This document shows, piece after piece, positions 1 to 64,000 of a stretch of 64,000 nt of DNA. Under the pieces are notes generated by a model. The model saw nothing but the letters and a program-made list of their open reading frames with translations. It was not told the origin of the DNA and made no database searches. The translations under genes were made by a program, and so were the position numbers. Each line of letters opens with the position of its first letter. Position 1 is the stretch's first letter. The DNA lies in the NCBI RefSeq assembly GCF_002261475.1, contig NZ_NEVN01000011.1, positions 62,001-126,000 of the forward strand, written 5' to 3'. The stretch is from Bordetella genomosp. 5 (GTDB taxonomy: Bacteria > Pseudomonadota > Gammaproteobacteria > Burkholderiales > Burkholderiaceae_B).

Positions 1-560
1 CTTGTCAAATCGGGTGCCGAAAAAACTGCGGGTGTGGGCACGCTCGCGTCGGGTTGGGCGATCAGATAGCTCGCCGGCGGCAGGCTGATCGGGCGCAAGG
101 CCTCGCCCACGCCCTCGGCAAATGCCGACTGGCCGAACACAAACACGGGCACGTCGGCGCCCAGCGGCAAGGCCAATGCCATCAGCGCTTCGCGCGACAG
201 ACCGGTGTTCCAGAGACGATTGAGCGCGATCAGCGTGGTGGCGGCATCACTCGAGCCGCCGCCCAGCCCGCCCCCTTGCGGAATGCGCTTTTCGAGCCCG
301 ATGCGGGCGCCCTGCCGCGCGCCGGTGGCCTGCTGCAAGGCGCGGGCCGCGCGCACGATCAGGTCTTGCTCGGGCGGCACGCCCCGCAGCTCGTAGGCGC
401 GCTCGATCACGCCATCCGGACGCGCCTCGAAGTGAAGCGTGTCGGCGATGTCGATGAAGCGGAACGCCGTCTGGAGCAGGTGATAGCCGTCGGCGCGACG
501 GCCGACGACGTGCAGGAACAGATTGATCTTGGCGGGCGCCGGTACGTCGTAGAGCGTCAC
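1..560 (-). CDS. ispE: 4-diphosphocytidyl-2-C-methyl-D-erythritol kinase (partial, C-terminus outside window)
   Basis: IspE phosphorylates CDP-methylerythritol in the cytosolic MEP pathway of isoprenoid synthesis. About 186 N-terminal residues are present and the gene runs off the left edge. The N-terminus reads [20 protein letters not shown], the family's opening motif. The GHMP-kinase ATP loop follows as [17 protein letters not shown] near residue 95, and [11 protein letters not shown] appears near the window edge. The start is GTG at 560, which puts PAPAKINL where the family has it, 7 nt after the lolB stop. It is the last visible gene of the TPR-lolB-ispE run, an order common in beta- and gammaproteobacteria. 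Family membership is certain; only the exact start is debatable. Confidence 0.95.
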
Positions 561-567
561 GAGCGTA

Positions 568-1146
568 TCAGGGCTGATTGACCACCAGCCGCACGATGAT
601 GCGGCGGCCCGGCTCCTGGCGCTCGAGCACCAGCAATTGCGGGCCGAGCGTGTCGTAGCGCGAGAGCCGCGCGTTCCAGCCGTTTTGCTCGAACGAGGCC
701 GGACGGCCGAGATCGTCGCGCTGGACGTTTTGGGCGGCGTCGGTATCGCTGGCGAGCTGGCCGCGCAGCCAACTGCGCAGACCGGACACCGGCACGGGGC
801 TGCCGAGGGCGTCTTCGGCCAGCGCATCCGGATTGGGCGCCTGCAGCGTGGTGCCGTTGGCGCGCGTGAGCGTGGCGACGCCGGGGCCGCCCTCGACACG
901 CGCCTCGATGGAGCCCAGCGGATTGGTCAGGTCGAGCACGTACTCACGACCCGTATCACGCCACGTAAACCCGCCCTGCACGGCCTGTTGCTTGCCGTCG
1001 GACTCGGTGGCGGTGATCGCGAAGCGGCCATTGCGCGAGAAGGCATCGCCCGCCGGGGCTTTGACTTCGGGCAGCGAGGTACACCCTGCGATCACGCCCA
1101 GGGCCAGGACGGCGACGGCACCGCGCATGCGCGCGAACACCGCCAT
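568..1146 (-). CDS. lolB: outer-membrane lipoprotein insertion protein LolB
   Basis: LolB receives lipoproteins from the periplasmic carrier LolA and inserts them into the outer membrane. The product of about 192 aa has a short lipoprotein signal ending in the lipobox VIAG|C. A beta-rich domain of LolB size follows, with [19 protein letters not shown] and a C-terminal [11 protein letters not shown]. The ATG at 1146 overlaps the stop of the upstream TPR gene by one base (TGATG), implying coupled translation. An in-frame GTG lies one codon upstream, and an internal ATG at about 1128 would leave a 15-residue signal peptide. The position between a TPR gene and ispE is the usual lolB context. Confidence 0.93.
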
Positions 1147-2969
1147 CACGGCTGGACTCCGAGGCGCTCGAAGGTTTCGAGGACCGTGCGGTTTTTGGGA
1201 TCTTTTTTGTAGCCCGTGCGCAGCAGCTCCATGGCGCGCTCGCGCTGACCCTGCTTCCAGAGCACCTCGGCCAGGTGGGCCGCGATGTCGGCCTCGGGCC
1301 GCTGCGCGTAGGCGCGCTTGAGGTACTCGGCCGCCGCGGGCAGCTCGCCCATGCGGTACTTGACCCAGCCCATGCTGTCGAGAATGAAGGGATCATCGGG
1401 CGCGAGGTCGAGCGCCTGCGTGATCAGATCGAGCGCTTCGGGCAGGCGCTGGCCGCGATCGGCGAGCGTATAACCCAGCGCGTTGTAGGCGTGGGCATGC
1501 TCGGGATCGAGCGCGATCACCTGACGCAGCAGGCGTTCGAGCTGATCGATCTTGCCGACGCGCTCGTACAGCATCGCGAGCTCGTATTTGATCTCGACGG
1601 TATCGGGCATCTGCTGATCGGCCTTGGCCAGCATCGCGATGGCCTGATCGACGCGATCGGCGTCGCGCAGGATCTGCGCCTTGGTGAGGATGCCCAACAC
1701 CTGCTCTTCTTCGTCTTGCGGACCCGCGGCATTGATCAAGGCCAGCGCGTCGTCGACACGGCCCTGACGCGCGCGCAGCGAGGCCTGGCGCATGTGCGCC
1801 GAGAACCGCATGGAGGGGTCGTCGATACGGCCGAGCTCGGCGATCGCGTCGTCGAAGCGGCCTTGATCCTCGGCGATGCGAGAGAGCATCACGCGCGCAT
1901 CGGCCGCGGCGGCGCCCGCATCGGTGGCGCCCGGCACGGTGGCCTGCTGGCGCTGGTTCTGCACGTCCAGATATTGCTGCAGCAGCGTGCGCGCCTGATC
2001 CAGGTGACCCGCCTTGTAGGCGAGCTGCGCCTGCATGAACAGCAGATCGAAATCTTCGGGCGAGCGGCGCGACATGGCCTGCAACTCGGCCTGGGCCGCG
2101 TCGTAATCGCCGCGCTCGGCCAATTGGCCGGCCAGCATCAGACGCACCTTGCGGGCGTTGGGATTGCGGGCGATATAGGCGCGGGCCTGCTCTTCGGCGC
2201 GCTGCGGGTCGACCTTTTCGCCATACTCGAGCACACGCTGGGCAGCCGGCTCGGAACGCGGGTCGGCGGCGAGCGCGGCGCGCGCTTCGGTGAAGGCGCG
2301 GCCGTAGTCGCCGGCCGCCTGGGCCACGTCGGCCAGGGCCAGACGCGCGACCGGCTGCTTGCGCACGCTGTCGGAGAGGGCTTCGTCGAGGATGCGCAGC
2401 GCGAGACGACGGTCGTTCAGGCGGCTGAGCACGCCCATGGCCTGGGCAATGGCGCCGGCCTTGTCGGGCGTGGCGTCGATACGCTTGCGCAGGGCCTCGG
2501 CCAGACCCTTGGTCTGACCATTGGCCGCGGCCAGGGCCAGCTCGGTGGAGCTGGCTTCGATGTCGTTCGGGGCGAGGCGCGACCAGGTGCGGGCCGCCTC
2601 GAGCGCGCCCGGCAGATTGCCGCCGGCGAGCTGGAACTCGAGCCCGCGGCGCGCCAGGCGCGGATCGCTGGTTTCGCGCGACAGATTGACGAGCGTGGTG
2701 GCGGCGCTGCCGTACATGCCACGCTGCGCGGCGATTTCGGCGGCCAGCACGCGATAGAAAATGTCACCGGTGAGGCTCACCAGCGGCAGTTGACCCGGCC
2801 GCAGGTGGATCACTTCGGTTTCGGGCGCACGCTGCTGGGGTACGAGGCGCGGCCCGGTGGCGTCTTTGGGACGCACTTCGGCGGCGAGGGCGGGGACCGC
2901 CTGGATACCCGCCAGCACCAAGGCCAGCGAGGCCAATCGGAGATTAATGTGTTTGAGCGACAACTTCAC
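1146..2969 (-). CDS. tetratricopeptide-repeat protein, exported
   Basis: A 607-residue protein with a signal peptide (KLSLKHINLRLASLALVLAG, cleavage near ALAAE). Many TPR units follow, for example AHAYNALGYTLADRGQRLPE and DPFILDSMGWVKYRMGELPA in the C-terminal part. It is probably a periplasmic or envelope scaffold; the partner is unknown. The start is taken as GTG at 2969, which places the signal peptide at the N-terminus. The reading frame stays open to 3254, but that extension runs antisense through mutM and is unlikely to be translated. It is coupled to lolB by a one-base overlap. A gene like this regularly sits between mutM and lolB in Alcaligenaceae; I know of no established function. 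Confidence 0.85.
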   Translation of the reverse strand: MKLSLKHINLRLASLALVLAGIQAVPALAAEVRPKDATGPRLVPQQRAPETEVIHLRPGQLPLVSLTGDIFYRVLAAEIAAQRGMYGSAATTLVNLSRETSDPRLARRGLEFQLAGGNLPGALEAARTWSRLAPNDIEASSTELALAAANGQTKGLAEALRKRIDATPDKAGAIAQAMGVLSRLNDRRLALRILDEALSDSVRKQPVARLALADVAQAAGDYGRAFTEARAALAADPRSEPAAQRVLEYGEKVDPQRAEEQARAYIARNPNARKVRLMLAGQLAERGDYDAAQAELQAMSRRSPEDFDLLFMQAQLAYKAGHLDQARTLLQQYLDVQNQRQQATVPGATDAGAAAADARVMLSRIAEDQGRFDDAIAELGRIDDPSMRFSAHMRQASLRARQGRVDDALALINAAGPQDEEEQVLGILTKAQILRDADRVDQAIAMLAKADQQMPDTVEIKYELAMLYERVGKIDQLERLLRQVIALDPEHAHAYNALGYTLADRGQRLPEALDLITQALDLAPDDPFILDSMGWVKYRMGELPAAAEYLKRAYAQRPEADIAAHLAEVLWKQGQRERAMELLRTGYKKDPKNRTVLETFERLGVQP

Positions 2970-3030
2970 GCGGCCCGTCCGGTTGGTGGCACAATCTTCG
3001 TACACGTAATTGATCATCTTACACTGGCTC

Positions 3031-3858
3031 ATGCCGGAACTGCCTGAAGTAGAAACCACGCGTCGGGGAATCGACGCGGTCATCACCGGCCAGACGCTGC
3101 GCCGCCTCGTGGTCCGCGAACCCCGCATGCGCTGGCCCGTTCCGCCCGACCTCCCCGCCCTGCTGACCGACCGCGTGGTGCTCGAATGCGCCCGCCGGGG
3201 CAAATATCTGCTGCTGCGTTTCGAGCACGGTGTGCAACTGGTGCATCTCGGCATGTCCGGCTCGCTGCGCCGGGTGCCTCAAGACGAAGCGCCGCGCAAG
3301 CACGATCACGTCGACTGGGTATTCGACCACGCCATCCTGCGCCTGCACGATCCGCGCCGTTTTGGTGCGGTGCTGTGGCATCCCGCCGAGGCGGGCCCGA
3401 TCGACACCCATCCGCTTTTGACCACGCTCGGCATCGAACCGTTCGATCCGCGTTTCGACGGCAAGTGGCTGCATGACCAGTTCCGCGGCCGGGCCATGGC
3501 GGTCAAGCAGGCCCTGCTGGCCGGCAGCGCCGTGGTGGGCGTGGGCAATATCTACGCCTCCGAGAGCCTGTTCCGGGCCGGCATCGACCCGCGCCTGGCG
3601 GCCGGCAAAGTGTCCCGCCCGCGCTGCGACAAGCTCGCGGCGGCCATCCGCCTCACCCTGACCGACGCCCTCGACTCGGGCGGCAGCACCCTGCGCGACT
3701 ACGTGGGTGCGAGCGGCGAGCCGGGCGCCTACTTCACCATTCACGCGGCCGTCTATGAGCGGGCCGGGCTGCCCTGCCGCCTGTGCGGCACGCCGATCCG
3801 CCGCATCGTCCAGGGGCAGCGGGCCACCTATTTCTGCCCGCGTTGTCAGAAGCGGTGA
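3031..3858 (+). CDS. mutM: bifunctional DNA-formamidopyrimidine glycosylase / AP lyase
   Basis: MutM (Fpg) removes 8-oxoguanine and formamidopyrimidines and cuts the abasic site. The 275-aa product begins [13 protein letters not shown], so the catalytic Pro becomes residue 1 after Met removal, followed by the conserved Glu. The beta-lobe Lys lies in [28 protein letters not shown] is the helix-two-turn-helix, and the C-terminus carries a four-Cys zinc finger (CRLC...CPRC, spacing 2-16-2). The ATG at 3031 is forced by the essential N-terminal Pro, although the frame is open from 3010. It is divergent from the TPR gene, with about 60 bp between. Confidence 0.97.
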
Positions 3859-3897
3859 GGGGTCGGAACCCTAGGGAATTCGTTTATAGCGAACGTA

Positions 3898-3926
3898 TTG
3901 CACAAAGACTAACGCCGGGATATATT
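3898..3926 (+). promoter_or_regulatory. predicted sigma-70 promoter of the MBL-fold gene
   Basis: TTGCAC at 3898-3903 and TATATT at 3921-3926 are separated by exactly 17 bp, 36 nt before the ATG at 3962. Just upstream, CGTT and AACG arms flank a short centre (about 3881-3895) and could be an operator half-site pair. The regulator is not identifiable from sequence. Confidence 0.55.
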
Positions 3927-3961
3927 GCCTCCACACCCAGAACAATGTGGCAGGAGACTCC

Positions 3962-4915
3962 ATGAGCAAGCAATTCGCGTCGCACGGCGACCTGCAGGAC
4001 AAAGTCGTTTCGTTCGAAAAGCTGTCCGACAACGCCTATGCCTATACGGCCGAAGGCGATCCCAACACCGGCATCATCATCGGCGACGACGCCGTGATGG
4101 TGGTCGACACCCAGGCCACGCCGGTCATGGCGCAAGACGTGATCGCTCGCGTGCGCGAAGTGACCGACAAGCCGATCAAGTACATCCTGCTGTCGCACTA
4201 TCACGCCGTGCGCGTGTTCGGCGCCTCGGCCTACAACGCCCAGGAAATCCTCGCCAGCCGCGACACCTATGACCTGATCGCCGAGCGCGGCGAGCAGGAC
4301 AAGGCCAGCGAGATCGGCCGCTTCCCCCGCCTGTTCCGCAACGCCGAGTCGATTCCGGCCGGCCTGGTCTGGCCGACCATGACCTTCAAGGGCGAGATGA
4401 CGGTCAACCTCGGCAACCTCGAGGTCAAGCTGCTGCAGATCGGCCGCGGCCACACCAAGGGCGACACCATCGCCTGGCTGCCCGAGCAGAAGATCCTGTT
4501 CGCGGGCGATCTGGTCGAGTACCAGTCCACGCCGTATTGCGGCGACGCCTACTTCCGTCAATGGCCGGTCACGCTCGACGCGCTGGCCGCCTTCGGCGCC
4601 GAGAAGATGGTGCCGGGCCGGGGGCCGGCGCTCAAGAGCGCCACCGAAGTGCGCCAGGGTCTGGCCGGTACGCGCGCGTTCCTGACCGACCTGTACGCCG
4701 TGGTCAACCGCGGCGTGGCCGAAGGCCTCGACCTCAAGACCATCTATCGCCAGGCCTACGACTTCATGAAGCCGCGCTACAGCGACTGGGTGATCTTCGA
4801 TCACTGCATGCCGTTCAACGTGTCGCGCGCCTACGACGAGGCCACCGGCCACGACGATCCGCGCATCTGGACCGACAAGCGCGACATCGAAATGTGGAAG
4901 CAGCTCGAAGGCTGA
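3962..4915 (+). CDS. metallo-beta-lactamase-fold protein with altered metal motif
   Basis: A 317-aa MBL-fold protein. The fold is shown by GIIIGDDAVMVVDTQATP, IGRGHTKGDTIAWLPEQK (third-position metal His) and ILFAGDLVEYQ (bridging Asp). The signature HxHxDH is instead HYHAVR (in ILLSHYHAVRVFG), so the Asp and His of metal site 2 are missing. At most one normal metal site remains, or the chemistry has changed. I believe relatives sharing HYHAVR exist beside flavin monooxygenases, so this is probably a subfamily trait. Start at 3962 is chosen for the AGGAGA ribosome site. It precedes a group A flavin monooxygenase and lies near hmgA/fahA, suggesting a role in aromatic catabolism such as ring-product or ester hydrolysis; this is inference. 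Confidence 0.82.
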   Translation: MSKQFASHGDLQDKVVSFEKLSDNAYAYTAEGDPNTGIIIGDDAVMVVDTQATPVMAQDVIARVREVTDKPIKYILLSHYHAVRVFGASAYNAQEILASRDTYDLIAERGEQDKASEIGRFPRLFRNAESIPAGLVWPTMTFKGEMTVNLGNLEVKLLQIGRGHTKGDTIAWLPEQKILFAGDLVEYQSTPYCGDAYFRQWPVTLDALAAFGAEKMVPGRGPALKSATEVRQGLAGTRAFLTDLYAVVNRGVAEGLDLKTIYRQAYDFMKPRYSDWVIFDHCMPFNVSRAYDEATGHDDPRIWTDKRDIEMWKQLEG

Positions 4916-4925
4916 TGCATGCCGG

Positions 4926-4952
4926 CGCCGCGCTCTGCGCGGCGTCTTGTTT
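4926..4952 (+). terminator. stem-loop after the MBL-fold gene, weak terminator or attenuator
   Basis: CGCCGCGC and GCGCGGCG pair around a TCT loop, followed by TCTTGTTT. The T-tract is interrupted, so partial termination between the MBL gene and the monooxygenase is more likely than a full stop. The rest of the 165-bp gap shows nothing recognisable apart from the downstream ribosome site. Confidence 0.35.
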
Positions 4953-5080
4953 GACCGATACCTATATGAGCAGTCCGCAGGCGGCCCCACCGGGCGCGCC
5001 GGGATGACTGCCGTCCGGCCGCGGCCGCGCGCGATGCGCCAGCTCCGGCCCAAGACAAACACACCACGCAGGAGACACTC

Positions 5081-6763
5081 GTGGGAGACATCGATTACCA
5101 GGCGCTGGAGTTCGCCTACCATGCGCACGTCCGTGATACCGCGCCGGCCACGCACCCCGTGGTCATCGTGGGCGCGGGCCCTGTCGGGCTGACCACCGCG
5201 ATCGACCTGGCGCGCCAGGGCGTACCCGTGCTGGTGCTCGACGACGACTTCCGGCTGTCGACCGGTTCGCGCGCGATCTGTTTTGCCAAACGCACCCTCG
5301 AAATCTGGGACCGCCTGGGCATCGGCCAGCGCATGGTCGACAAGGGCGTGTCGTGGAACGTGGGCAAGGTGTTCTTCCGCGACCAGGAGGTGTGGCGCTT
5401 CGATCTGCTGCCCGAGTCGGGGCATCGCCGCCCGGCCTTCATCAATCTGCAGCAGTATTACGCCGAAGGCTATCTGCACGAGCAGGCCTGCGCCGAGCCC
5501 AACATCGAGCTGCGCTGGAAAAACCGCGTGACCGGCATCGAGCCGCAGGACGACCACACGCTCGTCACCGTCGAAACGCCGGACGGTCCCTATACGCTGG
5601 CGGCGCAATGGGTGATCGCGTGCGACGGCGCCCGCTCGCCGGTGCGCAAGCTGCTGGGCCAGGAGGCCCATGGCCGCATCTTCAAAGACCGCTTCCTGAT
5701 CGCGGACGTGAAGATGAGCGCGCCCTTCCCGGCCGAACGCTGGTTCTGGTTCGATCCGCCGTTTCATCCCAACCAATCGGTGCTGCTGCACATGCAGCCC
5801 GACAATGTCTGGCGCATCGATTTCCAGCTGGGCTGGAATGCCGACCCCGTGGAGGCGGTCAAGCCCGAGAACGTGCTGCCGCGCATCCGCGCGCTGCTCG
5901 GCGCCGATACCGAATTCGAGCTGGAATGGGTCAGCGTGTACACGTTTGCCTGCGAACGCATGGACACGTTCCGCCACGGCCGCGTGCTGTTCGCCGGCGA
6001 CGCGGCGCACCGTGTCTCGCCGTTCGGCGCCCGCGGCGCCAACAGCGGCGTGCAGGATGCCGAAAACCTCGCCTGGAAGCTGCGACTCGTGCTGGCCGGG
6101 CATGCGCCCGAGGCCCTGCTCGACACCTATGCGACCGAACGCGAGTACGCCGCCGACGAGAACATTCTCAACTCGTCGCGCTCTACCGACTTCATCACGC
6201 CCAAGAGCGAGGTGAGCCGGACGTTCCGCAACGCGGTGCTGAATCTGGCGCGCGATCACGCCTTCGCGCGCACGCTCGTCAACAGCGGCCGTCTGTCCTT
6301 GCCGGCCACCTATCGCGACTCGCCGCTCAACACGCCGGACGCCGACGCGTTCGCCGGCACGATGGCGCCCGGCGCCGTTGCCGCCGATGCGCCGGTCGCG
6401 GGCGGCAATGGCCAGCCCTGGTGGCTGGGTCAGCTCGATACCGCGTTCAATGTGGTGCTGTTCGGCGGCGCCGAGGCGCCCTCTTCCGAGCTCGTGCAGA
6501 CCTTGCAACGCCAGACCGACCGGCCCGTGCCGGTGCGCGCGATCGTGGTCGCCCCGGCGGGCGCGACGTGGACGGCGCCACCCGGCGTGCTGCGCGTGGA
6601 GGACACCGAGGGATTGCTGGCCCGCCGCTACGACGCGCAACCGGGCACCTGCTACCTGATCCGCCCCGACCAGCACATCGCCGCGCGCTGGCGTGGCCAC
6701 GATGCCGCCACGCTCGACGCCGCGCTCGACCAGGCGCTGGCACGCGCCACCTGCACGCACTGA
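5081..6763 (+). CDS. FAD-dependent aromatic monooxygenase (group A flavin hydroxylase)
   Basis: A 560-aa single-component flavin hydroxylase. It has the Rossmann motif VVIVGAGPVGLTTAIDLARQ near residue 23, the NADPH/FAD DG motif ACDGARSPVRKLLG near 185, and the FAD ribose motif VLFAGDAAHRVSPFGARGAN near 305. A C-terminal thioredoxin-like region follows, as in MhpA and phenol hydroxylase relatives. Start GTG at 5081 follows the ribosome site AGGAGA by 5 nt. Expected chemistry is NAD(P)H-dependent ortho or para hydroxylation of a phenolic acid. Because hmgA and fahA lie nearby, hydroxyphenylacetate to homogentisate is an attractive but unproven reaction. It is followed 8 nt later by a DUF2783 gene, probably its co-translated partner. 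Confidence 0.88.
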   Translation: MGDIDYQALEFAYHAHVRDTAPATHPVVIVGAGPVGLTTAIDLARQGVPVLVLDDDFRLSTGSRAICFAKRTLEIWDRLGIGQRMVDKGVSWNVGKVFFRDQEVWRFDLLPESGHRRPAFINLQQYYAEGYLHEQACAEPNIELRWKNRVTGIEPQDDHTLVTVETPDGPYTLAAQWVIACDGARSPVRKLLGQEAHGRIFKDRFLIADVKMSAPFPAERWFWFDPPFHPNQSVLLHMQPDNVWRIDFQLGWNADPVEAVKPENVLPRIRALLGADTEFELEWVSVYTFACERMDTFRHGRVLFAGDAAHRVSPFGARGANSGVQDAENLAWKLRLVLAGHAPEALLDTYATEREYAADENILNSSRSTDFITPKSEVSRTFRNAVLNLARDHAFARTLVNSGRLSLPATYRDSPLNTPDADAFAGTMAPGAVAADAPVAGGNGQPWWLGQLDTAFNVVLFGGAEAPSSELVQTLQRQTDRPVPVRAIVVAPAGATWTAPPGVLRVEDTEGLLARRYDAQPGTCYLIRPDQHIAARWRGHDAATLDAALDQALARATCTH

Positions 6764-6771
6764 GGACCGCC

Positions 6772-6984
6772 ATGCCGCTCATCACCACGCCCAACCTGCC
6801 TTCGGCCGACGGTTTCTACGAGGCCCTGATCGAGACCCACCGCGACCTCAGCGATGCGCAGAGCCGCGAACTCAACGCCGCGCTGATCCTGCTGCTGGCC
6901 AATCACATCGGCGACATGAGCGTGATTGCCGAAGCCCTGGCCCACGCACGCGCCTCGGTCGCCACCGGGGCGGCTTCCGCCTGA
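6772..6984 (+). CDS. DUF2783 small protein
   Basis: A 70-residue protein whose core, DGFYEALIETHRDLSDAQSR then LNAALILLLANHIGD, matches the DUF2783 family. It is mostly helical and lacks membrane segments or cysteines. It starts 8 nt after the monooxygenase stop, so the two are almost certainly co-translated. Families of this size often act as partners or stabilisers of the neighbouring enzyme, but no function is known to me. Confidence 0.8.
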   Translation: MPLITTPNLPSADGFYEALIETHRDLSDAQSRELNAALILLLANHIGDMSVIAEALAHARASVATGAASA

Positions 6985-7057
6985 GACGACCGCGCTGCCC
7001 CGCCGGGCCCGTCGCCCGGCGGACCAAAAGCGGACATGCGCCCCTACAATGGGGCGC

Positions 7058-8446
7058 ATGAGTTCCTGCCCCCTGCTGCACGATCTGCTGCGCGGTGTGC
7101 CACGCCCTTATGCGGTGCCAGCCACCCCGGCCGCACTGGCGGACGACGACACCGCCGAGACGGCGCTCGCCCTGGCGCTGGAGCGCACGCGGGCCTGCGT
7201 CGACGCGGGCATGGCACCGGGGCCGGAAGAAAAACGCGCCTTCGTCGGCGCGCTGGCCCGCGTCGTGGACGAGGCATGGCAACAGGACCCGGTGTTCCAG
7301 GCGCTTCTGTTGCGACAGCGTTCCGCGGAAGTGGCCGAATACGTGAGCCTCGCGGGCGGCGTCAAACAGGACCGGCGCACCGTGCGAGCCATCGTGAACG
7401 CCGCGGCCCATCCGGCGCGGCTGCAGCGCATGGCGGACGACGCGGGCCGCGCGGCGCTCTCCCGCCTGCACGCGGCGGCCAGCGAAGAAAACTGGCCCGC
7501 GTTGCATCACGCGCTGGCGGCCGTGCTCGCGATGCCGGCCAGCGAAGCGAGCGCGCCGGCGCTGACCGCGCTGCAAAACCTGCCGCAAGACGCCGCGTTT
7601 GCCCGCTTGCGCCGCTACGCCGCGCTGGCCGCCCATCCGCGGGTTCAGGCCTATCTGGCGCTGTGCGCCCAACACGGTCCGCAATCCGGCAGCGCCGACG
7701 CCTATGCACAGGGCGCCGCATCGCGCCGCCGTGGCAATGTGGCCGAAGCCGCCGCCGCCGACGCGCTCGCCACGCTCGCGCGCGGTCTGACCGCGGCCAC
7801 CGCCACGCACGTGTATCGCACCGTGCGATCGGCACGCATGCCCGGCTCGCTGGTGGCCAGCACCGATCGCGCCAAGGGCGAGTGGGACGTGCTGGTGCTG
7901 CGGCAAGCCGCGGACGCCGGCCCGGATACCGCATGGGAGGTATGCCTGGTGGTGGAGGTCAAGGCCTCGCCCGACGCGGCGGCCACCGACCTCTTTCGGC
8001 TGCTGCGCGGCCTGAATCTGCTCGCCGCGGCCGATACGAGCCTCGACTATGCGTTCCAGAGTGCCGACGGCCCCGTGCGCCTGAGCGGCGCGTCGCTGGC
8101 CGCGCTGTCGGCGCAGACCGGCAGCCCCGCGCCGCCCATTCTGTACTGCTGCGACTCGCCGCCCGAGCCGGCGGTGCGGCTGCTGACGGCGGCGAGCCGC
8201 ATGCAATTGCTGTCGGCGCCCGCGACGGTGGCTTACGCCCAGCGGCTCGATGCCGGGCTCTACGCCGACCCGCGTGAACTGGATGCCGTGTGGCGCGACG
8301 TGGTCGCCGAGCCGCGCTGGCGTCATGTGTTGCGTCAGTATCTCGAACTGCGGCAGGCGCGCGGCCTGATGGTCTACACCCCGGACCTTGCCGTAACCGT
8401 CGGGCATGCCGCGGCGCCAGCCAGCCTGGCCGCGACGTCGAAATGA
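7058..8446 (+). CDS. PD-(D/E)XK nuclease-like protein, unknown role
   Basis: A 462-aa protein not recognised by family name. The N-terminal 220 residues are Ala-rich helices. Around residue 260 it reads AKGEWDVLVLRQ and about 15 residues later CLVVEVKAS. A D on one strand followed by E-x-K on the next is the catalytic signature of the PD-(D/E)XK phosphodiesterase fold. The segment before it (VYRTVRSARMPGSLVAS) resembles the lead-in helix of such cores. Start ATG at 7058 is chosen because TACAAT lies directly upstream (7044-7049), possibly a -10 box giving a very short leader; another ATG lies three codons earlier. It stands between the monooxygenase genes and the hmg regulator without obvious functional linkage. 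Confidence 0.6.
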   Translation: MSSCPLLHDLLRGVPRPYAVPATPAALADDDTAETALALALERTRACVDAGMAPGPEEKRAFVGALARVVDEAWQQDPVFQALLLRQRSAEVAEYVSLAGGVKQDRRTVRAIVNAAAHPARLQRMADDAGRAALSRLHAAASEENWPALHHALAAVLAMPASEASAPALTALQNLPQDAAFARLRRYAALAAHPRVQAYLALCAQHGPQSGSADAYAQGAASRRRGNVAEAAAADALATLARGLTAATATHVYRTVRSARMPGSLVASTDRAKGEWDVLVLRQAADAGPDTAWEVCLVVEVKASPDAAATDLFRLLRGLNLLAAADTSLDYAFQSADGPVRLSGASLAALSAQTGSPAPPILYCCDSPPEPAVRLLTAASRMQLLSAPATVAYAQRLDAGLYADPRELDAVWRDVVAEPRWRHVLRQYLELRQARGLMVYTPDLAVTVGHAAAPASLAATSK

Positions 8447-8461
8447 ATGCCGGGCGCGGCG

Positions 8462-8506
8462 GCGCCGGGCGCAGTTGCGCCGGGCGCCGATGCGCCGGGC
8501 GCCGCT
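8462..8506. repeat. three 15-bp tandem repeats
   Basis: Three direct copies of a 15-mer (gcgccgggcgc plus a variable 4-base tail, agtt/cgat/cgct) lie between two convergent genes. A degenerate further copy precedes them at about 8449. Each unit carries the self-complementary GCGCCGGGCGC, so stacked hairpins are possible. No T-run follows. Confidence 0.7.
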
Positions 8507-8531
8507 GCGCGGCCCAGCCGCCGGCCACCAT

Positions 8532-9458
8532 TCAGACTCGATCGGCGAAGGTCTCGATGATCAATCCGCGCAGCCATTGATTGCCGCCGTCGCGCTGAAA
8601 GCGGCGGTGCCAGTACAGATTGGTCTGTAGCGCCGGCACGCGGATCGGCGGCGTCAGGACCTGCAAGCCGAAATGCGGCGCCGCGCTGGCGGCCAGCTTC
8701 TGCGGCACGGTGGCGAGCAGATCGGTGGTGCTGACGATGTAGGGCACCGCCGCGAAGTGCGGCACGCTGAAGTGCGCCTCGAGCCGCACGCCTGCGCGCT
8801 CGAGCGACTGATTCACCTGCCCGTAGGGCGCGGCCCGCGACACCACCAGATGGCGCTCGGCGCGAAAGGCCTTCAGGCTCATGCCGGCGCGCGCGCTCGG
8901 ATGCCCGGCACGGAACAGGGTCGCGTAGCCCTGACGGAACAGCATGCGTTGCACCACGCCGCCCGCCAACTCCGCGAAGGCGCCCACGGCCAGATCGACG
9001 CGCCCCGCGTCGAGTTCGCGCTGCAGATCCGCGCCCTGCAGCCGCAGCGAGTCGATGCGGACCTCCGGCGCGACGCGCGCGCACGCTTCCATCAGCGAGG
9101 GCATGAAATGAATCTCGCCCACGTCGGTCATGGCGATGCGAAAGCGCCGCGTGCTGTGCGCGGGATCGAAAGCCTCGTCGGACTCGTCGACCATATGCGA
9201 GAGCAGATCGAGCGCCTCACTCACCGGCCCCGCCATGCGTTCGGCGCGCGGGGTGGGCTGCATGCCCTGCCCGGTGCGCACGAAGAGCTCGTCGCCGAAA
9301 GCCGTGCGCAAACGCCGCAGCGCGTTGCTCACGGCGGGCTGCGACAGATCGAGGCGGCGCGCCACGGCGGAGATGCTGCGCTCCTGCAGCAGATGCTGCA
9401 GGATCACGAGCAGATTGAGATCGAGCGTGCGCAGGTCGGTCACGGGGCCACTATTCAT
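8532..9458 (-). CDS. LysR-family regulator, probably of hmgA-fahA
   Basis: A 308-aa LysR regulator. The N-terminal helix-turn-helix reads [20 protein letters not shown] then [16 protein letters not shown], followed by an effector-binding domain with the typical [16 protein letters not shown]. It is divergent from hmgA across 141 bp, the usual layout for a LysR activator and its target; the target is inference. The ATG at 9458 lies inside an ATTCA-N5-TGAAT palindrome, so binding there would block its own expression. A GTG at 9443 giving [10 protein letters not shown] is an alternative start. Some homogentisate operons use IclR-type regulators, so this pairing should be tested. Confidence 0.88.
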
Positions 9459-9467
9459 GATGTGAAT
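9453..9467. promoter_or_regulatory. candidate LysR operator overlapping the regulator's start codon
   Basis: ATTCATGATGTGAAT is a perfect ATTCA-N5-TGAAT dyad containing the T-N11-A pattern of LysR sites. It covers the regulator's ATG and lies about 135 bp before the hmgA ATG. It could mediate autorepression and activation of hmgA. The remaining gap to 9599 is AT-richer than its surroundings and must hold the hmgA promoter, though no clear -35/-10 pair stands out. Confidence 0.45.
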
Positions 9468-9599
9468 AATCTGTATTTATACATTCCCGTATCCAACGAT
9501 GGGGAATTTGCGCAGAATGACGCATGGTCCGGCGCCACGTCCGGCCACCTCATAACAACCCCGGCCCGCCCCCTCGCGCGGCGCCGCCAGGAGACAACC

Positions 9600-10898
9600 A
9601 TGCCCCTGCAATACCAGTCCGGCTTCGGCAATGCCTGCGCCACCGAGGCGCTGCCCGGCGCGCTGCCGCACGGCCGCAACTCGCCACAGCAGTGCCCTTA
9701 CGGCCTTTACGCCGAACAGCTGTCGGGCTCGGCCTTCACCGCGCCGCGCGCCGAGAATCGCCGCTCCTGGCTGTATCGCATCCGTCCGGGCGTGGTGCAC
9801 AAGCCCTTCGCGCCGTTCGAGGGCGCGCCGCAGTGGCGCTCGACGTTCGGCGAAGGCCCCGTCACGCCCAATCAGCTGCGCTGGAGCCCGCTGCCGATCC
9901 CCGACGCGCCGACCGATTTCGTGGCCGGCGTGCAGACCTGGGGCGGCAACGGCAGCCCCGACGAACAGGCGGGCGTGGGCATTCATCTGTATGCCGCCAA
10001 CCGCTCGATGGACGGCCGCTTCTTCTATAACGCCGACGCCGAGATGCTGATCGTGCCGCAGCTCGGCCGCCTGCGCCTGGCCACCGAGCTCGGCCTGATC
10101 GAGCTCGAGCCCTGCGAGATCGCCGTGATCCCGCGCGGCGTGCGCCTGCGCGTGGAGCTGCTCGACGGCCAGGCGCGCGGATATCTGCTCGAAAACTTCG
10201 GCGCGCCGCTGCGCCTGCCGGAACTGGGCCCGATCGGCTCCAACGGCTTGGCCAACGCACGCGACTTCCTGGCGCCGGTCGCCTGGTACGAAGACATCGA
10301 AGGCGACTTCGAACTCATCGCCAAATTCACCGGTGGCTTCTGGCGCGCGCCGCTCACGCATTCGCCGCTGAACGTCGTGGCCTGGCACGGCACGCACGCC
10401 CCCTACAAGTACGATCTGCGCCTGTTCAACACGGTGGGCTCGATCAGCTACGACCACCCGGATCCCTCGATCTTCACGGTGCTGACCTCGCCGTCGGACA
10501 CCCCGGGCACGGCCAATCTGGATTTCGCGATCTTCCCGCCGCGCATCCTCGCCATGGAAAACACCTTCCGTCCGCCCTGGTTCCACCGCAACGTGGCCAG
10601 CGAGTTCATGGGCCTGGTGCAGGGCGTGTACGACGCCAAGGCCGAGGGCTTCGCGCCGGGTGGCGCCAGCCTGCACAACTGCATGAGCGGCCATGGTCCC
10701 GACGCCGACACCTTCGAGAAGGCGAGCGTGGCCGACACCAGCAAGCCGCATTACATCCGCGATACCATGGCCTTCATGTTCGAGACGCGCCGGGTGATCC
10801 GCCCGACCGCGCACGCGCTGGCATCGCCGCAGTTGCAGGGCGACTACTACCAGTGCTGGCAAGGCCTGAAGAAGCATTTCAATCCCGAACGGGCATAA
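9600..10898 (+). CDS. hmgA: homogentisate 1,2-dioxygenase
   Basis: HmgA opens the ring of homogentisate to maleylacetoacetate with Fe(II) and O2. The 432-aa length is standard. The N-terminus [20 protein letters not shown] is diagnostic. The iron ligands of the family lie in [14 protein letters not shown] (His and Glu) and [13 protein letters not shown] (His). Start ATG 9600 follows AGGAGA; the frame is open further upstream but that part overlaps the divergent regulator. It is followed by fahA after 121 bp containing a hairpin. Maleylacetoacetate isomerase is not in this window. Confidence 0.98.
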
Positions 10899-10935
10899 GC
10901 GCCGGCCTCGCCGCCGGCCCGCGCCCGATGGCTGC

Positions 10936-10959
10936 GCGGCAATGGTGCGCCATTGCCGC
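10936..10959 (+). other. intercistronic stem-loop between hmgA and fahA
   Basis: GCGGCAATGG and CCATTGCCGC form a perfect 10-bp stem around TGCG. No T-run follows, so it is more likely an RNA-stability or processing element than a terminator. It may set different levels of the two messages. Confidence 0.55.
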
Positions 10960-11019
10960 GTTGTCATTGGCAGCGCGCACGACCCCCTCCCTCCTCCTGG
11001 AACCGAGACACCGCGACCC

Positions 11020-12345
11020 ATGACTACCCTGAACGAAACCCACGATCCCGCCCTGACCAGCTGGGTCAGCAGCGCCAACACCCCGGCCAACGGCTTTCCG
11101 CTGCAGAACCTGCCCTACGCCGCGTTCCGCCGCAAGGGCACGCAGGAAGCCTTCCGCGTCGGTGTCGCGATCGGCGACGCCATCGTCGATCTGGCCGCGC
11201 TGGCGGACGCGAATCCGGGCGCACCGTTCGATGGCGACGCCCGGGCCGCGCTGCAGGCCGGCCGCGAAACGCGCGTCAATGCGCTGATGGCGCTGGGCCA
11301 GCCGGCCTGGCAGGCGCTGCGCCTGGCGCTCTCGCGCGCGCTGCGCACCGGATCGCCGCTGCAGGGCCTGATCGAGCCGCTGCTGGTGCCGCAGGCCGAC
11401 GCCGAGTTCACCACGCCCGCCCAGATCGGCGACTACACCGACTTCTATATCTCGGTGCACCACGCCACCGCGATCGGCAAGCAATTCCGGCCCGACAATC
11501 CGCTGCTGCCCAACTACAAGTGGGTGCCGATCGGCTACCACGGCCGGGCCTCCAGCATCGGCGTGAACCAGCAATTCCCGCGTCCGGTGGGCCAGCAACG
11601 CCCGGCCGCCGAAGGCGAGGCGCCGCAGTTCGGTCCGTGCAAGCGCCTGGACTACGAGCTCGAGCTCGGCGTGTTCCTCGGCAGCGCCAACCCGCTGGGC
11701 GAGCGTGTGCCGCTGGATCAGGCGGAGTCGCATGTGTTCGGCATGTGCATTCTGAACGACTGGTCGGCCCGCGATCTGCAGGCCTGGGAATACCAGCCGC
11801 TCGGCCCCTTCCTGTCGAAGAACTTCGCCTCGACCATTTCGCCCTGGATCGTCACGCTCGAGGCGCTCGCGCCCTTCCGCGTCGCCTACAGCCGCGACGC
11901 CGCCGATCCGCAGCCGCTGCCCTACCTGAGCTCCGACGCGAACCGCGCCGAGGGCGCCATCGACGTGCAGATGGAAGTGCTGCTCACCACCGAGCAATCG
12001 CGTGGCGCGAAGCAGGCGCCGGCCAAGTTGTCGTCGAGCAACTTCCGCGATGCCTACTGGAACGTCGCCCAGCTGGTCGCGCATCACACGGTCAACGGCT
12101 GCAATCTGCAACCCGGCGACCTGCTCGGCACCGGCACGCTGTCGGGTCCGCAGCCCGACGAGGCCGGCTCGCTGATGGAATTGAGCAACGGCGGCAAGAC
12201 CGCGGTCGCGCTGCCCTGGGGCGAGTCGCGCACCTTCCTGCAGGACGGCGACGAGATCATCATCCGCGCGCACTGCGAAAAACCCGGCTACCCGCGCATC
12301 GCCTTCGGGCAGGCCGCGGGCACGGTGTTGCCGGCACGCGTCTGA
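11020..12345 (+). CDS. fahA: fumarylacetoacetase
   Basis: FahA hydrolyses fumarylacetoacetate to fumarate and acetoacetate, ending tyrosine/homogentisate breakdown. The 441-aa product shows the family's metal and catalytic motifs: DFYISVHHATAIGKQFRP, YHGRASSIG, DYELELGVFLG, LNDWSARDLQAWEYQPLGP and GTGTLSGP. The N-terminal SH3-like domain begins at FPLQNLPYAAFRRKG. Start ATG at 11020 is the first in frame that leaves the conserved N-terminus intact. It lies downstream of hmgA and ends at a strong terminator. Confidence 0.97.
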   Translation: MTTLNETHDPALTSWVSSANTPANGFPLQNLPYAAFRRKGTQEAFRVGVAIGDAIVDLAALADANPGAPFDGDARAALQAGRETRVNALMALGQPAWQALRLALSRALRTGSPLQGLIEPLLVPQADAEFTTPAQIGDYTDFYISVHHATAIGKQFRPDNPLLPNYKWVPIGYHGRASSIGVNQQFPRPVGQQRPAAEGEAPQFGPCKRLDYELELGVFLGSANPLGERVPLDQAESHVFGMCILNDWSARDLQAWEYQPLGPFLSKNFASTISPWIVTLEALAPFRVAYSRDAADPQPLPYLSSDANRAEGAIDVQMEVLLTTEQSRGAKQAPAKLSSSNFRDAYWNVAQLVAHHTVNGCNLQPGDLLGTGTLSGPQPDEAGSLMELSNGGKTAVALPWGESRTFLQDGDEIIIRAHCEKPGYPRIAFGQAAGTVLPARV

Positions 12346-12367
12346 TCCCGACCGGTCAGGCATGACA

Positions 12368-12416
12368 AAGCCCCGGGTGGCGCGCCTTGCGAAGGCGCCT
12401 CACCCGGGGCTTTTTT
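12368..12416 (+). terminator. rho-independent terminator after fahA
   Basis: AAGCCCCGGGTG and CACCCGGGGCTT form a 12-bp stem, with an inner GCCTT/AAGGC stem, followed by TTTTTT at 12411-12416. It lies 22 nt after the fahA stop. Its T-run merges into the first unit of the repeat array. Confidence 0.85.
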
Positions 12417-12666
12417 GTCGCCGGGCCGCCCCAAAACAAAAAGCCCCCTCGGGGGGCAGCAAGCCGAAGGCGCAGCGTGGGGGCATTTTTTGTCGCCGGG
12501 CCGCCCCAAGACAAAGAGCCCCCTCGGGGGGCAGCAAGCCGAAGGCGCAGCGTGGGGGCATTTTTTGTCGCCGGGCCGCCCCAAGACAAAAACGCCCCCC
12601 CGGGGGGCAGCAAGCCGAAGGCGCAGCGTGGGGGCAATTTTTGTCGCCGGGCCGCCCCAAGACAAG
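12416..12666. repeat. 75-bp tandem repeat array of terminator-like units
   Basis: Units begin with TGTCGCCGGGCCGCC at 12416, 12491, 12566 and 12642 (periods 75, 75 and 76 bp): three complete copies and a 25-bp partial. Each contains GCCCCCTCGGGGGGC or a close variant, then CAGCAAGCCGAAGGCGCAGC, then GTGGGGGCA and a T-run. GCCCCC can pair with the later GGGGGC just before the Ts, giving an intrinsic-terminator shape; the complementary strand also ends its hairpin in TTTTTGTC. The array fills the gap between convergent fahA and the sulfatase-fold gene. Open frames across it are compositional, not genes. A divergent inverted copy lies at 14702-14786. Confidence 0.9.
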
Positions 12667-12684
12667 AAAACCCCGCGCCTGGGC

Positions 12685-14598
12685 TCAGCGCCGCGCGGCG
12701 TCCTGAGGCGGCAGGCGATAGCGTTCCTCGCGATAGGCCCAGCTCGGCCACAGCGCGTGCGCCAGCGCCTCGTCGGCCAGCGCCGGATTGGCCGGCAGCT
12801 CGTCGTAGCCTTCTTCGTCCGAGAGCGGCGCGCGGCGGTAGTTGTAGATATGGACCGGCTTGCGCGGCTCGATCACGGCCAGCGTGTCACCCTTGAGATA
12901 AGCGAAGTTGTCGCCGTACTGCATGATGGCGCGGTTCGGATCGCGCTGCGTCAGGTCGGCGCCCAGCAGCGGATTGACGTTGTCCAGGCCCATGAGCGAG
13001 AGCAGCGTGGGCGCCATGTCGATCTGGCTCACGATGCGGTCATCGCGGCGCGGCGCGATGCTGCCCCCCAGGATCAGCGCCGGGATCTGGAAATGCCGCA
13101 CCGGCACGAGGTTGGCGCCATACACGCGCGAATCATGGTCGGCGATCACCAGGAACACCGTGTTGTCCCAGTACGGCGCCTGGCGGGCGCGCTCGAAGAA
13201 CTTGCCCAACGCCCAGTCCGCGTAGCGCACGGTGTTCTCAACCGTGGCGGGATCGCCCTGCGGTTCGATCCGGCCCGCCGGGTACTCCCACGGCGAGTGA
13301 TTGGTCACCGAAAACGCCAGCGTGAACACGGGCTTGTCGCCATCGGCGCGCAGCAGCCGGTCGACCTGATTGAACATGTCTTCGTCGGAGGCGCCCCACG
13401 AGCCCACGAACACCGGATCGACAAACGCCTTGCGATCGACGATCTCGTTGAAGCCGTTGCCCAGGAAAAATCCGCGCATGTTGTCGAAGTGCGATTCGCC
13501 GCCGTACACGAAGCGGGAACGGTAGCCATGCGCGCCAAGCACGCCAGCCAGCGTGAAGAAGTTGCTCTGCGAGCGCGGCAGCTTCACCACCGCTTCGGCG
13601 ACCGTGGGCAGGAAGCCCGCCGTCACGGCCTCGATGCCCCGCACCGAGCGCGTGCCGGTGGCATAGGCGCGGCCGAACATCCAGCCCTGCTGACCGAGCG
13701 CGTCGATATTCGGCGTCAGGTCGCGTCCGCCCAGGCTGCCCACGTATTGGGCGCCGAGGCTCTCCTGCAGGATGATCACCAGATTGAGCGGCTTGTCGCG
13801 GCGTGTCGTGGCACGCTGCACGTGTTCGCTCGGATAGGCCGGATCCAGCGCCGGGCCGGTGAGGCCGGCGGCCTCGCGCACCAGCGCGTTCATGCGGTCG
13901 GTCTCCATCAGCGGATACAGCGCGGCCGATGAGCGTTCGTCGCGCATGCGGTAGGCCGCATCGAAGACGTTATAGAGCGAGTTCAGCGGCAGCGTGTTGA
14001 CCATGGCGTCGCTGGAGAACGCGACCACCGACGGATTGATCGGCCGGTGCTGCAGCGTGCCGCGCCCGGCCAGCACGCAGACGGCAATGACGGCCAGCGT
14101 GACCAAGGGTCGTTTCCACCAGCGCATGAAGCCATCGGCGCGGCCCACCGGGAAAAGCCGGAACCCCAGCCACGCCGCCGCCAGCAGCAAGACCGCCGAG
14201 GCGAACAGCACGCCCTTGTAGCCCTCCCAGAGCATGGCCGCCACTTCGCGCGGATGCACCAGGTACTCGAAGTAGAGCCGGTTCGGCCGCGTGTCGTACT
14301 CGGAGATGAACTGGGGCGTGGACACCTCGAGCAGCACGAACAGCATCCACCAGATGCGATACCACCAGGCCGTCAGCCGGGCGGCGAGCGGACGATGACC
14401 GAACCACGGCGACAGCGCCGCCGGCAGCCCGATCACCATGGCGATCAGGCAGAGGTCGATACGCCAGCCCCCGATGAGGATGGGCCAGAGTCCGCCGGCG
14501 TCCTGCACACGCTCCCAAAGCCAGAACGACAGCGCCAGCCGGCTCAGGGTGAGCATGACCAGCACGGAGATGACAAAGCGAACGGTAAGACGGCGCAA
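12685..14598 (-). CDS. LTA synthase / OpgB-type membrane sulfatase-fold phosphotransferase
   Basis: A protein of about 637 aa with five N-terminal membrane segments over residues 1-190, then a periplasmic alkaline-phosphatase-fold domain. Active-site features match the LtaS/OpgB family: metal Glu in VIILQESLGAQYVG, nucleophile Thr in TGTRSVRGIEAV, and metal Asp-His in VIADHDSRVYG. Such enzymes move phosphoglycerol or phosphoethanolamine from phospholipid to periplasmic glucans, lipid A or polymers; gram-negative context favours glucan or LPS decoration. The start is taken as TTG 14598 with GGAG 8 nt upstream, which puts the first membrane helix at the N-terminus; another TTG at 14685 would add 29 polar residues. 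It is convergent with fahA and flanked on both sides by hairpin repeats. Confidence 0.85.
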   Translation of the reverse strand: MRRLTVRFVISVLVMLTLSRLALSFWLWERVQDAGGLWPILIGGWRIDLCLIAMVIGLPAALSPWFGHRPLAARLTAWWYRIWWMLFVLLEVSTPQFISEYDTRPNRLYFEYLVHPREVAAMLWEGYKGVLFASAVLLLAAAWLGFRLFPVGRADGFMRWWKRPLVTLAVIAVCVLAGRGTLQHRPINPSVVAFSSDAMVNTLPLNSLYNVFDAAYRMRDERSSAALYPLMETDRMNALVREAAGLTGPALDPAYPSEHVQRATTRRDKPLNLVIILQESLGAQYVGSLGGRDLTPNIDALGQQGWMFGRAYATGTRSVRGIEAVTAGFLPTVAEAVVKLPRSQSNFFTLAGVLGAHGYRSRFVYGGESHFDNMRGFFLGNGFNEIVDRKAFVDPVFVGSWGASDEDMFNQVDRLLRADGDKPVFTLAFSVTNHSPWEYPAGRIEPQGDPATVENTVRYADWALGKFFERARQAPYWDNTVFLVIADHDSRVYGANLVPVRHFQIPALILGGSIAPRRDDRIVSQIDMAPTLLSLMGLDNVNPLLGADLTQRDPNRAIMQYGDNFAYLKGDTLAVIEPRKPVHIYNYRRAPLSDEEGYDELPANPALADEALAHALWPSWAYREERYRLPPQDAARR

Positions 14599-14701
14599 AA
14601 GCGGCTCCGGGAGTGGCGCCGATGGGGGGTGGCTCAAGCGGCCGATACCAGCGCCCGTTTCAGGGACGCGCAAGCATACCGGCAAGCCGTCAAATTATTG
14701 T

Positions 14702-14786
14702 CAAAAAATGCCCCCACGCTGCGCCTTCGGCTTGCTGCCCCCCGAGGGGGCGCTTTTTGTCTTGGGGCGGCCCAAGACAAAAAAAA
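14702..14786. repeat. inverted dispersed copy of the 75-bp repeat
   Basis: The reverse complement of this stretch matches the array unit at 12416-12666 across the GCCCCCTCGGGGGGCAGCAA core and the AAGCCGAAGGCGCAGC segment. Here the first hairpin is complete: TTGTCTTGGG and CCCAAGACAA pair around CCGC, whereas the array copies carry GCCG in the left arm. It therefore looks closer to the ancestral unit. It lies in the 261-bp gap between the sulfatase-fold gene and kdgD. Confidence 0.85.
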
Positions 14787-14813
14787 ACGGCCCGCCGGAT
14801 CAACGGCGGGCCG
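14779..14813 (-). terminator. rho-independent terminator after kdgD
   Basis: On the minus strand CGGCCCGCCG and CGGCGGGCCG form a 10-bp stem with a six-base loop, followed by nine Ts. It lies about 47 nt past the kdgD stop. Confidence 0.9.
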
Positions 14814-14859
14814 CGAGCAGACCGGGCGCTGTTCGCGCCCGGGCAAGGGGAAGATGGTT

Positions 14860-15789
14860 TTAGCGGGCCAGGGCTTCGGGCTCGACGCCCTTGATCAGGC
14901 CAGCCAGGATTTCGACTTCGGCGTCGGTCAGCTCGGTCAGCGGGCTGCGCACCGGGCCGGCCGAGTGGCCCACCAGGGTGGCGCCGGCCTTGATCATGCT
15001 GACGGCGTAACCGGACTTGCGGTTGCGCAGCGCGATCAGCGGGAAGTAGAAGCGCTTGAGCAGGTCGTTGACCGTGGCGTGATCGTTGGCGCGGATGGCT
15101 TCGTAGAAGCGCACGGCGGTGGCGGGCACGAAGTTGAAGACGGCCGACGAGTACGTGTTCACGCCCATCGCCAGGTAGGCGGGTGCGAAGATTTCGGCGG
15201 TGGGCAGGCCGCCCACGTAGACCAGACGATCGCCGATGCGGTTGTGGACCGACATCATCAGTTCGATGTTGCCCACGCCGTCCTTGAAGCCGATCAGGTT
15301 CGGGCAGCGGTCGACCAGACGCTCGAGCGCGTCGGCATTGAGCTGCGAGTTGGCACGGTTGTAGACCACGACGCCGAGCTTGGTCGATTTGCAGACCGCT
15401 TCGACGTGATCGACGATGCCGTCCAGGCTGGCTTCGGTCAGGTAGTGCGGCATCAGCAGAATGCCGCTCGCGCCGTTGGCCTCGGCGGCCTGCGCGTAGC
15501 GGATGGCGGCGCGCGTGCCCTGGCCTACGCCAGCGACGATCGGGGTGTCTTTCTTGCAGGTGTCGGTGGCGGTCTTCACGACCTTGGCGTATTCGTCGAC
15601 TTCCAGCGAGAAGAACTCACCGGTGCCGCCGGCCGCGAACAGCACCGAGGCGCCGTAGGGCATCAGCCATTCGAGGCGTTGACGGTAGGTCTGCTCATTG
15701 AAGTCGCCGTTGGCGGTGAAATCGGTCACCGGGAACGACAGCAGGCCATTGCCCAGGAGGTGTTTGAGGGCGGCGTGGTCGAAATACAT
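14860..15789 (-). CDS. kdgD: 5-dehydro-4-deoxyglucarate dehydratase
   Basis: A 309-aa class I aldolase-fold enzyme of the DapA superfamily. It dehydrates and decarboxylates 5-dehydro-4-deoxyglucarate to 2,5-dioxopentanoate in D-glucarate/galactarate use. The N-terminus [16 protein letters not shown] and the motif [14 protein letters not shown] are typical of KdgD rather than DapA. The Schiff-base Lys is in [10 protein letters not shown] and the catalytic Tyr in VVVYNRANS. Start ATG 15789 has GGAG upstream; an open extension to 15894 lacks support. The GntR gene lies upstream on the same strand, with an operator in the gap. No glucarate/galactarate dehydratase or ketoglutarate-semialdehyde dehydrogenase is nearby, so the pathway is split. 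Confidence 0.9.
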
Positions 15790-15929
15790 GGAATTCTGCT
15801 CCGTGGTGTCAAAGCGCCGCGGGCTCCCCCGGAACCGGATGGCGGCGTTCATCGTGTTGGGTCGTGCCACCGGGTCACCCGACCCGGCCTGCATGCAACC
15901 AGACGGTGGAACTGCTCGTCGCCGCCTAG

Positions 15930-15948
15930 TTGTACGACATCGTATATC
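15930..15948. promoter_or_regulatory. operator A of the GntR/FCD regulator, upstream of kdgD
   Basis: TTGTACGACATCGTATATC contains the perfect dyad TACGA-CA-TCGTA. The same motif occurs upstream of the regulator gene at 16796-16814. It lies about 140 nt before the kdgD ATG, in the 202-bp gap between gntR and kdgD. Confidence 0.6.
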
Positions 15949-15991
15949 TAATTTCGGCGCAAGACAAGCGTTGGGCCTGCCGGCGAAAAAA

Positions 15992-16726
15992 TCAGCGGTC
16001 CTGGGCGCGGCGCAGGCGCTCGCGGCTGTTGCTCAGGTGCATGCGCATGGCGGCGCGGGCCGCCTCGGGATCCTGGCGCGAGATCGCCTGCCAGATGTCC
16101 TCGTGCTCCTGGTTGACCCGCGCCAGGTACTGCTCACGGTCTTCGTGGGCGATGCGGGCCGAATTAATGCGGGTACGCGGAATGATGGCCGAGCCCAGAT
16201 GCGACATCAGATCGGCGAAGTAGCGGTTTTCGGTGGCCTGCGCGATCAGCAGATGGAAGCGGAAATCCGGGGTGACGGTGTCGCCCCCTTGCGCCAGACA
16301 GCCCTTGAACTCGTCGAGGGCGCGCCGCATCTCGCTCAGCTGCGTGTCGCTGCGACGCAACGCGGCCAGGCCGGCCGCCTCGCTTTCGAGGCAGATCCGC
16401 AGCTCGAGCAGCACCAGCACGTCGCGCACGGTGGCGATGTCGGCCGGATCCACCCGGAAATCGGTGCCGCCCGAGGGCTCGAGCGCGTAGGTGCCCACGC
16501 CGTGGTGCGTCTCGACCAGCCCCGCCGCCTGCAGCCGGGACAAGGCTTCGCGCACCACGGTCCGGCTCACGCCGAACTGGCGCATGATCTCCGACTCAGT
16601 GGGCAGCTTCTGCCCCGGCGCGATCTCCCCGCCCCGAATACGCTCGGTGATCGATTCGACCAGGCCCTGCGCCAGATTACGCGGACGACGCTGCGGCACC
16701 GCTGCGGTTTGGGAGGCATTGCTCAT
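15992..16726 (-). CDS. FadR-subfamily GntR regulator (FCD domain), probably of kdgD
   Basis: A 244-aa regulator. The winged helix (residues 15-85) contains [20 protein letters not shown] and [20 protein letters not shown]. The C-terminal all-helical FCD ligand domain carries the metal-type residues in [16 protein letters not shown] and the H of EHEDIWQAI and [12 protein letters not shown]. Relatives control sugar-acid genes and are released by pathway intermediates. Start ATG at 16726 is supported by matching operators before it and before kdgD. The frame stays open to 17248, but that part is antisense to the kinase gene. Confidence 0.9.
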
Positions 16727-16795
16727 CGAGGGGGTATCCCGGGGTGGTGTGATGCTGGAGGTTAAAACTTCGCGGCCGATTATACCGCCGGCACG

Positions 16796-16814
16796 TTGTA
16801 CGATAACGTACCAG
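16796..16814. promoter_or_regulatory. operator B of the GntR/FCD regulator, upstream of its own gene
   Basis: TTGTACGATAACGTACCAG holds the perfect dyad GTACG-ATAA-CGTAC and aligns base for base with operator A (TTGTACGAYAWCGTAY). It lies about 70 nt before the gntR ATG, consistent with autoregulation. Confidence 0.6.
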
Positions 16815-16847
16815 ATACCGACCCGCCTCGGGACGCCCGGCGTGCCA

Positions 16848-18191
16848 CTACGACACGCCTGCGACCGGCGCGGGCGTTTCTTCCAGGCACAGCACGAAGC
16901 GCGTGCCGCGGCCGGGCTCCGATTGCGACGATTCCACGTGCAGCGTCCAGCCCTGCATGTCGCAGACGCGCTTGGCGATCGCGAGGCCCAGGCCGCGCGG
17001 CACCGCGCCGGCGCCGGCCTCGGCGGAGTCGCGCAGCCGCCCGCTGTAATAGCGCTGGAACACGAACGGGAGCTCGTCGGGCGCGATGCCGCGGCCATTG
17101 TCGGCCAGCACCAGCGCGCCTCGCACGTCGAGCGAGGCCACCAGTTCCGCCGGCGCCGCGTGCTCCAGCGCATTGCGCACCAGATTGCGTAGTACCGTGA
17201 GCAGCGCGTAGCGGTCGAGCATGCGCTCGACGCCGTCCGGGATGGCATTCACGAACTGCAGCCCCGCCTGCTCGGCGTTGACCTCGAAGCCTTGCCAGGC
17301 GTCGCGCATGCAGCGCGACAGATCGACGGACTCGGCGGCGCGAGGCTCGTCGCGGGCGAGCGCGCGTGCGCTCTCGAGCGATGCCGACACGCTGTCGACG
17401 TGGTCCACGATGCGCTGCAAGCGCTTGCGGGACGCCGCCGGCAGGGTCTCGTCGAGCAACATCATCTCGCCGTCGGAGCGGATGCCCGCCAGCGGCGTGC
17501 GCACCTCATGGCTCAGATTGGCGGCAAACTCGCGCTCCCGGGCGATCGAACGGTCGACCTGATTCTGCACGCGATTGAAGGCCTCGATCAGGCGGCCCGC
17601 CTCGTCGTCGCGCTGCACGGCCAGGTCGGCCGACCCCGGCGCCCAGGTAGACAGCCGCTGGGTCAGGTCGAGCATGGGGCTCACCGCGATACCGGCCACG
17701 CGGCGCGACAGCCCATAGGCCAGCACCACGCAGATGGCGCCGATGCCCAGCACGAACAGACCGAAACTCTGCACGCGCTCCTCGTTGTCGGTGGCGTCGT
17801 ACAGTAAATAGAGTTTGCCCTGCTGATTGCCGACCGAGGCCACCATGACGTGCCAGGTCTCGGCGCCCGGCTCCAGCAGATGCAGGCCGTTGTCGAGGCC
17901 GCGCAGCGGCTCGGGCAGCACCGCATCGCTCTGGTTCGGCTCGATCAGCCACGCGCGCATCGAGCCACCGAGCTCGCGCGGGCCCTGCCGCGCGTCGGGC
18001 AGAAAATACTCGCCCGTGCGCAGATGCTGGGCCAGGCGCTCGGTTTCGGTGGTGAGGATGTCGTTGACCAGATCGTCTTCCATCTGGTCGAACGTGAGAT
18101 AGGACAGCAAGGCGAGGACGGTCACGAACACCGTGACCGTGCCGGTCAGCGCCCACACGACCCGCTGGGTCAACGCTCCGGAACGGCTCAT
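16848..18191 (-). CDS. sensor histidine kinase
   Basis: A 447-aa membrane sensor kinase. One transmembrane helix lies near residues 14-34 (VVWALTGTVTVFVTVLALLS), then a periplasmic sensor of about 120 residues. A second helix (FGLFVLGIGAICVVLAYGLS) leads into a HAMP linker. The H-box is FAANLSHEVRTPLAGI, the N-box LRNLVRNALEHA, and the ATP-lid motifs are VLADNGRGI and GLGLAIAKR. Start ATG 18191 lies 10 nt after the response-regulator stop, so the two form one operon. The signal is not evident. Confidence 0.93.
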   Translation of the reverse strand: MSRSGALTQRVVWALTGTVTVFVTVLALLSYLTFDQMEDDLVNDILTTETERLAQHLRTGEYFLPDARQGPRELGGSMRAWLIEPNQSDAVLPEPLRGLDNGLHLLEPGAETWHVMVASVGNQQGKLYLLYDATDNEERVQSFGLFVLGIGAICVVLAYGLSRRVAGIAVSPMLDLTQRLSTWAPGSADLAVQRDDEAGRLIEAFNRVQNQVDRSIAREREFAANLSHEVRTPLAGIRSDGEMMLLDETLPAASRKRLQRIVDHVDSVSASLESARALARDEPRAAESVDLSRCMRDAWQGFEVNAEQAGLQFVNAIPDGVERMLDRYALLTVLRNLVRNALEHAAPAELVASLDVRGALVLADNGRGIAPDELPFVFQRYYSGRLRDSAEAGAGAVPRGLGLAIAKRVCDMQGWTLHVESSQSEPGRGTRFVLCLEETPAPVAGVS

Positions 18192-18201
18192 GCCTCGATC
18201 C

Positions 18202-18900
18202 TCAGGCGGCCGGCGACACGAGGCGCCAGCCCGTGCCATGCACGGTCTCGATGCCGTCGAAACCGGCGTCCGCCAGCGCCCGGCGCAGCAGATGCATCTG
18301 GCTGCGCAAGGCATCGGAGGCGGGCGGCTCGTCGCCCCACAGCACCGACTCCATTTCTTCGCGCGACACCACCCGGCCCGGGTCGCGCAGCAGGGTCTCG
18401 AGGATCAGGGTGGACTTGCGCGCCAGATGCACCGGCGTGCCGGAAACGGTGACGTCGCGCGTGCGGGTATCGAGCGCGAGCGCGCCGCAGCTCAGCACGG
18501 CATCCACGACCGCGCCGCGGGCGCGCAGGATCAGCGCCTGCAGGCGCGCGTGCACCTCGGCCAGCGCGAAGGGCTTGGTCAGATAGTCGTCGGCACCATG
18601 GGCGAACCCGGCGAGCTTGTCGTCGAGCCCGTCGCGCGCCGTGAGGATGAGCACCGGCACCGGCAGGCGCCGCTCGATGCGCATCGCGTGCAGGACCGCA
18701 TGGCCGTCCAGGCCAGGCAGGCCCACGTCGAGCACCACGGCGTCGAAGCTGTGTTCTCCCAGCATGGCGAGCGCCGTGCGGCCGTCGTAGGCGGCATCGG
18801 GCATGAAGCCCTTGCCCTGCAGATACTCGTAGAGATTGCCCGCGATGGTGAGATCGTCTTCGACGATCAGCACGCGGTAGTTCGGGCCCGCTGGCGCCAT
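18202..18900 (-). CDS. OmpR/PhoB-family response regulator
   Basis: A 232-aa regulator. The receiver domain has the acidic pocket VEDD, phospho-acceptor Asp58 in VVLDVGLPGLDG and the Lys in DDYLTKPFAL. The C-terminal winged helix has LARKSTLILETLLRDPGRVV and LRRALADAGFDGIETVHGTG. It is the cognate partner of the kinase immediately downstream and starts 19 nt after the FAD-linked oxidase gene, so the three may share a transcript. Confidence 0.94.
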   Translation of the reverse strand: MAPAGPNYRVLIVEDDLTIAGNLYEYLQGKGFMPDAAYDGRTALAMLGEHSFDAVVLDVGLPGLDGHAVLHAMRIERRLPVPVLILTARDGLDDKLAGFAHGADDYLTKPFALAEVHARLQALILRARGAVVDAVLSCGALALDTRTRDVTVSGTPVHLARKSTLILETLLRDPGRVVSREEMESVLWGDEPPASDALRSQMHLLRRALADAGFDGIETVHGTGWRLVSPAA

Positions 18901-18919
18901 GATCCGCTCCTCGCCTGCG

Positions 18920-20341
18920 TCAGGCCGACGCCTGCAGCACCTTGCCCGGGTTCATCAGGCCATTGGGATCGAGCGCGTGCTTGATCCGCTTCATGAGATT
19001 GAGCTCGATCTCGCTCTTGTAGCGCGGCAGCTCGTCACGCTTGAGTTGCCCGACGCCGTGTTCGGCACTGATCGAGCCGGCGAAATCCATCACGCTGCGA
19101 TGCACGATGTCGTAGACGCCCGGCTGCAGCGCCAGCAGGTCGGCCTCGGTCTGGCCGGGCGCGCGCGCCACGTTGTAATGCAGATTGCCGTCGCCCAGAT
19201 GGCCGAAGATAACGTTGCGCACGCCCGGGAAACTCGCCTGCAGGGCCGCGTTGGTGGTGTGCACGAAACGCGCGATCGACGAGATCGGAATGGAAACGTC
19301 GTGCTTGACGGCCTTGCCGAGCTCCGCTTCGGCCAGCGGAATGCTTTCGCGCAGATGCCAGATGGCCTGGCTCTGCGCCAGATTGGCCGCGATCGCGGCA
19401 TCGGTCACCAGGCCGTCTTCGATGGCGGCGCCCAGCACGGCCTCGAAGCGCTCGCGCGCGTGCGTCTCGCTCTCGCTGTCGGAGAGCTCCAGCAACGCGA
19501 ACCAGGGCGAGCGCGTGGCATCGCCCTCGAACGGCAGGCGCTGCTGCGGAAACAGCTTGATCACGGCCTGCAGGCAATCGCCCGCCATCAGCTCGAAGCC
19601 CGTGAGCGACGCGCCAAAGCCGGCTCGGGCGCGCGACAGCAGCTCGACGGCGTCGTCAATGCTGTCGAGCGTCAGCAACGCGGTGCACGACGCGACGGGC
19701 AACGGAAAGAGTTTGAGCGTGGCCGCGGTGATGATGCCCAGCGTGCCCTCGCTGCCGACATACAGGTCGCGCAGGTCGTAGCCGGTGTTGTCCTTGCGCA
19801 GGCCGCGCAGTCCGTGCCAGACCTCGCCATCGGCGGTCACGACTTCGAGCCCGAGCACGAGCTCACGCGCATTGCCGTAGCGCAGCACCTGGGTGCCGCC
19901 GGCGTTGGTGGCGAGGTTGCCGCCGATGGTGCAGCTGCCTTCGGCCGCCAGACTGAGCGGAAACAGCCTGCCCGCCTGTTCGGCCGCCTCCTGCACGGCC
20001 TGCAGCACGCAGCCGGCCTCGACGGTCATGGTGTCGTTATCGGTATCGATGGCGCGCACCCGGTTGAGCCGGGCGGTGCTCACGATCACCGCATCGCCGC
20101 GGTCGTCGGGGGTGGCGCCGCCACACAGCCCCGTGTTGCCGCCCTGCGGCACGATCGGCGCGCCGTGCGCGAGGCAGGCCCGCACCACGGCGGCGACCTC
20201 GTCGGTGGAGCCCGGCCGTACCACCGCCAGTGCGCGGCCCCGGTAGCGGCGGCGCCAGTCCTGCTCATAGGGCTCGGCGTCGGCGCCGGTCAGGACGTGG
20301 CTCGGTCCCAGGAGGGACTGAAGATCGGTAAGCAGCGACAT
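18920..20341 (-). CDS. FAD-binding oxidase, D-2-hydroxyglutarate dehydrogenase-like
   Basis: A 473-aa soluble flavoprotein of the VAO/PCMH class. The FAD pyrophosphate loop is IVPQGGNTGLCGGATP near residue 62, with GGNLATNAGGTQVLRYGNAR and DLYVGSEGTLGIITAATLKL after it. The C-terminal FAD-oxidase domain carries the metal-site motifs GHLGDGNLHYN and SAEHGVG found in D-2-hydroxyglutarate and D-lactate dehydrogenases. It probably oxidises a D-2-hydroxy acid and passes electrons to ETF or quinone. GlcD-like glycolate oxidase is less likely, as no GlcE/GlcF genes are present. Confidence 0.88.
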   Translation of the reverse strand: MSLLTDLQSLLGPSHVLTGADAEPYEQDWRRRYRGRALAVVRPGSTDEVAAVVRACLAHGAPIVPQGGNTGLCGGATPDDRGDAVIVSTARLNRVRAIDTDNDTMTVEAGCVLQAVQEAAEQAGRLFPLSLAAEGSCTIGGNLATNAGGTQVLRYGNARELVLGLEVVTADGEVWHGLRGLRKDNTGYDLRDLYVGSEGTLGIITAATLKLFPLPVASCTALLTLDSIDDAVELLSRARAGFGASLTGFELMAGDCLQAVIKLFPQQRLPFEGDATRSPWFALLELSDSESETHARERFEAVLGAAIEDGLVTDAAIAANLAQSQAIWHLRESIPLAEAELGKAVKHDVSIPISSIARFVHTTNAALQASFPGVRNVIFGHLGDGNLHYNVARAPGQTEADLLALQPGVYDIVHRSVMDFAGSISAEHGVGQLKRDELPRYKSEIELNLMKRIKHALDPNGLMNPGKVLQASA

Positions 20342-20436
20342 GATGTTCAGCTCGCACGGAGCCGACGGCGAGAGACCGGTCGGCGGGTCCAGGAATGCGG
20401 CCTATTGTAGTGTCAGCGGCGCTGCGACACCGGGGT

Positions 20437-21096
20437 TCAACTGGCGGCCCGGTGGTCGCTCCAGTCGGTGATGCGATCGAGCCGCGAGCCGGTCAGGCCC
20501 GAGCAAAAGGCGGGCGAGGCGATGCGGTTGAGCAGAAAGGCGCGCTCGGGCACCGCCAGGCCGGGCATGTCGCCGATGGCCTGATAGGCGCGCCGCAGCG
20601 CGTCGCCGCGGGTCGTGCCGCAAACGACCAGATGGGCATCCGGCCGTCCGGACGCCACGCAGGCGCCGATCCGGACGTCGAGCGTGTGAGCGGAAATCGG
20701 CTCGAGCACGCCGGCGCCTTCGTCGGTGTCGTGTTGGAGTGCCGCCTCGAGCACGCGGAACATGCCGGTCGCGTCATCGAGCGAAAAGGCCACGGTGCCC
20801 AGCCCGCGCCAGCCACGGTCGCGGGCGATGCCGCAGGCCGCGGCACGGAGTGCCTGCTCGATGCCATAGGCCAGGCGCGGCGCGGGGCACTCGGCGATCA
20901 GCACGCGCGCCTCGCGCCACACGCTGCGCTCCCAGGGCCGGCCGGCCTGGGTGACGCGGGCGTCGGAATACACCTGGATGTCGAGCCGGCGTTCGAGCCC
21001 GGGCGCGGGCGCGGATTGGCCGTTGGATCCGCCCGGCGGGCGACGCCGGCGGCTCGCGCCGTGCGCGATATCGACCAATGACACGTTGGCACCCAT
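20437..21096 (-). CDS. truncated, degenerate biotin-carboxylase-like protein
   Basis: A 219-aa intact frame with a strong ribosome site (GGAGGTG). It aligns by eye with the second half of biotin carboxylase subunits. LDIQVYSDARVTQAGRPWER corresponds to EIQVLAD-HGN-VHL-ERDCS. RGWRGLGTVAFSLD corresponds to GYxGAGTVEFLLD, and RPDAHLVVCGTTRGDALRRA to DPLLAKLIVWGxxRxEAIxR. AFLLNRIASPAFCSG corresponds to NIPFLRxVLxHPAFRAG. The N-terminal ATP-grasp half is absent. Catalytic positions are lost: the QRRHQK segment and the EMNTRLQVEH metal/bicarbonate segment are replaced by WREAR and EAALQHDTDE. It cannot carboxylate biotin as it stands; a regulatory or unrelated role, or slow decay, is possible. It lies alone between the FAD oxidase and a 335-bp gap. 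Confidence 0.6.
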   Translation of the reverse strand: MGANVSLVDIAHGASRRRRPPGGSNGQSAPAPGLERRLDIQVYSDARVTQAGRPWERSVWREARVLIAECPAPRLAYGIEQALRAAACGIARDRGWRGLGTVAFSLDDATGMFRVLEAALQHDTDEGAGVLEPISAHTLDVRIGACVASGRPDAHLVVCGTTRGDALRRAYQAIGDMPGLAVPERAFLLNRIASPAFCSGLTGSRLDRITDWSDHRAAS

Positions 21097-21431
21097 GCGC
21101 CACCTCCATTCAAATTCACCTAAAGCGTATCACTTCTCGCGTGACACCTTTGGACACTTGCAAGAAGCGTGCCCGACGCCCCTATGGCGGCGCGTTCGGG
21201 CATCCGCACGTCAGGTTTTACGCGCATGCACCAGGATGCGGCATGGCATGGTGCTTGCTTTGCACCGGGTTCGCCCCCCCTTACGCCCCGTGGCATGACG
21301 TCGATGCGTCGCCGTATTTCACAAACGCGCCGTGCCCGAATCGGGGATAATCACGTTCATGTACACCGGAGCGCCCAGGAAAATGACGCAGTGGCGCCTG
21401 GTGACAACGCATACACCAAGGAATAACCCAC
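21097..21431. other. 335-bp divergent intergenic region
   Basis: This gap separates the biotin-carboxylase-like gene (minus) from the hexose-phosphate mutase gene (plus) and must contain both promoters. I find no convincing -35/-10 pair. GCACCA at about 21228 and TGGTGC at about 21249 could pair. An AAGGAA ribosome site precedes the GTG at 21432. No conserved small open frame is recognisable. Confidence 0.5.
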
Positions 21432-22823
21432 GTGTCCAGCAATCCGCAGTTCCCCGCCTCGGTCTATAAAGCCTACGACATCCGCGGTACGGTGCCCGAC
21501 CTGATCGACGAGCGTTTTGCCCGCGCCCTGGGTGGCGCACTGGCGGCACGCGCGCGCGCGGCTGGCATCGGCGCCCTCGTGGTCGGGCGCGACGGCCGGC
21601 TCAGCAGCGAGTCGCTCTCGACCGCGCTTCAGGAAGGCATTCTCGAGGGCGGCGTCGATACGCTGGACATCGGCCAGGTGCCGACCCCGCTGGTCTACTA
21701 CACGGCTTATGCCGAAAAGACCGGCTCGGGCGTGGCGATCACCGGCAGCCACAATCCGCCCAAGTACAACGGCTTCAAGATGATGATGGGCGGCAGCGCC
21801 CTGTATGGCGACGACGTACTCGCCCTGCGCGACGCGATGCACGCGCCCGAAGCCGTCCCGGCCGGCGGCCCCGGCAAGCGGCGCGTGCTCGACGTGGTGC
21901 CCGCCTACCTCGAACGCATCGTGTCCGACGTCAAGCTCGCCCGGCCCATGAAGATCGCGATCGACTGCGGCAACGGCGTGGCCGGCGCGATCGCCCCCGC
22001 CCTGTTCCGCGCGCTCGGCTGCGAGGTCACCGAGCTGTTCTGCGAGGTCGACGGCACCTTCCCGAACCACCATCCCGACCCCGCCGATCCGCATAACCTC
22101 GAAGACCTGATCCGCTGCCTGCGCGAGACCGACTGCGAAATCGGCCTGGCATTCGACGGTGACGGTGACCGTCTCGGCGTCGTCACGAAGTCCGGCCAGA
22201 TCATCTGGCCCGATCGCCAGCTGATTCTGTTCGCGCGCGACGTGCTCGAGCGCTGCCCCGGCGAAACCATCATTTACGACGTCAAGTGCAGCCGCCACGT
22301 AGGCCTGGCCATCGAAGCCGCCGGCGGCAAGCCGCTCATGTGGCAGACCGGTCATTCGCTCGTGAAGGCCAAGCTCGCCGAGACCGGCGCCCCGCTGGCA
22401 GGCGAAATGAGCGGCCACATCTTCTTCAAGGAGCGCTGGTTCGGCTTCGACGACGGCCTCTACACCGGCGCGCGTCTGCTGGAGATCGTCTCGCGCCACG
22501 CCAATCCGTCCGAACCCCTCGAGGCCCTGCCGCAAGCGGTCAGCACGCCCGAACTCAAGCTCGAGATGGAAGAAGGCGAACCGCACGCGCTGATCGCCCG
22601 CCTGCAACGCGAAGGCCAGTTCGACGGCGTCACCAACCTCGTCACCATCGATGGCGTTCGTGCCGAGTACCCCGACGGCTTCGGTCTGGCCCGGGCCTCG
22701 AACACCACGCCTGTGATCGTGCTGCGCTTCGAAGCCGAAAACGCCGAAGCGCTGGCCCGCATCCAGCACGACTTCCGTCAACAACTGCTCAAGCTCGCCC
22801 CGCACGCGCGCCTGCCCTACTGA
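21432..22823 (+). CDS. algC: phosphomannomutase / phosphoglucomutase
   Basis: A 463-aa alpha-D-phosphohexomutase of the AlgC type, interconverting hexose 1- and 6-phosphates for nucleotide-sugar supply. The four family loops are intact: phosphoserine loop AITGSHNPPKYNGFKM, metal loop AFDGDGDRLG, sugar loop GEMSGHIFFKERWFG, and phosphate loop RASNTTPVIVLRFE. The N-terminal KAYDIRG is the AlgC signature. Start is GTG 21432. It lies 16 bp before pgi, so the two form one operon feeding sugar phosphates, and it faces the glycan operon that would use them. Confidence 0.93.
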   Translation: MSSNPQFPASVYKAYDIRGTVPDLIDERFARALGGALAARARAAGIGALVVGRDGRLSSESLSTALQEGILEGGVDTLDIGQVPTPLVYYTAYAEKTGSGVAITGSHNPPKYNGFKMMMGGSALYGDDVLALRDAMHAPEAVPAGGPGKRRVLDVVPAYLERIVSDVKLARPMKIAIDCGNGVAGAIAPALFRALGCEVTELFCEVDGTFPNHHPDPADPHNLEDLIRCLRETDCEIGLAFDGDGDRLGVVTKSGQIIWPDRQLILFARDVLERCPGETIIYDVKCSRHVGLAIEAAGGKPLMWQTGHSLVKAKLAETGAPLAGEMSGHIFFKERWFGFDDGLYTGARLLEIVSRHANPSEPLEALPQAVSTPELKLEMEEGEPHALIARLQREGQFDGVTNLVTIDGVRAEYPDGFGLARASNTTPVIVLRFEAENAEALARIQHDFRQQLLKLAPHARLPY

Positions 22824-22839
22824 TCTTCATCCCGGCGCA

Positions 22840-24414
22840 ATGACTTCTTCACTTACCCAAGGGCCTGCCTGGGCCGCATACGTAGACACCGTCCAGTTGG
22901 CTCAGGTCCATGGAGAATCGTTGCGCGTGATCGAGGCCGGCGGCCTGCAGGTCGACCTGAGCGCGCAGCCTCAATCCGAGGCGCTCGACCAGGCCGGCCT
23001 TGCGCTGCTGGCCCAGCAGGACTTCACCCGCGCGCGCTCGGCATTGTTCGACGGCGGCCAGGCCAACTGGACCGAGCGCCGCGCGGCGTTGCACACCGCA
23101 TTGCGCGCGTCCGAGCCGCCGCCGTCCGTCGCCCGCGCCATCCTGGGCGAGCGCGAGCGCATGCGCGCCTTCGTGGCGCAACTCGACGCCACCCAGTCGT
23201 ACCGGCACGTGCTGCATCTCGGCATCGGCGGCAGCGATTGGGGTCCGCGCATGGTGCTGCGCGCCTTGCGGCACGGTGGCGTGAAGCGCGACATCCGCTT
23301 CGCCTCCAACGTCGATTCGCACGCGGTGGCGGATGCCATGACCGGTCTCGATCCCCATCAGACCCTGGTCATCATCGCCTCCAAGTCCTTCACCACCACC
23401 GAGCCGCTGGCCAACGCGGCCGTGGCCATGGACTGGCTGCGCGCAGCGGGCATCGAAGATCCGGTGCGCCAGGTCGTCGCGATTACCGCGAACACCGACG
23501 CCGCGCTGGACTTCGGCATCTCGCCCCAGCACGTGTTCCGGTTCTGGGACTGGGTCGGCGGCCGCTATTCCCTGTGGTCGGTGATCGGCCTGCCGATCGC
23601 ACTGGGCCTGGGCTGTGACACGTTCGATGCCTTGCTGGCCGGCGCCGCCGATATGGATCAGCACTTCGCCAACGCGGAGCTCTCGCAGAACGCCCCGGTG
23701 CAGATGGCGCTCGCGGGGCTGGCCAACCGCAGCGTGCGCGGCTTCGATTCCCTGGCCATTACGCCGTACGATTCGCGCCTGGAGCATCTGGTGCCGTGGG
23801 CACAGCAGCTCGAGATGGAATCGCTGGGCAAGGTCGCCACGGCCGACGGCAGCGCCGTGGGCGTGCCGACGGGCCCCGCCGTCTGGGGCATGACCGGCAC
23901 GGACTGTCAGCACACGTTCTTCCAGTGGCTGCACCAAGACAGCCTGGGCGCGCCGGTCGACTTCATCCTGAGCGCGCGTCCCGATCACGATTACGCTCAG
24001 CACCACCAGCTGCTGATCGCCAACTGCCTCGCGCAACGCGCGGCGCTGTTGCGCGGCAAGTCTTTCGAAGAGGCCTTGCGCGAGTCGCTCGAGGTCGAAC
24101 CCGATCCCGACAGGGCGGAACAACTGGCCCGGCACAAGGTGCATCCCGGCGGCCGGCCGTCGACGCTGATCGTGTTGCCCTGCCTCGATGCGCGCTCGCT
24201 CGGCGCCCTGCTCGCCCTGTACGAACACAAAGTGTTCACGCAAGGCGTGCTGTGGGGCATCAATCCCTTCGATCAATGGGGGGTGGAGTTCGGCAAGGCG
24301 CTGGCGCGCAACATCCTCGGTGATCTGAACGGCTCGAACGAGGGTTCCGACCAGGACCCCTCGACCCGGCACTGGATCGCCACGCTGGCGGGACCGGGCA
24401 CGCCTTCGTGCTGA
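22840..24414 (+). CDS. pgi: glucose-6-phosphate isomerase
   Basis: Pgi interconverts glucose 6-phosphate and fructose 6-phosphate. At 524 aa it is slightly shorter than the 549-aa E. coli enzyme, which is common in this group. Conserved segments include LHLGIGGSDWGPRMVL, IIASKSFTTTEPLANA, the His region DYAQHHQLLIANCLAQRAAL and signature 2 VLWGINPFDQWGVEFGK. Translation probably couples to algC upstream. It is convergent with the glycan operon. Confidence 0.97.
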   Translation: MTSSLTQGPAWAAYVDTVQLAQVHGESLRVIEAGGLQVDLSAQPQSEALDQAGLALLAQQDFTRARSALFDGGQANWTERRAALHTALRASEPPPSVARAILGERERMRAFVAQLDATQSYRHVLHLGIGGSDWGPRMVLRALRHGGVKRDIRFASNVDSHAVADAMTGLDPHQTLVIIASKSFTTTEPLANAAVAMDWLRAAGIEDPVRQVVAITANTDAALDFGISPQHVFRFWDWVGGRYSLWSVIGLPIALGLGCDTFDALLAGAADMDQHFANAELSQNAPVQMALAGLANRSVRGFDSLAITPYDSRLEHLVPWAQQLEMESLGKVATADGSAVGVPTGPAVWGMTGTDCQHTFFQWLHQDSLGAPVDFILSARPDHDYAQHHQLLIANCLAQRAALLRGKSFEEALRESLEVEPDPDRAEQLARHKVHPGGRPSTLIVLPCLDARSLGALLALYEHKVFTQGVLWGINPFDQWGVEFGKALARNILGDLNGSNEGSDQDPSTRHWIATLAGPGTPSC

Positions 24415-24449
24415 AGCGGGCCCCGGCCCGCGTCGAAGGCCGCGCAACG

Positions 24450-24471
24450 CGGCCCGGACGGGTCCGGGCCG
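24450..24471. other. stem-loop between convergent pgi and the glycan operon
   Basis: CGGCCCGGAC and GTCCGGGCCG form a perfect 10-bp stem with a GG loop, preceded by a second stem GGCCGCG-CAA-CGCGGCC. No T-run follows on either strand, so rho-dependent or structural termination is possible. Confidence 0.45.
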
Positions 24472-24480
24472 GCACCGCCC

Positions 24481-25611
24481 TCACGACTTCGCGATAAGAC
24501 GCGCGTAAATCTCGAGATGCCGGCGGCAGACGTCGGCGATCGAAAACTCGCGTTCGGCCAGACGCCGCCCGGCGGCACCGAGGGCCTGGCGCCGCGTGGG
24601 ATCCACCGCCAGGGCCGCGATGGCGCCGGCCAGCGCGGTGGCATTCTTGGGCGGCACCAGCAGGCCCGTTTCGCCGGGCTCGATGGCGTCGCGGCATCCC
24701 GGCACATCGGTCGTCACGACCGCACGACCGCAGGCGGCCGCCTCGATCAGCGACTTGGGCAGCCCTTCACGATACGAAGGCAACACGGCGATATGGCTCG
24801 CGGCATAGAGGTCGGCCACATCGCGGCGTTCGCCCAGCACCTCGACCAGACCCTCGTCCCGCCACCGCTGCAGTTCCTCCGGCGTGACCGACGCCGGATT
24901 GCCCGGATCGATACCGCCCGCCAGGCGCAGGCGCACCGGCAGGCCCTGTTCGCGCAGGAGGCGCGCGGCCTCCACGAACTCGAACACGCCCTTGTCGCGC
25001 AACAGGCGCGCGACCATCAGCGCCACCGCCGGTTCGGGGGGCTCCGGCTCGGCACGATACTCGGCCAGATCCACCCCTGAGCCACGAATCATTTCGACCT
25101 GGTCATCCCGCACCGCGCCGACCTTGCCGAGCAGTTCGCGATCGTTGGCGTTCTGGAACACGATCTTGCTGTTGCGGTGTCCGAGCGCGAGACGGTACAG
25201 CACGCTGACCACGCCACGCACCAGCGCGGCCTTGCCGCCGCGGGCCACGAACACGAAGCCCAGGCCGGAGATCGCCGCGACCATCGCCGGCACGCGCGCC
25301 AGCCGCGCCGCCAGCCCGCCGTAGAGCACCGGCTTGATCGTGACGAGGTGAACCAGATCGGGGCGCAGGCGCTTGAACAGGCGCACCAGCGCCATCAGCG
25401 TGCCCAGCTCCTGCAGCGGCTGCTTGCCGCTGCGCGTCATGGGAATCGCATGATGGGTGAGCCCCAGCGCCTGAATGTCGGCCACCGCGGGGCCGTCCAT
25501 CGTGGCCACATGCACGTCATAGCCTTCGGCCTGCGCGGCAAGCGCCAACGGCGCGCGGTGCGACATGAAGAAGGCGGGATTATTGACAACGAAAAGCAGC
25601 GTCTTGCTCAT
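24481..25611 (-). CDS. GT4-family glycosyltransferase (last gene of the glycan operon)
   Basis: A 376-aa GT-B enzyme. The N-terminus LLFVVNNPAFFMSHRAPLAL resembles the WbpT/BplE-like LPS transferases. It has an acceptor-side helix LVHLVTIKPVLYGGLAAR and the GT4 nucleotide-sugar motif region VLPSYREGLPKSLIEAAACG near residue 280, with the paired Glu residues of the EX7E type. It probably adds a HexNAc or 6-deoxy sugar to a lipid-linked acceptor; donor unknown. Its ATG overlaps the stop of the preceding glycosyltransferase (ATGA). Confidence 0.88.
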   Translation of the reverse strand: MSKTLLFVVNNPAFFMSHRAPLALAAQAEGYDVHVATMDGPAVADIQALGLTHHAIPMTRSGKQPLQELGTLMALVRLFKRLRPDLVHLVTIKPVLYGGLAARLARVPAMVAAISGLGFVFVARGGKAALVRGVVSVLYRLALGHRNSKIVFQNANDRELLGKVGAVRDDQVEMIRGSGVDLAEYRAEPEPPEPAVALMVARLLRDKGVFEFVEAARLLREQGLPVRLRLAGGIDPGNPASVTPEELQRWRDEGLVEVLGERRDVADLYAASHIAVLPSYREGLPKSLIEAAACGRAVVTTDVPGCRDAIEPGETGLLVPPKNATALAGAIAALAVDPTRRQALGAAGRRLAEREFSIADVCRRHLEIYARLIAKS

Positions 25612-26756
25612 GATGCGGCACGTCCTTGCGCGATCTGGCGCCAGACCTCGCCGTATGCCTGCACCATTCTTTCGAGGTCGAAGTGCGTCAGCACCCGCTC
25701 GCGGCCGGCGGCGCCGGCCGCCGTACGACCGACCTCGGCCACACGCAGCAACATGGTTTGAATGCCCTCGGCCAGCGCGCGCGCATCCTGGGCCGGCACC
25801 ACACGGCCGGTGTCGCCCACGATGTGAGCGGCATCACCGACATCGGTCACCACGCAGGGCGTGCCGCAGGCCATGGCCTCGGCCACGACGTTGGGAAACC
25901 CTTCGGCGCAGCTCGACAACACATGCAGGTCCAGGCTGTTCATTACCGCGGGCACATCGTCGCTCGGCCCCGCCAGCAGCACGCGGCCGCGCAATCCTTC
26001 GCGATCGATCAACGCGCCCAGCTCGGCGTTACCCGGCGCCATGCCGCGGCCCACCAGCACGCAACGCAGGCCCGCGTCGCGGTGTTCGCGCACGAGGTGT
26101 CCCACCGCGCCCAGCAGGTTGGCGTGATCCTTGAGCGGATCCCAGCGCGCGACGCAGCCGATGAGCGGGACGTCGGGCGCGACGCCCCAGATCTCGCGCA
26201 TGCGCGCGCCGGCGGCGGCGTCGGGCGCGTAACGCGAGAGGTCGTAGCCATTGGGAATGACCACCATCCGATCCGCGCGATATCCGAGCTGCTGATGCCG
26301 CCGCGCGGCATCGCGCGCGGCGCACACGATGGCCGCGGGCACGCGGCCGGACAGGCTGGCGCACATGCGCAGCACCAGCCGCGCCGAGCGGCTGCTGCGC
26401 GACAGGTGCTCGCCGGAATTACGGATGCCCCATGCGACGGCGCGGATGCCCGCCAGGCGGGCGGTGACGCCGCCGATCAGGTCGGCGTGGTACATCCACG
26501 TCTGCACGGCGTCGGGGGCCTCTTCGCCCAGCAGGCGGCGCAGGGCACGCACGCCTTCGAAGGTGACGCGCCCGCGCGGCATGTCGAGCACATGCACGGG
26601 CACGCCGGCCGCGCGCAGACGCGCGCCGTAAACGCCTTCGTCGGTGAGCGAGATCACGAAATGGCGATCGCGCTGGCCGGTGTGCGTGGCAAGGCGGAAC
26701 AGCACCGATTCGGCGCCGCCCTGCCCCAGTCCCGTGATGATGTGTGCAATGCGCAT
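25608..26756 (-). CDS. GT4-family glycosyltransferase
   Basis: A 382-aa GT-B enzyme starting MRIAHIITGLGQGGAESVLF, the donor-fold first strand of GT4 enzymes acting on undecaprenyl-linked sugars. The C-terminal domain has VVIPNGYDLSRYAP, IGCVARWDPLKDHANLLGAV and LSSCAEGFPNVVAEAMACGT (EX7E pair). The ATG at 26756 is preferred; an upstream open stretch to 26810 overlaps the previous gene. It lies 14 nt after the preceding transferase and overlaps the next by 4 nt. Confidence 0.88.
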   Translation of the reverse strand: MRIAHIITGLGQGGAESVLFRLATHTGQRDRHFVISLTDEGVYGARLRAAGVPVHVLDMPRGRVTFEGVRALRRLLGEEAPDAVQTWMYHADLIGGVTARLAGIRAVAWGIRNSGEHLSRSSRSARLVLRMCASLSGRVPAAIVCAARDAARRHQQLGYRADRMVVIPNGYDLSRYAPDAAAGARMREIWGVAPDVPLIGCVARWDPLKDHANLLGAVGHLVREHRDAGLRCVLVGRGMAPGNAELGALIDREGLRGRVLLAGPSDDVPAVMNSLDLHVLSSCAEGFPNVVAEAMACGTPCVVTDVGDAAHIVGDTGRVVPAQDARALAEGIQTMLLRVAEVGRTAAGAAGRERVLTHFDLERMVQAYGEVWRQIAQGRAAS

Positions 26757-26770
26757 GCGCTTTCCTGCTC

Positions 26771-27889
26771 TCAGGCGGTCACGCGCACTTGCGCGAACAG
26801 ATCGTCCCATTCGGCCAGCACCGCGGCCAGCGAATACCGGCGGCGGACCGATTGCGCCCCCTGCTGACCCAGCCGGGCCCGCAGGTCGGGATCGCGCATG
26901 AGCGACGCCAGCGCCGTGCGCAGACCGTCGCGATCACCGGGCGGCACCAGCAAGGCATCCTGGCCATTGCGGGTGATCTCTTCGGGGCCGCTGGTGCAAT
27001 CGAACGTCACGGCCGGCAGCCCCACGGCCATCGCTTCGAGCAGCACATTGGGAAAACCTTCGACGGCCGAGGTCAGCACGAAGGCCTCGCCGCGCGCCTG
27101 CTCGACCCAGGGCTCGGCGGTGCGGCCGGGCAGATGCACGCGTCCGGCCAGTCCGGCGGCCTCGACCTGCGCCTCCAGCTGCTCGCGCATCGGGCCTTCG
27201 CCCCAGATCCACAGATCCCAATCGGGGAAGTCCTGGGCCAGGCCGGCGTAGACATCGATCAACAGGTCGAACTGCTTGTCGGGCACGAGCCGGCCCATCG
27301 CGATCAGGCGCTTGCGTTCCTGGGCCGGCGCGCCGACCGTCGTGATCGGTGCGTCGAGCAATTCGGGGGGCAAGGGATTCGGAATGACCTCGAGCCGCTC
27401 GATGCCCGGCACATCGCGAGCAAAGGGCTTGGCGGTGGCGTGCGCCTGCACCGTCACCATCGCGGCGCGCGGATAGAACCAGCGGCGCAGCTTGCGCCAG
27501 CGCGAGCTCACGGTGCCTTCGGCCACGGGATTGGTGCGCTCGCAGGCGATCACGGGAACCTTGACGCCGAGGGTCGCGATGATCGCGGCCACGTTGACGT
27601 TGGTGAGGAAGGACACCACCACATCGGGCTTGCGCTCGCGGATGATGCGGCGCATGGCCCACAGGCGCCGCAGCGCGGTGATCGGGCCGGAAGAGCGCTC
27701 GCCGACGACGTCCGCCAGCCACAACAATTCCACCTTGTCCGACAGCGGATAGAAGCAGCTGCCCTTTTCCGAGTAGGTCGGCATGAGCGTCACGGCATCG
27801 CCGCGTTCGGCCCAGGCACTGACCAGGGTGGCGGCGACGCGTTCGGCGCCGCCCGCATGCATGGAACTCACCAGCATCAATATTTTCAT
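26771..27889 (-). CDS. GT4-family glycosyltransferase
   Basis: A 372-aa GT-B enzyme of the PglH/WbnK-like kind. It has MKILMLVSSMHAGGAERVAA, LEVIPNPLPPELLD, AMGRLVPDKQFDLLIDVY, and VLTSAVEGFPNVLLEAMAVG for the donor site. DCTSGPEEITRNGQDALLV is typical of HexNAc transferases that act on lipid-linked intermediates. Its start overlaps the asnB stop by 4 nt. It shares its framework with the transferase at 29875-31017, so the two may descend from a duplication. Confidence 0.88.
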   Translation of the reverse strand: MKILMLVSSMHAGGAERVAATLVSAWAERGDAVTLMPTYSEKGSCFYPLSDKVELLWLADVVGERSSGPITALRRLWAMRRIIRERKPDVVVSFLTNVNVAAIIATLGVKVPVIACERTNPVAEGTVSSRWRKLRRWFYPRAAMVTVQAHATAKPFARDVPGIERLEVIPNPLPPELLDAPITTVGAPAQERKRLIAMGRLVPDKQFDLLIDVYAGLAQDFPDWDLWIWGEGPMREQLEAQVEAAGLAGRVHLPGRTAEPWVEQARGEAFVLTSAVEGFPNVLLEAMAVGLPAVTFDCTSGPEEITRNGQDALLVPPGDRDGLRTALASLMRDPDLRARLGQQGAQSVRRRYSLAAVLAEWDDLFAQVRVTA

Positions 27890-29835
27890 CGTCCCGCGCC
27901 CTCGCTCAGGCGCGGGGCGGGGGGATCCACGGCATCGCCGCGTCGGTGTTGATCGAGCCAGGCCTGCATCATGAGTACTCCCCAGAGATGACTATTCCAG
28001 TTGCGATGGCCGCTCTTGTGCTCGCGCCACTTGCGCAGGATGGGTTCGGGCTCGAACCAACCTTCCTGGCGCAATCGCGCGGGGTCGAGCAGCGCCTCCG
28101 CCCAATCGCGCAAGGGGCCGCGCAGCCAGGAGGCCAGCGGCACCGCGAAACCGCGCTTGGGGCGATCCACCAATGTCTGCGGCACGTGGCGATACAGCAG
28201 CTGGCGCAACAGCCATTTGCCGGTGCCGCCACGCACCTTGTAGTTGAACGGCAGTTGCCAGGCGAATTCGAAGACCCGGTGATCGATGAGCGGCACGCGC
28301 GTCTCGAGACTCACGGCCATCGCCGCGCGGTCTACCTTGACCAGGATGTCGTCGGGCAGGTAGGTGACGGCGTCGAGCTTCATCATGGCCTCGAACAACG
28401 AGCCCTTGAGCGGATCCTCGAAGATCGAGCGGGGCTCGACGCCCCCCTTGACCACGCGGCCCGGGTCGGCCCAGTAGGACACGAACTGCCGATAGAATTC
28501 GCCCTCGTTGTTCGCGCTGAGCAACTCGCCCAGCTTGCCGACCTTGCCACGCCACGCGCCGGAGCCCGGCAACGCGGCCGAGCCGCGCATCACGGCGCCC
28601 CCGAGGTGGCGCAGCGGCGCGGGCACGCGCCCGAACTTGTGCCACCAGCTATTCACCCGGAAATAACGCGAATAGCCGCCGAACAGCTCGTCGCCGCCGT
28701 CGCCCGACAGCGCCACGGTCACGTGCTGGCGCGCCATGCGCGTCACCAGAGAGGTCGGGATCTGCGACGAGTCGGCGAAGGGTTCGTCGTACATCTCGGC
28801 CAGGTGCGGCACCACGGCCAGGCCATCGGCCGCCGTCACGTAGAGCTCGGTGTGATCCGTGCCCAGATGCGCGGCCACCGCCTTGGCGTGCTCGGCTTCG
28901 TTGTAGCCTTTTTCGTGAAAGCCGATCGCGAAGGTGCGCACCGGCTTGCTGCTCTGCGCCTGCATCAGCGCGACGATGGTCGAGGAATCGATGCCGCCCG
29001 ACAGGAATGCGCCCAGACTCACATCGGACAGCATCTGTCCGCCCACGGCACGGCCCAGGACCTGTTCGAGCGCGTCGACCGCGTCGGCGTCTTTGGCAAA
29101 CGACAGCGGATTGCGCTGGCCGGCCTCGGCGGCCTCCAGCGCGGACCAATAAGCCCGCGGCTGCGGCATCTCGCGGCCGCGCATCTGCGATTCTGAAAAC
29201 TCGAGCCAGGTGCCTGGCGGCAGCTTGCGAATGCCCTCGTAGATCGATTGCGGCGCGGGGATGTAGTTGTGCCGCATGAACGACGCCAGGGCATTGCGAT
29301 CGATGTCGCGCCCGAAGCCCGGCACCGGCGCGAAGGCTTTGAGCTCCGAGCCGAACAGCAGGTTCGCGCCGCTGAAACCGTAGTACAGCGGCTTCTCGCC
29401 CATGCGGTCACGCATGAGGCTGAGCGTGCGGCGCTCGCGGTCCCAGAGGGCGTTCGCGAACATGCCGGTGGCGGCCTTGAGCATCGCCTCCACGCCACGC
29501 GCCGCGATGTAGGCCAGCACCGTCTCGGTGTCGGAATGACCGCGCCACGCGGGCGCCTGCCCGGCCGCTTCGAGGTCGGCGCGCAGCTCGAGATGGTTGT
29601 AGATCTCGCCGTTGAGGATCAGCACATAGCGGCCGCACGGCGACACCATGGGCTGATGCCCGGCCTCGGTCAGGTCGAGAATCGCCAGCCGTACATGCGC
29701 CAGGGCCACGCCGGCGTCGCGATCTTCCCAGAAACCGTTGCTGTCCGGCCCACGATGCCGGATGCGCTGGCAGCTCTGCGCCAGGATGGTTTCCTTGCCC
29801 TCGAGGGGGCCCCAGATACCGACAATTCCACACAT
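27886..29835 (-). CDS. asnB: asparagine synthase-type amidotransferase (glycan-modifying?)
   Basis: A 649-aa class II glutamine amidotransferase. Cys2 in MCGIVGIWG is the glutaminase nucleophile. RIRHRGPDSNG and LILNGEIYNHLELR line that site. The synthetase domain has the pyrophosphate loop FLSGGIDSSTIVALM and VALSGDGGDELFGGYSRYF. Family members make asparagine, but those inside surface-polysaccharide operons often amidate uronic acids. Because genes for UDP-GalNAcA synthesis are in this operon, converting a HexNAc uronate to its amide is the favoured inference. Translation is coupled to the downstream glycosyltransferase (ATGA). Confidence 0.88.
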   Translation of the reverse strand: MCGIVGIWGPLEGKETILAQSCQRIRHRGPDSNGFWEDRDAGVALAHVRLAILDLTEAGHQPMVSPCGRYVLILNGEIYNHLELRADLEAAGQAPAWRGHSDTETVLAYIAARGVEAMLKAATGMFANALWDRERRTLSLMRDRMGEKPLYYGFSGANLLFGSELKAFAPVPGFGRDIDRNALASFMRHNYIPAPQSIYEGIRKLPPGTWLEFSESQMRGREMPQPRAYWSALEAAEAGQRNPLSFAKDADAVDALEQVLGRAVGGQMLSDVSLGAFLSGGIDSSTIVALMQAQSSKPVRTFAIGFHEKGYNEAEHAKAVAAHLGTDHTELYVTAADGLAVVPHLAEMYDEPFADSSQIPTSLVTRMARQHVTVALSGDGGDELFGGYSRYFRVNSWWHKFGRVPAPLRHLGGAVMRGSAALPGSGAWRGKVGKLGELLSANNEGEFYRQFVSYWADPGRVVKGGVEPRSIFEDPLKGSLFEAMMKLDAVTYLPDDILVKVDRAAMAVSLETRVPLIDHRVFEFAWQLPFNYKVRGGTGKWLLRQLLYRHVPQTLVDRPKRGFAVPLASWLRGPLRDWAEALLDPARLRQEGWFEPEPILRKWREHKSGHRNWNSHLWGVLMMQAWLDQHRRGDAVDPPAPRLSEGAGR

Positions 29836-29874
29836 GATGTAGAGGATCTCACCTTCGTCGAACGAAGCATCGCG

Positions 29875-31017
29875 TCAGCCGCGGCGGCCGGCACCCAATG
29901 CGTCGTCGAAAACTTTCTGCCACAGACCGAGCACATGCTCGGCCGAAAAACGGTCGCGGACATCCTGTGCGAGCTCGCCCATGCGGGCGCGCCCGGCCGG
30001 ATCATCCATCATGCTCGACAATGCCTTGGAGAGCGAAATGGCGTCGCCGACGGGCCGTACCAGCACGCCGTCGACCTGATCGCGAATGATCTCGCGCGGG
30101 CCGGTGTCACAGTCGAAGCTTACCGCCATCAGCCCGCTCGCCATCGATTCGAGCAGGGTGTTCGACAAGCCCTCGAAATGCGAAGACAGCGCGTACAGAT
30201 GTGCCGCCGCGTACCAATCGCCGACGTTGCCGACGCGGCCGGGCATCTGAATGCGTTCGGCCAGGCCGGCCGCATCGATGCGAGCCTGCAGATCGGCGCG
30301 CTCGTTGCCCTCGCCCAGCAGGATCAGGTCCCACTCGGGATGCTGCTGCGCCAGACGCGCGAAGGCCTCGATCAGCACGTCGAACCCCTTGTCGGCATGC
30401 AGCCGTCCCACACCCAGCACGTACTTGCGGTCCGGACGAACGGTGGGCGCCACCACGGGCTCGCTGCGGGGCAGCGGCCAGTGCACCGGGTTGGGAATCA
30501 CGGCCAGGCGGCAACCCGGCACATGGGTGTCGAGCCATTCGGCCGTGCCGCGCGTGAGCGCCACGACGCGGGCGGCGCGGGGATATGTGAGGCGGCGCAG
30601 GCGCTGCCACATGCCCGAGAGCGTCTGCGAGGGCGGGTGCGTGTGTTCGGTGGCGATGACGCGGCAGCGCAGCCCGCGGGCGGCCAGCACCGCCAGCACG
30701 GACGCCGTGGTCATCATGCCCAACACGATGTCCGGCCGGAACGACTTGATCAGGGCGCGCAGCGCGGCCACGCGCCGCAGATTGGCCAGCACCCCGCGCA
30801 GTCCGCCGCCCTCGCCCGCCGTGTTCAGAACACGGCGCTGCACGCGCGGGTCGAGGGTGTAGACATCACCCTCGGCGGGCGCCTGCGTCACCAGCATCAC
30901 CTCGCGCCCCTGAGCCACCCAATGGGCGCTCAGGTCGGCGGCAACGCGCTCGGCGCCGCCGCCATGCAGCGAATGGATGAAGATCAGCACGCGAGGACCG
31001 GCGGCCAGCTCGGACAT
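29875..31017 (-). CDS. GT4-family glycosyltransferase
   Basis: A 380-aa GT-B enzyme. It has VLIFIHSLHGGGAERVAADL, LAVIPNPVHWPLP, VLGVGRLHADKGFDVLIEAF and LYALSSHFEGLSNTLLESMA (donor-binding region), then FDCDTGPREIIRDQVDGVLV. It resembles the transferase at 26771-27889 in the C-terminal half. Its ATG directly abuts the flippase stop. Confidence 0.88.
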   Translation of the reverse strand: MSELAAGPRVLIFIHSLHGGGAERVAADLSAHWVAQGREVMLVTQAPAEGDVYTLDPRVQRRVLNTAGEGGGLRGVLANLRRVAALRALIKSFRPDIVLGMMTTASVLAVLAARGLRCRVIATEHTHPPSQTLSGMWQRLRRLTYPRAARVVALTRGTAEWLDTHVPGCRLAVIPNPVHWPLPRSEPVVAPTVRPDRKYVLGVGRLHADKGFDVLIEAFARLAQQHPEWDLILLGEGNERADLQARIDAAGLAERIQMPGRVGNVGDWYAAAHLYALSSHFEGLSNTLLESMASGLMAVSFDCDTGPREIIRDQVDGVLVRPVGDAISLSKALSSMMDDPAGRARMGELAQDVRDRFSAEHVLGLWQKVFDDALGAGRRG

Positions 31018-32391
31018 TCAGTTTTGCTCCTTGCCAGACTCGGTGGGCGGCGCATCCTGAACCGGACGCAACGCGACGACCACATAGCAGACGTACGACA
31101 AAAGATACATGAGGCTCGTGGCCAGCATGATGCCCTGCGTGCCCATGCGCGGCGCGAGCACCAGATTCATGCCGGCCTTGAGCAGAAAATTGGCGACCGC
31201 GATCGCGGCCATGATGCGATAGCGGTTCTGACTGGCCAGCAGCTGCACCAGGATCAGCACACCGAAATAGAACGGCAGCTGCAGCAGCCCCCAGCGGAAA
31301 ACCTCCGCCACGGTCTGCGTGTTTTCGGCGGTGAAGGCGCCGCGTTCGAACAGAATGCGCACCCCCCACGGGGCCAGCCACCAGCCGATCAGCACGGCGA
31401 CGGCGCCCGCCACCACCATGAGATACGACCACTTCAGCGCCATCGCGCGGGCCCGCACGCGGTCGCCGCGATGCTGGACATCGGCCAGCACCGGCAGCGC
31501 GGCGCGTCCCACCGACACCGCGCCGATGCCGAGCACCAGCGACAGCAGCCGGCTGGCATAGCCCAGGGTGGCGTTGGCGTTGGCGCCGAGATTGGCCGCC
31601 GCGTATTGATCGAGCGGATTCACGAAGCTCATCGCCACCTGGCCGATCAGCATCACGCCCGCGGCGCTCATCAGCTCGGGCCAATGCGGCGACCGCAACG
31701 ACAGGCGCGGCGCGCCCCAGAAGCCCTGGTCGGCGCGCGCGGCGAGCCAGGCCAGCCACACCATCTGAATGACGTAGCCGACCAGCGTGCCCCACAGCAG
31801 CGGCCCGACCTGATCGGGGCTGAAGGTGGCCAGCATGACCCAGCCGAGGGTGGTGATCGCGGGTACGCTGTCGAGCAGCGTATTGACGTGACGCTCGTGC
31901 GAGCGCAGCCGCGCCGCGCTGATACCGGCCACGAGCAGGATGGCCGACACGGGCGCGAACGCCCACAACAGCTCGCCCGTCATGGCCGACACCGCCGGCG
32001 ACAGCCCCTTGCCGAGCGAACCCAGCACGAAGGGCCATGCAAACCAGGTCAGCAGCCCCAGCAGGATGCCGCCCAGCAGCGTCCAGGCCTGGAGCTCGGA
32101 GACGAACAGGTCGCGTTCTGCGCCGCCTTCGCGCCGCAGCTTCACCAGCACCGGAATCAACACCACCGACAGCACACCGACGATCGTGACCGGCAGCCAG
32201 TTGGCCATGGTCATGGTGAACTGATAGGCGTCGACGGCGTCGCTCACGCCGTAGCGATAGGCGACCGCCATCTCTTTGATGGCGCCCGCGGCCTTGCCCA
32301 GAATGAGAAAGACGGCAACCCGGAACGCACCCCTGAAGATTCGCTGGTGGTCCGGATGGATGTTGCCGAGCTTGCGGATCAGGGCTTTCAA
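31018..32391 (-). CDS. MurJ/MviN-type lipid-linked glycan flippase
   Basis: A 457-aa polytopic membrane protein of the MOP superfamily with about 12-14 hydrophobic helices. The N-terminal AVFLILGKAAGAIKEMAVAY is the MVIN-domain opening and includes the charged helix-1 residues typical of MurJ. Later segments include LDQYAAANLGANANATLGYA and GILFERGAFTAENTQT-like text (residues 340-360). In a glycan operon it should flip the undecaprenyl-linked oligosaccharide, doing the job of Wzx. The chromosomal murJ is normally elsewhere, so this is probably a specialised paralogue. Confidence 0.85.
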   Translation of the reverse strand: MKALIRKLGNIHPDHQRIFRGAFRVAVFLILGKAAGAIKEMAVAYRYGVSDAVDAYQFTMTMANWLPVTIVGVLSVVLIPVLVKLRREGGAERDLFVSELQAWTLLGGILLGLLTWFAWPFVLGSLGKGLSPAVSAMTGELLWAFAPVSAILLVAGISAARLRSHERHVNTLLDSVPAITTLGWVMLATFSPDQVGPLLWGTLVGYVIQMVWLAWLAARADQGFWGAPRLSLRSPHWPELMSAAGVMLIGQVAMSFVNPLDQYAAANLGANANATLGYASRLLSLVLGIGAVSVGRAALPVLADVQHRGDRVRARAMALKWSYLMVVAGAVAVLIGWWLAPWGVRILFERGAFTAENTQTVAEVFRWGLLQLPFYFGVLILVQLLASQNRYRIMAAIAVANFLLKAGMNLVLAPRMGTQGIMLATSLMYLLSYVCYVVVALRPVQDAPPTESGKEQN

Positions 32392-32392
32392 A

Positions 32393-33424
<1,032 letters not shown>

Positions 33425-33438
33425 CGTCGCGCCCCCGA

Positions 33439-34713
33439 TCAAAGACGCAGGTCCGACGCATCGGCCGGCAGCACGTACTTGAGGTCGTACAGGATGTGCT
33501 TGGCCTTGCCGAGCTTGCGGATCTCGTCCGCGCCCATCTTGACGAACTCTTCGTGCGACACGGCCAGAATCACGGCGTCGTACTTGCCGGCCTGCGGCGA
33601 TTCGATCGGCGTGATGCCGTATTCGTGCTCGGCCTCTTCCTTCTCGACCCAGGGGTCGTACACGTCGACGGCGACGTTGTACTCACCGAGCTCTTTCACG
33701 ATGTCGACGATGCGCGTGTTGCGCAGGTCGGGGCAGTTTTCCTTGAAGGTCAGGCCCATCACCAGCACGCGCGCGCCTTCCACGTAGATGCGCTGCTTGG
33801 TCATGGCCTTGACGAGCTGCGACACCACATAGGCGCCCATCGAGTCGTTCAGGCGGCGGCCCGCGAGAATGATCTCGGGGTGGTAGCCGATGGCCTGCGC
33901 CTTGTGCGTGAGGTAGTACGGGTCCACGCCGATGCAGTGACCGCCCACCAGACCCGGACGGAACGGCAGGAAGTTCCACTTGGTGCCGGCGGCCTGCAGC
34001 ACGGCTTCGGTGTCGATGCCCATCTTGTTGAAGATCAGGGCCAGCTCGTTGATCAGCGCGATGTTGACGTCGCGCTGGGTGTTCTCGATCACCTTGGCCG
34101 CTTCGGCCACGCGGATCGTCGGCGCCTTGTGCGTGCCGGCCACGATGATCTGCTTGTACAGCTGGTCGACCAGCTCGGCCACTTCGGGCGTCGAGCCCGA
34201 GGTCACCTTCTTGATGGTGCTGACGCGGTGCGCCTTGTCGCCCGGATTGATGCGCTCGGGGCTATAGCCGGCGTAGAAGTCTTCGTTGAACTTCAGGCCC
34301 GACACGCGCTCGAGCACCGGCACGCAGTCTTCTTCGGTGGCGCCCGGGTACACGGTGGACTCGTAGATCACGATGTCGCCGCGCTTGAGCACGGCGCCGA
34401 TGGTCTCGCTCGCCTTGACCAGCGGCGTCAGGTCGGGCTGCTTGTATTCGTCGATCGGCGTGGGCACGGTGACGATGTACACGTTGGCCTTGCTCAGCTC
34501 GGCGCGGTCGGCCGTGTAGCTCAGCTTGGTGGCCGAGGCCAGTTCCTGATCGTCGACTTCGAGGGTGTGATCGTGACCGGCCTTGAGCGCGTCGATACGG
34601 CGGGTATTGATGTCGAAACCGATGACATCGCGCTTTTTGCCGAATTCGACCGCCAGAGGCAGACCCACATAGCCCAGGCCGACGACGGCCAGTTTCACAT
34701 CATCAATACGCAA
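33439..34713 (-). CDS. wbpO: UDP-N-acetyl-D-galactosamine dehydrogenase (WbpO/TviB-type)
   Basis: A 424-aa UDP-sugar dehydrogenase that oxidises C6 of the HexNAc to a uronic acid with two NAD+. It has the Rossmann motif [36 protein letters not shown], and the catalytic Cys in [15 protein letters not shown]. The C-terminal domain has [19 protein letters not shown]. The start is TTG 34713, chosen because GGGAG lies 8 nt upstream and the Rossmann strand follows at the proper distance; an upstream ATG would add 8 residues. It forms a two-step UDP-GalNAcA pathway with the next gene. Confidence 0.92.
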
Positions 34714-34816
34714 GATAAATCTCCCTGTTACCGGCAACGGTTACGGAATTCCAAGATAAGGTCGGGTGCGCGTGCCAGGCTGGTGGTAAGCCACACCAGC
34801 CTGAATCCCCAAGCGT

Positions 34817-35920
34817 TCAGGGGGTACGCAGCACGGACGGCAAGAGCAGCCACCCCGGACGGCGCCACGAAACCAGGCGCATGTACAGCCAGGTGTAGAC
34901 GCCGGCGAACACGAGGAGACTGGCGCACAACGCCCAGGCGTTGTCCCACCAGATCGTGGCCGGCACCAGGCCGATGAGCGCCAGCACCCACATATAGGGC
35001 GAAGCCAGCGCGTTGCACAGCGCGGGGACGGCATGACGCCGGCCGCGCGAGAACGTCACGCGCACCAGCCGGCGGAAGACCAGTTGATGCAGATGCAACG
35101 CGTCGGGCTGATCGACCGGGACGCCGCGCTTGAAGCGGCGGCGCCAGATCGAAAAGCCGGTTTCGAAGACGGGATAGAACAGCACGGCGAGCGCGTAGAA
35201 CGGCGACACCGACGGATTGCGGACCACCAGCAGCACGGCCAGCTCGGCCAGCATGAAGCCGAGGAAATAGGCGCCACCGTCACCGAGAAACACACGGCCG
35301 AACGGGAAGTTCCAGACCAGGAATCCCAGCGTGGCGGACGCCAGTGCGGCCGACACCATGAAGATGGGCATGTCGCCGACCTGCAGCGCCACGAGGCTGA
35401 TCGAAATCGCCATCAGGGTGGCGACCATGCCGGCGAGGCCGTTCATGCCGTCGACGATGTTCAGGGCATGCGTACAGCCGCCCACGGCGAACATCGTGAA
35501 CAGCAGCGAGACGGGCCAGTAGGCGAGGATCATGTCGACCCAGGGCATGCCCACGCGGCTCACGCCGCCGAGCAGCCACCAGGCGATGGCCGCCGACGCG
35601 AACGCGGCGAACAGGCGCTTGCTCGCGCCGATATCCTTGGTGATGTCTTCGAGCAGGCCCGCCACGAACACGGGCAGCGCCGACACGAACAGCGCGGGCC
35701 ACAGCCAGGTCAGGGTCATGTTGCTGGGACCGAGCACCAGCAGACCGGCGAGCGAACCCGCGAGCACGGCCAGCCCGCCGACGCGCGGCGTGGCGCGCGA
35801 ATGCGAGGCCTGGGGTTTGTTGAGATCGCTGTCGCCAGTGAATGCGCCATGCCAGCGCTCTGACGCCACGATGAGTCCCCCCACCATGAACGCGACCACG
35901 CATATGTACAGCCAGGTCAC
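34817..35920 (-). CDS. WecA-type undecaprenyl-phosphate sugar-phosphate transferase
   Basis: A 367-aa integral membrane enzyme of the MraY/WecA family with about 10-11 helices. It has SDLNKPQASHSRATPRVGGL (the DxxN/K and R-GG segment), the catalytic NIVDGMNGLAGM and FLGDGGAYFLGFMLAE. The cytoplasmic HxH segment reads ALHLHQLVFRR. It starts glycan assembly by transferring a HexNAc-1-phosphate to undecaprenyl phosphate at the inner membrane. Start is GTG 35920 with AAAGGTG 5 nt upstream. It is the first gene of the operon and lies behind a plausible promoter. Confidence 0.9.
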   Translation of the reverse strand: MTWLYICVVAFMVGGLIVASERWHGAFTGDSDLNKPQASHSRATPRVGGLAVLAGSLAGLLVLGPSNMTLTWLWPALFVSALPVFVAGLLEDITKDIGASKRLFAAFASAAIAWWLLGGVSRVGMPWVDMILAYWPVSLLFTMFAVGGCTHALNIVDGMNGLAGMVATLMAISISLVALQVGDMPIFMVSAALASATLGFLVWNFPFGRVFLGDGGAYFLGFMLAELAVLLVVRNPSVSPFYALAVLFYPVFETGFSIWRRRFKRGVPVDQPDALHLHQLVFRRLVRVTFSRGRRHAVPALCNALASPYMWVLALIGLVPATIWWDNAWALCASLLVFAGVYTWLYMRLVSWRRPGWLLLPSVLRTP

Positions 35921-35982
35921 AGAATCACCTTTGGTTGGTCTATCGAGACAGGTCCGCCATTATCTGGCGCAGGTGTAACGAC

Positions 35983-36010
35983 CATATATGGGACGAATGA
36001 ACAAGTGCAA
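35983..36010 (-). promoter_or_regulatory. predicted promoter of the glycan operon
   Basis: On the minus strand TTGCAC (36010-36005) and TATATG (35988-35983) are separated by 16 bp, about 63 nt before the GTG at 35920. The rest of the 35921-36250 gap shows no JUMPstart/ops element or other recognised signal. Confidence 0.45.
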
Positions 36011-36252
36011 GTCGCAGGCACAGAACGTAACGCATCCGCGACCGCGGAATGAGGTCTCGCGAATGGCCGCGAAAACAAAACCGACAAGCGCAGGCCTGGA
36101 ATCCCGGTGACGGCCATCGCCATTCGCCGCCCGCCAGAGGCCTGCCTTCGCAGATTGTAGAACTTTCCCAGGACGCACAGCCGACTATTTAGGGGAAAAC
36201 GCGTAGATCCCCGCATGCTTCTCGCCGCAAAACAGGGACGCATTGCTCGGAC

Positions 36253-36287
36253 TTAAAAAAAAGCCCGAGATCGTAAGATCTCGGGCT
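36253..36287 (-). terminator. rho-independent terminator of the small RNA
   Basis: Minus-strand AGCCCGAGATC and GATCTCGGGCT form an 11-bp perfect stem with a 4-nt loop, followed by eight Ts (36262-36255). The U-run is of Hfq-sRNA quality. Confidence 0.9.
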
Positions 36288-36450
36288 AAATCCACCAAAG
36301 GAGGAGGGTGGAGGAGACAACCGTGGCACACCGGGATGTGGGCTGGGAGCTAGGCTCTGGACCCCCTGGGGGGCAGCCCGGACATCCTTGCGAGGGGAGC
36401 GCTGCATCTTGCTTTGTCGCTCGGACCGCACTCGCGTTTCGGCATCCGTT
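36253..36450 (-). ncRNA. candidate small RNA with CUCCUCC hairpin loop
   Basis: A free-standing transcription unit of about 198 nt with no convincing reading frame. On the minus strand it has its own promoter (36485-36457), a predicted start near A36450, and ends at a perfect intrinsic terminator. Shortly before the terminator, CCACC and GGUGG pair around the loop CUCCUCCUUU; with the preceding GUCUCCUCC this gives two anti-Shine-Dalgarno stretches. A CCGGGCUGCCCCCC-AGGGGG hairpin lies in the middle. Such C-rich loops are used by several small RNAs to sequester ribosome sites. A betaproteobacterial 'toxic small RNA' family with anti-SD character has been reported; I cannot test membership here. 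Neighbours are coq7 upstream on the same strand and the glycan operon downstream. Confidence 0.65.
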
Positions 36451-36456
36451 GAATGA

Positions 36457-36485
36457 ATAGTAGCGCAGCGTTTTGTGCAATGCAA
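36457..36485 (-). promoter_or_regulatory. strong sigma-70 promoter of the small RNA
   Basis: Minus-strand TTGCAT (36485-36480) and TACTAT (36462-36457) are separated by exactly 17 bp. The next A at 36450, 7 nt past the -10 box, is a suitable start. No ribosome site or gene follows before the terminator. Confidence 0.7.
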
Positions 36486-36669
36486 GATTTTTTTGAGCGA
36501 CCGCCCTTGCATCTTGTTGCTGTTGGGTCGACGCATCAGCTGGGCCGCTCACCGGCCGCAGAAGCGCAGCCAGCCTGCGTCTCGCGGACGCGGGGGTAAT
36601 GCCTCAAAGGGAAAACCCTTGCGCACTTACCCTAGGAAATTCAAGCACTTGAGACGGGGCCGAGAATGA

Positions 36670-36694
36670 AAAACGGGCGCCAGGCGCCCGTTTT
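36670..36694 (-). terminator. bidirectional terminator after coq7
   Basis: AAAACGGGCGCC and GGCGCCCGTTTT form a perfect 12-bp palindrome with a one-base centre, giving T-runs on both strands. It lies 58 nt past the coq7 stop. Between it and the small-RNA promoter (36486-36669) I see no gene or motif. Confidence 0.8.
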
Positions 36695-36751
36695 ATCGCA
36701 TTGCACCAATCTGGTACCGCCCGCAGGGCGATCCTGAATGGGTCGGTGGCG

Positions 36752-37429
36752 TCAGATCCGATAGGCCGCCGTGGTCATGACCTTGGACATGGCCCGCATG
36801 GCGGCCTTGACCGGACCAGGCAAGGGAACGGCGCCGGCGCGCTCGGCACTGGTGCGATGCCCGATCTCGTCGACCTTCATCTGCTGCACGACCTCGCGCG
36901 ACCGTGCGTCGGCCGGCGGCAGGATGCGCAGATGCTCGTCGAGGTGCGCCTCGACCTGGCGCTCGGTCTCGGCCATGAAGCCGAGATTGCGCGGCACGCC
37001 GGCCACGCTGGCGAGCACGCCCAGCGCAAACGAGCCGGCATACCAGACAGGATTCAGCAGGCTGGGCCGGCTGCCGAGCTCGCGCAGCCGCGTGTCGCAC
37101 CACGCCAGGTGATCGACCTCTTCGGCGGCGGCCTCGAGCAGGAGCTCGCGCGCGGCGGGCTCGCGGCAGACGGAGGCCTGGCCGCGATACAGCGCCTGCG
37201 CGCAGACCTCGCCGACGTGGTTGACCCGCATCAGACCGGCGGCGTGACGCTTGTCGGCCTCGGACAGCGACTGAGGCGCCTCGTCGGCCCGGGCCGGATA
37301 CGGCCGGCCGGCCACCGCGCTGCGCGACAGCACCTGCAATGCGCAATCGATCTCGCCCAGGAGGCCATCGAGCGGCCCCGCGCGCCGGGTCAGGGGGGTG
37401 AAACCTGGGGCGGAACGGGCGTACGACAT
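36752..37429 (-). CDS. coq7: 2-polyprenyl-3-methyl-6-methoxy-1,4-benzoquinone monooxygenase
   Basis: Coq7 performs the C6 hydroxylation in ubiquinone synthesis using a di-iron centre. The 225-aa product is a ferritin-like four-helix bundle with ligands in [15 protein letters not shown] (Glu), EEVDHLAWC (Glu, His), [14 protein letters not shown] (Glu) and [11 protein letters not shown] (Glu, His). Coq7 replaces UbiF in many betaproteobacteria and pseudomonads. It is divergent from osmC across 143 bp. Confidence 0.95.
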
Positions 37430-37572
37430 GGGCGACTCCTTGAGGCTGGCGTCCCTGGACCGTGGGACTCAGGATCAGATTGTAGTGCCGCCTTTGGGGG
37501 CCCCTCTTCCCCGGTTATGATTCCCCTTTGATAGTGCGCAAGCAAATACCTAGCGTCGAGGGATGCAGAACC

Positions 37573-38016
37573 ATGGAATGCACAATTGATTGGGGCGGTC
37601 CGTCCGGCATGCTGTTTACCGCCAGCACGGGCAGCGGCCACGTCACCAACATGGACGGCGCCGTCGAAGGCGGCGGTCATAACCTGGCCCCGCGCCCGAT
37701 GGAGATGCTGCTGGCCGGAACCGGCGGCTGCACGGCCTACGACGTGGTGCTGATCCTCAAGCGCGGCCGTCACGACGTGACCGGCTGCAGCGTGAAGCTC
37801 TCGGCCGAACGCGCCGATACCGACCCCAAGGTCTTCACCAAGATCCACTTCGCGTTCACCGTGACCGGACGCAATCTGCCGCAGGCCGCCGTCGAGCGCG
37901 CCGTGCAGCTGTCGCACGAAAAGTACTGCTCGGCTTCGGCCATGCTCGAGAAGACCGCCGAACTGACCTTCTCGGTGGAAATCGCCGATACGCAAGGCGC
38001 GGCCCAGCCCGCCTGA
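37573..38016 (+). CDS. OsmC-family protein (YhfA-like)
   Basis: A 147-aa OsmC/Ohr-fold protein with the redox Cys pair in [15 protein letters not shown] and [13 protein letters not shown]. Members reduce organic or fatty-acid hydroperoxides; the YhfA branch function is less clear. Start ATG 37573 is chosen because METC-type openings (MECTIDWGG) are typical and the upstream frame adds a non-conserved tail. It is the first gene of a plus-strand run with thyA and folA, 94 bp before thyA. Confidence 0.88.
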
Positions 38017-38110
38017 TCGCCTTCCGGTCGACCCCGCGGTCGACCCACCAGGCCGGCCGCGCCGCGGCCGGATCCTACGCACCACCCGGCGCCCGCACGC
38101 GCCCGCTCTC

Positions 38111-39082
38111 ATGAAACAGTATCTCGACCTCGTCCAGTCCATTCTCGACCAAGGCGCCTGGCAATCGAACCGCACCGGCATCCGCACGCTGTCGCTGCCC
38201 GGCGCGATGCTGCGCTTCGACCTGCAGCAAGGCTTCCCGGCCGTGACGACCAAGAAGCTGGCGTTCAAGTCGGCGATCGGCGAGCTGGTCGGCTTCCTGC
38301 GCGCCAACGACAGCGCCGCCGACTTCCGTGCGCTGGGCTGCAAGGTCTGGGACCAGAACGCCAACGAAAACGCGCAGTGGCTGGCGAACCCGTATCGCGA
38401 CGGCCCCGATGACCTGGGCCCGGTGTACGGCGTGCAGTGGCGCAAATGGCCGGCCTACAAGCTGCTGCCGCGCGCCAACAGCGCGCAGATCGAGGACGCG
38501 CAGGGCCGCGGCTATCGCATCGTGTCCGAGCTCGACGAGGCCGGCGTGCCGCACGTGCTGCTCTACAAGGCGGTGGATCAGCTGCGCCAGTGCCTGGACG
38601 CGATCCACAACAATCCCAGCGATCGCCGCATTCTGTTCCATGGCTGGAACTGGGCGCAGATCGAAGAGATGGCGCTGCCGCCCTGCCATCTGCTGTACCA
38701 ATTCCTGCCCAACGCCACCACGCGCGAAATCTCGCTGTGTCTGTACATCCGGTCCAACGACGTGGGCCTGGGCACGCCGTTCAACCTCACCGAAGGCGCC
38801 GCGCTGTTGCATCTGGTGGGCCGCCTGACGGGCTATACGCCGCGCTGGTTCACGTACTTCATCGGCGACGCGCACATCTACGAAAACCATCTGCCGATGC
38901 TGCGCGAACAGCTCACCCGCACGCCGTTCGAGGCGCCGCGGCTCACGCTGTCTTCGCGCATTCCGGATTTCAACCAGACCCAGCGGTATGAGCCCGAGTG
39001 GCTCGAGCAGGTGGAGCCGGGCGACTTCGCGCTCGAAGGCTATCAGCACCACGCCCCGCTCACCGCGCCGATGGCGGTCTGA
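38111..39082 (+). CDS. thyA: thymidylate synthase
   Basis: ThyA methylates dUMP to dTMP using methylene-tetrahydrofolate. The catalytic Cys is in [11 protein letters not shown], the phosphate-binding Arg in NRTGIRT and SDRRILF, and the folate/dUMP Asn region is [15 protein letters not shown]. The product is 323 aa against 264 in E. coli; the extra length is mostly an insertion after VYGVQWRKW (about residues 115-160), as in other Burkholderiales and Neisseria enzymes. folA follows after 25 bp, the classic dTMP-cycle pair. No clear ribosome site precedes the ATG. Confidence 0.97.
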
Positions 39083-39107
39083 CGCCACGCCCCGCCGCAT
39101 CCCGACC

Positions 39108-39596
39108 ATGACCACGCCCGTTCTGAGCCTCGTCGTCGCCTACGCCGCCAACCGCGTCATCGGCCGCGACAACGCCCTGCCCTGGAAACTGCCAGGCGAC
39201 CTCGCCCACTTCAAGCGCACCACGCTGGGCCGCCCCATCGTGATGGGGCGCAATACCTGGGAATCGCTGGGCCGCCCGCTGCCCGGCCGCCAGAATATCG
39301 TGGTGAGCCGCAACCCGGACTACCTCGCGGAAGGCGCGCAGGTCGTGGGCTCGCTTCCCGAGGCCGTGGCCGCGGCCCAGCCCGGCGGCGAAGTCTTCGT
39401 GATCGGAGGCGCGCAGATTTATGCGCAGGCGCTGCCGCTCGCGCAGCGTGTGATCGCCACCGAAATCCAGGCCCAGATTGAAGGCGACGCCTTCTTCCCG
39501 CCGTTGCCGGCGTCGTGGCGCGAGGTCTCGCGCCAGCCCCAACCCGAAGAAAACGGCCTGCGCTACGACATCGTCGTTTACGAACGCCAGGCCTGA
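39108..39596 (+). CDS. folA: dihydrofolate reductase
   Basis: FolA regenerates tetrahydrofolate after ThyA. The 162-aa product has LVVAYAANRVIGRDNALPWK, LAHFKRTTLGRPIVMGRNTW, the NADPH loop VFVIGGAQIYAQAL and the substrate Asp equivalent in PGDLAHFK. Start ATG 39108 fits the family N-terminus. It is the third gene of the osmC-thyA-folA run. A GCGCCGG/CCGGCGC stem at 39603-39628 follows and may serve as the end of the transcript before the convergent MocR gene. Confidence 0.96.
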   Translation: MTTPVLSLVVAYAANRVIGRDNALPWKLPGDLAHFKRTTLGRPIVMGRNTWESLGRPLPGRQNIVVSRNPDYLAEGAQVVGSLPEAVAAAQPGGEVFVIGGAQIYAQALPLAQRVIATEIQAQIEGDAFFPPLPASWREVSRQPQPEENGLRYDIVVYERQA

Positions 39597-39636
39597 AGGC
39601 GAGCGCCGGCCCGAACGTGGTCCGGCGCCTCGCGCA

Positions 39637-41058
39637 TCAAGGCGCGCACACGCGCCGCATGAACCGCCACAGCTCGCCGCTGCCTGAATACGCCACGTTG
39701 AAGCGCAGCCAGGGCGTATCCGTTTCGGCCGCATCGAAGTAGCTGCCCGGCGCCAGCCAGATTCCGTCACGCAGCGCCTGCTCCGCCAGCGCCGCCGCGC
39801 CCTGGTCGCGCCAGCGGCCCGACGGGCGGGCCCACAGAAACAGACCGGCCTGCGGCCGCGCCGCGATCTCGAAACCCGAATCATCCATGTGCCGGCACAC
39901 CTGCGCATGCGCCTGCGCGAGCCGCTCGCGGGTGCGCTGGATGTGCGCGCGCAGCCGGCCCTCGCGAATCACCTGATGCACCACGCGTTCCATGATCTCG
40001 GGCGAGGTCAGCCCCACCGCCATCTTGGTGCGCGCAATATCGCGGATGACATCGCGATGCGCGACGACATAGCCCACCCGCACCGACGGACTGATCACCT
40101 TGGAATAGCCACCGAGATAGACCACGCGCTGGCCGCCATCGAGCGCGGCGAGCAGCGGCCCGTGCGACGGCAGCAGGTCGCGCGAGATATCGTCTTCGAT
40201 GATCCAGAATCCATGCTGCTCGGCCAGCTGCAGCAGGCGGAAGGCATTGGGCATGGTGAGGCTCATGCCCGAGGGGTTCTGCAAGACGGTGTTGACGAAC
40301 AGCGCGCGCGGCGCGTGCGCCTGCACGAGCCGCTGCAGCTCGTCGATATCGAGGCCCGCCTCGGTGCGCGGCACCGCCACCACCCGCAGGCCGTTCAGAC
40401 GCAACAGCTGCAGCAGGTTGGCATAACAGGGCTGCTCGACGATCACGGTCTCGCCGGGCCGCAGCAGCGTGCGAATGACCATGTCCAGACCGTGCGTCAC
40501 GCCCTGCGTGAGCACCACCTGATCGGCCTCGGCCATGAGGCCATGCGCGCCGAGGGCGCCCGCCACGCTCTCGCGCAGCGGCGCGTAGCCGTAGGGATGC
40601 CCGTAGCCCGAGATGCGCAGCGCCGGCACGCGGCCCATGTGGCGCAAGGCCTGGTGCAGGCCTTCTTCGTTGAGCCACTCGCCCGGCAGCCAGCCGCAGC
40701 CCGCCTTGATCGGGATGGAGTGGTCGGCATAAATGTCCGACAGCAACCAGGCCGAGGTGAGCCGCGGCGGCGCCCACGCCGCGGCCGGGCCGGGGACACG
40801 CGCCGGGCGGCCGGGCGAGATCACGCGATAGCCGGCGCCCGGACGGGCCGCCAGCCAGCCCTGCGCCACCAGCCGGCTGTAGGCGCTGGCAACCGTAAAG
40901 GTGCTGACCCCGTGCTGGCGCGCGAACTCCCGCACCGAGGGTACGGACATACCCGCACGCAGCTCCTGCTGTTCGATCGCCCGCGCGAACGCCTGGATGA
41001 CCTGCTCCACGAGGGTGGGGCCGCCGTCGCGGCGGCGCACGGGCTGGAAGTCGATCAT
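39637..41058 (-). CDS. MocR-type GntR/aminotransferase regulator of beta-alanine catabolism
   Basis: A 473-aa fusion. The winged-helix domain (1-85) has AGMSVPSVREFARQHGVSTF and AYSRLVAQGWLAAR. A fold-type I aminotransferase domain follows, with LTQGVTHGLDMVIRTLL, VNTVLQNPSGMSLT and the PLP Lys in LGGYSKVISPSVRVGYV. MocR proteins sense PLP adducts of amines or amino acids. Its divergent neighbours, an omega-amino-acid transaminase and mmsA, suggest it activates them in response to beta-alanine, much like Pseudomonas BauR-type control; this is inference. Confidence 0.9.
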   Translation of the reverse strand: MIDFQPVRRRDGGPTLVEQVIQAFARAIEQQELRAGMSVPSVREFARQHGVSTFTVASAYSRLVAQGWLAARPGAGYRVISPGRPARVPGPAAAWAPPRLTSAWLLSDIYADHSIPIKAGCGWLPGEWLNEEGLHQALRHMGRVPALRISGYGHPYGYAPLRESVAGALGAHGLMAEADQVVLTQGVTHGLDMVIRTLLRPGETVIVEQPCYANLLQLLRLNGLRVVAVPRTEAGLDIDELQRLVQAHAPRALFVNTVLQNPSGMSLTMPNAFRLLQLAEQHGFWIIEDDISRDLLPSHGPLLAALDGGQRVVYLGGYSKVISPSVRVGYVVAHRDVIRDIARTKMAVGLTSPEIMERVVHQVIREGRLRAHIQRTRERLAQAHAQVCRHMDDSGFEIAARPQAGLFLWARPSGRWRDQGAAALAEQALRDGIWLAPGSYFDAAETDTPWLRFNVAYSGSGELWRFMRRVCAP

Positions 41059-41204
41059 GAATCTGTACGGTTATCCATTCTGAAGCAATACAGTTTGGGG
41101 CTTTTGCATGGATTGTATATTTTCATTCCAAATCGGCGGGGCCAGAATCGCTGACATTCCCTGGCGGCTCCGATGGCCGCCCAGGATTTCCCCCTGGAGT
41201 CACC
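41059..41204. promoter_or_regulatory. divergent control region of MocR and the transaminase operon
   Basis: An AT-rich island in GC-rich DNA. On the plus strand TTTGGG (41094-41099) and TATATT (41116-41121) are 16 bp apart and could be the transaminase promoter. The hexamer ATGGAT occurs once on each strand (minus strand near 41075, plus strand at 41108), each followed within 20 bases by a T/A-rich TGTA; these may be MocR half-sites. Confidence 0.4.
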
Positions 41205-42527
41205 ATGAACGCCCCCGGCACGCCCGATCTGTCGCATCTCTGGATGCCCTTCACCGCCAACAAACAGTTCAAGGCGCAGCCGCGCCTGCTGACCAGCGCC
41301 AAGGGCATGTACTACACCTCGGGCGACGGCCGCCAGATCCTGGACGGCACCGCGGGGCTCTGGTGCGTGAACGCCGGGCACTGCCGCGAGGAGATCACGC
41401 AGGCGATCGCGCGCCAGGCGGGCGAGATGGACTACGCGCCCGGCTTCCAGCTCGGTCACCCGCTCGCCTTCGAGGCGGCCAGCGCGGTCGCCTCGTTCAT
41501 GCCCAAGGAACTGGACCGCATCTTCTTCACCAACTCGGGCTCCGAGTCGGTGGACACCGCGCTCAAGATCGCGCTGGCCTATCACCGCATGCGCGGCGAC
41601 GCGCAGCGCACCCGCCTGATCGGCCGCGAGCGCGGCTATCACGGCGTGGGCTTCGGTGGCATTTCGGTCGGCGGCATCATGGCCAACCGCAAGACCTTCT
41701 CGGGCGCCCTGCTCCCCTCGGTCGACCACCTGCCGCACACGCACAACCTCGAACACAACGCCTACACGCGCGGTCAGCCCGAATGGGGCGCGCACCTGGC
41801 CGACGAACTCGAGCGTCTGATCACCCTGCACGACGCATCGACCATCGCGGCGGTGATCGTCGAGCCCATGGCCGGCTCGACCGGCGTGCTGGTGCCGCCG
41901 CGCGGCTACCTCGAGCGGCTGCGCGAAATCACCTCGCGTCACGGCATCCTGCTGATTTTCGACGAAGTGATCACCGCCTTCGGACGCCTGGGCAAGGGCA
42001 CGGCCGCCGAATACTTCGGCGTGACGCCCGACCTGATCACGATGGCCAAGGGCGTGAGCAACGCCGCGGTGCCGGCCGGCGCCGTCGCGGTACGCCGCGA
42101 GGTGCACGACGCCATCGTCAACAGCGCGCAGGGCGGCATCGAGTTCTTCCACGGCTACACGTACTCGGCGCATCCGCTGGCCGCGGCCGCCGTGATCGCC
42201 ACGCTCGACATCTACAAGCGCGAGCAACTGTTCGAGCGCGCCGCCAGCCTGGCGCCCGCGTTCGAAGCCGCCGCGCATGCGCTGCGCGGCGCGCCGCACG
42301 TCATCGACGTGCGCAACATCGGGCTGGTGGCGGGCATCGAACTCAAGCCGCGCGACGGCGCGCCGGGCGCGCGCGCCGCCGAAATTTTCCACAAGGCCTT
42401 CGACAGCGGCCTGCTGGTGCGCTATACCGGAGATACGCTCGCCGTGTCGCCGCCGCTCATTATCGACGAGGCGCAGATCGGCGAGATGTTCGACCGCATC
42501 GGCAAGATCCTGAAAGAAGTCGCCTGA
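41205..42527 (+). CDS. aptA: omega-amino acid--pyruvate transaminase (beta-alanine:pyruvate)
   Basis: A 440-aa class III transaminase converting beta-alanine or other omega-amines and pyruvate to malonate semialdehyde and alanine. It has LDGTAGLWCVNAGHCREEI, TNSGSESVDTALKIALAYHR, the PLP-phosphate and ring residues in LLIFDEVITAFGRLGKG, and the Schiff-base Lys in TMAKGVSNAAVPAGAV. The text LWMPFTANKQFK at residue 12 is typical of omega-amino-acid:pyruvate enzymes. It is 77 bp upstream of mmsA, whose product takes malonate semialdehyde onward. Confidence 0.92.
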   Translation: MNAPGTPDLSHLWMPFTANKQFKAQPRLLTSAKGMYYTSGDGRQILDGTAGLWCVNAGHCREEITQAIARQAGEMDYAPGFQLGHPLAFEAASAVASFMPKELDRIFFTNSGSESVDTALKIALAYHRMRGDAQRTRLIGRERGYHGVGFGGISVGGIMANRKTFSGALLPSVDHLPHTHNLEHNAYTRGQPEWGAHLADELERLITLHDASTIAAVIVEPMAGSTGVLVPPRGYLERLREITSRHGILLIFDEVITAFGRLGKGTAAEYFGVTPDLITMAKGVSNAAVPAGAVAVRREVHDAIVNSAQGGIEFFHGYTYSAHPLAAAAVIATLDIYKREQLFERAASLAPAFEAAAHALRGAPHVIDVRNIGLVAGIELKPRDGAPGARAAEIFHKAFDSGLLVRYTGDTLAVSPPLIIDEAQIGEMFDRIGKILKEVA

Positions 42528-42604
42528 CCCACGCCCTATCGGGCCACGACGCCGCGCCGCGAGGCGCGGCGTTCATGTTCCAAGCCTAGAAGCAGCACCG
42601 AACC

Positions 42605-44098
42605 ATGAAACAGATTACGCACTACATCAACGGCCAGGCCTACGAAGGCCGCAGCGGCCGTTACACCGAAGGGTTCAACCCCGCCACGGGCGCCATCTCC
42701 AGCACCATTTCGCTCGCTTCCGCGGACGATGTCGGCCTGGCCGTCGCGGCCGCGCAAGCGGCCTTCCCGGCCTGGTCCGAAACGCCCGCGCTCAAGCGCG
42801 CGCGCATCCTGTTCAACTTCAAGGCCCTGCTCGACAAGCACCAGGACGAGCTCGCCGAACTGATCACGCTCGAACACGGCAAGGTGTTCTCCGACGCGAA
42901 GGGCGAAGTCACGCGCGGTATCGAAGTGGTCGAGTTCGCCTGCGGCATTCCGCATCTGCTCAAGGGCCAGTACACCGACCAGATCGGCGGCGGCATCGAT
43001 AACTGGAGCATGCGCCAATCGCTGGGCGTGGTGGCCGGCATCACGCCGTTCAACTTCCCGATGATGGTGCCGTGCTGGATGTTCCCGGTGGCCCTGGCCT
43101 GCGGCAACACCTTCGTGCTCAAGCCTTCCGAACGCGATCCCTCGGTCTCGATCCGGCTGGCCGAACTGCTGAAAGAAGCCGGCCTGCCCGACGGCGTCTT
43201 CAACGTGGTTCAGGGCGACAAGACCGCCGTCGATGCGCTGATTCAGCATCCCGACGTGCAGGCCCTGTCGTTCGTGGGCTCGACCCCGATCGCCGAATAC
43301 ATTTACGCCGAAGGCACGCGCCGCGGCAAGCGCGTGCAGGCCCTGGGCGGCGCCAAGAATCACCTCGTGGTCATGCCCGACGCGGATCTGGATCAGGTCA
43401 CCGACGCCCTCATGGGCGCGGCGTACGGTTCGGCCGGCGAGCGCTGCATGGCGATCTCGGTGGCGGTCGCGGTGGGCGACATCGCCGACAAGGTGGTCGA
43501 ACGCCTGAAGCCGCGCGTCGAAGCCCTGATCGTGAAGGACGGCATGCAGCCCGACGCCGAAATGGGCCCGCTCGTGACGGCGCAGCACCGCAGCAAGGTG
43601 CTGGGTTACATCGAAGACGGCATCGCCACCGGCGCGACGCTGGTCGCCGACGGCCGCGGCCTGAAGGTGCCCGGCAACGAAAAGGGCTTCTTCCTGGGCG
43701 GCACGCTTTTCGATCACGTCACCCCGAAGATGAACATCTACCGCGAAGAGATCTTCGGCCCGGTGCTGTGCGTGGTGCGCGTGCCCGATTTCGCCTCGGC
43801 GGTGGAGCTCATCAACGCGCACGAGTTCGGCAACGGCGTGGCCTGCTACACCTCCGACGGCGGCATCGCCCGCGCCTTCGCGCGCCAGATCAAGGTGGGC
43901 ATGGTCGGCATCAACGTGCCGATCCCGGTGCCGATGGCCTGGCACTCGTTCGGCGGCTGGAAGCGTTCGCTGTTCGGCGACCACCACGCCTACGGCGAAG
44001 AAGGCATCCGTTTCTACACGCGCTACAAGAGCGTGATGCAACGCTGGCCCGACAGCATCGCCAAGGGCGCCGAATTCACCATGCCGGTGGCCAAGTAA
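42605..44098 (+). CDS. mmsA: CoA-acylating methylmalonate/malonate-semialdehyde dehydrogenase
   Basis: A 497-aa aldehyde dehydrogenase that converts (methyl)malonate semialdehyde, CoA and NAD+ to acetyl- or propionyl-CoA and CO2. It has [58 protein letters not shown] and the catalytic Cys in [18 protein letters not shown], all typical of MmsA. Together with the transaminase it forms a beta-alanine to acetyl-CoA route. A strong terminator follows 8 nt after the stop. Confidence 0.95.
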
Positions 44099-44106
44099 GC
44101 ACGACG

Positions 44107-44140
44107 GCCCGCGCCGGGAGCGATCCCGGCGCGGGCTTTG
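44107..44140 (+). terminator. rho-independent terminator after mmsA
   Basis: GCCCGCGCCGGGA and TCCCGGCGCGGGC form a perfect 13-bp stem with a GCGA loop, followed by TTTGCATTTT. It separates the transaminase-mmsA unit from the M81/ABC operon. Confidence 0.8.
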
Positions 44141-44258
44141 CATTTTGCAGTCGCAATACCGCACTCGGAGACGCAGTACCGCAACAAGACCTCAGAACGC
44201 GCCCAACGCGTCGGCAGTCAGCAAGCTATCCAGAACAACTTTCACAAGGGGTTTTCCG

Positions 44259-45761
44259 ATGCGCATCGGGATAGGCGGCTTTCAGCACGAAACCAATACG
44301 TTCGCGCCTTCGCGCGCGGCCTGGGAGGACTTCGCCGACAAGGGCGGAGGCTGGCCAAAACTGGTGAGCGGACAGGGCATGTTCGCCGCCGTGGCCGGCG
44401 CCAACATCCCGGTGGCGGGATTCATCGATGCCATGCGCCAGCACACGCTGGTGCCCACCACCTGGACGGCGGCCAGCCCATCGGGTCCGGTGACCCGCGA
44501 CGCGTTCGAACGCATCTCCACACTCATTCTCGACGGCCTGCGCCAGGCGATGCCGCTGGACGCCGTGTACCTCGATCTGCACGGCGCGATGGTCACCGAG
44601 CATCTCGATGACGGCGAAGGCGAACTGCTGCGCCGCGTGCGCGAGCTCATCGGCCCGGACGTGCCGCTGGTCGCCAGCCTGGACCTGCATGCCAACGTCA
44701 CGCGCGCGATGGTGCGCCATGCCGACGGCCTGGTCTGTTATCGCACCTACCCGCATGTGGACATGGCCGAAACCGGCGCCCGCGCGGCGGCGTTCCTGCA
44801 GCGCCGCCTCGACGGCATGCCGCGGCCCAGCGTGTGCCTGCGCCAGCTGCCCTATCTGATCTCACTCTGCTGGCAGTCCACCGACATCGAGCCGGCACGC
44901 GGCCTCTATCGCCTGGTCGACGACATCGAGGCCCGCTCGGCCATCAGCCTGTCGTTCGCCACCGGCTTTCCGGCGGCCGACTTCCCGGACTGCGCGCCCA
45001 CTGTGTGGGCCTATGGCGAGACCCAACAGGATGCCGACCGCGCCGCCGACGAGATGACGCGCGCGGTGCTCGACGCCGAACACGAGTTCGGCGGCAAGAT
45101 CTACACCCCCGACGAGGCCGTGCGCGAGGCCATGTCCATCGCACGCACGGCGAGCAAGCCCGTGGTGATCGCGGATGTCCAGGACAACCCCGGCGCCGGC
45201 GGCAGCTCGGACACCACCGGCGTGCTGCGCGCCCTGATCCGCAATCAGGCCAGACACGCCGCCATCGGACTCATCGTCGACCCCGAGGCGGCGCTGGCGG
45301 CGCATCGCGCGGGCGTCGGCAAGACGGTGCGGCTCTCGCTGGGTGGACACTCGGGTATTCCCGATGACGAGCCCTTGCAGGCCGATTTCGTCGTCGAGAA
45401 GCTCTCCGACGGCAAGTTCGATACACACGGCGCGTTCTACCGCGGATTCCATATGGATCTGGGCCCCTCGGCCTGCCTGCGCATCGACGATGTGCGCGTG
45501 ATCGTCGCCTCTGTGAAGGTGCAGATGGCCGATCAGGAAATGTTCCGTTTCGCCGGCGTGGAGCCCACGCGCGCCGCCATTCTGGTGGTCAAGAGCACGG
45601 CGCATTTCCGCGCGGATTTCACCGACATCGCGCACGTGATCCTGGTGTGCGAAGCGCCCGGCTCGATGCTCATGGATGCGGCTAAACAACCATGGACACG
45701 GTTGCGCCACGGCATCAGAATGGCGCCATGCGGTCCGGTCTTCGCAAGCCGGACCGCATGA
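44259..45761 (+). CDS. M81-family metallopeptidase (MlrC-like), first copy
   Basis: A 500-aa protein of the M81/microcystinase C family. The N-terminal domain has MRIGIGGFQHETNTFAPS, AVYLDLHGAMVTEHLDDGEG, LVASLDLHANVTRAM and CYRTYPHVDMAETG, which carry the conserved zinc-site Asp and His residues. The C-terminal domain has DNPGAGGSSDTTGVLRALI. MlrC cleaves the linear microcystin tetrapeptide, but most family members are of unknown substrate. Start ATG 44259 follows AAGGGG. It opens an operon with a peptide-type ABC transporter and a second M81 gene, so it probably hydrolyses what the transporter imports. Confidence 0.9.
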   Translation: MRIGIGGFQHETNTFAPSRAAWEDFADKGGGWPKLVSGQGMFAAVAGANIPVAGFIDAMRQHTLVPTTWTAASPSGPVTRDAFERISTLILDGLRQAMPLDAVYLDLHGAMVTEHLDDGEGELLRRVRELIGPDVPLVASLDLHANVTRAMVRHADGLVCYRTYPHVDMAETGARAAAFLQRRLDGMPRPSVCLRQLPYLISLCWQSTDIEPARGLYRLVDDIEARSAISLSFATGFPAADFPDCAPTVWAYGETQQDADRAADEMTRAVLDAEHEFGGKIYTPDEAVREAMSIARTASKPVVIADVQDNPGAGGSSDTTGVLRALIRNQARHAAIGLIVDPEAALAAHRAGVGKTVRLSLGGHSGIPDDEPLQADFVVEKLSDGKFDTHGAFYRGFHMDLGPSACLRIDDVRVIVASVKVQMADQEMFRFAGVEPTRAAILVVKSTAHFRADFTDIAHVILVCEAPGSMLMDAAKQPWTRLRHGIRMAPCGPVFASRTA

Positions 45762-45901
45762 CAGACCCCCGGGCCCGACGCGGCCCGGATGCTCAGCAGA
45801 CTCACCCTATGGCCAGGCCGCCCGCGGCGGCGCTGGCTCATCCACAACGACGGCGGCGCGGTAACCGTGCGCCGCACGCTGCAAGAAAAAGGGGAACACC
45901 G

Positions 45902-47467
45902 ATGCTCAAGTTTGTCCGTACGGCCGCGCTGGCCGGCGCCACGCTCCTGGCCGCCAACGCCGCCACCGCCGAGACCGTCATCAAGGCGGTCATGCATTCG
46001 CCGCTGCGCCTGACCGACCCGCACGCCACCACTGCATACATCACCACGTGGCACGGCTACATGATCTACGACACGTTGCTGGCCACCGATGCCGACAACA
46101 AGATCCAGCCGCAGATGCTCGAGAAATGGGATGTCTCGGGCGACGGCAAGACCTACACGATGACGCTGCGCGACGGCCTCAAGTGGCACGACGGCAAGCC
46201 CGTGACCGCCGATGACTGCGTGGCGTCGATCAAGCGCTGGGCCAACGGCGACGGCATGGGCCGCACCCTGCTCAAGTTCACCGACAAGATCGAAACGGTC
46301 GACGACAAGACCTTTCGCATCGTCATGAAAGAGCCGACCGACCTCGCGCTGCGCGCGCTGTCCAAGCCCACCGGTACGGCGGCCTTCATGATGCCCAAAC
46401 GCGTGGCCGAAGTGCCGATCGGCAAACCGATCACCGACATGACGGGCTCGGGTCCGTTCAAGGTTGCCGACTTCAAACCGGGCGTGAAGACCATCTACGT
46501 GAAGAACGCCGACTACGTGCCGCGCAAAGAGGCCGTGAGCGGTCTGGCCGGCGGCAAGGTCGTCAACGTCGACCGCGTCGAATGGGACGTCATGCCCGAC
46601 GGCCTCACCACCGCCAACGCGCTGCTGGGTGGCGAGATCGATTTCGTGGAGCAGTTCCCCTACGACCTGCTGCCCATGGTCGAGGGCAACCCCGAGCTGA
46701 AGGAAGAATCGCTCAGCCCGGTCGGCTACTTCACGATGTACCGCTTCAACTTCAAGTACCCGCCCTTCAACAACAAGAAGATCCGTCAGGCCGCGATGTA
46801 CGCCATCGGCCAGGAAGACGTGATGAAGGCGCTGGTCGGCAACGACAAATACTGGCAGACCTGCGCTTCGCTGTGGGGCTGCGGCACGCCCTTCACGAGC
46901 GACATCGGCAAGGACATGACCGTGCCGAGCAACATCGAGAAGGCCAAGCAGCTGCTCAAGGAAGCGGGCTACGACAACACGCCCATTCTCGTCATGCACG
47001 CCACCGACGTGGGCACGCTCAGCGCCCAACCCGTGGTGATGGCGCAGGCGTTGCGCAAGGCGGGCTTCAACGTCAACCTCGCCGCGATGGACTGGCAGAG
47101 CGTGGCCACGCGCCGTGCCTCCAAGGCCGCGCCGACCGAGGGCGGCTGGAACATCCACAACACCAACTGGTACGCCACCGACATCATGGATCCGGTGCGC
47201 TCGGCGCCCGCGGCCGCCAACGGTGACAACGCCTGGTTCGGCTGGCCCGACATGCCCCAGATCGAAGCCCTGCGGACCAAGTTCGCACTGACCTCCGATC
47301 CGGCCGAGCAGAAGAAGATTGCCGACGAAGCGCAGAAGATCGGCATCGACGAGGGCCTGTATGTGCCGCTGGGTCAGATGTCCGTACCCACGGTGTATTC
47401 CACGAAGCTCAGCGGTCTGGTGCACGCCCCTGTGTTCGCCTTCTGGAACGTCAAGAAGGCGCCCTGA
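45902..47467 (+). CDS. peptide ABC transporter substrate-binding protein
   Basis: A 521-aa SBP_bac_5 (DppA/OppA-type) periplasmic protein. The signal peptide LKFVRTAALAGATLLAANAA is cut near ATAE. LEKWDVSGDGKTYTMTLRDG is the family signature early in the mature protein. Later segments include TMYRFNFKYPPFNNKKIRQA and FGWPDMPQIEALRTKF. It should bind a small peptide or peptide-like solute for the two permeases downstream. Start ATG 45902 is set by the signal peptide and the AAGGGG ribosome site. Confidence 0.93.
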   Translation: MLKFVRTAALAGATLLAANAATAETVIKAVMHSPLRLTDPHATTAYITTWHGYMIYDTLLATDADNKIQPQMLEKWDVSGDGKTYTMTLRDGLKWHDGKPVTADDCVASIKRWANGDGMGRTLLKFTDKIETVDDKTFRIVMKEPTDLALRALSKPTGTAAFMMPKRVAEVPIGKPITDMTGSGPFKVADFKPGVKTIYVKNADYVPRKEAVSGLAGGKVVNVDRVEWDVMPDGLTTANALLGGEIDFVEQFPYDLLPMVEGNPELKEESLSPVGYFTMYRFNFKYPPFNNKKIRQAAMYAIGQEDVMKALVGNDKYWQTCASLWGCGTPFTSDIGKDMTVPSNIEKAKQLLKEAGYDNTPILVMHATDVGTLSAQPVVMAQALRKAGFNVNLAAMDWQSVATRRASKAAPTEGGWNIHNTNWYATDIMDPVRSAPAAANGDNAWFGWPDMPQIEALRTKFALTSDPAEQKKIADEAQKIGIDEGLYVPLGQMSVPTVYSTKLSGLVHAPVFAFWNVKKAP

Positions 47468-47476
47468 GCGCCGCGA

Positions 47477-47514
47477 GCCGGGCGTCCCTGACGCCCGGCC
47501 TCTAGACGCCCGGC
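47477..47514 (+). promoter_or_regulatory. intercistronic hairpin after the binding-protein gene
   Basis: GCCGGGCGTC and GACGCCCGGC form a perfect 10-bp stem with a 3-nt loop. An identical second GACGCCCGGC follows at 47505-47514, so two alternative pairings exist. Such elements often let binding-protein messages outlast or outnumber permease messages; that role is inferred here. Confidence 0.55.
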
Positions 47515-47590
47515 AGGCCGGCGCCACGCGCGCTGGCCCATGCCGGGCTGGCCCGCCCGCCGGGCCCGCAACACAGCAGGGGGAAAACAT

Positions 47591-48532
47591 ATGCTGTCGT
47601 TTCTTTTGCGTCGTCTGCTCGCCACCATTCCCGTGCTCATCATGGTCGCGGTCGTGGTGTTCGCCATCCTGCGGTTCAGCCCCGGAGACCCGGCCGTCAT
47701 CATGGCCGGCGACGCCGCCACGCCGGAACGCATCACGCAGATCCGCCAGGCCATGGGCCTGGATCAACCGCTCGCGAAGCAGTTCTTCATCTGGGGCGGC
47801 AAGTTGCTCCAGGGCGACATGGGCCAGTCGCTGATGTCGGGCGTGCCCGTCACCAAGCTGATCGCCCAACGCCTCGAGCCTTCGTTGAGCCTGGCCGTGA
47901 TCACGCTGGTCTTCACGCTGCTGGTGGCCATCCCGCTCGGGGTACTGGCCGCGTGGCGCCGCGGCAAATTGCTCGACCGGGCCGTCATGGGCTTCTCGGT
48001 GCTGGGCTTCTCGGTGCCGGTGTTCGTGACGGGCTACGTGCTGATCTGGCTGTTCGCCATCAAGCTGGGCTGGTTCAACGTGCAGGGGTATACGCCGCTG
48101 GCCAAAGGCTTCTGGCCCTACCTGCACCGGCTCGTGCTGCCGGCGCTCGCGCTCTCCACGGTGTATGTGGCGCTGATCGCGCGCATCACCCGCACCAGCG
48201 TGATCGAGGTGATGGGCGAGGACTTCATCCGCACCGCGCGCGCCAAGGGGCTGGGCGAGACCGGCGTGCTGCTGGGCCACGCGCTGCGCAATGCGGCGGT
48301 GCCGATCGCGACCGTGGTCGGGGTGGGCGTGGCGCTGCTCATCAGCGGCGTGGTCGTCACCGAATCCGTGTTCAACATCCCCGGGCTGGGCCGCCTGGTG
48401 GTCGAAGCCGTGCTCGCACGCGACTATCCGGTGATACAGGGGCTGACGCTGTTCTTCGCGTTCGTCTATGTGTTCATCAACCTCGTCGTCGACTGGGCCT
48501 ACACGATCTTCGACCCCCGTATCCGGTATTGA
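47591..48532 (+). CDS. ABC transporter permease (DppB-type)
   Basis: A 313-aa inner-membrane permease with six helices. The N-terminal helix SFLLRRLLATIPVLIMVAVV is typical of DppB/OppB proteins, as is FAILRFSPGDPAVIMAGD. The ATPase-coupling EAA loop is EDFIRTARAKGLGETGVL. Start ATG 47591 follows a GGGGGAAA stretch. It ends 11 nt before the second permease. Confidence 0.94.
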   Translation: MLSFLLRRLLATIPVLIMVAVVVFAILRFSPGDPAVIMAGDAATPERITQIRQAMGLDQPLAKQFFIWGGKLLQGDMGQSLMSGVPVTKLIAQRLEPSLSLAVITLVFTLLVAIPLGVLAAWRRGKLLDRAVMGFSVLGFSVPVFVTGYVLIWLFAIKLGWFNVQGYTPLAKGFWPYLHRLVLPALALSTVYVALIARITRTSVIEVMGEDFIRTARAKGLGETGVLLGHALRNAAVPIATVVGVGVALLISGVVVTESVFNIPGLGRLVVEAVLARDYPVIQGLTLFFAFVYVFINLVVDWAYTIFDPRIRY

Positions 48533-48543
48533 GGACATCGCAA

Positions 48544-49443
48544 ATGCAGACTCCCACCGACGCCCTCGCCGACGGCCCCCTGCCCGGCGAAGGCAGCCCT
48601 AAATCCAGTGCCTGGACCCGCGTACGCCAGGAGCTCAAGAGCTGGCCGGTCCTGCTGGCGCTGATCGTGCTGCTGCTGGTGAGCGCCGGGGCGGTGTTCG
48701 CCCCCTGGCTCGGCACCACCGACCCCACCACGCTCAACCCCGGCGCCCGGCTCAAGCCGCCGTTCGGCGAGTTCCTGTTCGGCAGCGACGCGTTCGGCCG
48801 CGACGTCTGGTCGCGCGTGGTCTACGGCGCGCAGGTCTCGCTGGTGGCGGGCCTGGGCGCCGCGCTCGTGAGCGTGGGCCTGGGTCTCGTGATCGGCCTG
48901 CTGGCCGGCTGGTTCCGCGTGCTCGACGGCTTCATCATGCGCACGATGGACGCCATCATGGCCATCCCGGGCATCCTGCTCGCCATCGCGCTGGTATCGG
49001 TCAGCGGCGCCAGCCTCACCACCGTCTTGATCGCCATCACCATTCCGGAGATCCCGCGGGTGGTGCGGCTGGTGCGCGGACAGATCCTGAGCGTGCGCGG
49101 CGAGCCGTATGTCGAGGCGGCGCTGGCGCTGGGCACGCCGCTGCCCCTGCTGCTGTGGCGCCACATGGTGCCCAGCACGATCGCACCGCTCACCGTGCAG
49201 GGCACCTATGTGTTTGCCTCGGCCATGCTGACCGAAGCCATCCTGAGCTTCCTGGGCGCCGGCATCCCGCCCGAGATCCCCTCGTGGGGCAACATCATGT
49301 CCGAGGGCCGCATGTACTTCCGCATGCTGCCCGGCCTGATCCTGTTTCCCGGCCTGTTCCTGTCGTTGACGGTGCTGTCGGTCAACATCCTCGGCGACGC
49401 GCTGCGCGATGCCCTGGATCCCAAAATGGCCCGCAGGAGCTGA
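48544..49443 (+). CDS. ABC transporter permease (DppC-type)
   Basis: A 299-aa inner-membrane permease with an N-terminal OppC-N helix (VLLALIVLLLVSAGAVFAPW), LFGSDAFGRDVWSRVVYGAQ typical of DppC, and the EAA loop EPYVEAALALGTPLPLLLWR. It pairs with the preceding permease. The ATPase gene starts 4 nt after its stop. Confidence 0.94.
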   Translation: MQTPTDALADGPLPGEGSPKSSAWTRVRQELKSWPVLLALIVLLLVSAGAVFAPWLGTTDPTTLNPGARLKPPFGEFLFGSDAFGRDVWSRVVYGAQVSLVAGLGAALVSVGLGLVIGLLAGWFRVLDGFIMRTMDAIMAIPGILLAIALVSVSGASLTTVLIAITIPEIPRVVRLVRGQILSVRGEPYVEAALALGTPLPLLLWRHMVPSTIAPLTVQGTYVFASAMLTEAILSFLGAGIPPEIPSWGNIMSEGRMYFRMLPGLILFPGLFLSLTVLSVNILGDALRDALDPKMARRS

Positions 49444-49447
49444 CACC

Positions 49448-51115
49448 ATGACCTACACCCCCACTCCCGCCGCCGGCGATACCGGTCATGCCGTGCTGGC
49501 GATCCGCAATCTGAGCGTCGAGGTCGAGGGCGCCGGCAATCGCGTGGTGCGCAACCTCAGCCTCGATGTGAACCCCGGCGAGACCGTCTGCGTCGTCGGC
49601 GAGTCCGGCTCCGGCAAGTCGGTCACGTCGCTGGCCGTGATGGGGCTGCTGCCGCAGGGCATGCTGCGCGTGGCCGGCGGCTCGGCCCGCGTGCTCGGCG
49701 AAGACGTGGTCACGGCCTCGCCCCGCCTGCTGCGCGAATGGCGCGCCACCCGCATGGCGATGGTGTTCCAGGAGCCCATGACCGCGCTCAATCCGGTGCA
49801 TACGGTGGGCAAGCAGGTCGACGAGGTCCTGCGCCTGCATCGCCGCCTATCGGCGGCCGAGCGCCGCGACAAGGTGCTGGAGATGTTCCGTTCGGTACAC
49901 CTGCCCGAGGTGGAGCGCATCTACGACTCCTACCCACATCAGCTGTCGGGCGGACAGCGCCAGCGCATCGTGATCGCGATGGCGCTCATCCTCGAGCCCA
50001 AGCTGCTGATCGCCGACGAGCCGACCACCGCGCTCGACGTCACGACCCAGAAGCAGATTCTGTCGCTCATCAAAGAGTTGCAGCAGAAGCACCAGACCGC
50101 CGTACTGTTCATCACCCACGATTTCGGCGTGGTGGCGGAGATCGCCGACCGCATCGTCGTGATGAACCGCGGCGACCTGATCGAAAGCGGCACGCGCGAC
50201 GACATCCTGGCGCGCCCGCAGCAGACCTATACGCGCCGGCTGGTGTCCTCGGTGCCGAGCCTCGTGCCGAGCCAGCGCAGCGCGCTCGAGGGCGCGCCCG
50301 TGCTGACCGTCAAGGGCCTCGGCCGCACCTACGAGGGCGGCGGCGGCCTGCTGCGGCGAGGCATGCGACAGGTCGTGGCCGCCCAGAACGTCGACCTCAC
50401 GCTGCACAAGGGCGAGATCCTCGGCATCGTGGGCGAATCGGGCTCGGGCAAATCCACCGTGGCGCGCTGCATCGTGCGGCTGATCGAGCCCACCGCGGGC
50501 CAGATGCGGCTGGGCTCGCAGGATATCGCCCAGCTGTCGGGCGCCGCGCTGCGGCCGCTGCGGCAACGCATCCAGATCGTGTTCCAGGACCCCTACCGGT
50601 CGCTCAACCCGCGGCGCACCGTGGGCGAATCCATCATTGAAGGCCTGTTGAACTTCGGCATGGCGCGCGCGCAGGCCGAAGCCAAGGCGGCCGAAACGCT
50701 GAGCGTGGTCGGCCTCGCGCCGGAGGTGATGCGGCGCTATCCGCACCAGTTCTCGGGGGGCCAGCGTCAGCGCATCTGCATCGCCCGCGCCCTGGTCATG
50801 GAACCGGAGGTGCTGGTGGCCGACGAGGCCGTGTCCGCGCTCGATGTCTCGGTGCAGGCCCAGGTGCTCGAGCTGCTCGAACAGGTGCGCGAACGCACCG
50901 GGGTCGGCGTGCTGTTCATCACGCACGACCTGCGCGTGGCGGCCCAGATCTGCGACACGATCGTGGTGATGCAGCGCGGGCTGGTCGTCGAGACCGGTAG
51001 CGCCGAGGCCGTCCTGACGCGGCCGACGCACGCCTATACCCGCGCGCTCATCGATGCCGCGCCCGGCCGCGACTGGGACTTCCAGAATTTCCGTCCGCTG
51101 CAGGCCGCCGCCTGA
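49448..51115 (+). CDS. ABC transporter ATP-binding protein, fused DppD-DppF type
   Basis: A 555-aa protein with two complete nucleotide-binding domains, so one gene replaces the usual dppD and dppF pair. Both Walker A motifs read GESGSGKS (about residues 54 and 339). Signature motifs are QLSGGQRQRIVIAM and FSGGQRQRICIARA. Walker B regions are LLIADEPTTALDVTTQ and VLVADEAVSALDVSVQ. It should energise the peptide permeases upstream. A second M81 peptidase gene starts 67 bp downstream. Confidence 0.95.
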   Translation: MTYTPTPAAGDTGHAVLAIRNLSVEVEGAGNRVVRNLSLDVNPGETVCVVGESGSGKSVTSLAVMGLLPQGMLRVAGGSARVLGEDVVTASPRLLREWRATRMAMVFQEPMTALNPVHTVGKQVDEVLRLHRRLSAAERRDKVLEMFRSVHLPEVERIYDSYPHQLSGGQRQRIVIAMALILEPKLLIADEPTTALDVTTQKQILSLIKELQQKHQTAVLFITHDFGVVAEIADRIVVMNRGDLIESGTRDDILARPQQTYTRRLVSSVPSLVPSQRSALEGAPVLTVKGLGRTYEGGGGLLRRGMRQVVAAQNVDLTLHKGEILGIVGESGSGKSTVARCIVRLIEPTAGQMRLGSQDIAQLSGAALRPLRQRIQIVFQDPYRSLNPRRTVGESIIEGLLNFGMARAQAEAKAAETLSVVGLAPEVMRRYPHQFSGGQRQRICIARALVMEPEVLVADEAVSALDVSVQAQVLELLEQVRERTGVGVLFITHDLRVAAQICDTIVVMQRGLVVETGSAEAVLTRPTHAYTRALIDAAPGRDWDFQNFRPLQAAA

Positions 51116-51182
51116 GGCCGCGAGACGCACGAACGATACGACGCGGCGCCCGGCGCCGCACCCCTCGACAAGGAGCAGCAAA

Positions 51183-52658
51183 ATGCGTTGGCTGTTGGCA
51201 ATGATCAAGCACGAGACGAACACGTTCTCTCCCGTGCCCACGCCGCTCGCGCGGTTCTTTCGCGGCAATCCCGAGATCCTGGCGGGCGAGCGCGCCATCC
51301 GCGCCTATGAAAACACCGACAGCGGCCTGGGCGGCTACATCGAAGTGGCCCGGCGCGAAGGCGCCGGGATGGTGGTGCCGGTGGCGGCCGAGGCCTGGCC
51401 CAGCTCGCCCACCGACACCGGCACCTACGAGACCCTGTGCGCGCTCATCCTCGACGAAGTCAGGAAGGGCGGCTATGACGCCATCCTGCTCGACCTGCAT
51501 GGCGCCATGGTGGCCGAAGGCGTGGAAGACGCCGAAGGCGAGTTGCTGCGCCGGCTGCGCGAGATCGATCCGCATACGCCGGTGGGCGTCACGCTCGACA
51601 TGCACGCCAATATCTACGACGACATCATCCGCAATGCCAACGTCGTGACCGGCTTCCATACCTACCCGCACGTCGACATCCGCGAGAGTGGCGTGCGCGC
51701 GGCCGACACGATCGCGCGCATGCTCAAGGGCGAGATCAAGCCGGTGATGGTCTGGGGCAACAAGCCCATGCTGCCCCACGTCATGTGCCAGGGCACGCAC
51801 GCCGACCCGAACAAATCGCTGCAGGAGCGTTGCCGCCAGATGGAGGCCGACGGAGCGCTCGCGGCCTCGGTGTTCGTGGGATTCCCCCATGCGGATATCC
51901 GCGAGGCGGGGCTGTCGGCGGTGGTGTGCGTGGATGCCAACCGCGCGCAGGCCGAGCAATACCGCGACGAACTGCTCGACACGGCGTGGCGCCACCGCGA
52001 GAAGTGGGTGTTCCACCCGGAGCCGCTCGCGCCCACCATCGCCCGCGCCAAAACCCTGACCGAGGGCCCGGTGATCCTGCTCGACCACTTCGACAACACG
52101 GGCTCGGGCGGCACCATGGACACCACCACCGTGCTGGCGGAGGTGCTGCGCCAGGAGCTCGAGAACGTCGCGTTCTACGCGATCTGCGACCCGCAGGCCG
52201 CCGAAGAAGCAGCCGCGGCCGGCGTGGGCAAGACCATCACGATCAAGCTCGGCGGCAAGCTGCCCATGCCGGCGCTCAAGGTCCAGTCCGAACCGCTCAC
52301 GCTCCAGGCGCGTGTCAAACTGGTATTCGATGGCGTGTACCTCAACCGCGGGCCCATGTACCGCGGCGTGCGCAACGACACCGGCCTTACGGTGGTGCTC
52401 GACACGGGCCGCGTCGAGATCGTGGTGGTGTCGCGCCACCAGGAGCCGTTCGACATCAACTGCCTGCTTTCGGCGGGCATCGACCCGCTGCAGAAGCGGT
52501 ACGTGGTGCTGAAGTCGCGCGTGCACTGGCGTGCCGGGTTTTCCGACATGGCCTCCGAGATTATCGAGTGCACCGGGGTCGGCGTGACCACTTCCGACTA
52601 TGGCCAGCTCGACTTCAAACATGTGCGCCGACCCATATATCCTCTCGATCAGATGTAG
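51183..52658 (+). CDS. M81-family metallopeptidase (MlrC-like), second copy
   Basis: A 491-aa M81 protein. It shares with the first copy HETNTFSP, ILLDLHGAMVAEG, GVTLDMHANIYDDI, TGFHTYPHVDIRESG and DNTGSGGTMDTTTVLAEV. Outside these motifs the two proteins differ considerably, so they are old paralogues rather than a recent duplication and may split different substrates. Start ATG 51183 follows AAGGAGCAGCAAA. It is the last gene of the M81-ABC-M81 operon. Confidence 0.9.
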   Translation: MRWLLAMIKHETNTFSPVPTPLARFFRGNPEILAGERAIRAYENTDSGLGGYIEVARREGAGMVVPVAAEAWPSSPTDTGTYETLCALILDEVRKGGYDAILLDLHGAMVAEGVEDAEGELLRRLREIDPHTPVGVTLDMHANIYDDIIRNANVVTGFHTYPHVDIRESGVRAADTIARMLKGEIKPVMVWGNKPMLPHVMCQGTHADPNKSLQERCRQMEADGALAASVFVGFPHADIREAGLSAVVCVDANRAQAEQYRDELLDTAWRHREKWVFHPEPLAPTIARAKTLTEGPVILLDHFDNTGSGGTMDTTTVLAEVLRQELENVAFYAICDPQAAEEAAAAGVGKTITIKLGGKLPMPALKVQSEPLTLQARVKLVFDGVYLNRGPMYRGVRNDTGLTVVLDTGRVEIVVVSRHQEPFDINCLLSAGIDPLQKRYVVLKSRVHWRAGFSDMASEIIECTGVGVTTSDYGQLDFKHVRRPIYPLDQM

Positions 52659-52685
52659 TTTGTAACGTCTGCGGCCCCACTAGCC

Positions 52686-52697
52686 GCTATACTCGCC
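52686..52697 (+). promoter_or_regulatory. -10 region of the first DUF945 gene (shared motif)
   Basis: GCTATACTCGCC contains TATACT at 52688-52693, 80 nt before the ATG. The identical 12-mer precedes the second DUF945 gene at 54386-54397. No convincing -35 box is present, suggesting activator dependence or an alternative sigma factor. Confidence 0.5.
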
Positions 52698-52773
52698 TCG
52701 GGTTTACCCTTGCTTTCCCGGCCTGCGCGCCGGGAAAGCGCCTTCTGAACTGCACAAAAAAGGTAAGAACAAC

Positions 52774-54231
52774 ATGAAGAAAGGCGTAGCGATCACCGCT
52801 GGCGTGGTCATTGTGGGAGCGGGGCTCTGGCTGGGCGGCACCTGGTACACCGGTCAGCGCATCGAGGCAGAAGCGCCCCAGCGCCTGACCGAGGCCAATG
52901 AGGAGCTCGCGAAGGCGCTCCCTGGCTATAACGTCAAGATCGAACAGCTGAGCTTCGCGCGCAGCTTCTTCGGCAGCGACGCCCGCTACGCCGTCTCGCT
53001 CGCGTCCCCGCCCGAGCTCAAGGAAGACTTCCCGAACGGCCTGCGTTTCGAATTCGACACGCATTTCCAGCACGGCCCCTTCCCGGGCAAGGCGCTGGCA
53101 TCCGGCCATTTCGCGCCCAGCCTCGCGTTCGTGCACAGCGAGCTGGTCAAGACGCCCGACGTCGAAGCCTGGTTCAAGGCCGCCGGCGACAAGACGCCGT
53201 TCTGGGCCGACACGATCGTGGGCTACAGCCGCAACGGCAAGATGCACGCCGAGTTCCTGCCGCTGAACTTCGCCAAGGACGACACCAAGCTGTCTTTCGG
53301 TGGCGCCACGTTCAAGGGTGACTACACCGACTCGAACAAGGGCACCAAGGGCGTGCTGAGCGTCCCGTCGGTCAAGGTCGAAGGTCGCGACGCCAAGTCG
53401 CCCACCGGCGGCATGACCACGGTCCAGGCCGACGATCTCGCCATCTCGGTCGATCTGCGCCAGGGCAACTTCGGCATGCAGACCGGCAACTCCGAGATCA
53501 AGATCAAGAACATCGCGGTGGACAGCGAAGAGGTCAAGTTCACGGTGACCAACACGTCGTACGGCGCCGAGACCACCGAAGACGAGAAGTTCGTCAAGGG
53601 CTCGATCTGGTACCGCACGGAAGCGCTGAAGGCCAACGGCAAGGACATGGGCAGCCAGGATCTGACCATCAAGGTCGACCGCGTCGACGGCAAGGTCCTC
53701 GCCAACGTCACCAAGCTCTACAACGAGATCGTGGCCCAGCAGATGCGCGACGGCGTCCCGCCGGAGGAACTCTCGCAGGCCCAGATTCAGCAGATCGCCG
53801 AAGTCGCGCTGCCGATGCTCGACGCCAACCCCAGCATCGCGATCGAGCCGTTGAAGCTCAAGAACGACAAGGGTGAATCCAGCCTGAGCGCCAAGCTCAC
53901 GCTGGCCCGTCCGGCCGGCACCCAGGTCCCGCCGCTGATGCTGGCTCAACAAGCGATCAAGTCGCTCGACGCCAGCCTGTCGCTGAACCGCCCGATGGCG
54001 ATCCAGCTGGGCACGCAAGTGATGGAACTGCAAGGCATGAGCCCGGAAATGGCTGCCGCGCAAGCCAAGCAACAGATCGAGCAGATGTTCGGCATGGCCG
54101 TGATGATGAACGCCGGCAAGGTCGAGGGCGAAACCCTCACCAGCACGTTCGCGTACGGCGACGGCAAGGTCAACCTGAACGGTCGTGAAATGCCCGCCAG
54201 CTCGCTGCTGGGTGGCCTCATGGCTCAGTAA
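52774..54231 (+). CDS. DUF945 (YdgA-like) family protein
   Basis: A 485-aa protein with one N-terminal membrane anchor (MKKGVAITAGVVIVGAGLWL). A long beta-rich DUF945 domain follows, for example HFQHGPFPGKALASGHFAPS, SFGGATFKGDYTDS and VEGETLTSTFAYGDGKVNLN. YdgA relatives are inner-membrane or periplasmic proteins of unclear biochemical role. It is a tandem paralogue of the next gene: WYTGQRIE, FQHGPFP, SLDASLSLNRPM and FAYGDGKVNLNGRE recur in matching positions. A strong terminator separates the two. Confidence 0.88.
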   Translation: MKKGVAITAGVVIVGAGLWLGGTWYTGQRIEAEAPQRLTEANEELAKALPGYNVKIEQLSFARSFFGSDARYAVSLASPPELKEDFPNGLRFEFDTHFQHGPFPGKALASGHFAPSLAFVHSELVKTPDVEAWFKAAGDKTPFWADTIVGYSRNGKMHAEFLPLNFAKDDTKLSFGGATFKGDYTDSNKGTKGVLSVPSVKVEGRDAKSPTGGMTTVQADDLAISVDLRQGNFGMQTGNSEIKIKNIAVDSEEVKFTVTNTSYGAETTEDEKFVKGSIWYRTEALKANGKDMGSQDLTIKVDRVDGKVLANVTKLYNEIVAQQMRDGVPPEELSQAQIQQIAEVALPMLDANPSIAIEPLKLKNDKGESSLSAKLTLARPAGTQVPPLMLAQQAIKSLDASLSLNRPMAIQLGTQVMELQGMSPEMAAAQAKQQIEQMFGMAVMMNAGKVEGETLTSTFAYGDGKVNLNGREMPASSLLGGLMAQ

Positions 54232-54256
54232 GCACCGGCCTGCTTCGCAAGCCTGA

Positions 54257-54288
54257 AGCGCCTCGCCTCGTGCGAGGCGCTTTTTTTT
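54257..54288 (+). terminator. rho-independent terminator after the first DUF945 gene
   Basis: AGCGCCTCGC and GCGAGGCGCT pair in a 10-bp stem with a 5-nt loop, followed by eight Ts. The second DUF945 gene therefore needs its own promoter. Confidence 0.9.
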
Positions 54289-54385
54289 ATGCGGAATCGG
54301 TGATCGTCGGACACACGGAACGGCCTGCGTGGATGCATTTTGCAATCTACCGTAACGATGTGGCGGAACGGGGGACAGCCTGCTG

Positions 54386-54397
54386 GCTATACTCGCC
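54386..54397 (+). promoter_or_regulatory. -10 region of the second DUF945 gene (shared motif)
   Basis: GCTATACTCGCC, identical to the element before the first DUF945 gene, lies 83 nt before the ATG at 54481. In both cases CGGG follows within 5 bases. It is probably a promoter duplicated along with the gene. Confidence 0.5.
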
Positions 54398-54480
54398 GCG
54401 GGCATGAGCCCCGGGCCGGGGCCCGGCGCGGCAAGACGCCAGGCAGGCGCGGCGCGCATTCACGAAAGAGGCTGCACAGA

Positions 54481-56415
54481 ATGAAGAAGAGTGTCGCGAT
54501 CACGTCCGGCGTGGTCATCGTGCTGGCAGGCGCCTGGCTGGGCGCCACTTGGTACACCGGCAAGAAGATCGAGTCGCGCATGCAGGAAGATCTGTTGCGG
54601 GCCAACGAAGAACTTAAGGTGCTCGCGCCGCCGCTGGGTCTGCGCATCGAGCAGATCAAGTACGAGCGTGGCTTCTTCTCGGCCGATGCCGAGTATGCCC
54701 TGCGCTCCGACCTGCCCAAATCGGTGGGCGAAGGCCCCAGCAATCAAGAGCTGCGGTTCAAGACGCACATTCAACACGGCCCCTTCCCTGCCGGCGCGAT
54801 CTCGCGTGGCAAGCTGATGCCGCAGCTCGCGTTCGTGCACGCCGAGCTGGCGCAGACCGACCTGCTCAAGCCCGTGTTCGAACTCACGAAGGGCGCGACG
54901 CCCCTGTGGGCCGACACGCTCGTGTCGTACCAGGGCAAGGCCCGCACCGAGGGTGCCATCGCCGCGATCCAGTACAGCGACGACAAGGGCATGATCGACT
55001 TCAGCGGCGCGCAGTTCTCGGGCGACTTCGATCGCAAGACGCGCACCGGCGCCGTGCATCTGCAGAGCCAGCAAGTGCTGCTCAACATCAAGGAAGGCGG
55101 CAGCCCGGTCAACATCAAGCTGGCCGAGCTGTCGGTCGACGCCGAAAGCCGTCAGGGCAAGTTCGGCATCTCGATCGGCAAGAGCGGCATGAAAATCAAG
55201 CGTATCGAAGCCGACGACGTCAACTCGGAAACCAAGTTCGCCGTCACCGACTTCGCCTATGACGTGGATATCGGTGAAACCGACACCCATGTGCAGGGTT
55301 TGGGCGCCTATCGCGTCGGCAATGTGAACGTGCGCAATCTCGACTTCGGCGGCGGCGAACTCGCCGTCAAGCTCGAGAATCTGGACGGCAAGGCAGTGCA
55401 GAACCTGAACGACGTCTACACCAAGATGCTGCGCGGCGTGATGTCGGGCACCAGCACCGAAGGCGGCCTCGATGGCTACACCGGCGACATGGCCATGGTC
55501 ATGGGCGCCGGCACGACGCTGCTGGCGGGCAATCCCACGATCAAGGTCGAACCGCTCTCGTGGAAGACCGACAAGGGCGAGTCCCGCTTCACGCTGGCCG
55601 TCACGCTGGCCAAGCCCACGAGCATCGATCTGCCGCGCAATGAACTGGCGCGCCAGCTGATCAAGAGCGTCGATGCGCGCCTGACGCTGAACAAGCCGAT
55701 GGTCAACGACATCGCCACGAAGGTGCTGCAGACGCAGGGCGTCGAGCCTGCCGCGGCCAAGCGCGAAGCCGACGAGCAGATCGACACCCTCGCCGGCATG
55801 GCCGAGATGATGAATTTCGGCAAGAACGACGGCGACAACATCGTCAGCACGTTCACCTACGCCGACGGCAAGGGCATGCTCAACGGTCAGGAGGTCCCGG
55901 TCGACGATCTGTTCGACGAAATGCTCGGCGGCCTGAACCCCGACGACATGGACGGCCACGACGGCATGGACAATGATTTCGACACGCCGCTCTCCGACAG
56001 CGACACCATCAACGAATTCACCCCCGAGTTCGTCGGTAGCGTGATCGATCAGGCCGGCTATGCCTACACCGAAGACCTGGGCGAGCAAGGCCCGGTGTTC
56101 AAGGTGCAGGGCGACCTGTCCGCCACCGAAGTGCGCATCGACCTGAACTGCGAGTTCGAGGAAGGCTGCCTCGAGATGGCCTGGGTCGCGACCTTCGAGC
56201 GCAAGCAATCGCCCTCGCTCAAGGCCATCAACGCCTGGAACCGCGACCACCGCTGGAACCGCGCCTATCTCGACGACGACGGCCGTGCCGTGCTGCAGAT
56301 GGACCTGGTCGCCGAAGGCGGCATCGGCAAGACCAACACGCGCTATCAGTTCGACGCGTTCCTGGACCTGATCGAAGCCTTCTCCGATACGGTGTACGGC
56401 GCGCCCGCGCGCTGA
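54481..56415 (+). CDS. DUF945 protein fused to a YbjN domain
   Basis: A 644-aa protein. Residues 1-20 form a membrane anchor (VAITSGVVIVLAGAWLGATW). Residues 25-480 form a DUF945 domain closely paralleling the preceding gene, for example HIQHGPFPAGAISRGKL and VDARLTLNKPMVNDI. An acidic linker (DDMDGHDGMDNDFDTPLSDS) follows. From about residue 515 there is a YbjN-like (bacterial sensory-transduction regulator) domain: FTPEFVGSVIDQAGYAYTED, INAWNRDHRWNRAYLDDDGR and VLQMDLVAEGGI. YbjN domains are usually separate cytosolic proteins; here one would be on the same side of the membrane as the DUF945 domain. Function unknown; envelope stress or folding roles are speculation. Confidence 0.82.
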   Translation: MKKSVAITSGVVIVLAGAWLGATWYTGKKIESRMQEDLLRANEELKVLAPPLGLRIEQIKYERGFFSADAEYALRSDLPKSVGEGPSNQELRFKTHIQHGPFPAGAISRGKLMPQLAFVHAELAQTDLLKPVFELTKGATPLWADTLVSYQGKARTEGAIAAIQYSDDKGMIDFSGAQFSGDFDRKTRTGAVHLQSQQVLLNIKEGGSPVNIKLAELSVDAESRQGKFGISIGKSGMKIKRIEADDVNSETKFAVTDFAYDVDIGETDTHVQGLGAYRVGNVNVRNLDFGGGELAVKLENLDGKAVQNLNDVYTKMLRGVMSGTSTEGGLDGYTGDMAMVMGAGTTLLAGNPTIKVEPLSWKTDKGESRFTLAVTLAKPTSIDLPRNELARQLIKSVDARLTLNKPMVNDIATKVLQTQGVEPAAAKREADEQIDTLAGMAEMMNFGKNDGDNIVSTFTYADGKGMLNGQEVPVDDLFDEMLGGLNPDDMDGHDGMDNDFDTPLSDSDTINEFTPEFVGSVIDQAGYAYTEDLGEQGPVFKVQGDLSATEVRIDLNCEFEEGCLEMAWVATFERKQSPSLKAINAWNRDHRWNRAYLDDDGRAVLQMDLVAEGGIGKTNTRYQFDAFLDLIEAFSDTVYGAPAR

Positions 56416-56442
56416 TCCGCAACGCAACGCAGGCTGAAATAA

Positions 56443-56478
56443 AGAGGCCCGCCTTCAATCGAAGGCGGGCCTCTCTCT
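56443..56478 (+). terminator. bidirectional terminator between DUF945-YbjN and gcvP
   Basis: AGAGGCCCGCCTTC and GAAGGCGGGCCTCT form a perfect 14-bp stem with an AATC loop, followed by CTCTTT on the plus strand and TTTATTTC on the minus strand. It lies between convergent genes and can serve both. Confidence 0.88.
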
Positions 56479-56536
56479 TTGCGCGATCGCTCGACGCGCG
56501 GGGGAAGAAGCGCCATCACGAGGATGGCGCCCTACC

Positions 56537-59404
<2,868 letters not shown>

Positions 59405-59459
59405 GGTGTTCTCGGAGTGACGGCAAGGCGGGCCGCTCGCGCGGCCCGCGCGGCGGATA

Positions 59460-59837
59460 TCAGCCGTTGGCGACGGCTTCGTAACCGGCGGCGTCGAGCA
59501 GCTTGTCGGCGTCGGCGGCGTTGGCCGGCTTGATCTTGAAGATCCAGGCCGTGTAGGCCGAATCGTTGATTAGGTTGGGCGTGTTCTCGAGCTCTTCGTT
59601 GAAGGCGACGATCTCGCCATCGACGGGTGCGTAGATGTCGGAGGCGGCCTTGACCGACTCGACCACGCCGGCGGTTTCGCCCGCCTTGAGCTGGGCGCCG
59701 ACATTCACGTCGCCCACGAAAACCAGATCACCCAGCTGGTCCTGGGCGTTGTCGGTAATGCCGACGACGAAAAGGTCGCCTTCGGCTTTGACCCATTCGT
59801 GCGAGGCGGTGTACTTGCGATCGGTAGGCAGGCTCAT
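59460..59837 (-). CDS. gcvH: glycine cleavage system H protein
   Basis: The 125-aa lipoyl carrier shuttles the aminomethyl intermediate between P- and T-proteins. The lipoylated Lys63 lies in [18 protein letters not shown]. The start at ATG 59837 ([15 protein letters not shown]) matches the family; the open frame upstream to 59915 has no support. It lies 87 nt after gcvT. Confidence 0.98.
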
Positions 59838-59924
59838 GAGAGATCCTTTAGGAAATACGGGAAGAAAAGTTCTGCGCGCCTGCGCGCGGGCCCTTCCGAC
59901 GGGGCCGGCGCGCAAGCTTCGAGT

Positions 59925-61025
59925 TTACGAGTGTTCGACGGCTTTGCCGTTACGCACGAAAGGCAGTTTCACGACCTGGGCGGGCACCCACTTGCCACGG
60001 ATATCCACCTCGACGGTGTCGCCGGGTTTGGCACCGGCCGGCAGACGCGCGAACGCGATCGACACGCCCAGCGTGGGCGACATGGTGCCGCTGGTGATCT
60101 CGCCTTCGCCCTGGGCGCCGCGCACGGTCATGTGCGCGCGCATCACGCCGCGCTCGTTGAGCTTCAGGCCCAGGAAGGCGGCCGGCGTGGCGAATTGTTC
60201 GATGGCATCCCGGCCGATGAAGCGGCGCTCGGCGTCCTTGCTCCAGACGGTCCAGGTGAGGCCGGCCTGATTGGGGTGGATGAGCTCGTCCATATCCTGG
60301 CCGTAGAGGTTCATGCCGGCTTCGAGGCGCAGCGTGTCGCGCGCGCCCAGGCCCGCGGGACGCACGCCCTGCGCGGTGAGGTCTTGCCACAGCGCGACCA
60401 CGTCGGCCGCGGGCAGGACGATCTCGAAGCCGTCTTCACCGGTGTAGCCGGTGCGCGCCACGAGCGTGTCGTCGCCGACGAAGGCGCCGTTGAACGGGGC
60501 CAGGCCCTCGGTGGCGGCCTGCCAGTCGGGGCGTGCGGCCCAGACCTTGGCGCGGGCGTTGGGGCCCTGCACGGCGATCATGGCGAGGTCGCGGCGCGGC
60601 GCGATCTGCACGTCGAAACCTTCGGCGCGCGCCACGCGCTGCATCCAGGCGATGTCTTTGTCGGCGGTGCCGGCATTGACGACCACGCGGAAGCGATCGG
60701 CCGCGAAGAAATAGATGATCAGATCATCGATGATGCCGCCCTGCGGGTTCAGCATGCAGCTGTAGAGGGCGCGGCCGGGCGTGGTGAGCCGGGCGACGTC
60801 GTTGGCCACCAGGCGGCGCAGGAAATCGGTGGCGCCGGCGCCGGTGACGTCGACATTGAGCATGTGGGACACGTCGAACATGCCGGCATCCTGGCGCACG
60901 GCGTGGTGCTCTTCGAGCTGCGAGCCGTAGGCGAGCGGCATGTCCCAGCCACCGAAGTCGACCATGCGGGCGCCAGCGGCGACGTGGGTGTCGGCCAGGG
61001 GGGTACGTTTGAGCGTTGCGGACAT
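59925..61025 (-). CDS. gcvT: aminomethyltransferase, T-protein
   Basis: The 366-aa T-protein releases ammonia and transfers the methylene group to tetrahydrofolate. It has [59 protein letters not shown] and the conserved [15 protein letters not shown]. The ATG at 61025 follows AGCTCCTCGC; the longer frame to 61385 covers the riboswitch and is not coding. First gene of the operon. Confidence 0.97.
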
Positions 61026-61111
61026 GCGAGGAGCTCCGGCGGTGTCAGAAGACGGACGTAGCCGGACCCGATAGCGGAAATCGCCCGGACGACCGGCTGG
61101 ATTTTCCGCCC

Positions 61112-61277
61112 CTCTGTCCTTTTGCCTGAGAGTTGCCCCGGCGGCGCTCGAACGAGGCCTTGCACGGGTTTGCACCTTCGGCGCCTGGTCGTACCGCCCC
61201 CGCGTGTATGGGGTGGGCGATGCCAGGTCTCTCCAGAGTGCCGTTACGACCGTACGCCAGGGGCGCCTCTCGGTCGT
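61112..61277 (-). ncRNA. glycine riboswitch (single aptamer with a 5' hairpin)
   Basis: On the minus strand the 5' UTR of gcvT carries CUCUGGAGAGACC (61238-61226), then GCGCCGAAGGUGCAAACCC, then AACUCUCAGGCAAAAGGACA followed by GAGGGG (near 61112). These are the conserved blocks of a glycine aptamer in the right order. Only one aptamer is present. Upstream, ACGACCG and CGGUCGU pair (61277-61271 with 61252-61246), a position where single-aptamer types carry a 'ghost' helix. It should switch the cleavage operon on with glycine. About 85 nt separate it from the gcvT start. Confidence 0.93.
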
Positions 61278-61484
61278 TGCAGTCGCGGTATGGGTTACCT
61301 GAGCGATTCCGGGCGAATTGCGCCTTCGGCGGCGAGGATCAACCTCGCTCTCTCCCGCGACATGCGTGACAGCGACGCGAAGCATACCGCGAAAGCGGGT
61401 CCGGGCGAAACTCGGACAGACCCGGTGCGGCCGCGGCGCGGGCGGCTCCGGGGCCCTTCCAAACGGGGCCCGAGCCAGGGCGGG
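61278..61484. other. gap between the gcv leader and the ZIP-gene terminator
   Basis: The gcv promoter must lie near 61278-61330 but no clear boxes stand out. At about 61440-61475, GGCTCCGGGGCCC and GGGGCCCGAGCC can pair around a short loop. No gene is supported here. Confidence 0.5.
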
Positions 61485-61516
61485 TCGAAAAGAAAGGGGA
61501 CGGCAGTACCGTCCCC
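61485..61516 (-). terminator. rho-independent terminator after the ZIP transporter gene
   Basis: Minus-strand GGGGACGG and CCGTCCCC pair around TACTG, followed by TTTCTTTTC. It lies 27 nt past the transporter stop and ends the orfX-sodA-ZIP transcript. Confidence 0.8.
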
Positions 61517-61542
61517 GTATCCCTCGCCACGACGCCGTGGCG

Positions 61543-62445
61543 TCAGCCCAGCGCGGTATCGAGCAGCATCATAAGGACGAAGCCGAGCATCAGCCCCGTG
61601 GTGGCGTGGACCTCGTGTCCCTTGCGATGCGATTCGGGGATGATCTCGTGGCTGATGACGAACAGCATGGCGCCGCCCGCGAAGCCCAGGCCCCACGGCA
61701 GCAGCGCCGTCGACCAACCCACGACCACCGCCCCGAGCACGGCGCCCAGCGGCTCGACGAGGCCCGACAACATGCCGAGCGCCACCGAGAAACTGCGCGA
61801 GTAGCCCGCGGCCAGCAAGGCCAGCGCCACGACCATGCCTTCGGGCACGTCCTGGATCGCGATGCCGGTGGCGAGCGCACTGCCCTGCACCACGTCGCCA
61901 CCCACATAGCCGACGCCGATGGCCAGGCCTTCGGGCAGGTTGTGCAGGGCGATCGCGAAGACGAACAACCAGGTGCGGCGCAGCTTGGCCGCCTCCTTGC
62001 CTTCACGCCCCTTGATGAAATGCTCGTGGGGCAGGACGCGGTCGAGGAACAGCAACGCGGCCGCCCCCAGCAGGATGGCGCCGCCCACGACCAGTCCGGC
62101 GCCCCACTTGCCATGGCCCAGCTCGCCCGCCGCATTCAGGCCCGGCAACACCAGCGAAAACGCCACCGCGGCCAGCATGACCCCGGCACCGAAGCCGAAC
62201 AGACAATCCTGCGTGCGCTCGGAAAGGCTGTGCGAGAACATCACCGGCACGGTGCCGAGCGCGGTCGCGCCTGCCGCGACCATGCCGCCCGCCAATGCAT
62301 TCGCCACATGCGGCGCATGCACGTCCAGATACACCCAGAGCTGATACAGGGCGAGGCACGACGCCAGCACCAGGAAGGTCCAGATGCTGATGCTGGTGAG
62401 GGCCGGGCGGACGCGATGGCGGCTGAAGATATGCATGGCGGGCAT
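61543..62445 (-). CDS. ZIP-family divalent metal transporter
   Basis: A 300-aa inner-membrane protein with about eight helices. The ZIP metal-path motifs are intact: [18 protein letters not shown] in helix IV and [16 protein letters not shown] in helix V, with [17 protein letters not shown] near the C-terminus. An extra His-bearing loop, [20 protein letters not shown], precedes helix IV. It may import Mn, Zn or Fe. Its place after an MnSOD gene in a Fur-type operon suggests metal supply during iron starvation, with Mn a good guess. Start ATG 62445; an internal ATG lies three codons later. It is 12 nt after sodA. Confidence 0.9.
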
Positions 62446-62457
62446 GGCGGATCGACC

Positions 62458-63072
62458 TCAGGCCAGGGCGGCCTCGTAGCGACGCGACACTTCGTTCCAG
62501 TCGACGACGTTGTAGAAGGCCGCGATGTACTCGGGACGACGGTTCTGGTACTTGAGGTAGTAGGCGTGCTCCCACACGTCCAGGCCCAGCACCGGCGTGT
62601 TGCCGTGCATCAGCGGGCTGTCCTGGTTGGCGCTGCTCTCGACGATCAGCTTGCCCGCCGGCGTCACCGACAGCCAGGCCCAGCCGCTGCCGAAGCGCGA
62701 CAGCGCCGCCTTGGTGAAGGCTTCCTTGAAAGCCTCGAAACCGCCCAGGTCGCTGTCGATCGCCTGCGCCACGCGGCCGCTGGGCGCGCCGCCGCCCTTG
62801 GGCGACATCACGGTCCAGAACAGCGAGTGGTTGGCATGGCCACCCCCGTTGTTGCGCACCGCACCGTGGATGGACTCGGGCAGCGCGTCCATGCGGCCGA
62901 TGAGCTGCTCGACCGGCGTGTCGGTGGGCAGGCCGGCGCCTTCGAGCGCGGCGTTCAGATTGTTGATGTAGGTCTGGTGATGCTTGGTGTAGTGGATTTC
63001 CATGGTCTGCGCGTCGATGTTCGGTTCGAGAGCATCGTAGGCATAGGCCAGAGGGGGCAGGGTGTAAGGCAT
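62458..63072 (-). CDS. sodA: manganese superoxide dismutase
   Basis: The 204-aa enzyme has metal ligands at His27 ([15 protein letters not shown]), His in [10 protein letters not shown], and Asp/His in [18 protein letters not shown]. The Mn-type diagnostic residues are present: Gly-Gly before HANHSLF and Gln-Asp in SANQDSPLM, where Fe enzymes carry different residues. Start ATG 63072. It lies between orfX (43 nt upstream) and a ZIP transporter (12 nt downstream), and the operon sits behind a Fur-like palindrome. MnSOD under Fur control replaces FeSOD when iron is scarce. Confidence 0.95.
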
Positions 63073-63115
63073 GGTGTCTCCGGAGAAAGTTGCGCGAACA
63101 ACGAAAGGCAACCGC

Positions 63116-63604
63116 TCAATGCGGCTGCGCGGGAACGGCCAGGGGCGACCAGGCGGCACTGCGCGTGGCGCGCGGATGGCCGGGGTGACGCTGCAGGAAG
63201 CGCTGCAACTGTTCCAGGGCGATGCGGGCATGACGCCATGCCGCATCGCGCCAGGCCTGCGATAGCGCCTCATCCTCGATGGCGTGGACGAGGGCCTCGT
63301 AGGCCAGACAGAGATGCGCTGCCGCGGAATCGGGGGTACCGTCGGCCTCGAACAGATCGGCCAGGTTGTGATGCGAGATGACCAGCGCGGCCAGGGCCTG
63401 ATCGGGATCGGCGCTGCCCAGACCGTAAAGACCATCGGCGAGGCTCAGGGCGGCACGGTAATGCGACAGCGCGCCCGCGCGGTCGCTGCGCTCGTAGGCA
63501 CGATTGCCTCGCAATGTGACGCGCTGCCAGCGTTCGATGGCACGCGCCATCAAGGCGCCCTCGCCCGCCGCGGCGGGGTGGAACTGCGATGCGGTCTCGA
63601 TCAT
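63116..63604 (-). CDS. OrfX-like helical protein of the sodA operon
   Basis: A 162-aa all-helical, TPR-like protein ([57 protein letters not shown]). I know no function. In Pseudomonas aeruginosa a protein of this size, OrfX, lies between fumC and sodA in an iron-regulated operon. The position here, directly after a Fur-type box and before sodA and a ZIP gene, matches. Start ATG 63604 has GGAGG 4 nt upstream; an ATG at 63619 is possible. Confidence 0.72.
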
Positions 63605-63651
63605 GTCGCCTCCGGTCATCGACGGCCGCTCGACACGAGCGGCACTAATAC

Positions 63652-63676
63652 GAATGATAGTAATTACTATTCATTC
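63652..63676. promoter_or_regulatory. predicted Fur box upstream of orfX-sodA-ZIP
   Basis: GAATGATAGTAATTACTATT followed by CATTC is a near-perfect 25-bp dyad centred on AATT. Its TGATAGT and ACTATTCA arms fit the Fur 7-1-7 consensus closely. It is an AT-rich island in GC-rich DNA, about 50 nt before the orfX ATG, where bound Fur would cover the promoter. Confidence 0.8.
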
Positions 63677-63801
63677 GTACAGCAAGCCGGCGGGTCGGTA
63701 GGCTGTTACGCGCACCCGACCGCATGCCGCGGCCGCCTGCCAGCCATCAGCAAGCGCCGCGCCAGGGTCGCCGGCGGCGATCGAGAAAGAAAGAGGGAGG
63801 C

Positions 63802-63822
63802 GGAGCGGCATCACACCGCTCC
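63802..63822 (-). terminator. hairpin after the HI0933-type gene
   Basis: Minus-strand GGAGCGG and CCGCTCC pair around a 7-nt loop, 7 nt past the stop, followed by a pyrimidine tract with CTCTTTCTTTC. It is a weak terminator. Confidence 0.45.
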
Positions 63823-63828
63823 CGGGGG

Positions 63829-64000
63829 TCAGAGCGCGCGGCCGCAGGCCACGCCGCTGGCCCATGCCCACTGGAAGTTGTAGCCGCCGAGCCAGCCGGT
63901 GACGTCGACGGTCTCGCCGATGAAGTACAGCCCCGCCACCTCGCGGGCCTGCATGGACTTCTGGTCCAGGCCGCGGGTGTCGACGCCGCCGCGCATGACT
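63829..64000 (-). CDS. NAD(P)/FAD-dependent oxidoreductase, HI0933 family (C-terminus only)
   Basis: Only the last 57 codons are in the window. They read VMRGGVDTRGLDQKSMQ, then GLYFIGETVDVTGWLGGYNF, then QWAWASGVACGRAL and stop. This is the conserved C-terminal FAD-contact segment of the HI0933/BaiN-like flavoproteins, whose typical text is GLYFAGEVLDVDGxTGGYN. The role of this family is poorly known. The gene starts beyond the right edge. Confidence 0.85.
   Translation of the reverse strand, partial: VMRGGVDTRGLDQKSMQAREVAGLYFIGETVDVTGWLGGYNFQWAWASGVACGRAL

Follow-up and report, generated by a model that had tools for sequence, protein, structure and literature searches.

A candidate PhaR operator and a covarying long-range stem in the gene of an S17-type small RNA of Bordetella genomosp. 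5

Between coq7 and a gene for a family 4 glycosyltransferase, on the minus strand of a 64,000-nucleotide stretch of Bordetella genomosp. 5 (contig NZ_NEVN01000011.1; referred to here as the window), lies the gene of an S17-type small RNA, an orthologue of the already described Bordetella RNA S17, also named CT_433. Its promoter is overlapped by a predicted operator of the PhaR type, its long form closes into a long-range stem, and its 3′ part carries anti-Shine–Dalgarno stretches in front of an intrinsic terminator (Table 1). We consider it likely that the gene, the stem, cleavage by RNase E, anti-Shine–Dalgarno repression with Hfq and a PhaR switch sensing polyhydroxybutyrate (PHB) together make up one explanation of this locus. 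The PhaR operator at the S17 promoter and the covarying stem of the long form were not found in the literature searched and are the new parts of this explanation.

Table 1 Features of the S17-type gene and its two neighbours, with positions in the window
Feature	Position	Strand	Basis or remark
coq7, upstream neighbour of the S17 gene	36752..37429	-	PF03232, E 8.3e-43
-35 box, TTGCAT	36480..36485	-	Identical to the mapped promoter hexamer of B. pertussis S17
PhaR-type operator (predicted), TGCATTGCACAA	36473..36484	-	Dyad TGC-RNY-GCA plus CAA; overlaps the -35 box and the first spacer positions
-10 box, TACTAT	36457..36462	-	17 bp from the -35 box; hexamer and spacing as in B. pertussis S17
Long form, about 196 nt	36255..36450	-	Start 7 bp past the -10 box, by 5′-RACE analogy with B. 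pertussis
5′ stem arm, GGAUGCCG	36440..36447	-	8 pairs; covariation
3′ stem arm, CGGUGUGCC, one bulged G	36325..36333	-	Just before the processing point; folding, covariation
Short form (S17S-like), 66 nt	36255..36320	-	RF02278; 5′ end set, by analogy, from the B. pertussis RNase E cut
Site 1, UGUCUCCUCC, mostly single-stranded anti-Shine–Dalgarno stretch	36310..36319	-	Functional in B. pertussis (PMC11722255)
First hairpin, with loop CUCCUCCUUU (Site 2) at 36306-36297	36291..36312	-	Family model, folding
Intrinsic terminator stem-loop, 11 pairs, T-run to 36255	36262..36287	-	Mechanical scan; perfect inverted repeat
Glycosyltransferase family 4 gene, downstream neighbour of the S17 gene	34817..35920	-	PF00953, E 4.8e-30

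The 3′ part matches the family RF02278 over the whole of its model (positions 1–64 of 64) at 36255–36319 on the minus strand, with a score of 69.3 bits against a gathering threshold of 50 and an E value of 6.8e-12 in the Rfam search of the whole window. A preliminary description of this DNA, made from its letters, had placed a small-RNA gene at 36253–36485, guessed at a betaproteobacterial family of toxic small RNAs with anti-Shine–Dalgarno character and proposed such a search; the promoter, the two CUCCUCC stretches, the hairpin and the terminator are all present as it gave them, and the guess at the family is borne out by the Rfam score and agrees with the work on Bordetella pertussis. The match is the single one found in its own genome, and 48 of 61 genomes (this one and 60 relatives) contain a match; searches of plasmid and phage collections returned none.

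In B. pertussis, S17 is located between BP3151 (glycosyltransferase) and BP3152 (coq7), and RNase E yields a 67-nt form from the 190-nt primary form; the RNA is Hfq-dependent and directly represses BP2158 through Site 1 (PMC11722255). Under the name CT_433 the same RNA is a RIL-seq hub of the Hfq interactome (PMC12235514). The gene in the window likewise sits between coq7 and a glycosyltransferase gene and has a TTGCAT/17 bp/TACTAT promoter and a long form of about 190 nt; its intergenic place, promoter hexamers, 17-bp spacing, long-form size and Sites 1 and 2 are those reported for S17/CT_433 (PMC11722255; PMC12235514), from which it differs in belonging to another Bordetella genome and in a leader that varies among relatives in sequence and length. 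We assign it as the orthologue of the described RNA because the RF02278 match, the neighbours, the promoter hexamers with their spacing and the length are as in B. pertussis S17, so that what had been put forward as an overlooked element was already on record. For the B. pertussis RNA at the equivalent place, the transcript, its processing, the involvement of Hfq and target repression have been demonstrated by others (PMC11722255; PMC12235514), the repression being Hfq-dependent and at ribosome-binding sites (PMC11722255). By analogy, Hfq binding, RNase E processing and all other behaviour of the RNA would be the same in Bordetella genomosp. 5.

The sigma-70 rule of a mechanical scan returned no promoter in the region, and the promoter is assigned on the basis of hexamers and a spacing identical to those of the 5′-RACE-mapped B. 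pertussis S17 promoter, together with conservation. Exact TACTAT is present in nine of 30 family loci, among which the -10 hexamer has 12 forms overall. In the 3′ part, CUCCUCC occurs twice on the minus strand, at 36316–36310 and, within the hairpin loop, at 36306–36300; the arms of the first hairpin, UCCACC and GGUGGA (36312–36307 and 36296–36291, minus strand), form six pairs that are invariant in 27 sequences. Folding gives -28.6 kcal/mol for the 66-nt 3′ part (z = -6.62; none of 200 shuffles as low) and -81.2 kcal/mol for the 196-nt form (z = -3.42; one of 200 shuffles as low).

Conservation, read from 14 genus loci and 30 family loci (the 30 best-scoring among 61 genomes), is concentrated in three blocks, namely the operator–promoter, roughly 20 nt of the long form's 5′ end, and the region from about 15 nt before the processing point through the terminator, with a middle part that is variable among relatives. 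Persistence of the promoter, loop and terminator in relatives, put forward as a check in the preliminary description, is part of this pattern. According to PMC12235514, good conservation outside the closest bordetellae is confined to the 3′ region, and since that account names only this region, the operator–promoter and 5′-end blocks are an addition. Two TGCATCTTG repeats lying 105 bp apart and flanking the promoter (36403–36411 and 36508–36516) were considered as operators and set aside as unconserved in relatives.

Distant parts of the long form pair in a long-range stem that shows compensatory changes; its consensus is 5′ GGAUGYYG with 3′ CRRCAUGCC, with one bulged G. In an alignment of 27 of the 30 loci (L030, L002 and L028 were omitted as unfit for the paired motifs, which favours the stem), pairing is kept in 96.3% of 216 cells, with six sequences breaking the last pair and two breaking one inner pair. 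Ten cells are changed on both sides, confined to two pairs; one pair is U-A in 14 sequences and C-G in seven, and the next is C-G in 22 and U-A in three. The covariation score of 0.208 exceeds all 500 shuffles (mean 0.147) and all slid versions (maximum 0.091), and the ten cells changed on both sides likewise exceed all 500 shuffles (mean 4.1) and the slid versions (maximum 4). Counted as pairs changed on both sides (2, shuffle mean 1.4) or as further pair types (6, shuffle mean 5.4), the signal is reached by 217 and 222 of the 500 shuffles, respectively.

RNAalifold alone recovers seven of the eight stem pairs, and the stem also appears when the window RNA is folded by itself. Nine further family genomes are independent of its discovery: all eight pairs are present in six of them, and the motif is absent in three (G061, G028 and G327), as it is in three second copies (L049–L051); one of the six pairs through GGAUGUUG/CAACAUGCC. 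The published mfold drawing of S17L (PMC11722255) may already contain the stem, to which conservation and covariation are added here. Since a few nucleotides separate the end of the stem from the mapped cut of RNase E downstream, the stem probably presents the cut point, and it suggests a concrete way in which the long form could be offered to RNase E.

Read at 36484–36473, TGCATTGCACAA fits the PhaR consensus TGCRNYGCASMA, which was derived in Bradyrhizobium by DNase footprinting and gel shift (PMC6201568). Compared with the PhaR palindrome of Ralstonia eutropha, YTKNTGCRNYGCANMAR (PMC12849132), the window site differs in two of 17 letters, counted by eye, both in the left arm. In Sinorhizobium meliloti, where the PhaR motif is similar, PhaR shifts the promoter from which the small RNA MmgR is made, and MmgR is overproduced when phaR is lost (PMC12542648; PMC8401924). 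The conserved promoter block is TTGCRNYGCACAA, with the core TGCRNYGCA in 30 of 30 family loci and the 12-mer TGCRNYGCASMA in 28; these sites were picked with CTTGC[AG]NNGCA, which fixes those columns by construction, and in columns free of the picking pattern the T two before TTGC is kept in 29 of 30 and the final A of the 12-mer in all 30. In this genome, one core is present within 220 nt upstream of the S17 body. Because 31 of 5000 dinucleotide shuffles of this 220-nt upstream produce the 12-mer, the single case weighs little, and the weight lies in recurrence.

The genome encodes one PhaR (PF07879, E 1.5e-31; TIGR01848, 162.1 bits against 109.45). Phasin genes are the classic targets of PhaR, and upstream of the only phasin match in this genome are two full sites that, judged by eye, lie on either side of a promoter resembling TTGACA/TAGAAT. 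The core is found upstream of the phasin gene in 29 of 30 genomes, this one included, against a mono-nucleotide shuffle mean of 0.56. Across the genome, TTGCRNYGCASMA occurs 29 times, most of them within frames, as against 11 for the reversed pattern, and TTGCANYGCACAAA with one mismatch gives four matches, one of which is a phasin site. A strict operator scan of 15 genus genomes, allowing at most one mismatch, returned 95 matches against 58 for the reversed control; 14 of the 95 are the S17 site (13 without mismatch), and a few of those with one mismatch are, by coordinates, phasin sites (G001, G005 and G013).

Co-occurrence of operator and PhaR was followed through 300 genomes of the order, of which 188 carry the RNA (RF02278) and 203 carry PhaR. 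The best 107 of the 188 were examined over 220 nt upstream of one best copy each, with 81 genomes of weaker match lying outside; those absent from the 203 PhaR matches count as PhaR-less (29), and the 78 with PhaR consist of an earlier 38 minus G056, which has no core, plus 41 (36 new and five of the own family). The core is present in 61 of 78 upstreams with PhaR and one of 29 without (Fisher 5.6e-13), and the 12-mer in 54 of 78 and none of 29 (Fisher 6.4e-12), both values ignoring kinship; the genomes are not independent, because PhaR follows phylogeny. Counted by family, the 12-mer appears at least once in 16 of 19 families with PhaR and in none of 10 without. Among the 64 dyads of the form XYZ-RNY-Z′Y′X′, the TGC dyad is found in 61 of the 78 PhaR-bearing upstreams and the runner-up in eight. 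The smaller set of 61 genomes has RF02278 and PhaR together in 46, neither in seven, the RNA alone in two and PhaR alone in six.

Four families (f1, f9, f43 and f36) hold both PhaR states. The contrast is clean in f1, with the core in nine of nine genomes with PhaR and absent from the one without, and weaker in f9 (six of seven against none of one), where the genus of the PhaR-less genome includes one member with PhaR and no core (G175) and another with the core only at -189 (G330). No contrast is seen in f43, in which both PhaR-bearing genomes also lack the 12-mer, and f36 consists of one genome with PhaR and an incomplete one without, which bears the core. The only PhaR-less genome with a core, G157, has a completeness of 85% and belongs to a genus in which two genomes carry PhaR. 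At the best RNA copy the core is missing in 17 of the 78 PhaR-bearing genomes; second RNA copies in four genomes with a coreless best copy have the core in three.

In 23 of the 61 core-bearing genomes TTGCRN has a -10-like hexamer behind it at a distance of exactly 17 bp, and in four at 18 bp, any other spacing from 8 to 25 bp being found in at most two genomes each; 34 have no such hexamer at 17 or 18 bp. By these counts, fusion of the operator with the -35 box is frequent but not universal. In five of the 61 the core lies 30–36 nt upstream of the RNA body, two of them having a matching -10, and transcription in these genomes could begin directly at the 5′ end of the short form; in loci of the Alcaligenaceae type the equivalent 5′ end would come from cutting of the leader.

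The S17 level in B. pertussis depends on BvgAS through a postulated repressor (PMC11722255), for which PhaR is the best candidate on the strength of the consensus fit, the PhaR gene, the phasin sites and the co-occurrence of the 12-mer with PhaR. Judged from the sequence, PhaR most likely binds and represses the S17 promoter, with the response running in the direction set out below. A joint treatment of PhaR with a Bordetella small RNA was not found in the open-licence literature searched, and the main texts of the RF02278 papers in it do not name PhaR as a regulator, PHB appearing only in a reference title.

With S17 itself published, TTGCRNYGCACAA might be mere promoter sequence, or the site of some other regulator that co-occurs with PhaR. 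The phylogenetic clustering of PhaR and the BvgAS-dependent repressor postulated for B. pertussis (PMC11722255) are what such a reading would lead one to expect, but conservation extends past the -35 box into the spacer, yet the -10 box is free to vary among its 12 forms; moreover, the same dyad precedes the phasin genes of the same genomes and the 12-mer is missing from every PhaR-less genome examined, and we regard this reading as unlikely. A cellular toxin RNA in the toxin–antitoxin sense is an extremely improbable description of the gene. It would accord with the Rfam family name and with growth inhibition on overexpression, reported for Burkholderia members of RF02278 and seen as slowed growth with ncS27 (PMC5688073, PMC4603805); against it, the one copy here and the presence of RF02278 in most of the relatives point to a core gene, and S17S is reported to leave the exponential growth of E. 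coli BL21 unimpaired (PMC11722255). The word toxic in the preliminary description is a label that stems from overexpression in E. coli.

Contrary to the preliminary description, which saw no open frame, frames of 115, 88, 48 and 31 codons overlap the gene on the minus strand, and the long form could be a dual-function RNA encoding a small protein from a conserved ATG (32 residues in B. pertussis, 31 here). A 32-residue frame has been predicted in print (PMC11722255), and the ATG recurs in all 27 aligned loci, mostly followed by MSKR or MPKR. However, the frame from this ATG has 8 to 50 codons in 17 of the 27 loci, the own locus included, and runs without a stop to the end of the piece in ten, its sequence drifts beyond the first codons, and the conserved start falls on the stem's 5′ arm. 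As the frame is unconserved as a protein, the 32-residue peptide was rejected, and a coding role for the long form seems very unlikely.

In the preferred explanation, with PhaR as the switch, the housekeeping promoter would give the long RNA of about 196 nt, whose 5′ end the long-range stem would join to the nucleotides immediately ahead of the cut point. RNase E would strip the 5′ part, leaving a 66-nt RNA of two hairpins, and the free Site 1 and the loop Site 2 would pair, with Hfq, with Shine–Dalgarno regions, blocking translation of many transport and catabolism messages. When stored carbon is absent, PhaR would occupy TGCATTGCACAA over the -35 box; as PHB granules form, PhaR would be titrated away and the RNA made, which would turn down the uptake and breakdown of additional carbon sources.

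The published sigma-54-activator target match of S17/CT_433 is unseen here: among the sigma-54 activators of this genome (eight strong of 11 PF00158 matches) there is no complement of Site 1 or 2 of at least 8 nt, and one PF00158 activator has a 7-nt match, as counted in the stretch before approximate starts and without wobble pairs. Phasin messages were also considered as targets and rejected; GGAGGA precedes the chosen start in none of 30 phasin genes, which leaves an MmgR-like phasin target unsupported.

In Burkholderia, the double-hairpin RNAs ncS03, ncS05 and ncS27 are up 8.0-, 6.9- and 4.3-fold in glucose medium (PMC5688073, PMC4603805), a rise that fits release by carbon excess; these RNAs are also up in biofilm and starvation, and unrelated RNAs are up in glucose (PMC5688073, PMC4603805). 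The passages of those papers on the double-hairpin RNAs name no cause of the glucose rise. Bvg control of S17 is unexplained by PhaR unless PHB or PhaR itself depends on Bvg. A wider reading, to which we give even chances, is that the RNA serves as a reader of the carbon store throughout the Burkholderiales: PhaR released by PHB would free the RNA to close the ribosome sites of uptake and catabolic genes, PhaR-less lineages would have retained the RNA without the operator, PhaR would be the repressor in Bordetella, and some of the S17 response to Bvg would pass through PHB. PhaR control would couple a widespread translational repressor of uptake genes to the carbon store. The repressor of the promoter was left open by the S17 authors, and a named regulator with a 12-bp operator makes both this question and the cause of the Burkholderia glucose rise directly testable.

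Parallels to this arrangement are found in other known systems. The predicted control resembles that of S. meliloti MmgR, a trans-acting, Hfq-dependent small RNA whose promoter likewise bears a PhaR dyad, but MmgR, which is repressed by PhaR/AniA, is alphaproteobacterial and is reported to act on phasins (PMC12542648, PMC8401924). In the search with the MmgR family RF00519 the score is 17.6 bits against a threshold of 41 (E 0.31), and the RNA does not belong to that family; were the wider reading true, MmgR would follow the same logic although the family models keep it and RF02278 separate. R. eutropha phaP1, of the PhaR regulon, has the same dyad, with operators near housekeeping promoter boxes, and differs in being a protein gene with several sites (PMC12849132), as against one core in 220 nt here. 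The Burkholderia cenocepacia RNAs ncS03, ncS05, ncS27 and ncS62 share the two hairpins and the CU-rich free stretches complementary to Shine–Dalgarno sequences (PMC5688073, PMC4603805); there are four copies there and one here, and the leader of about 130 nt here is presumably cut off; ncS27 is also processed (PMC5688073, PMC4603805).

Some other features came up in the survey of the order. A dyad ATTAG-N6-CTAAT lies upstream of RF02278 in 12 of the 29 PhaR-less genomes (G049, G071, G079, G097, G115, G178, G200, G244, G262, G274, G292 and G304, in families f14, f35 and f43) and in none of the 78 with PhaR, perhaps reflecting another regulator, or kinship alone. Four genomes (G042, G091, G210 and G300) have seven to nine RF02278 matches each; multi-copy genomes carry the PhaR site at some copies only, and the loci L044 and L045 are about 380 bp apart. 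Weak second RF02278 matches in two genomes of the genus, G001 (C46:41748–41806, 31.4 bits) and G005 (C3:217605–217663, 32.5 bits), may be another CU-rich RNA, for example CT_521 of PMC12235514.

Elsewhere in the window, a 486-codon frame (59925–61385, minus strand, start unrefined) carries at its upstream end a pair of glycine riboswitch aptamers of RF00504, which score 59.2 and 54 bits and lie at 61104–61367 on the minus strand. The product of this frame is presumably a glycine cleavage T protein, which its sequence reads like.
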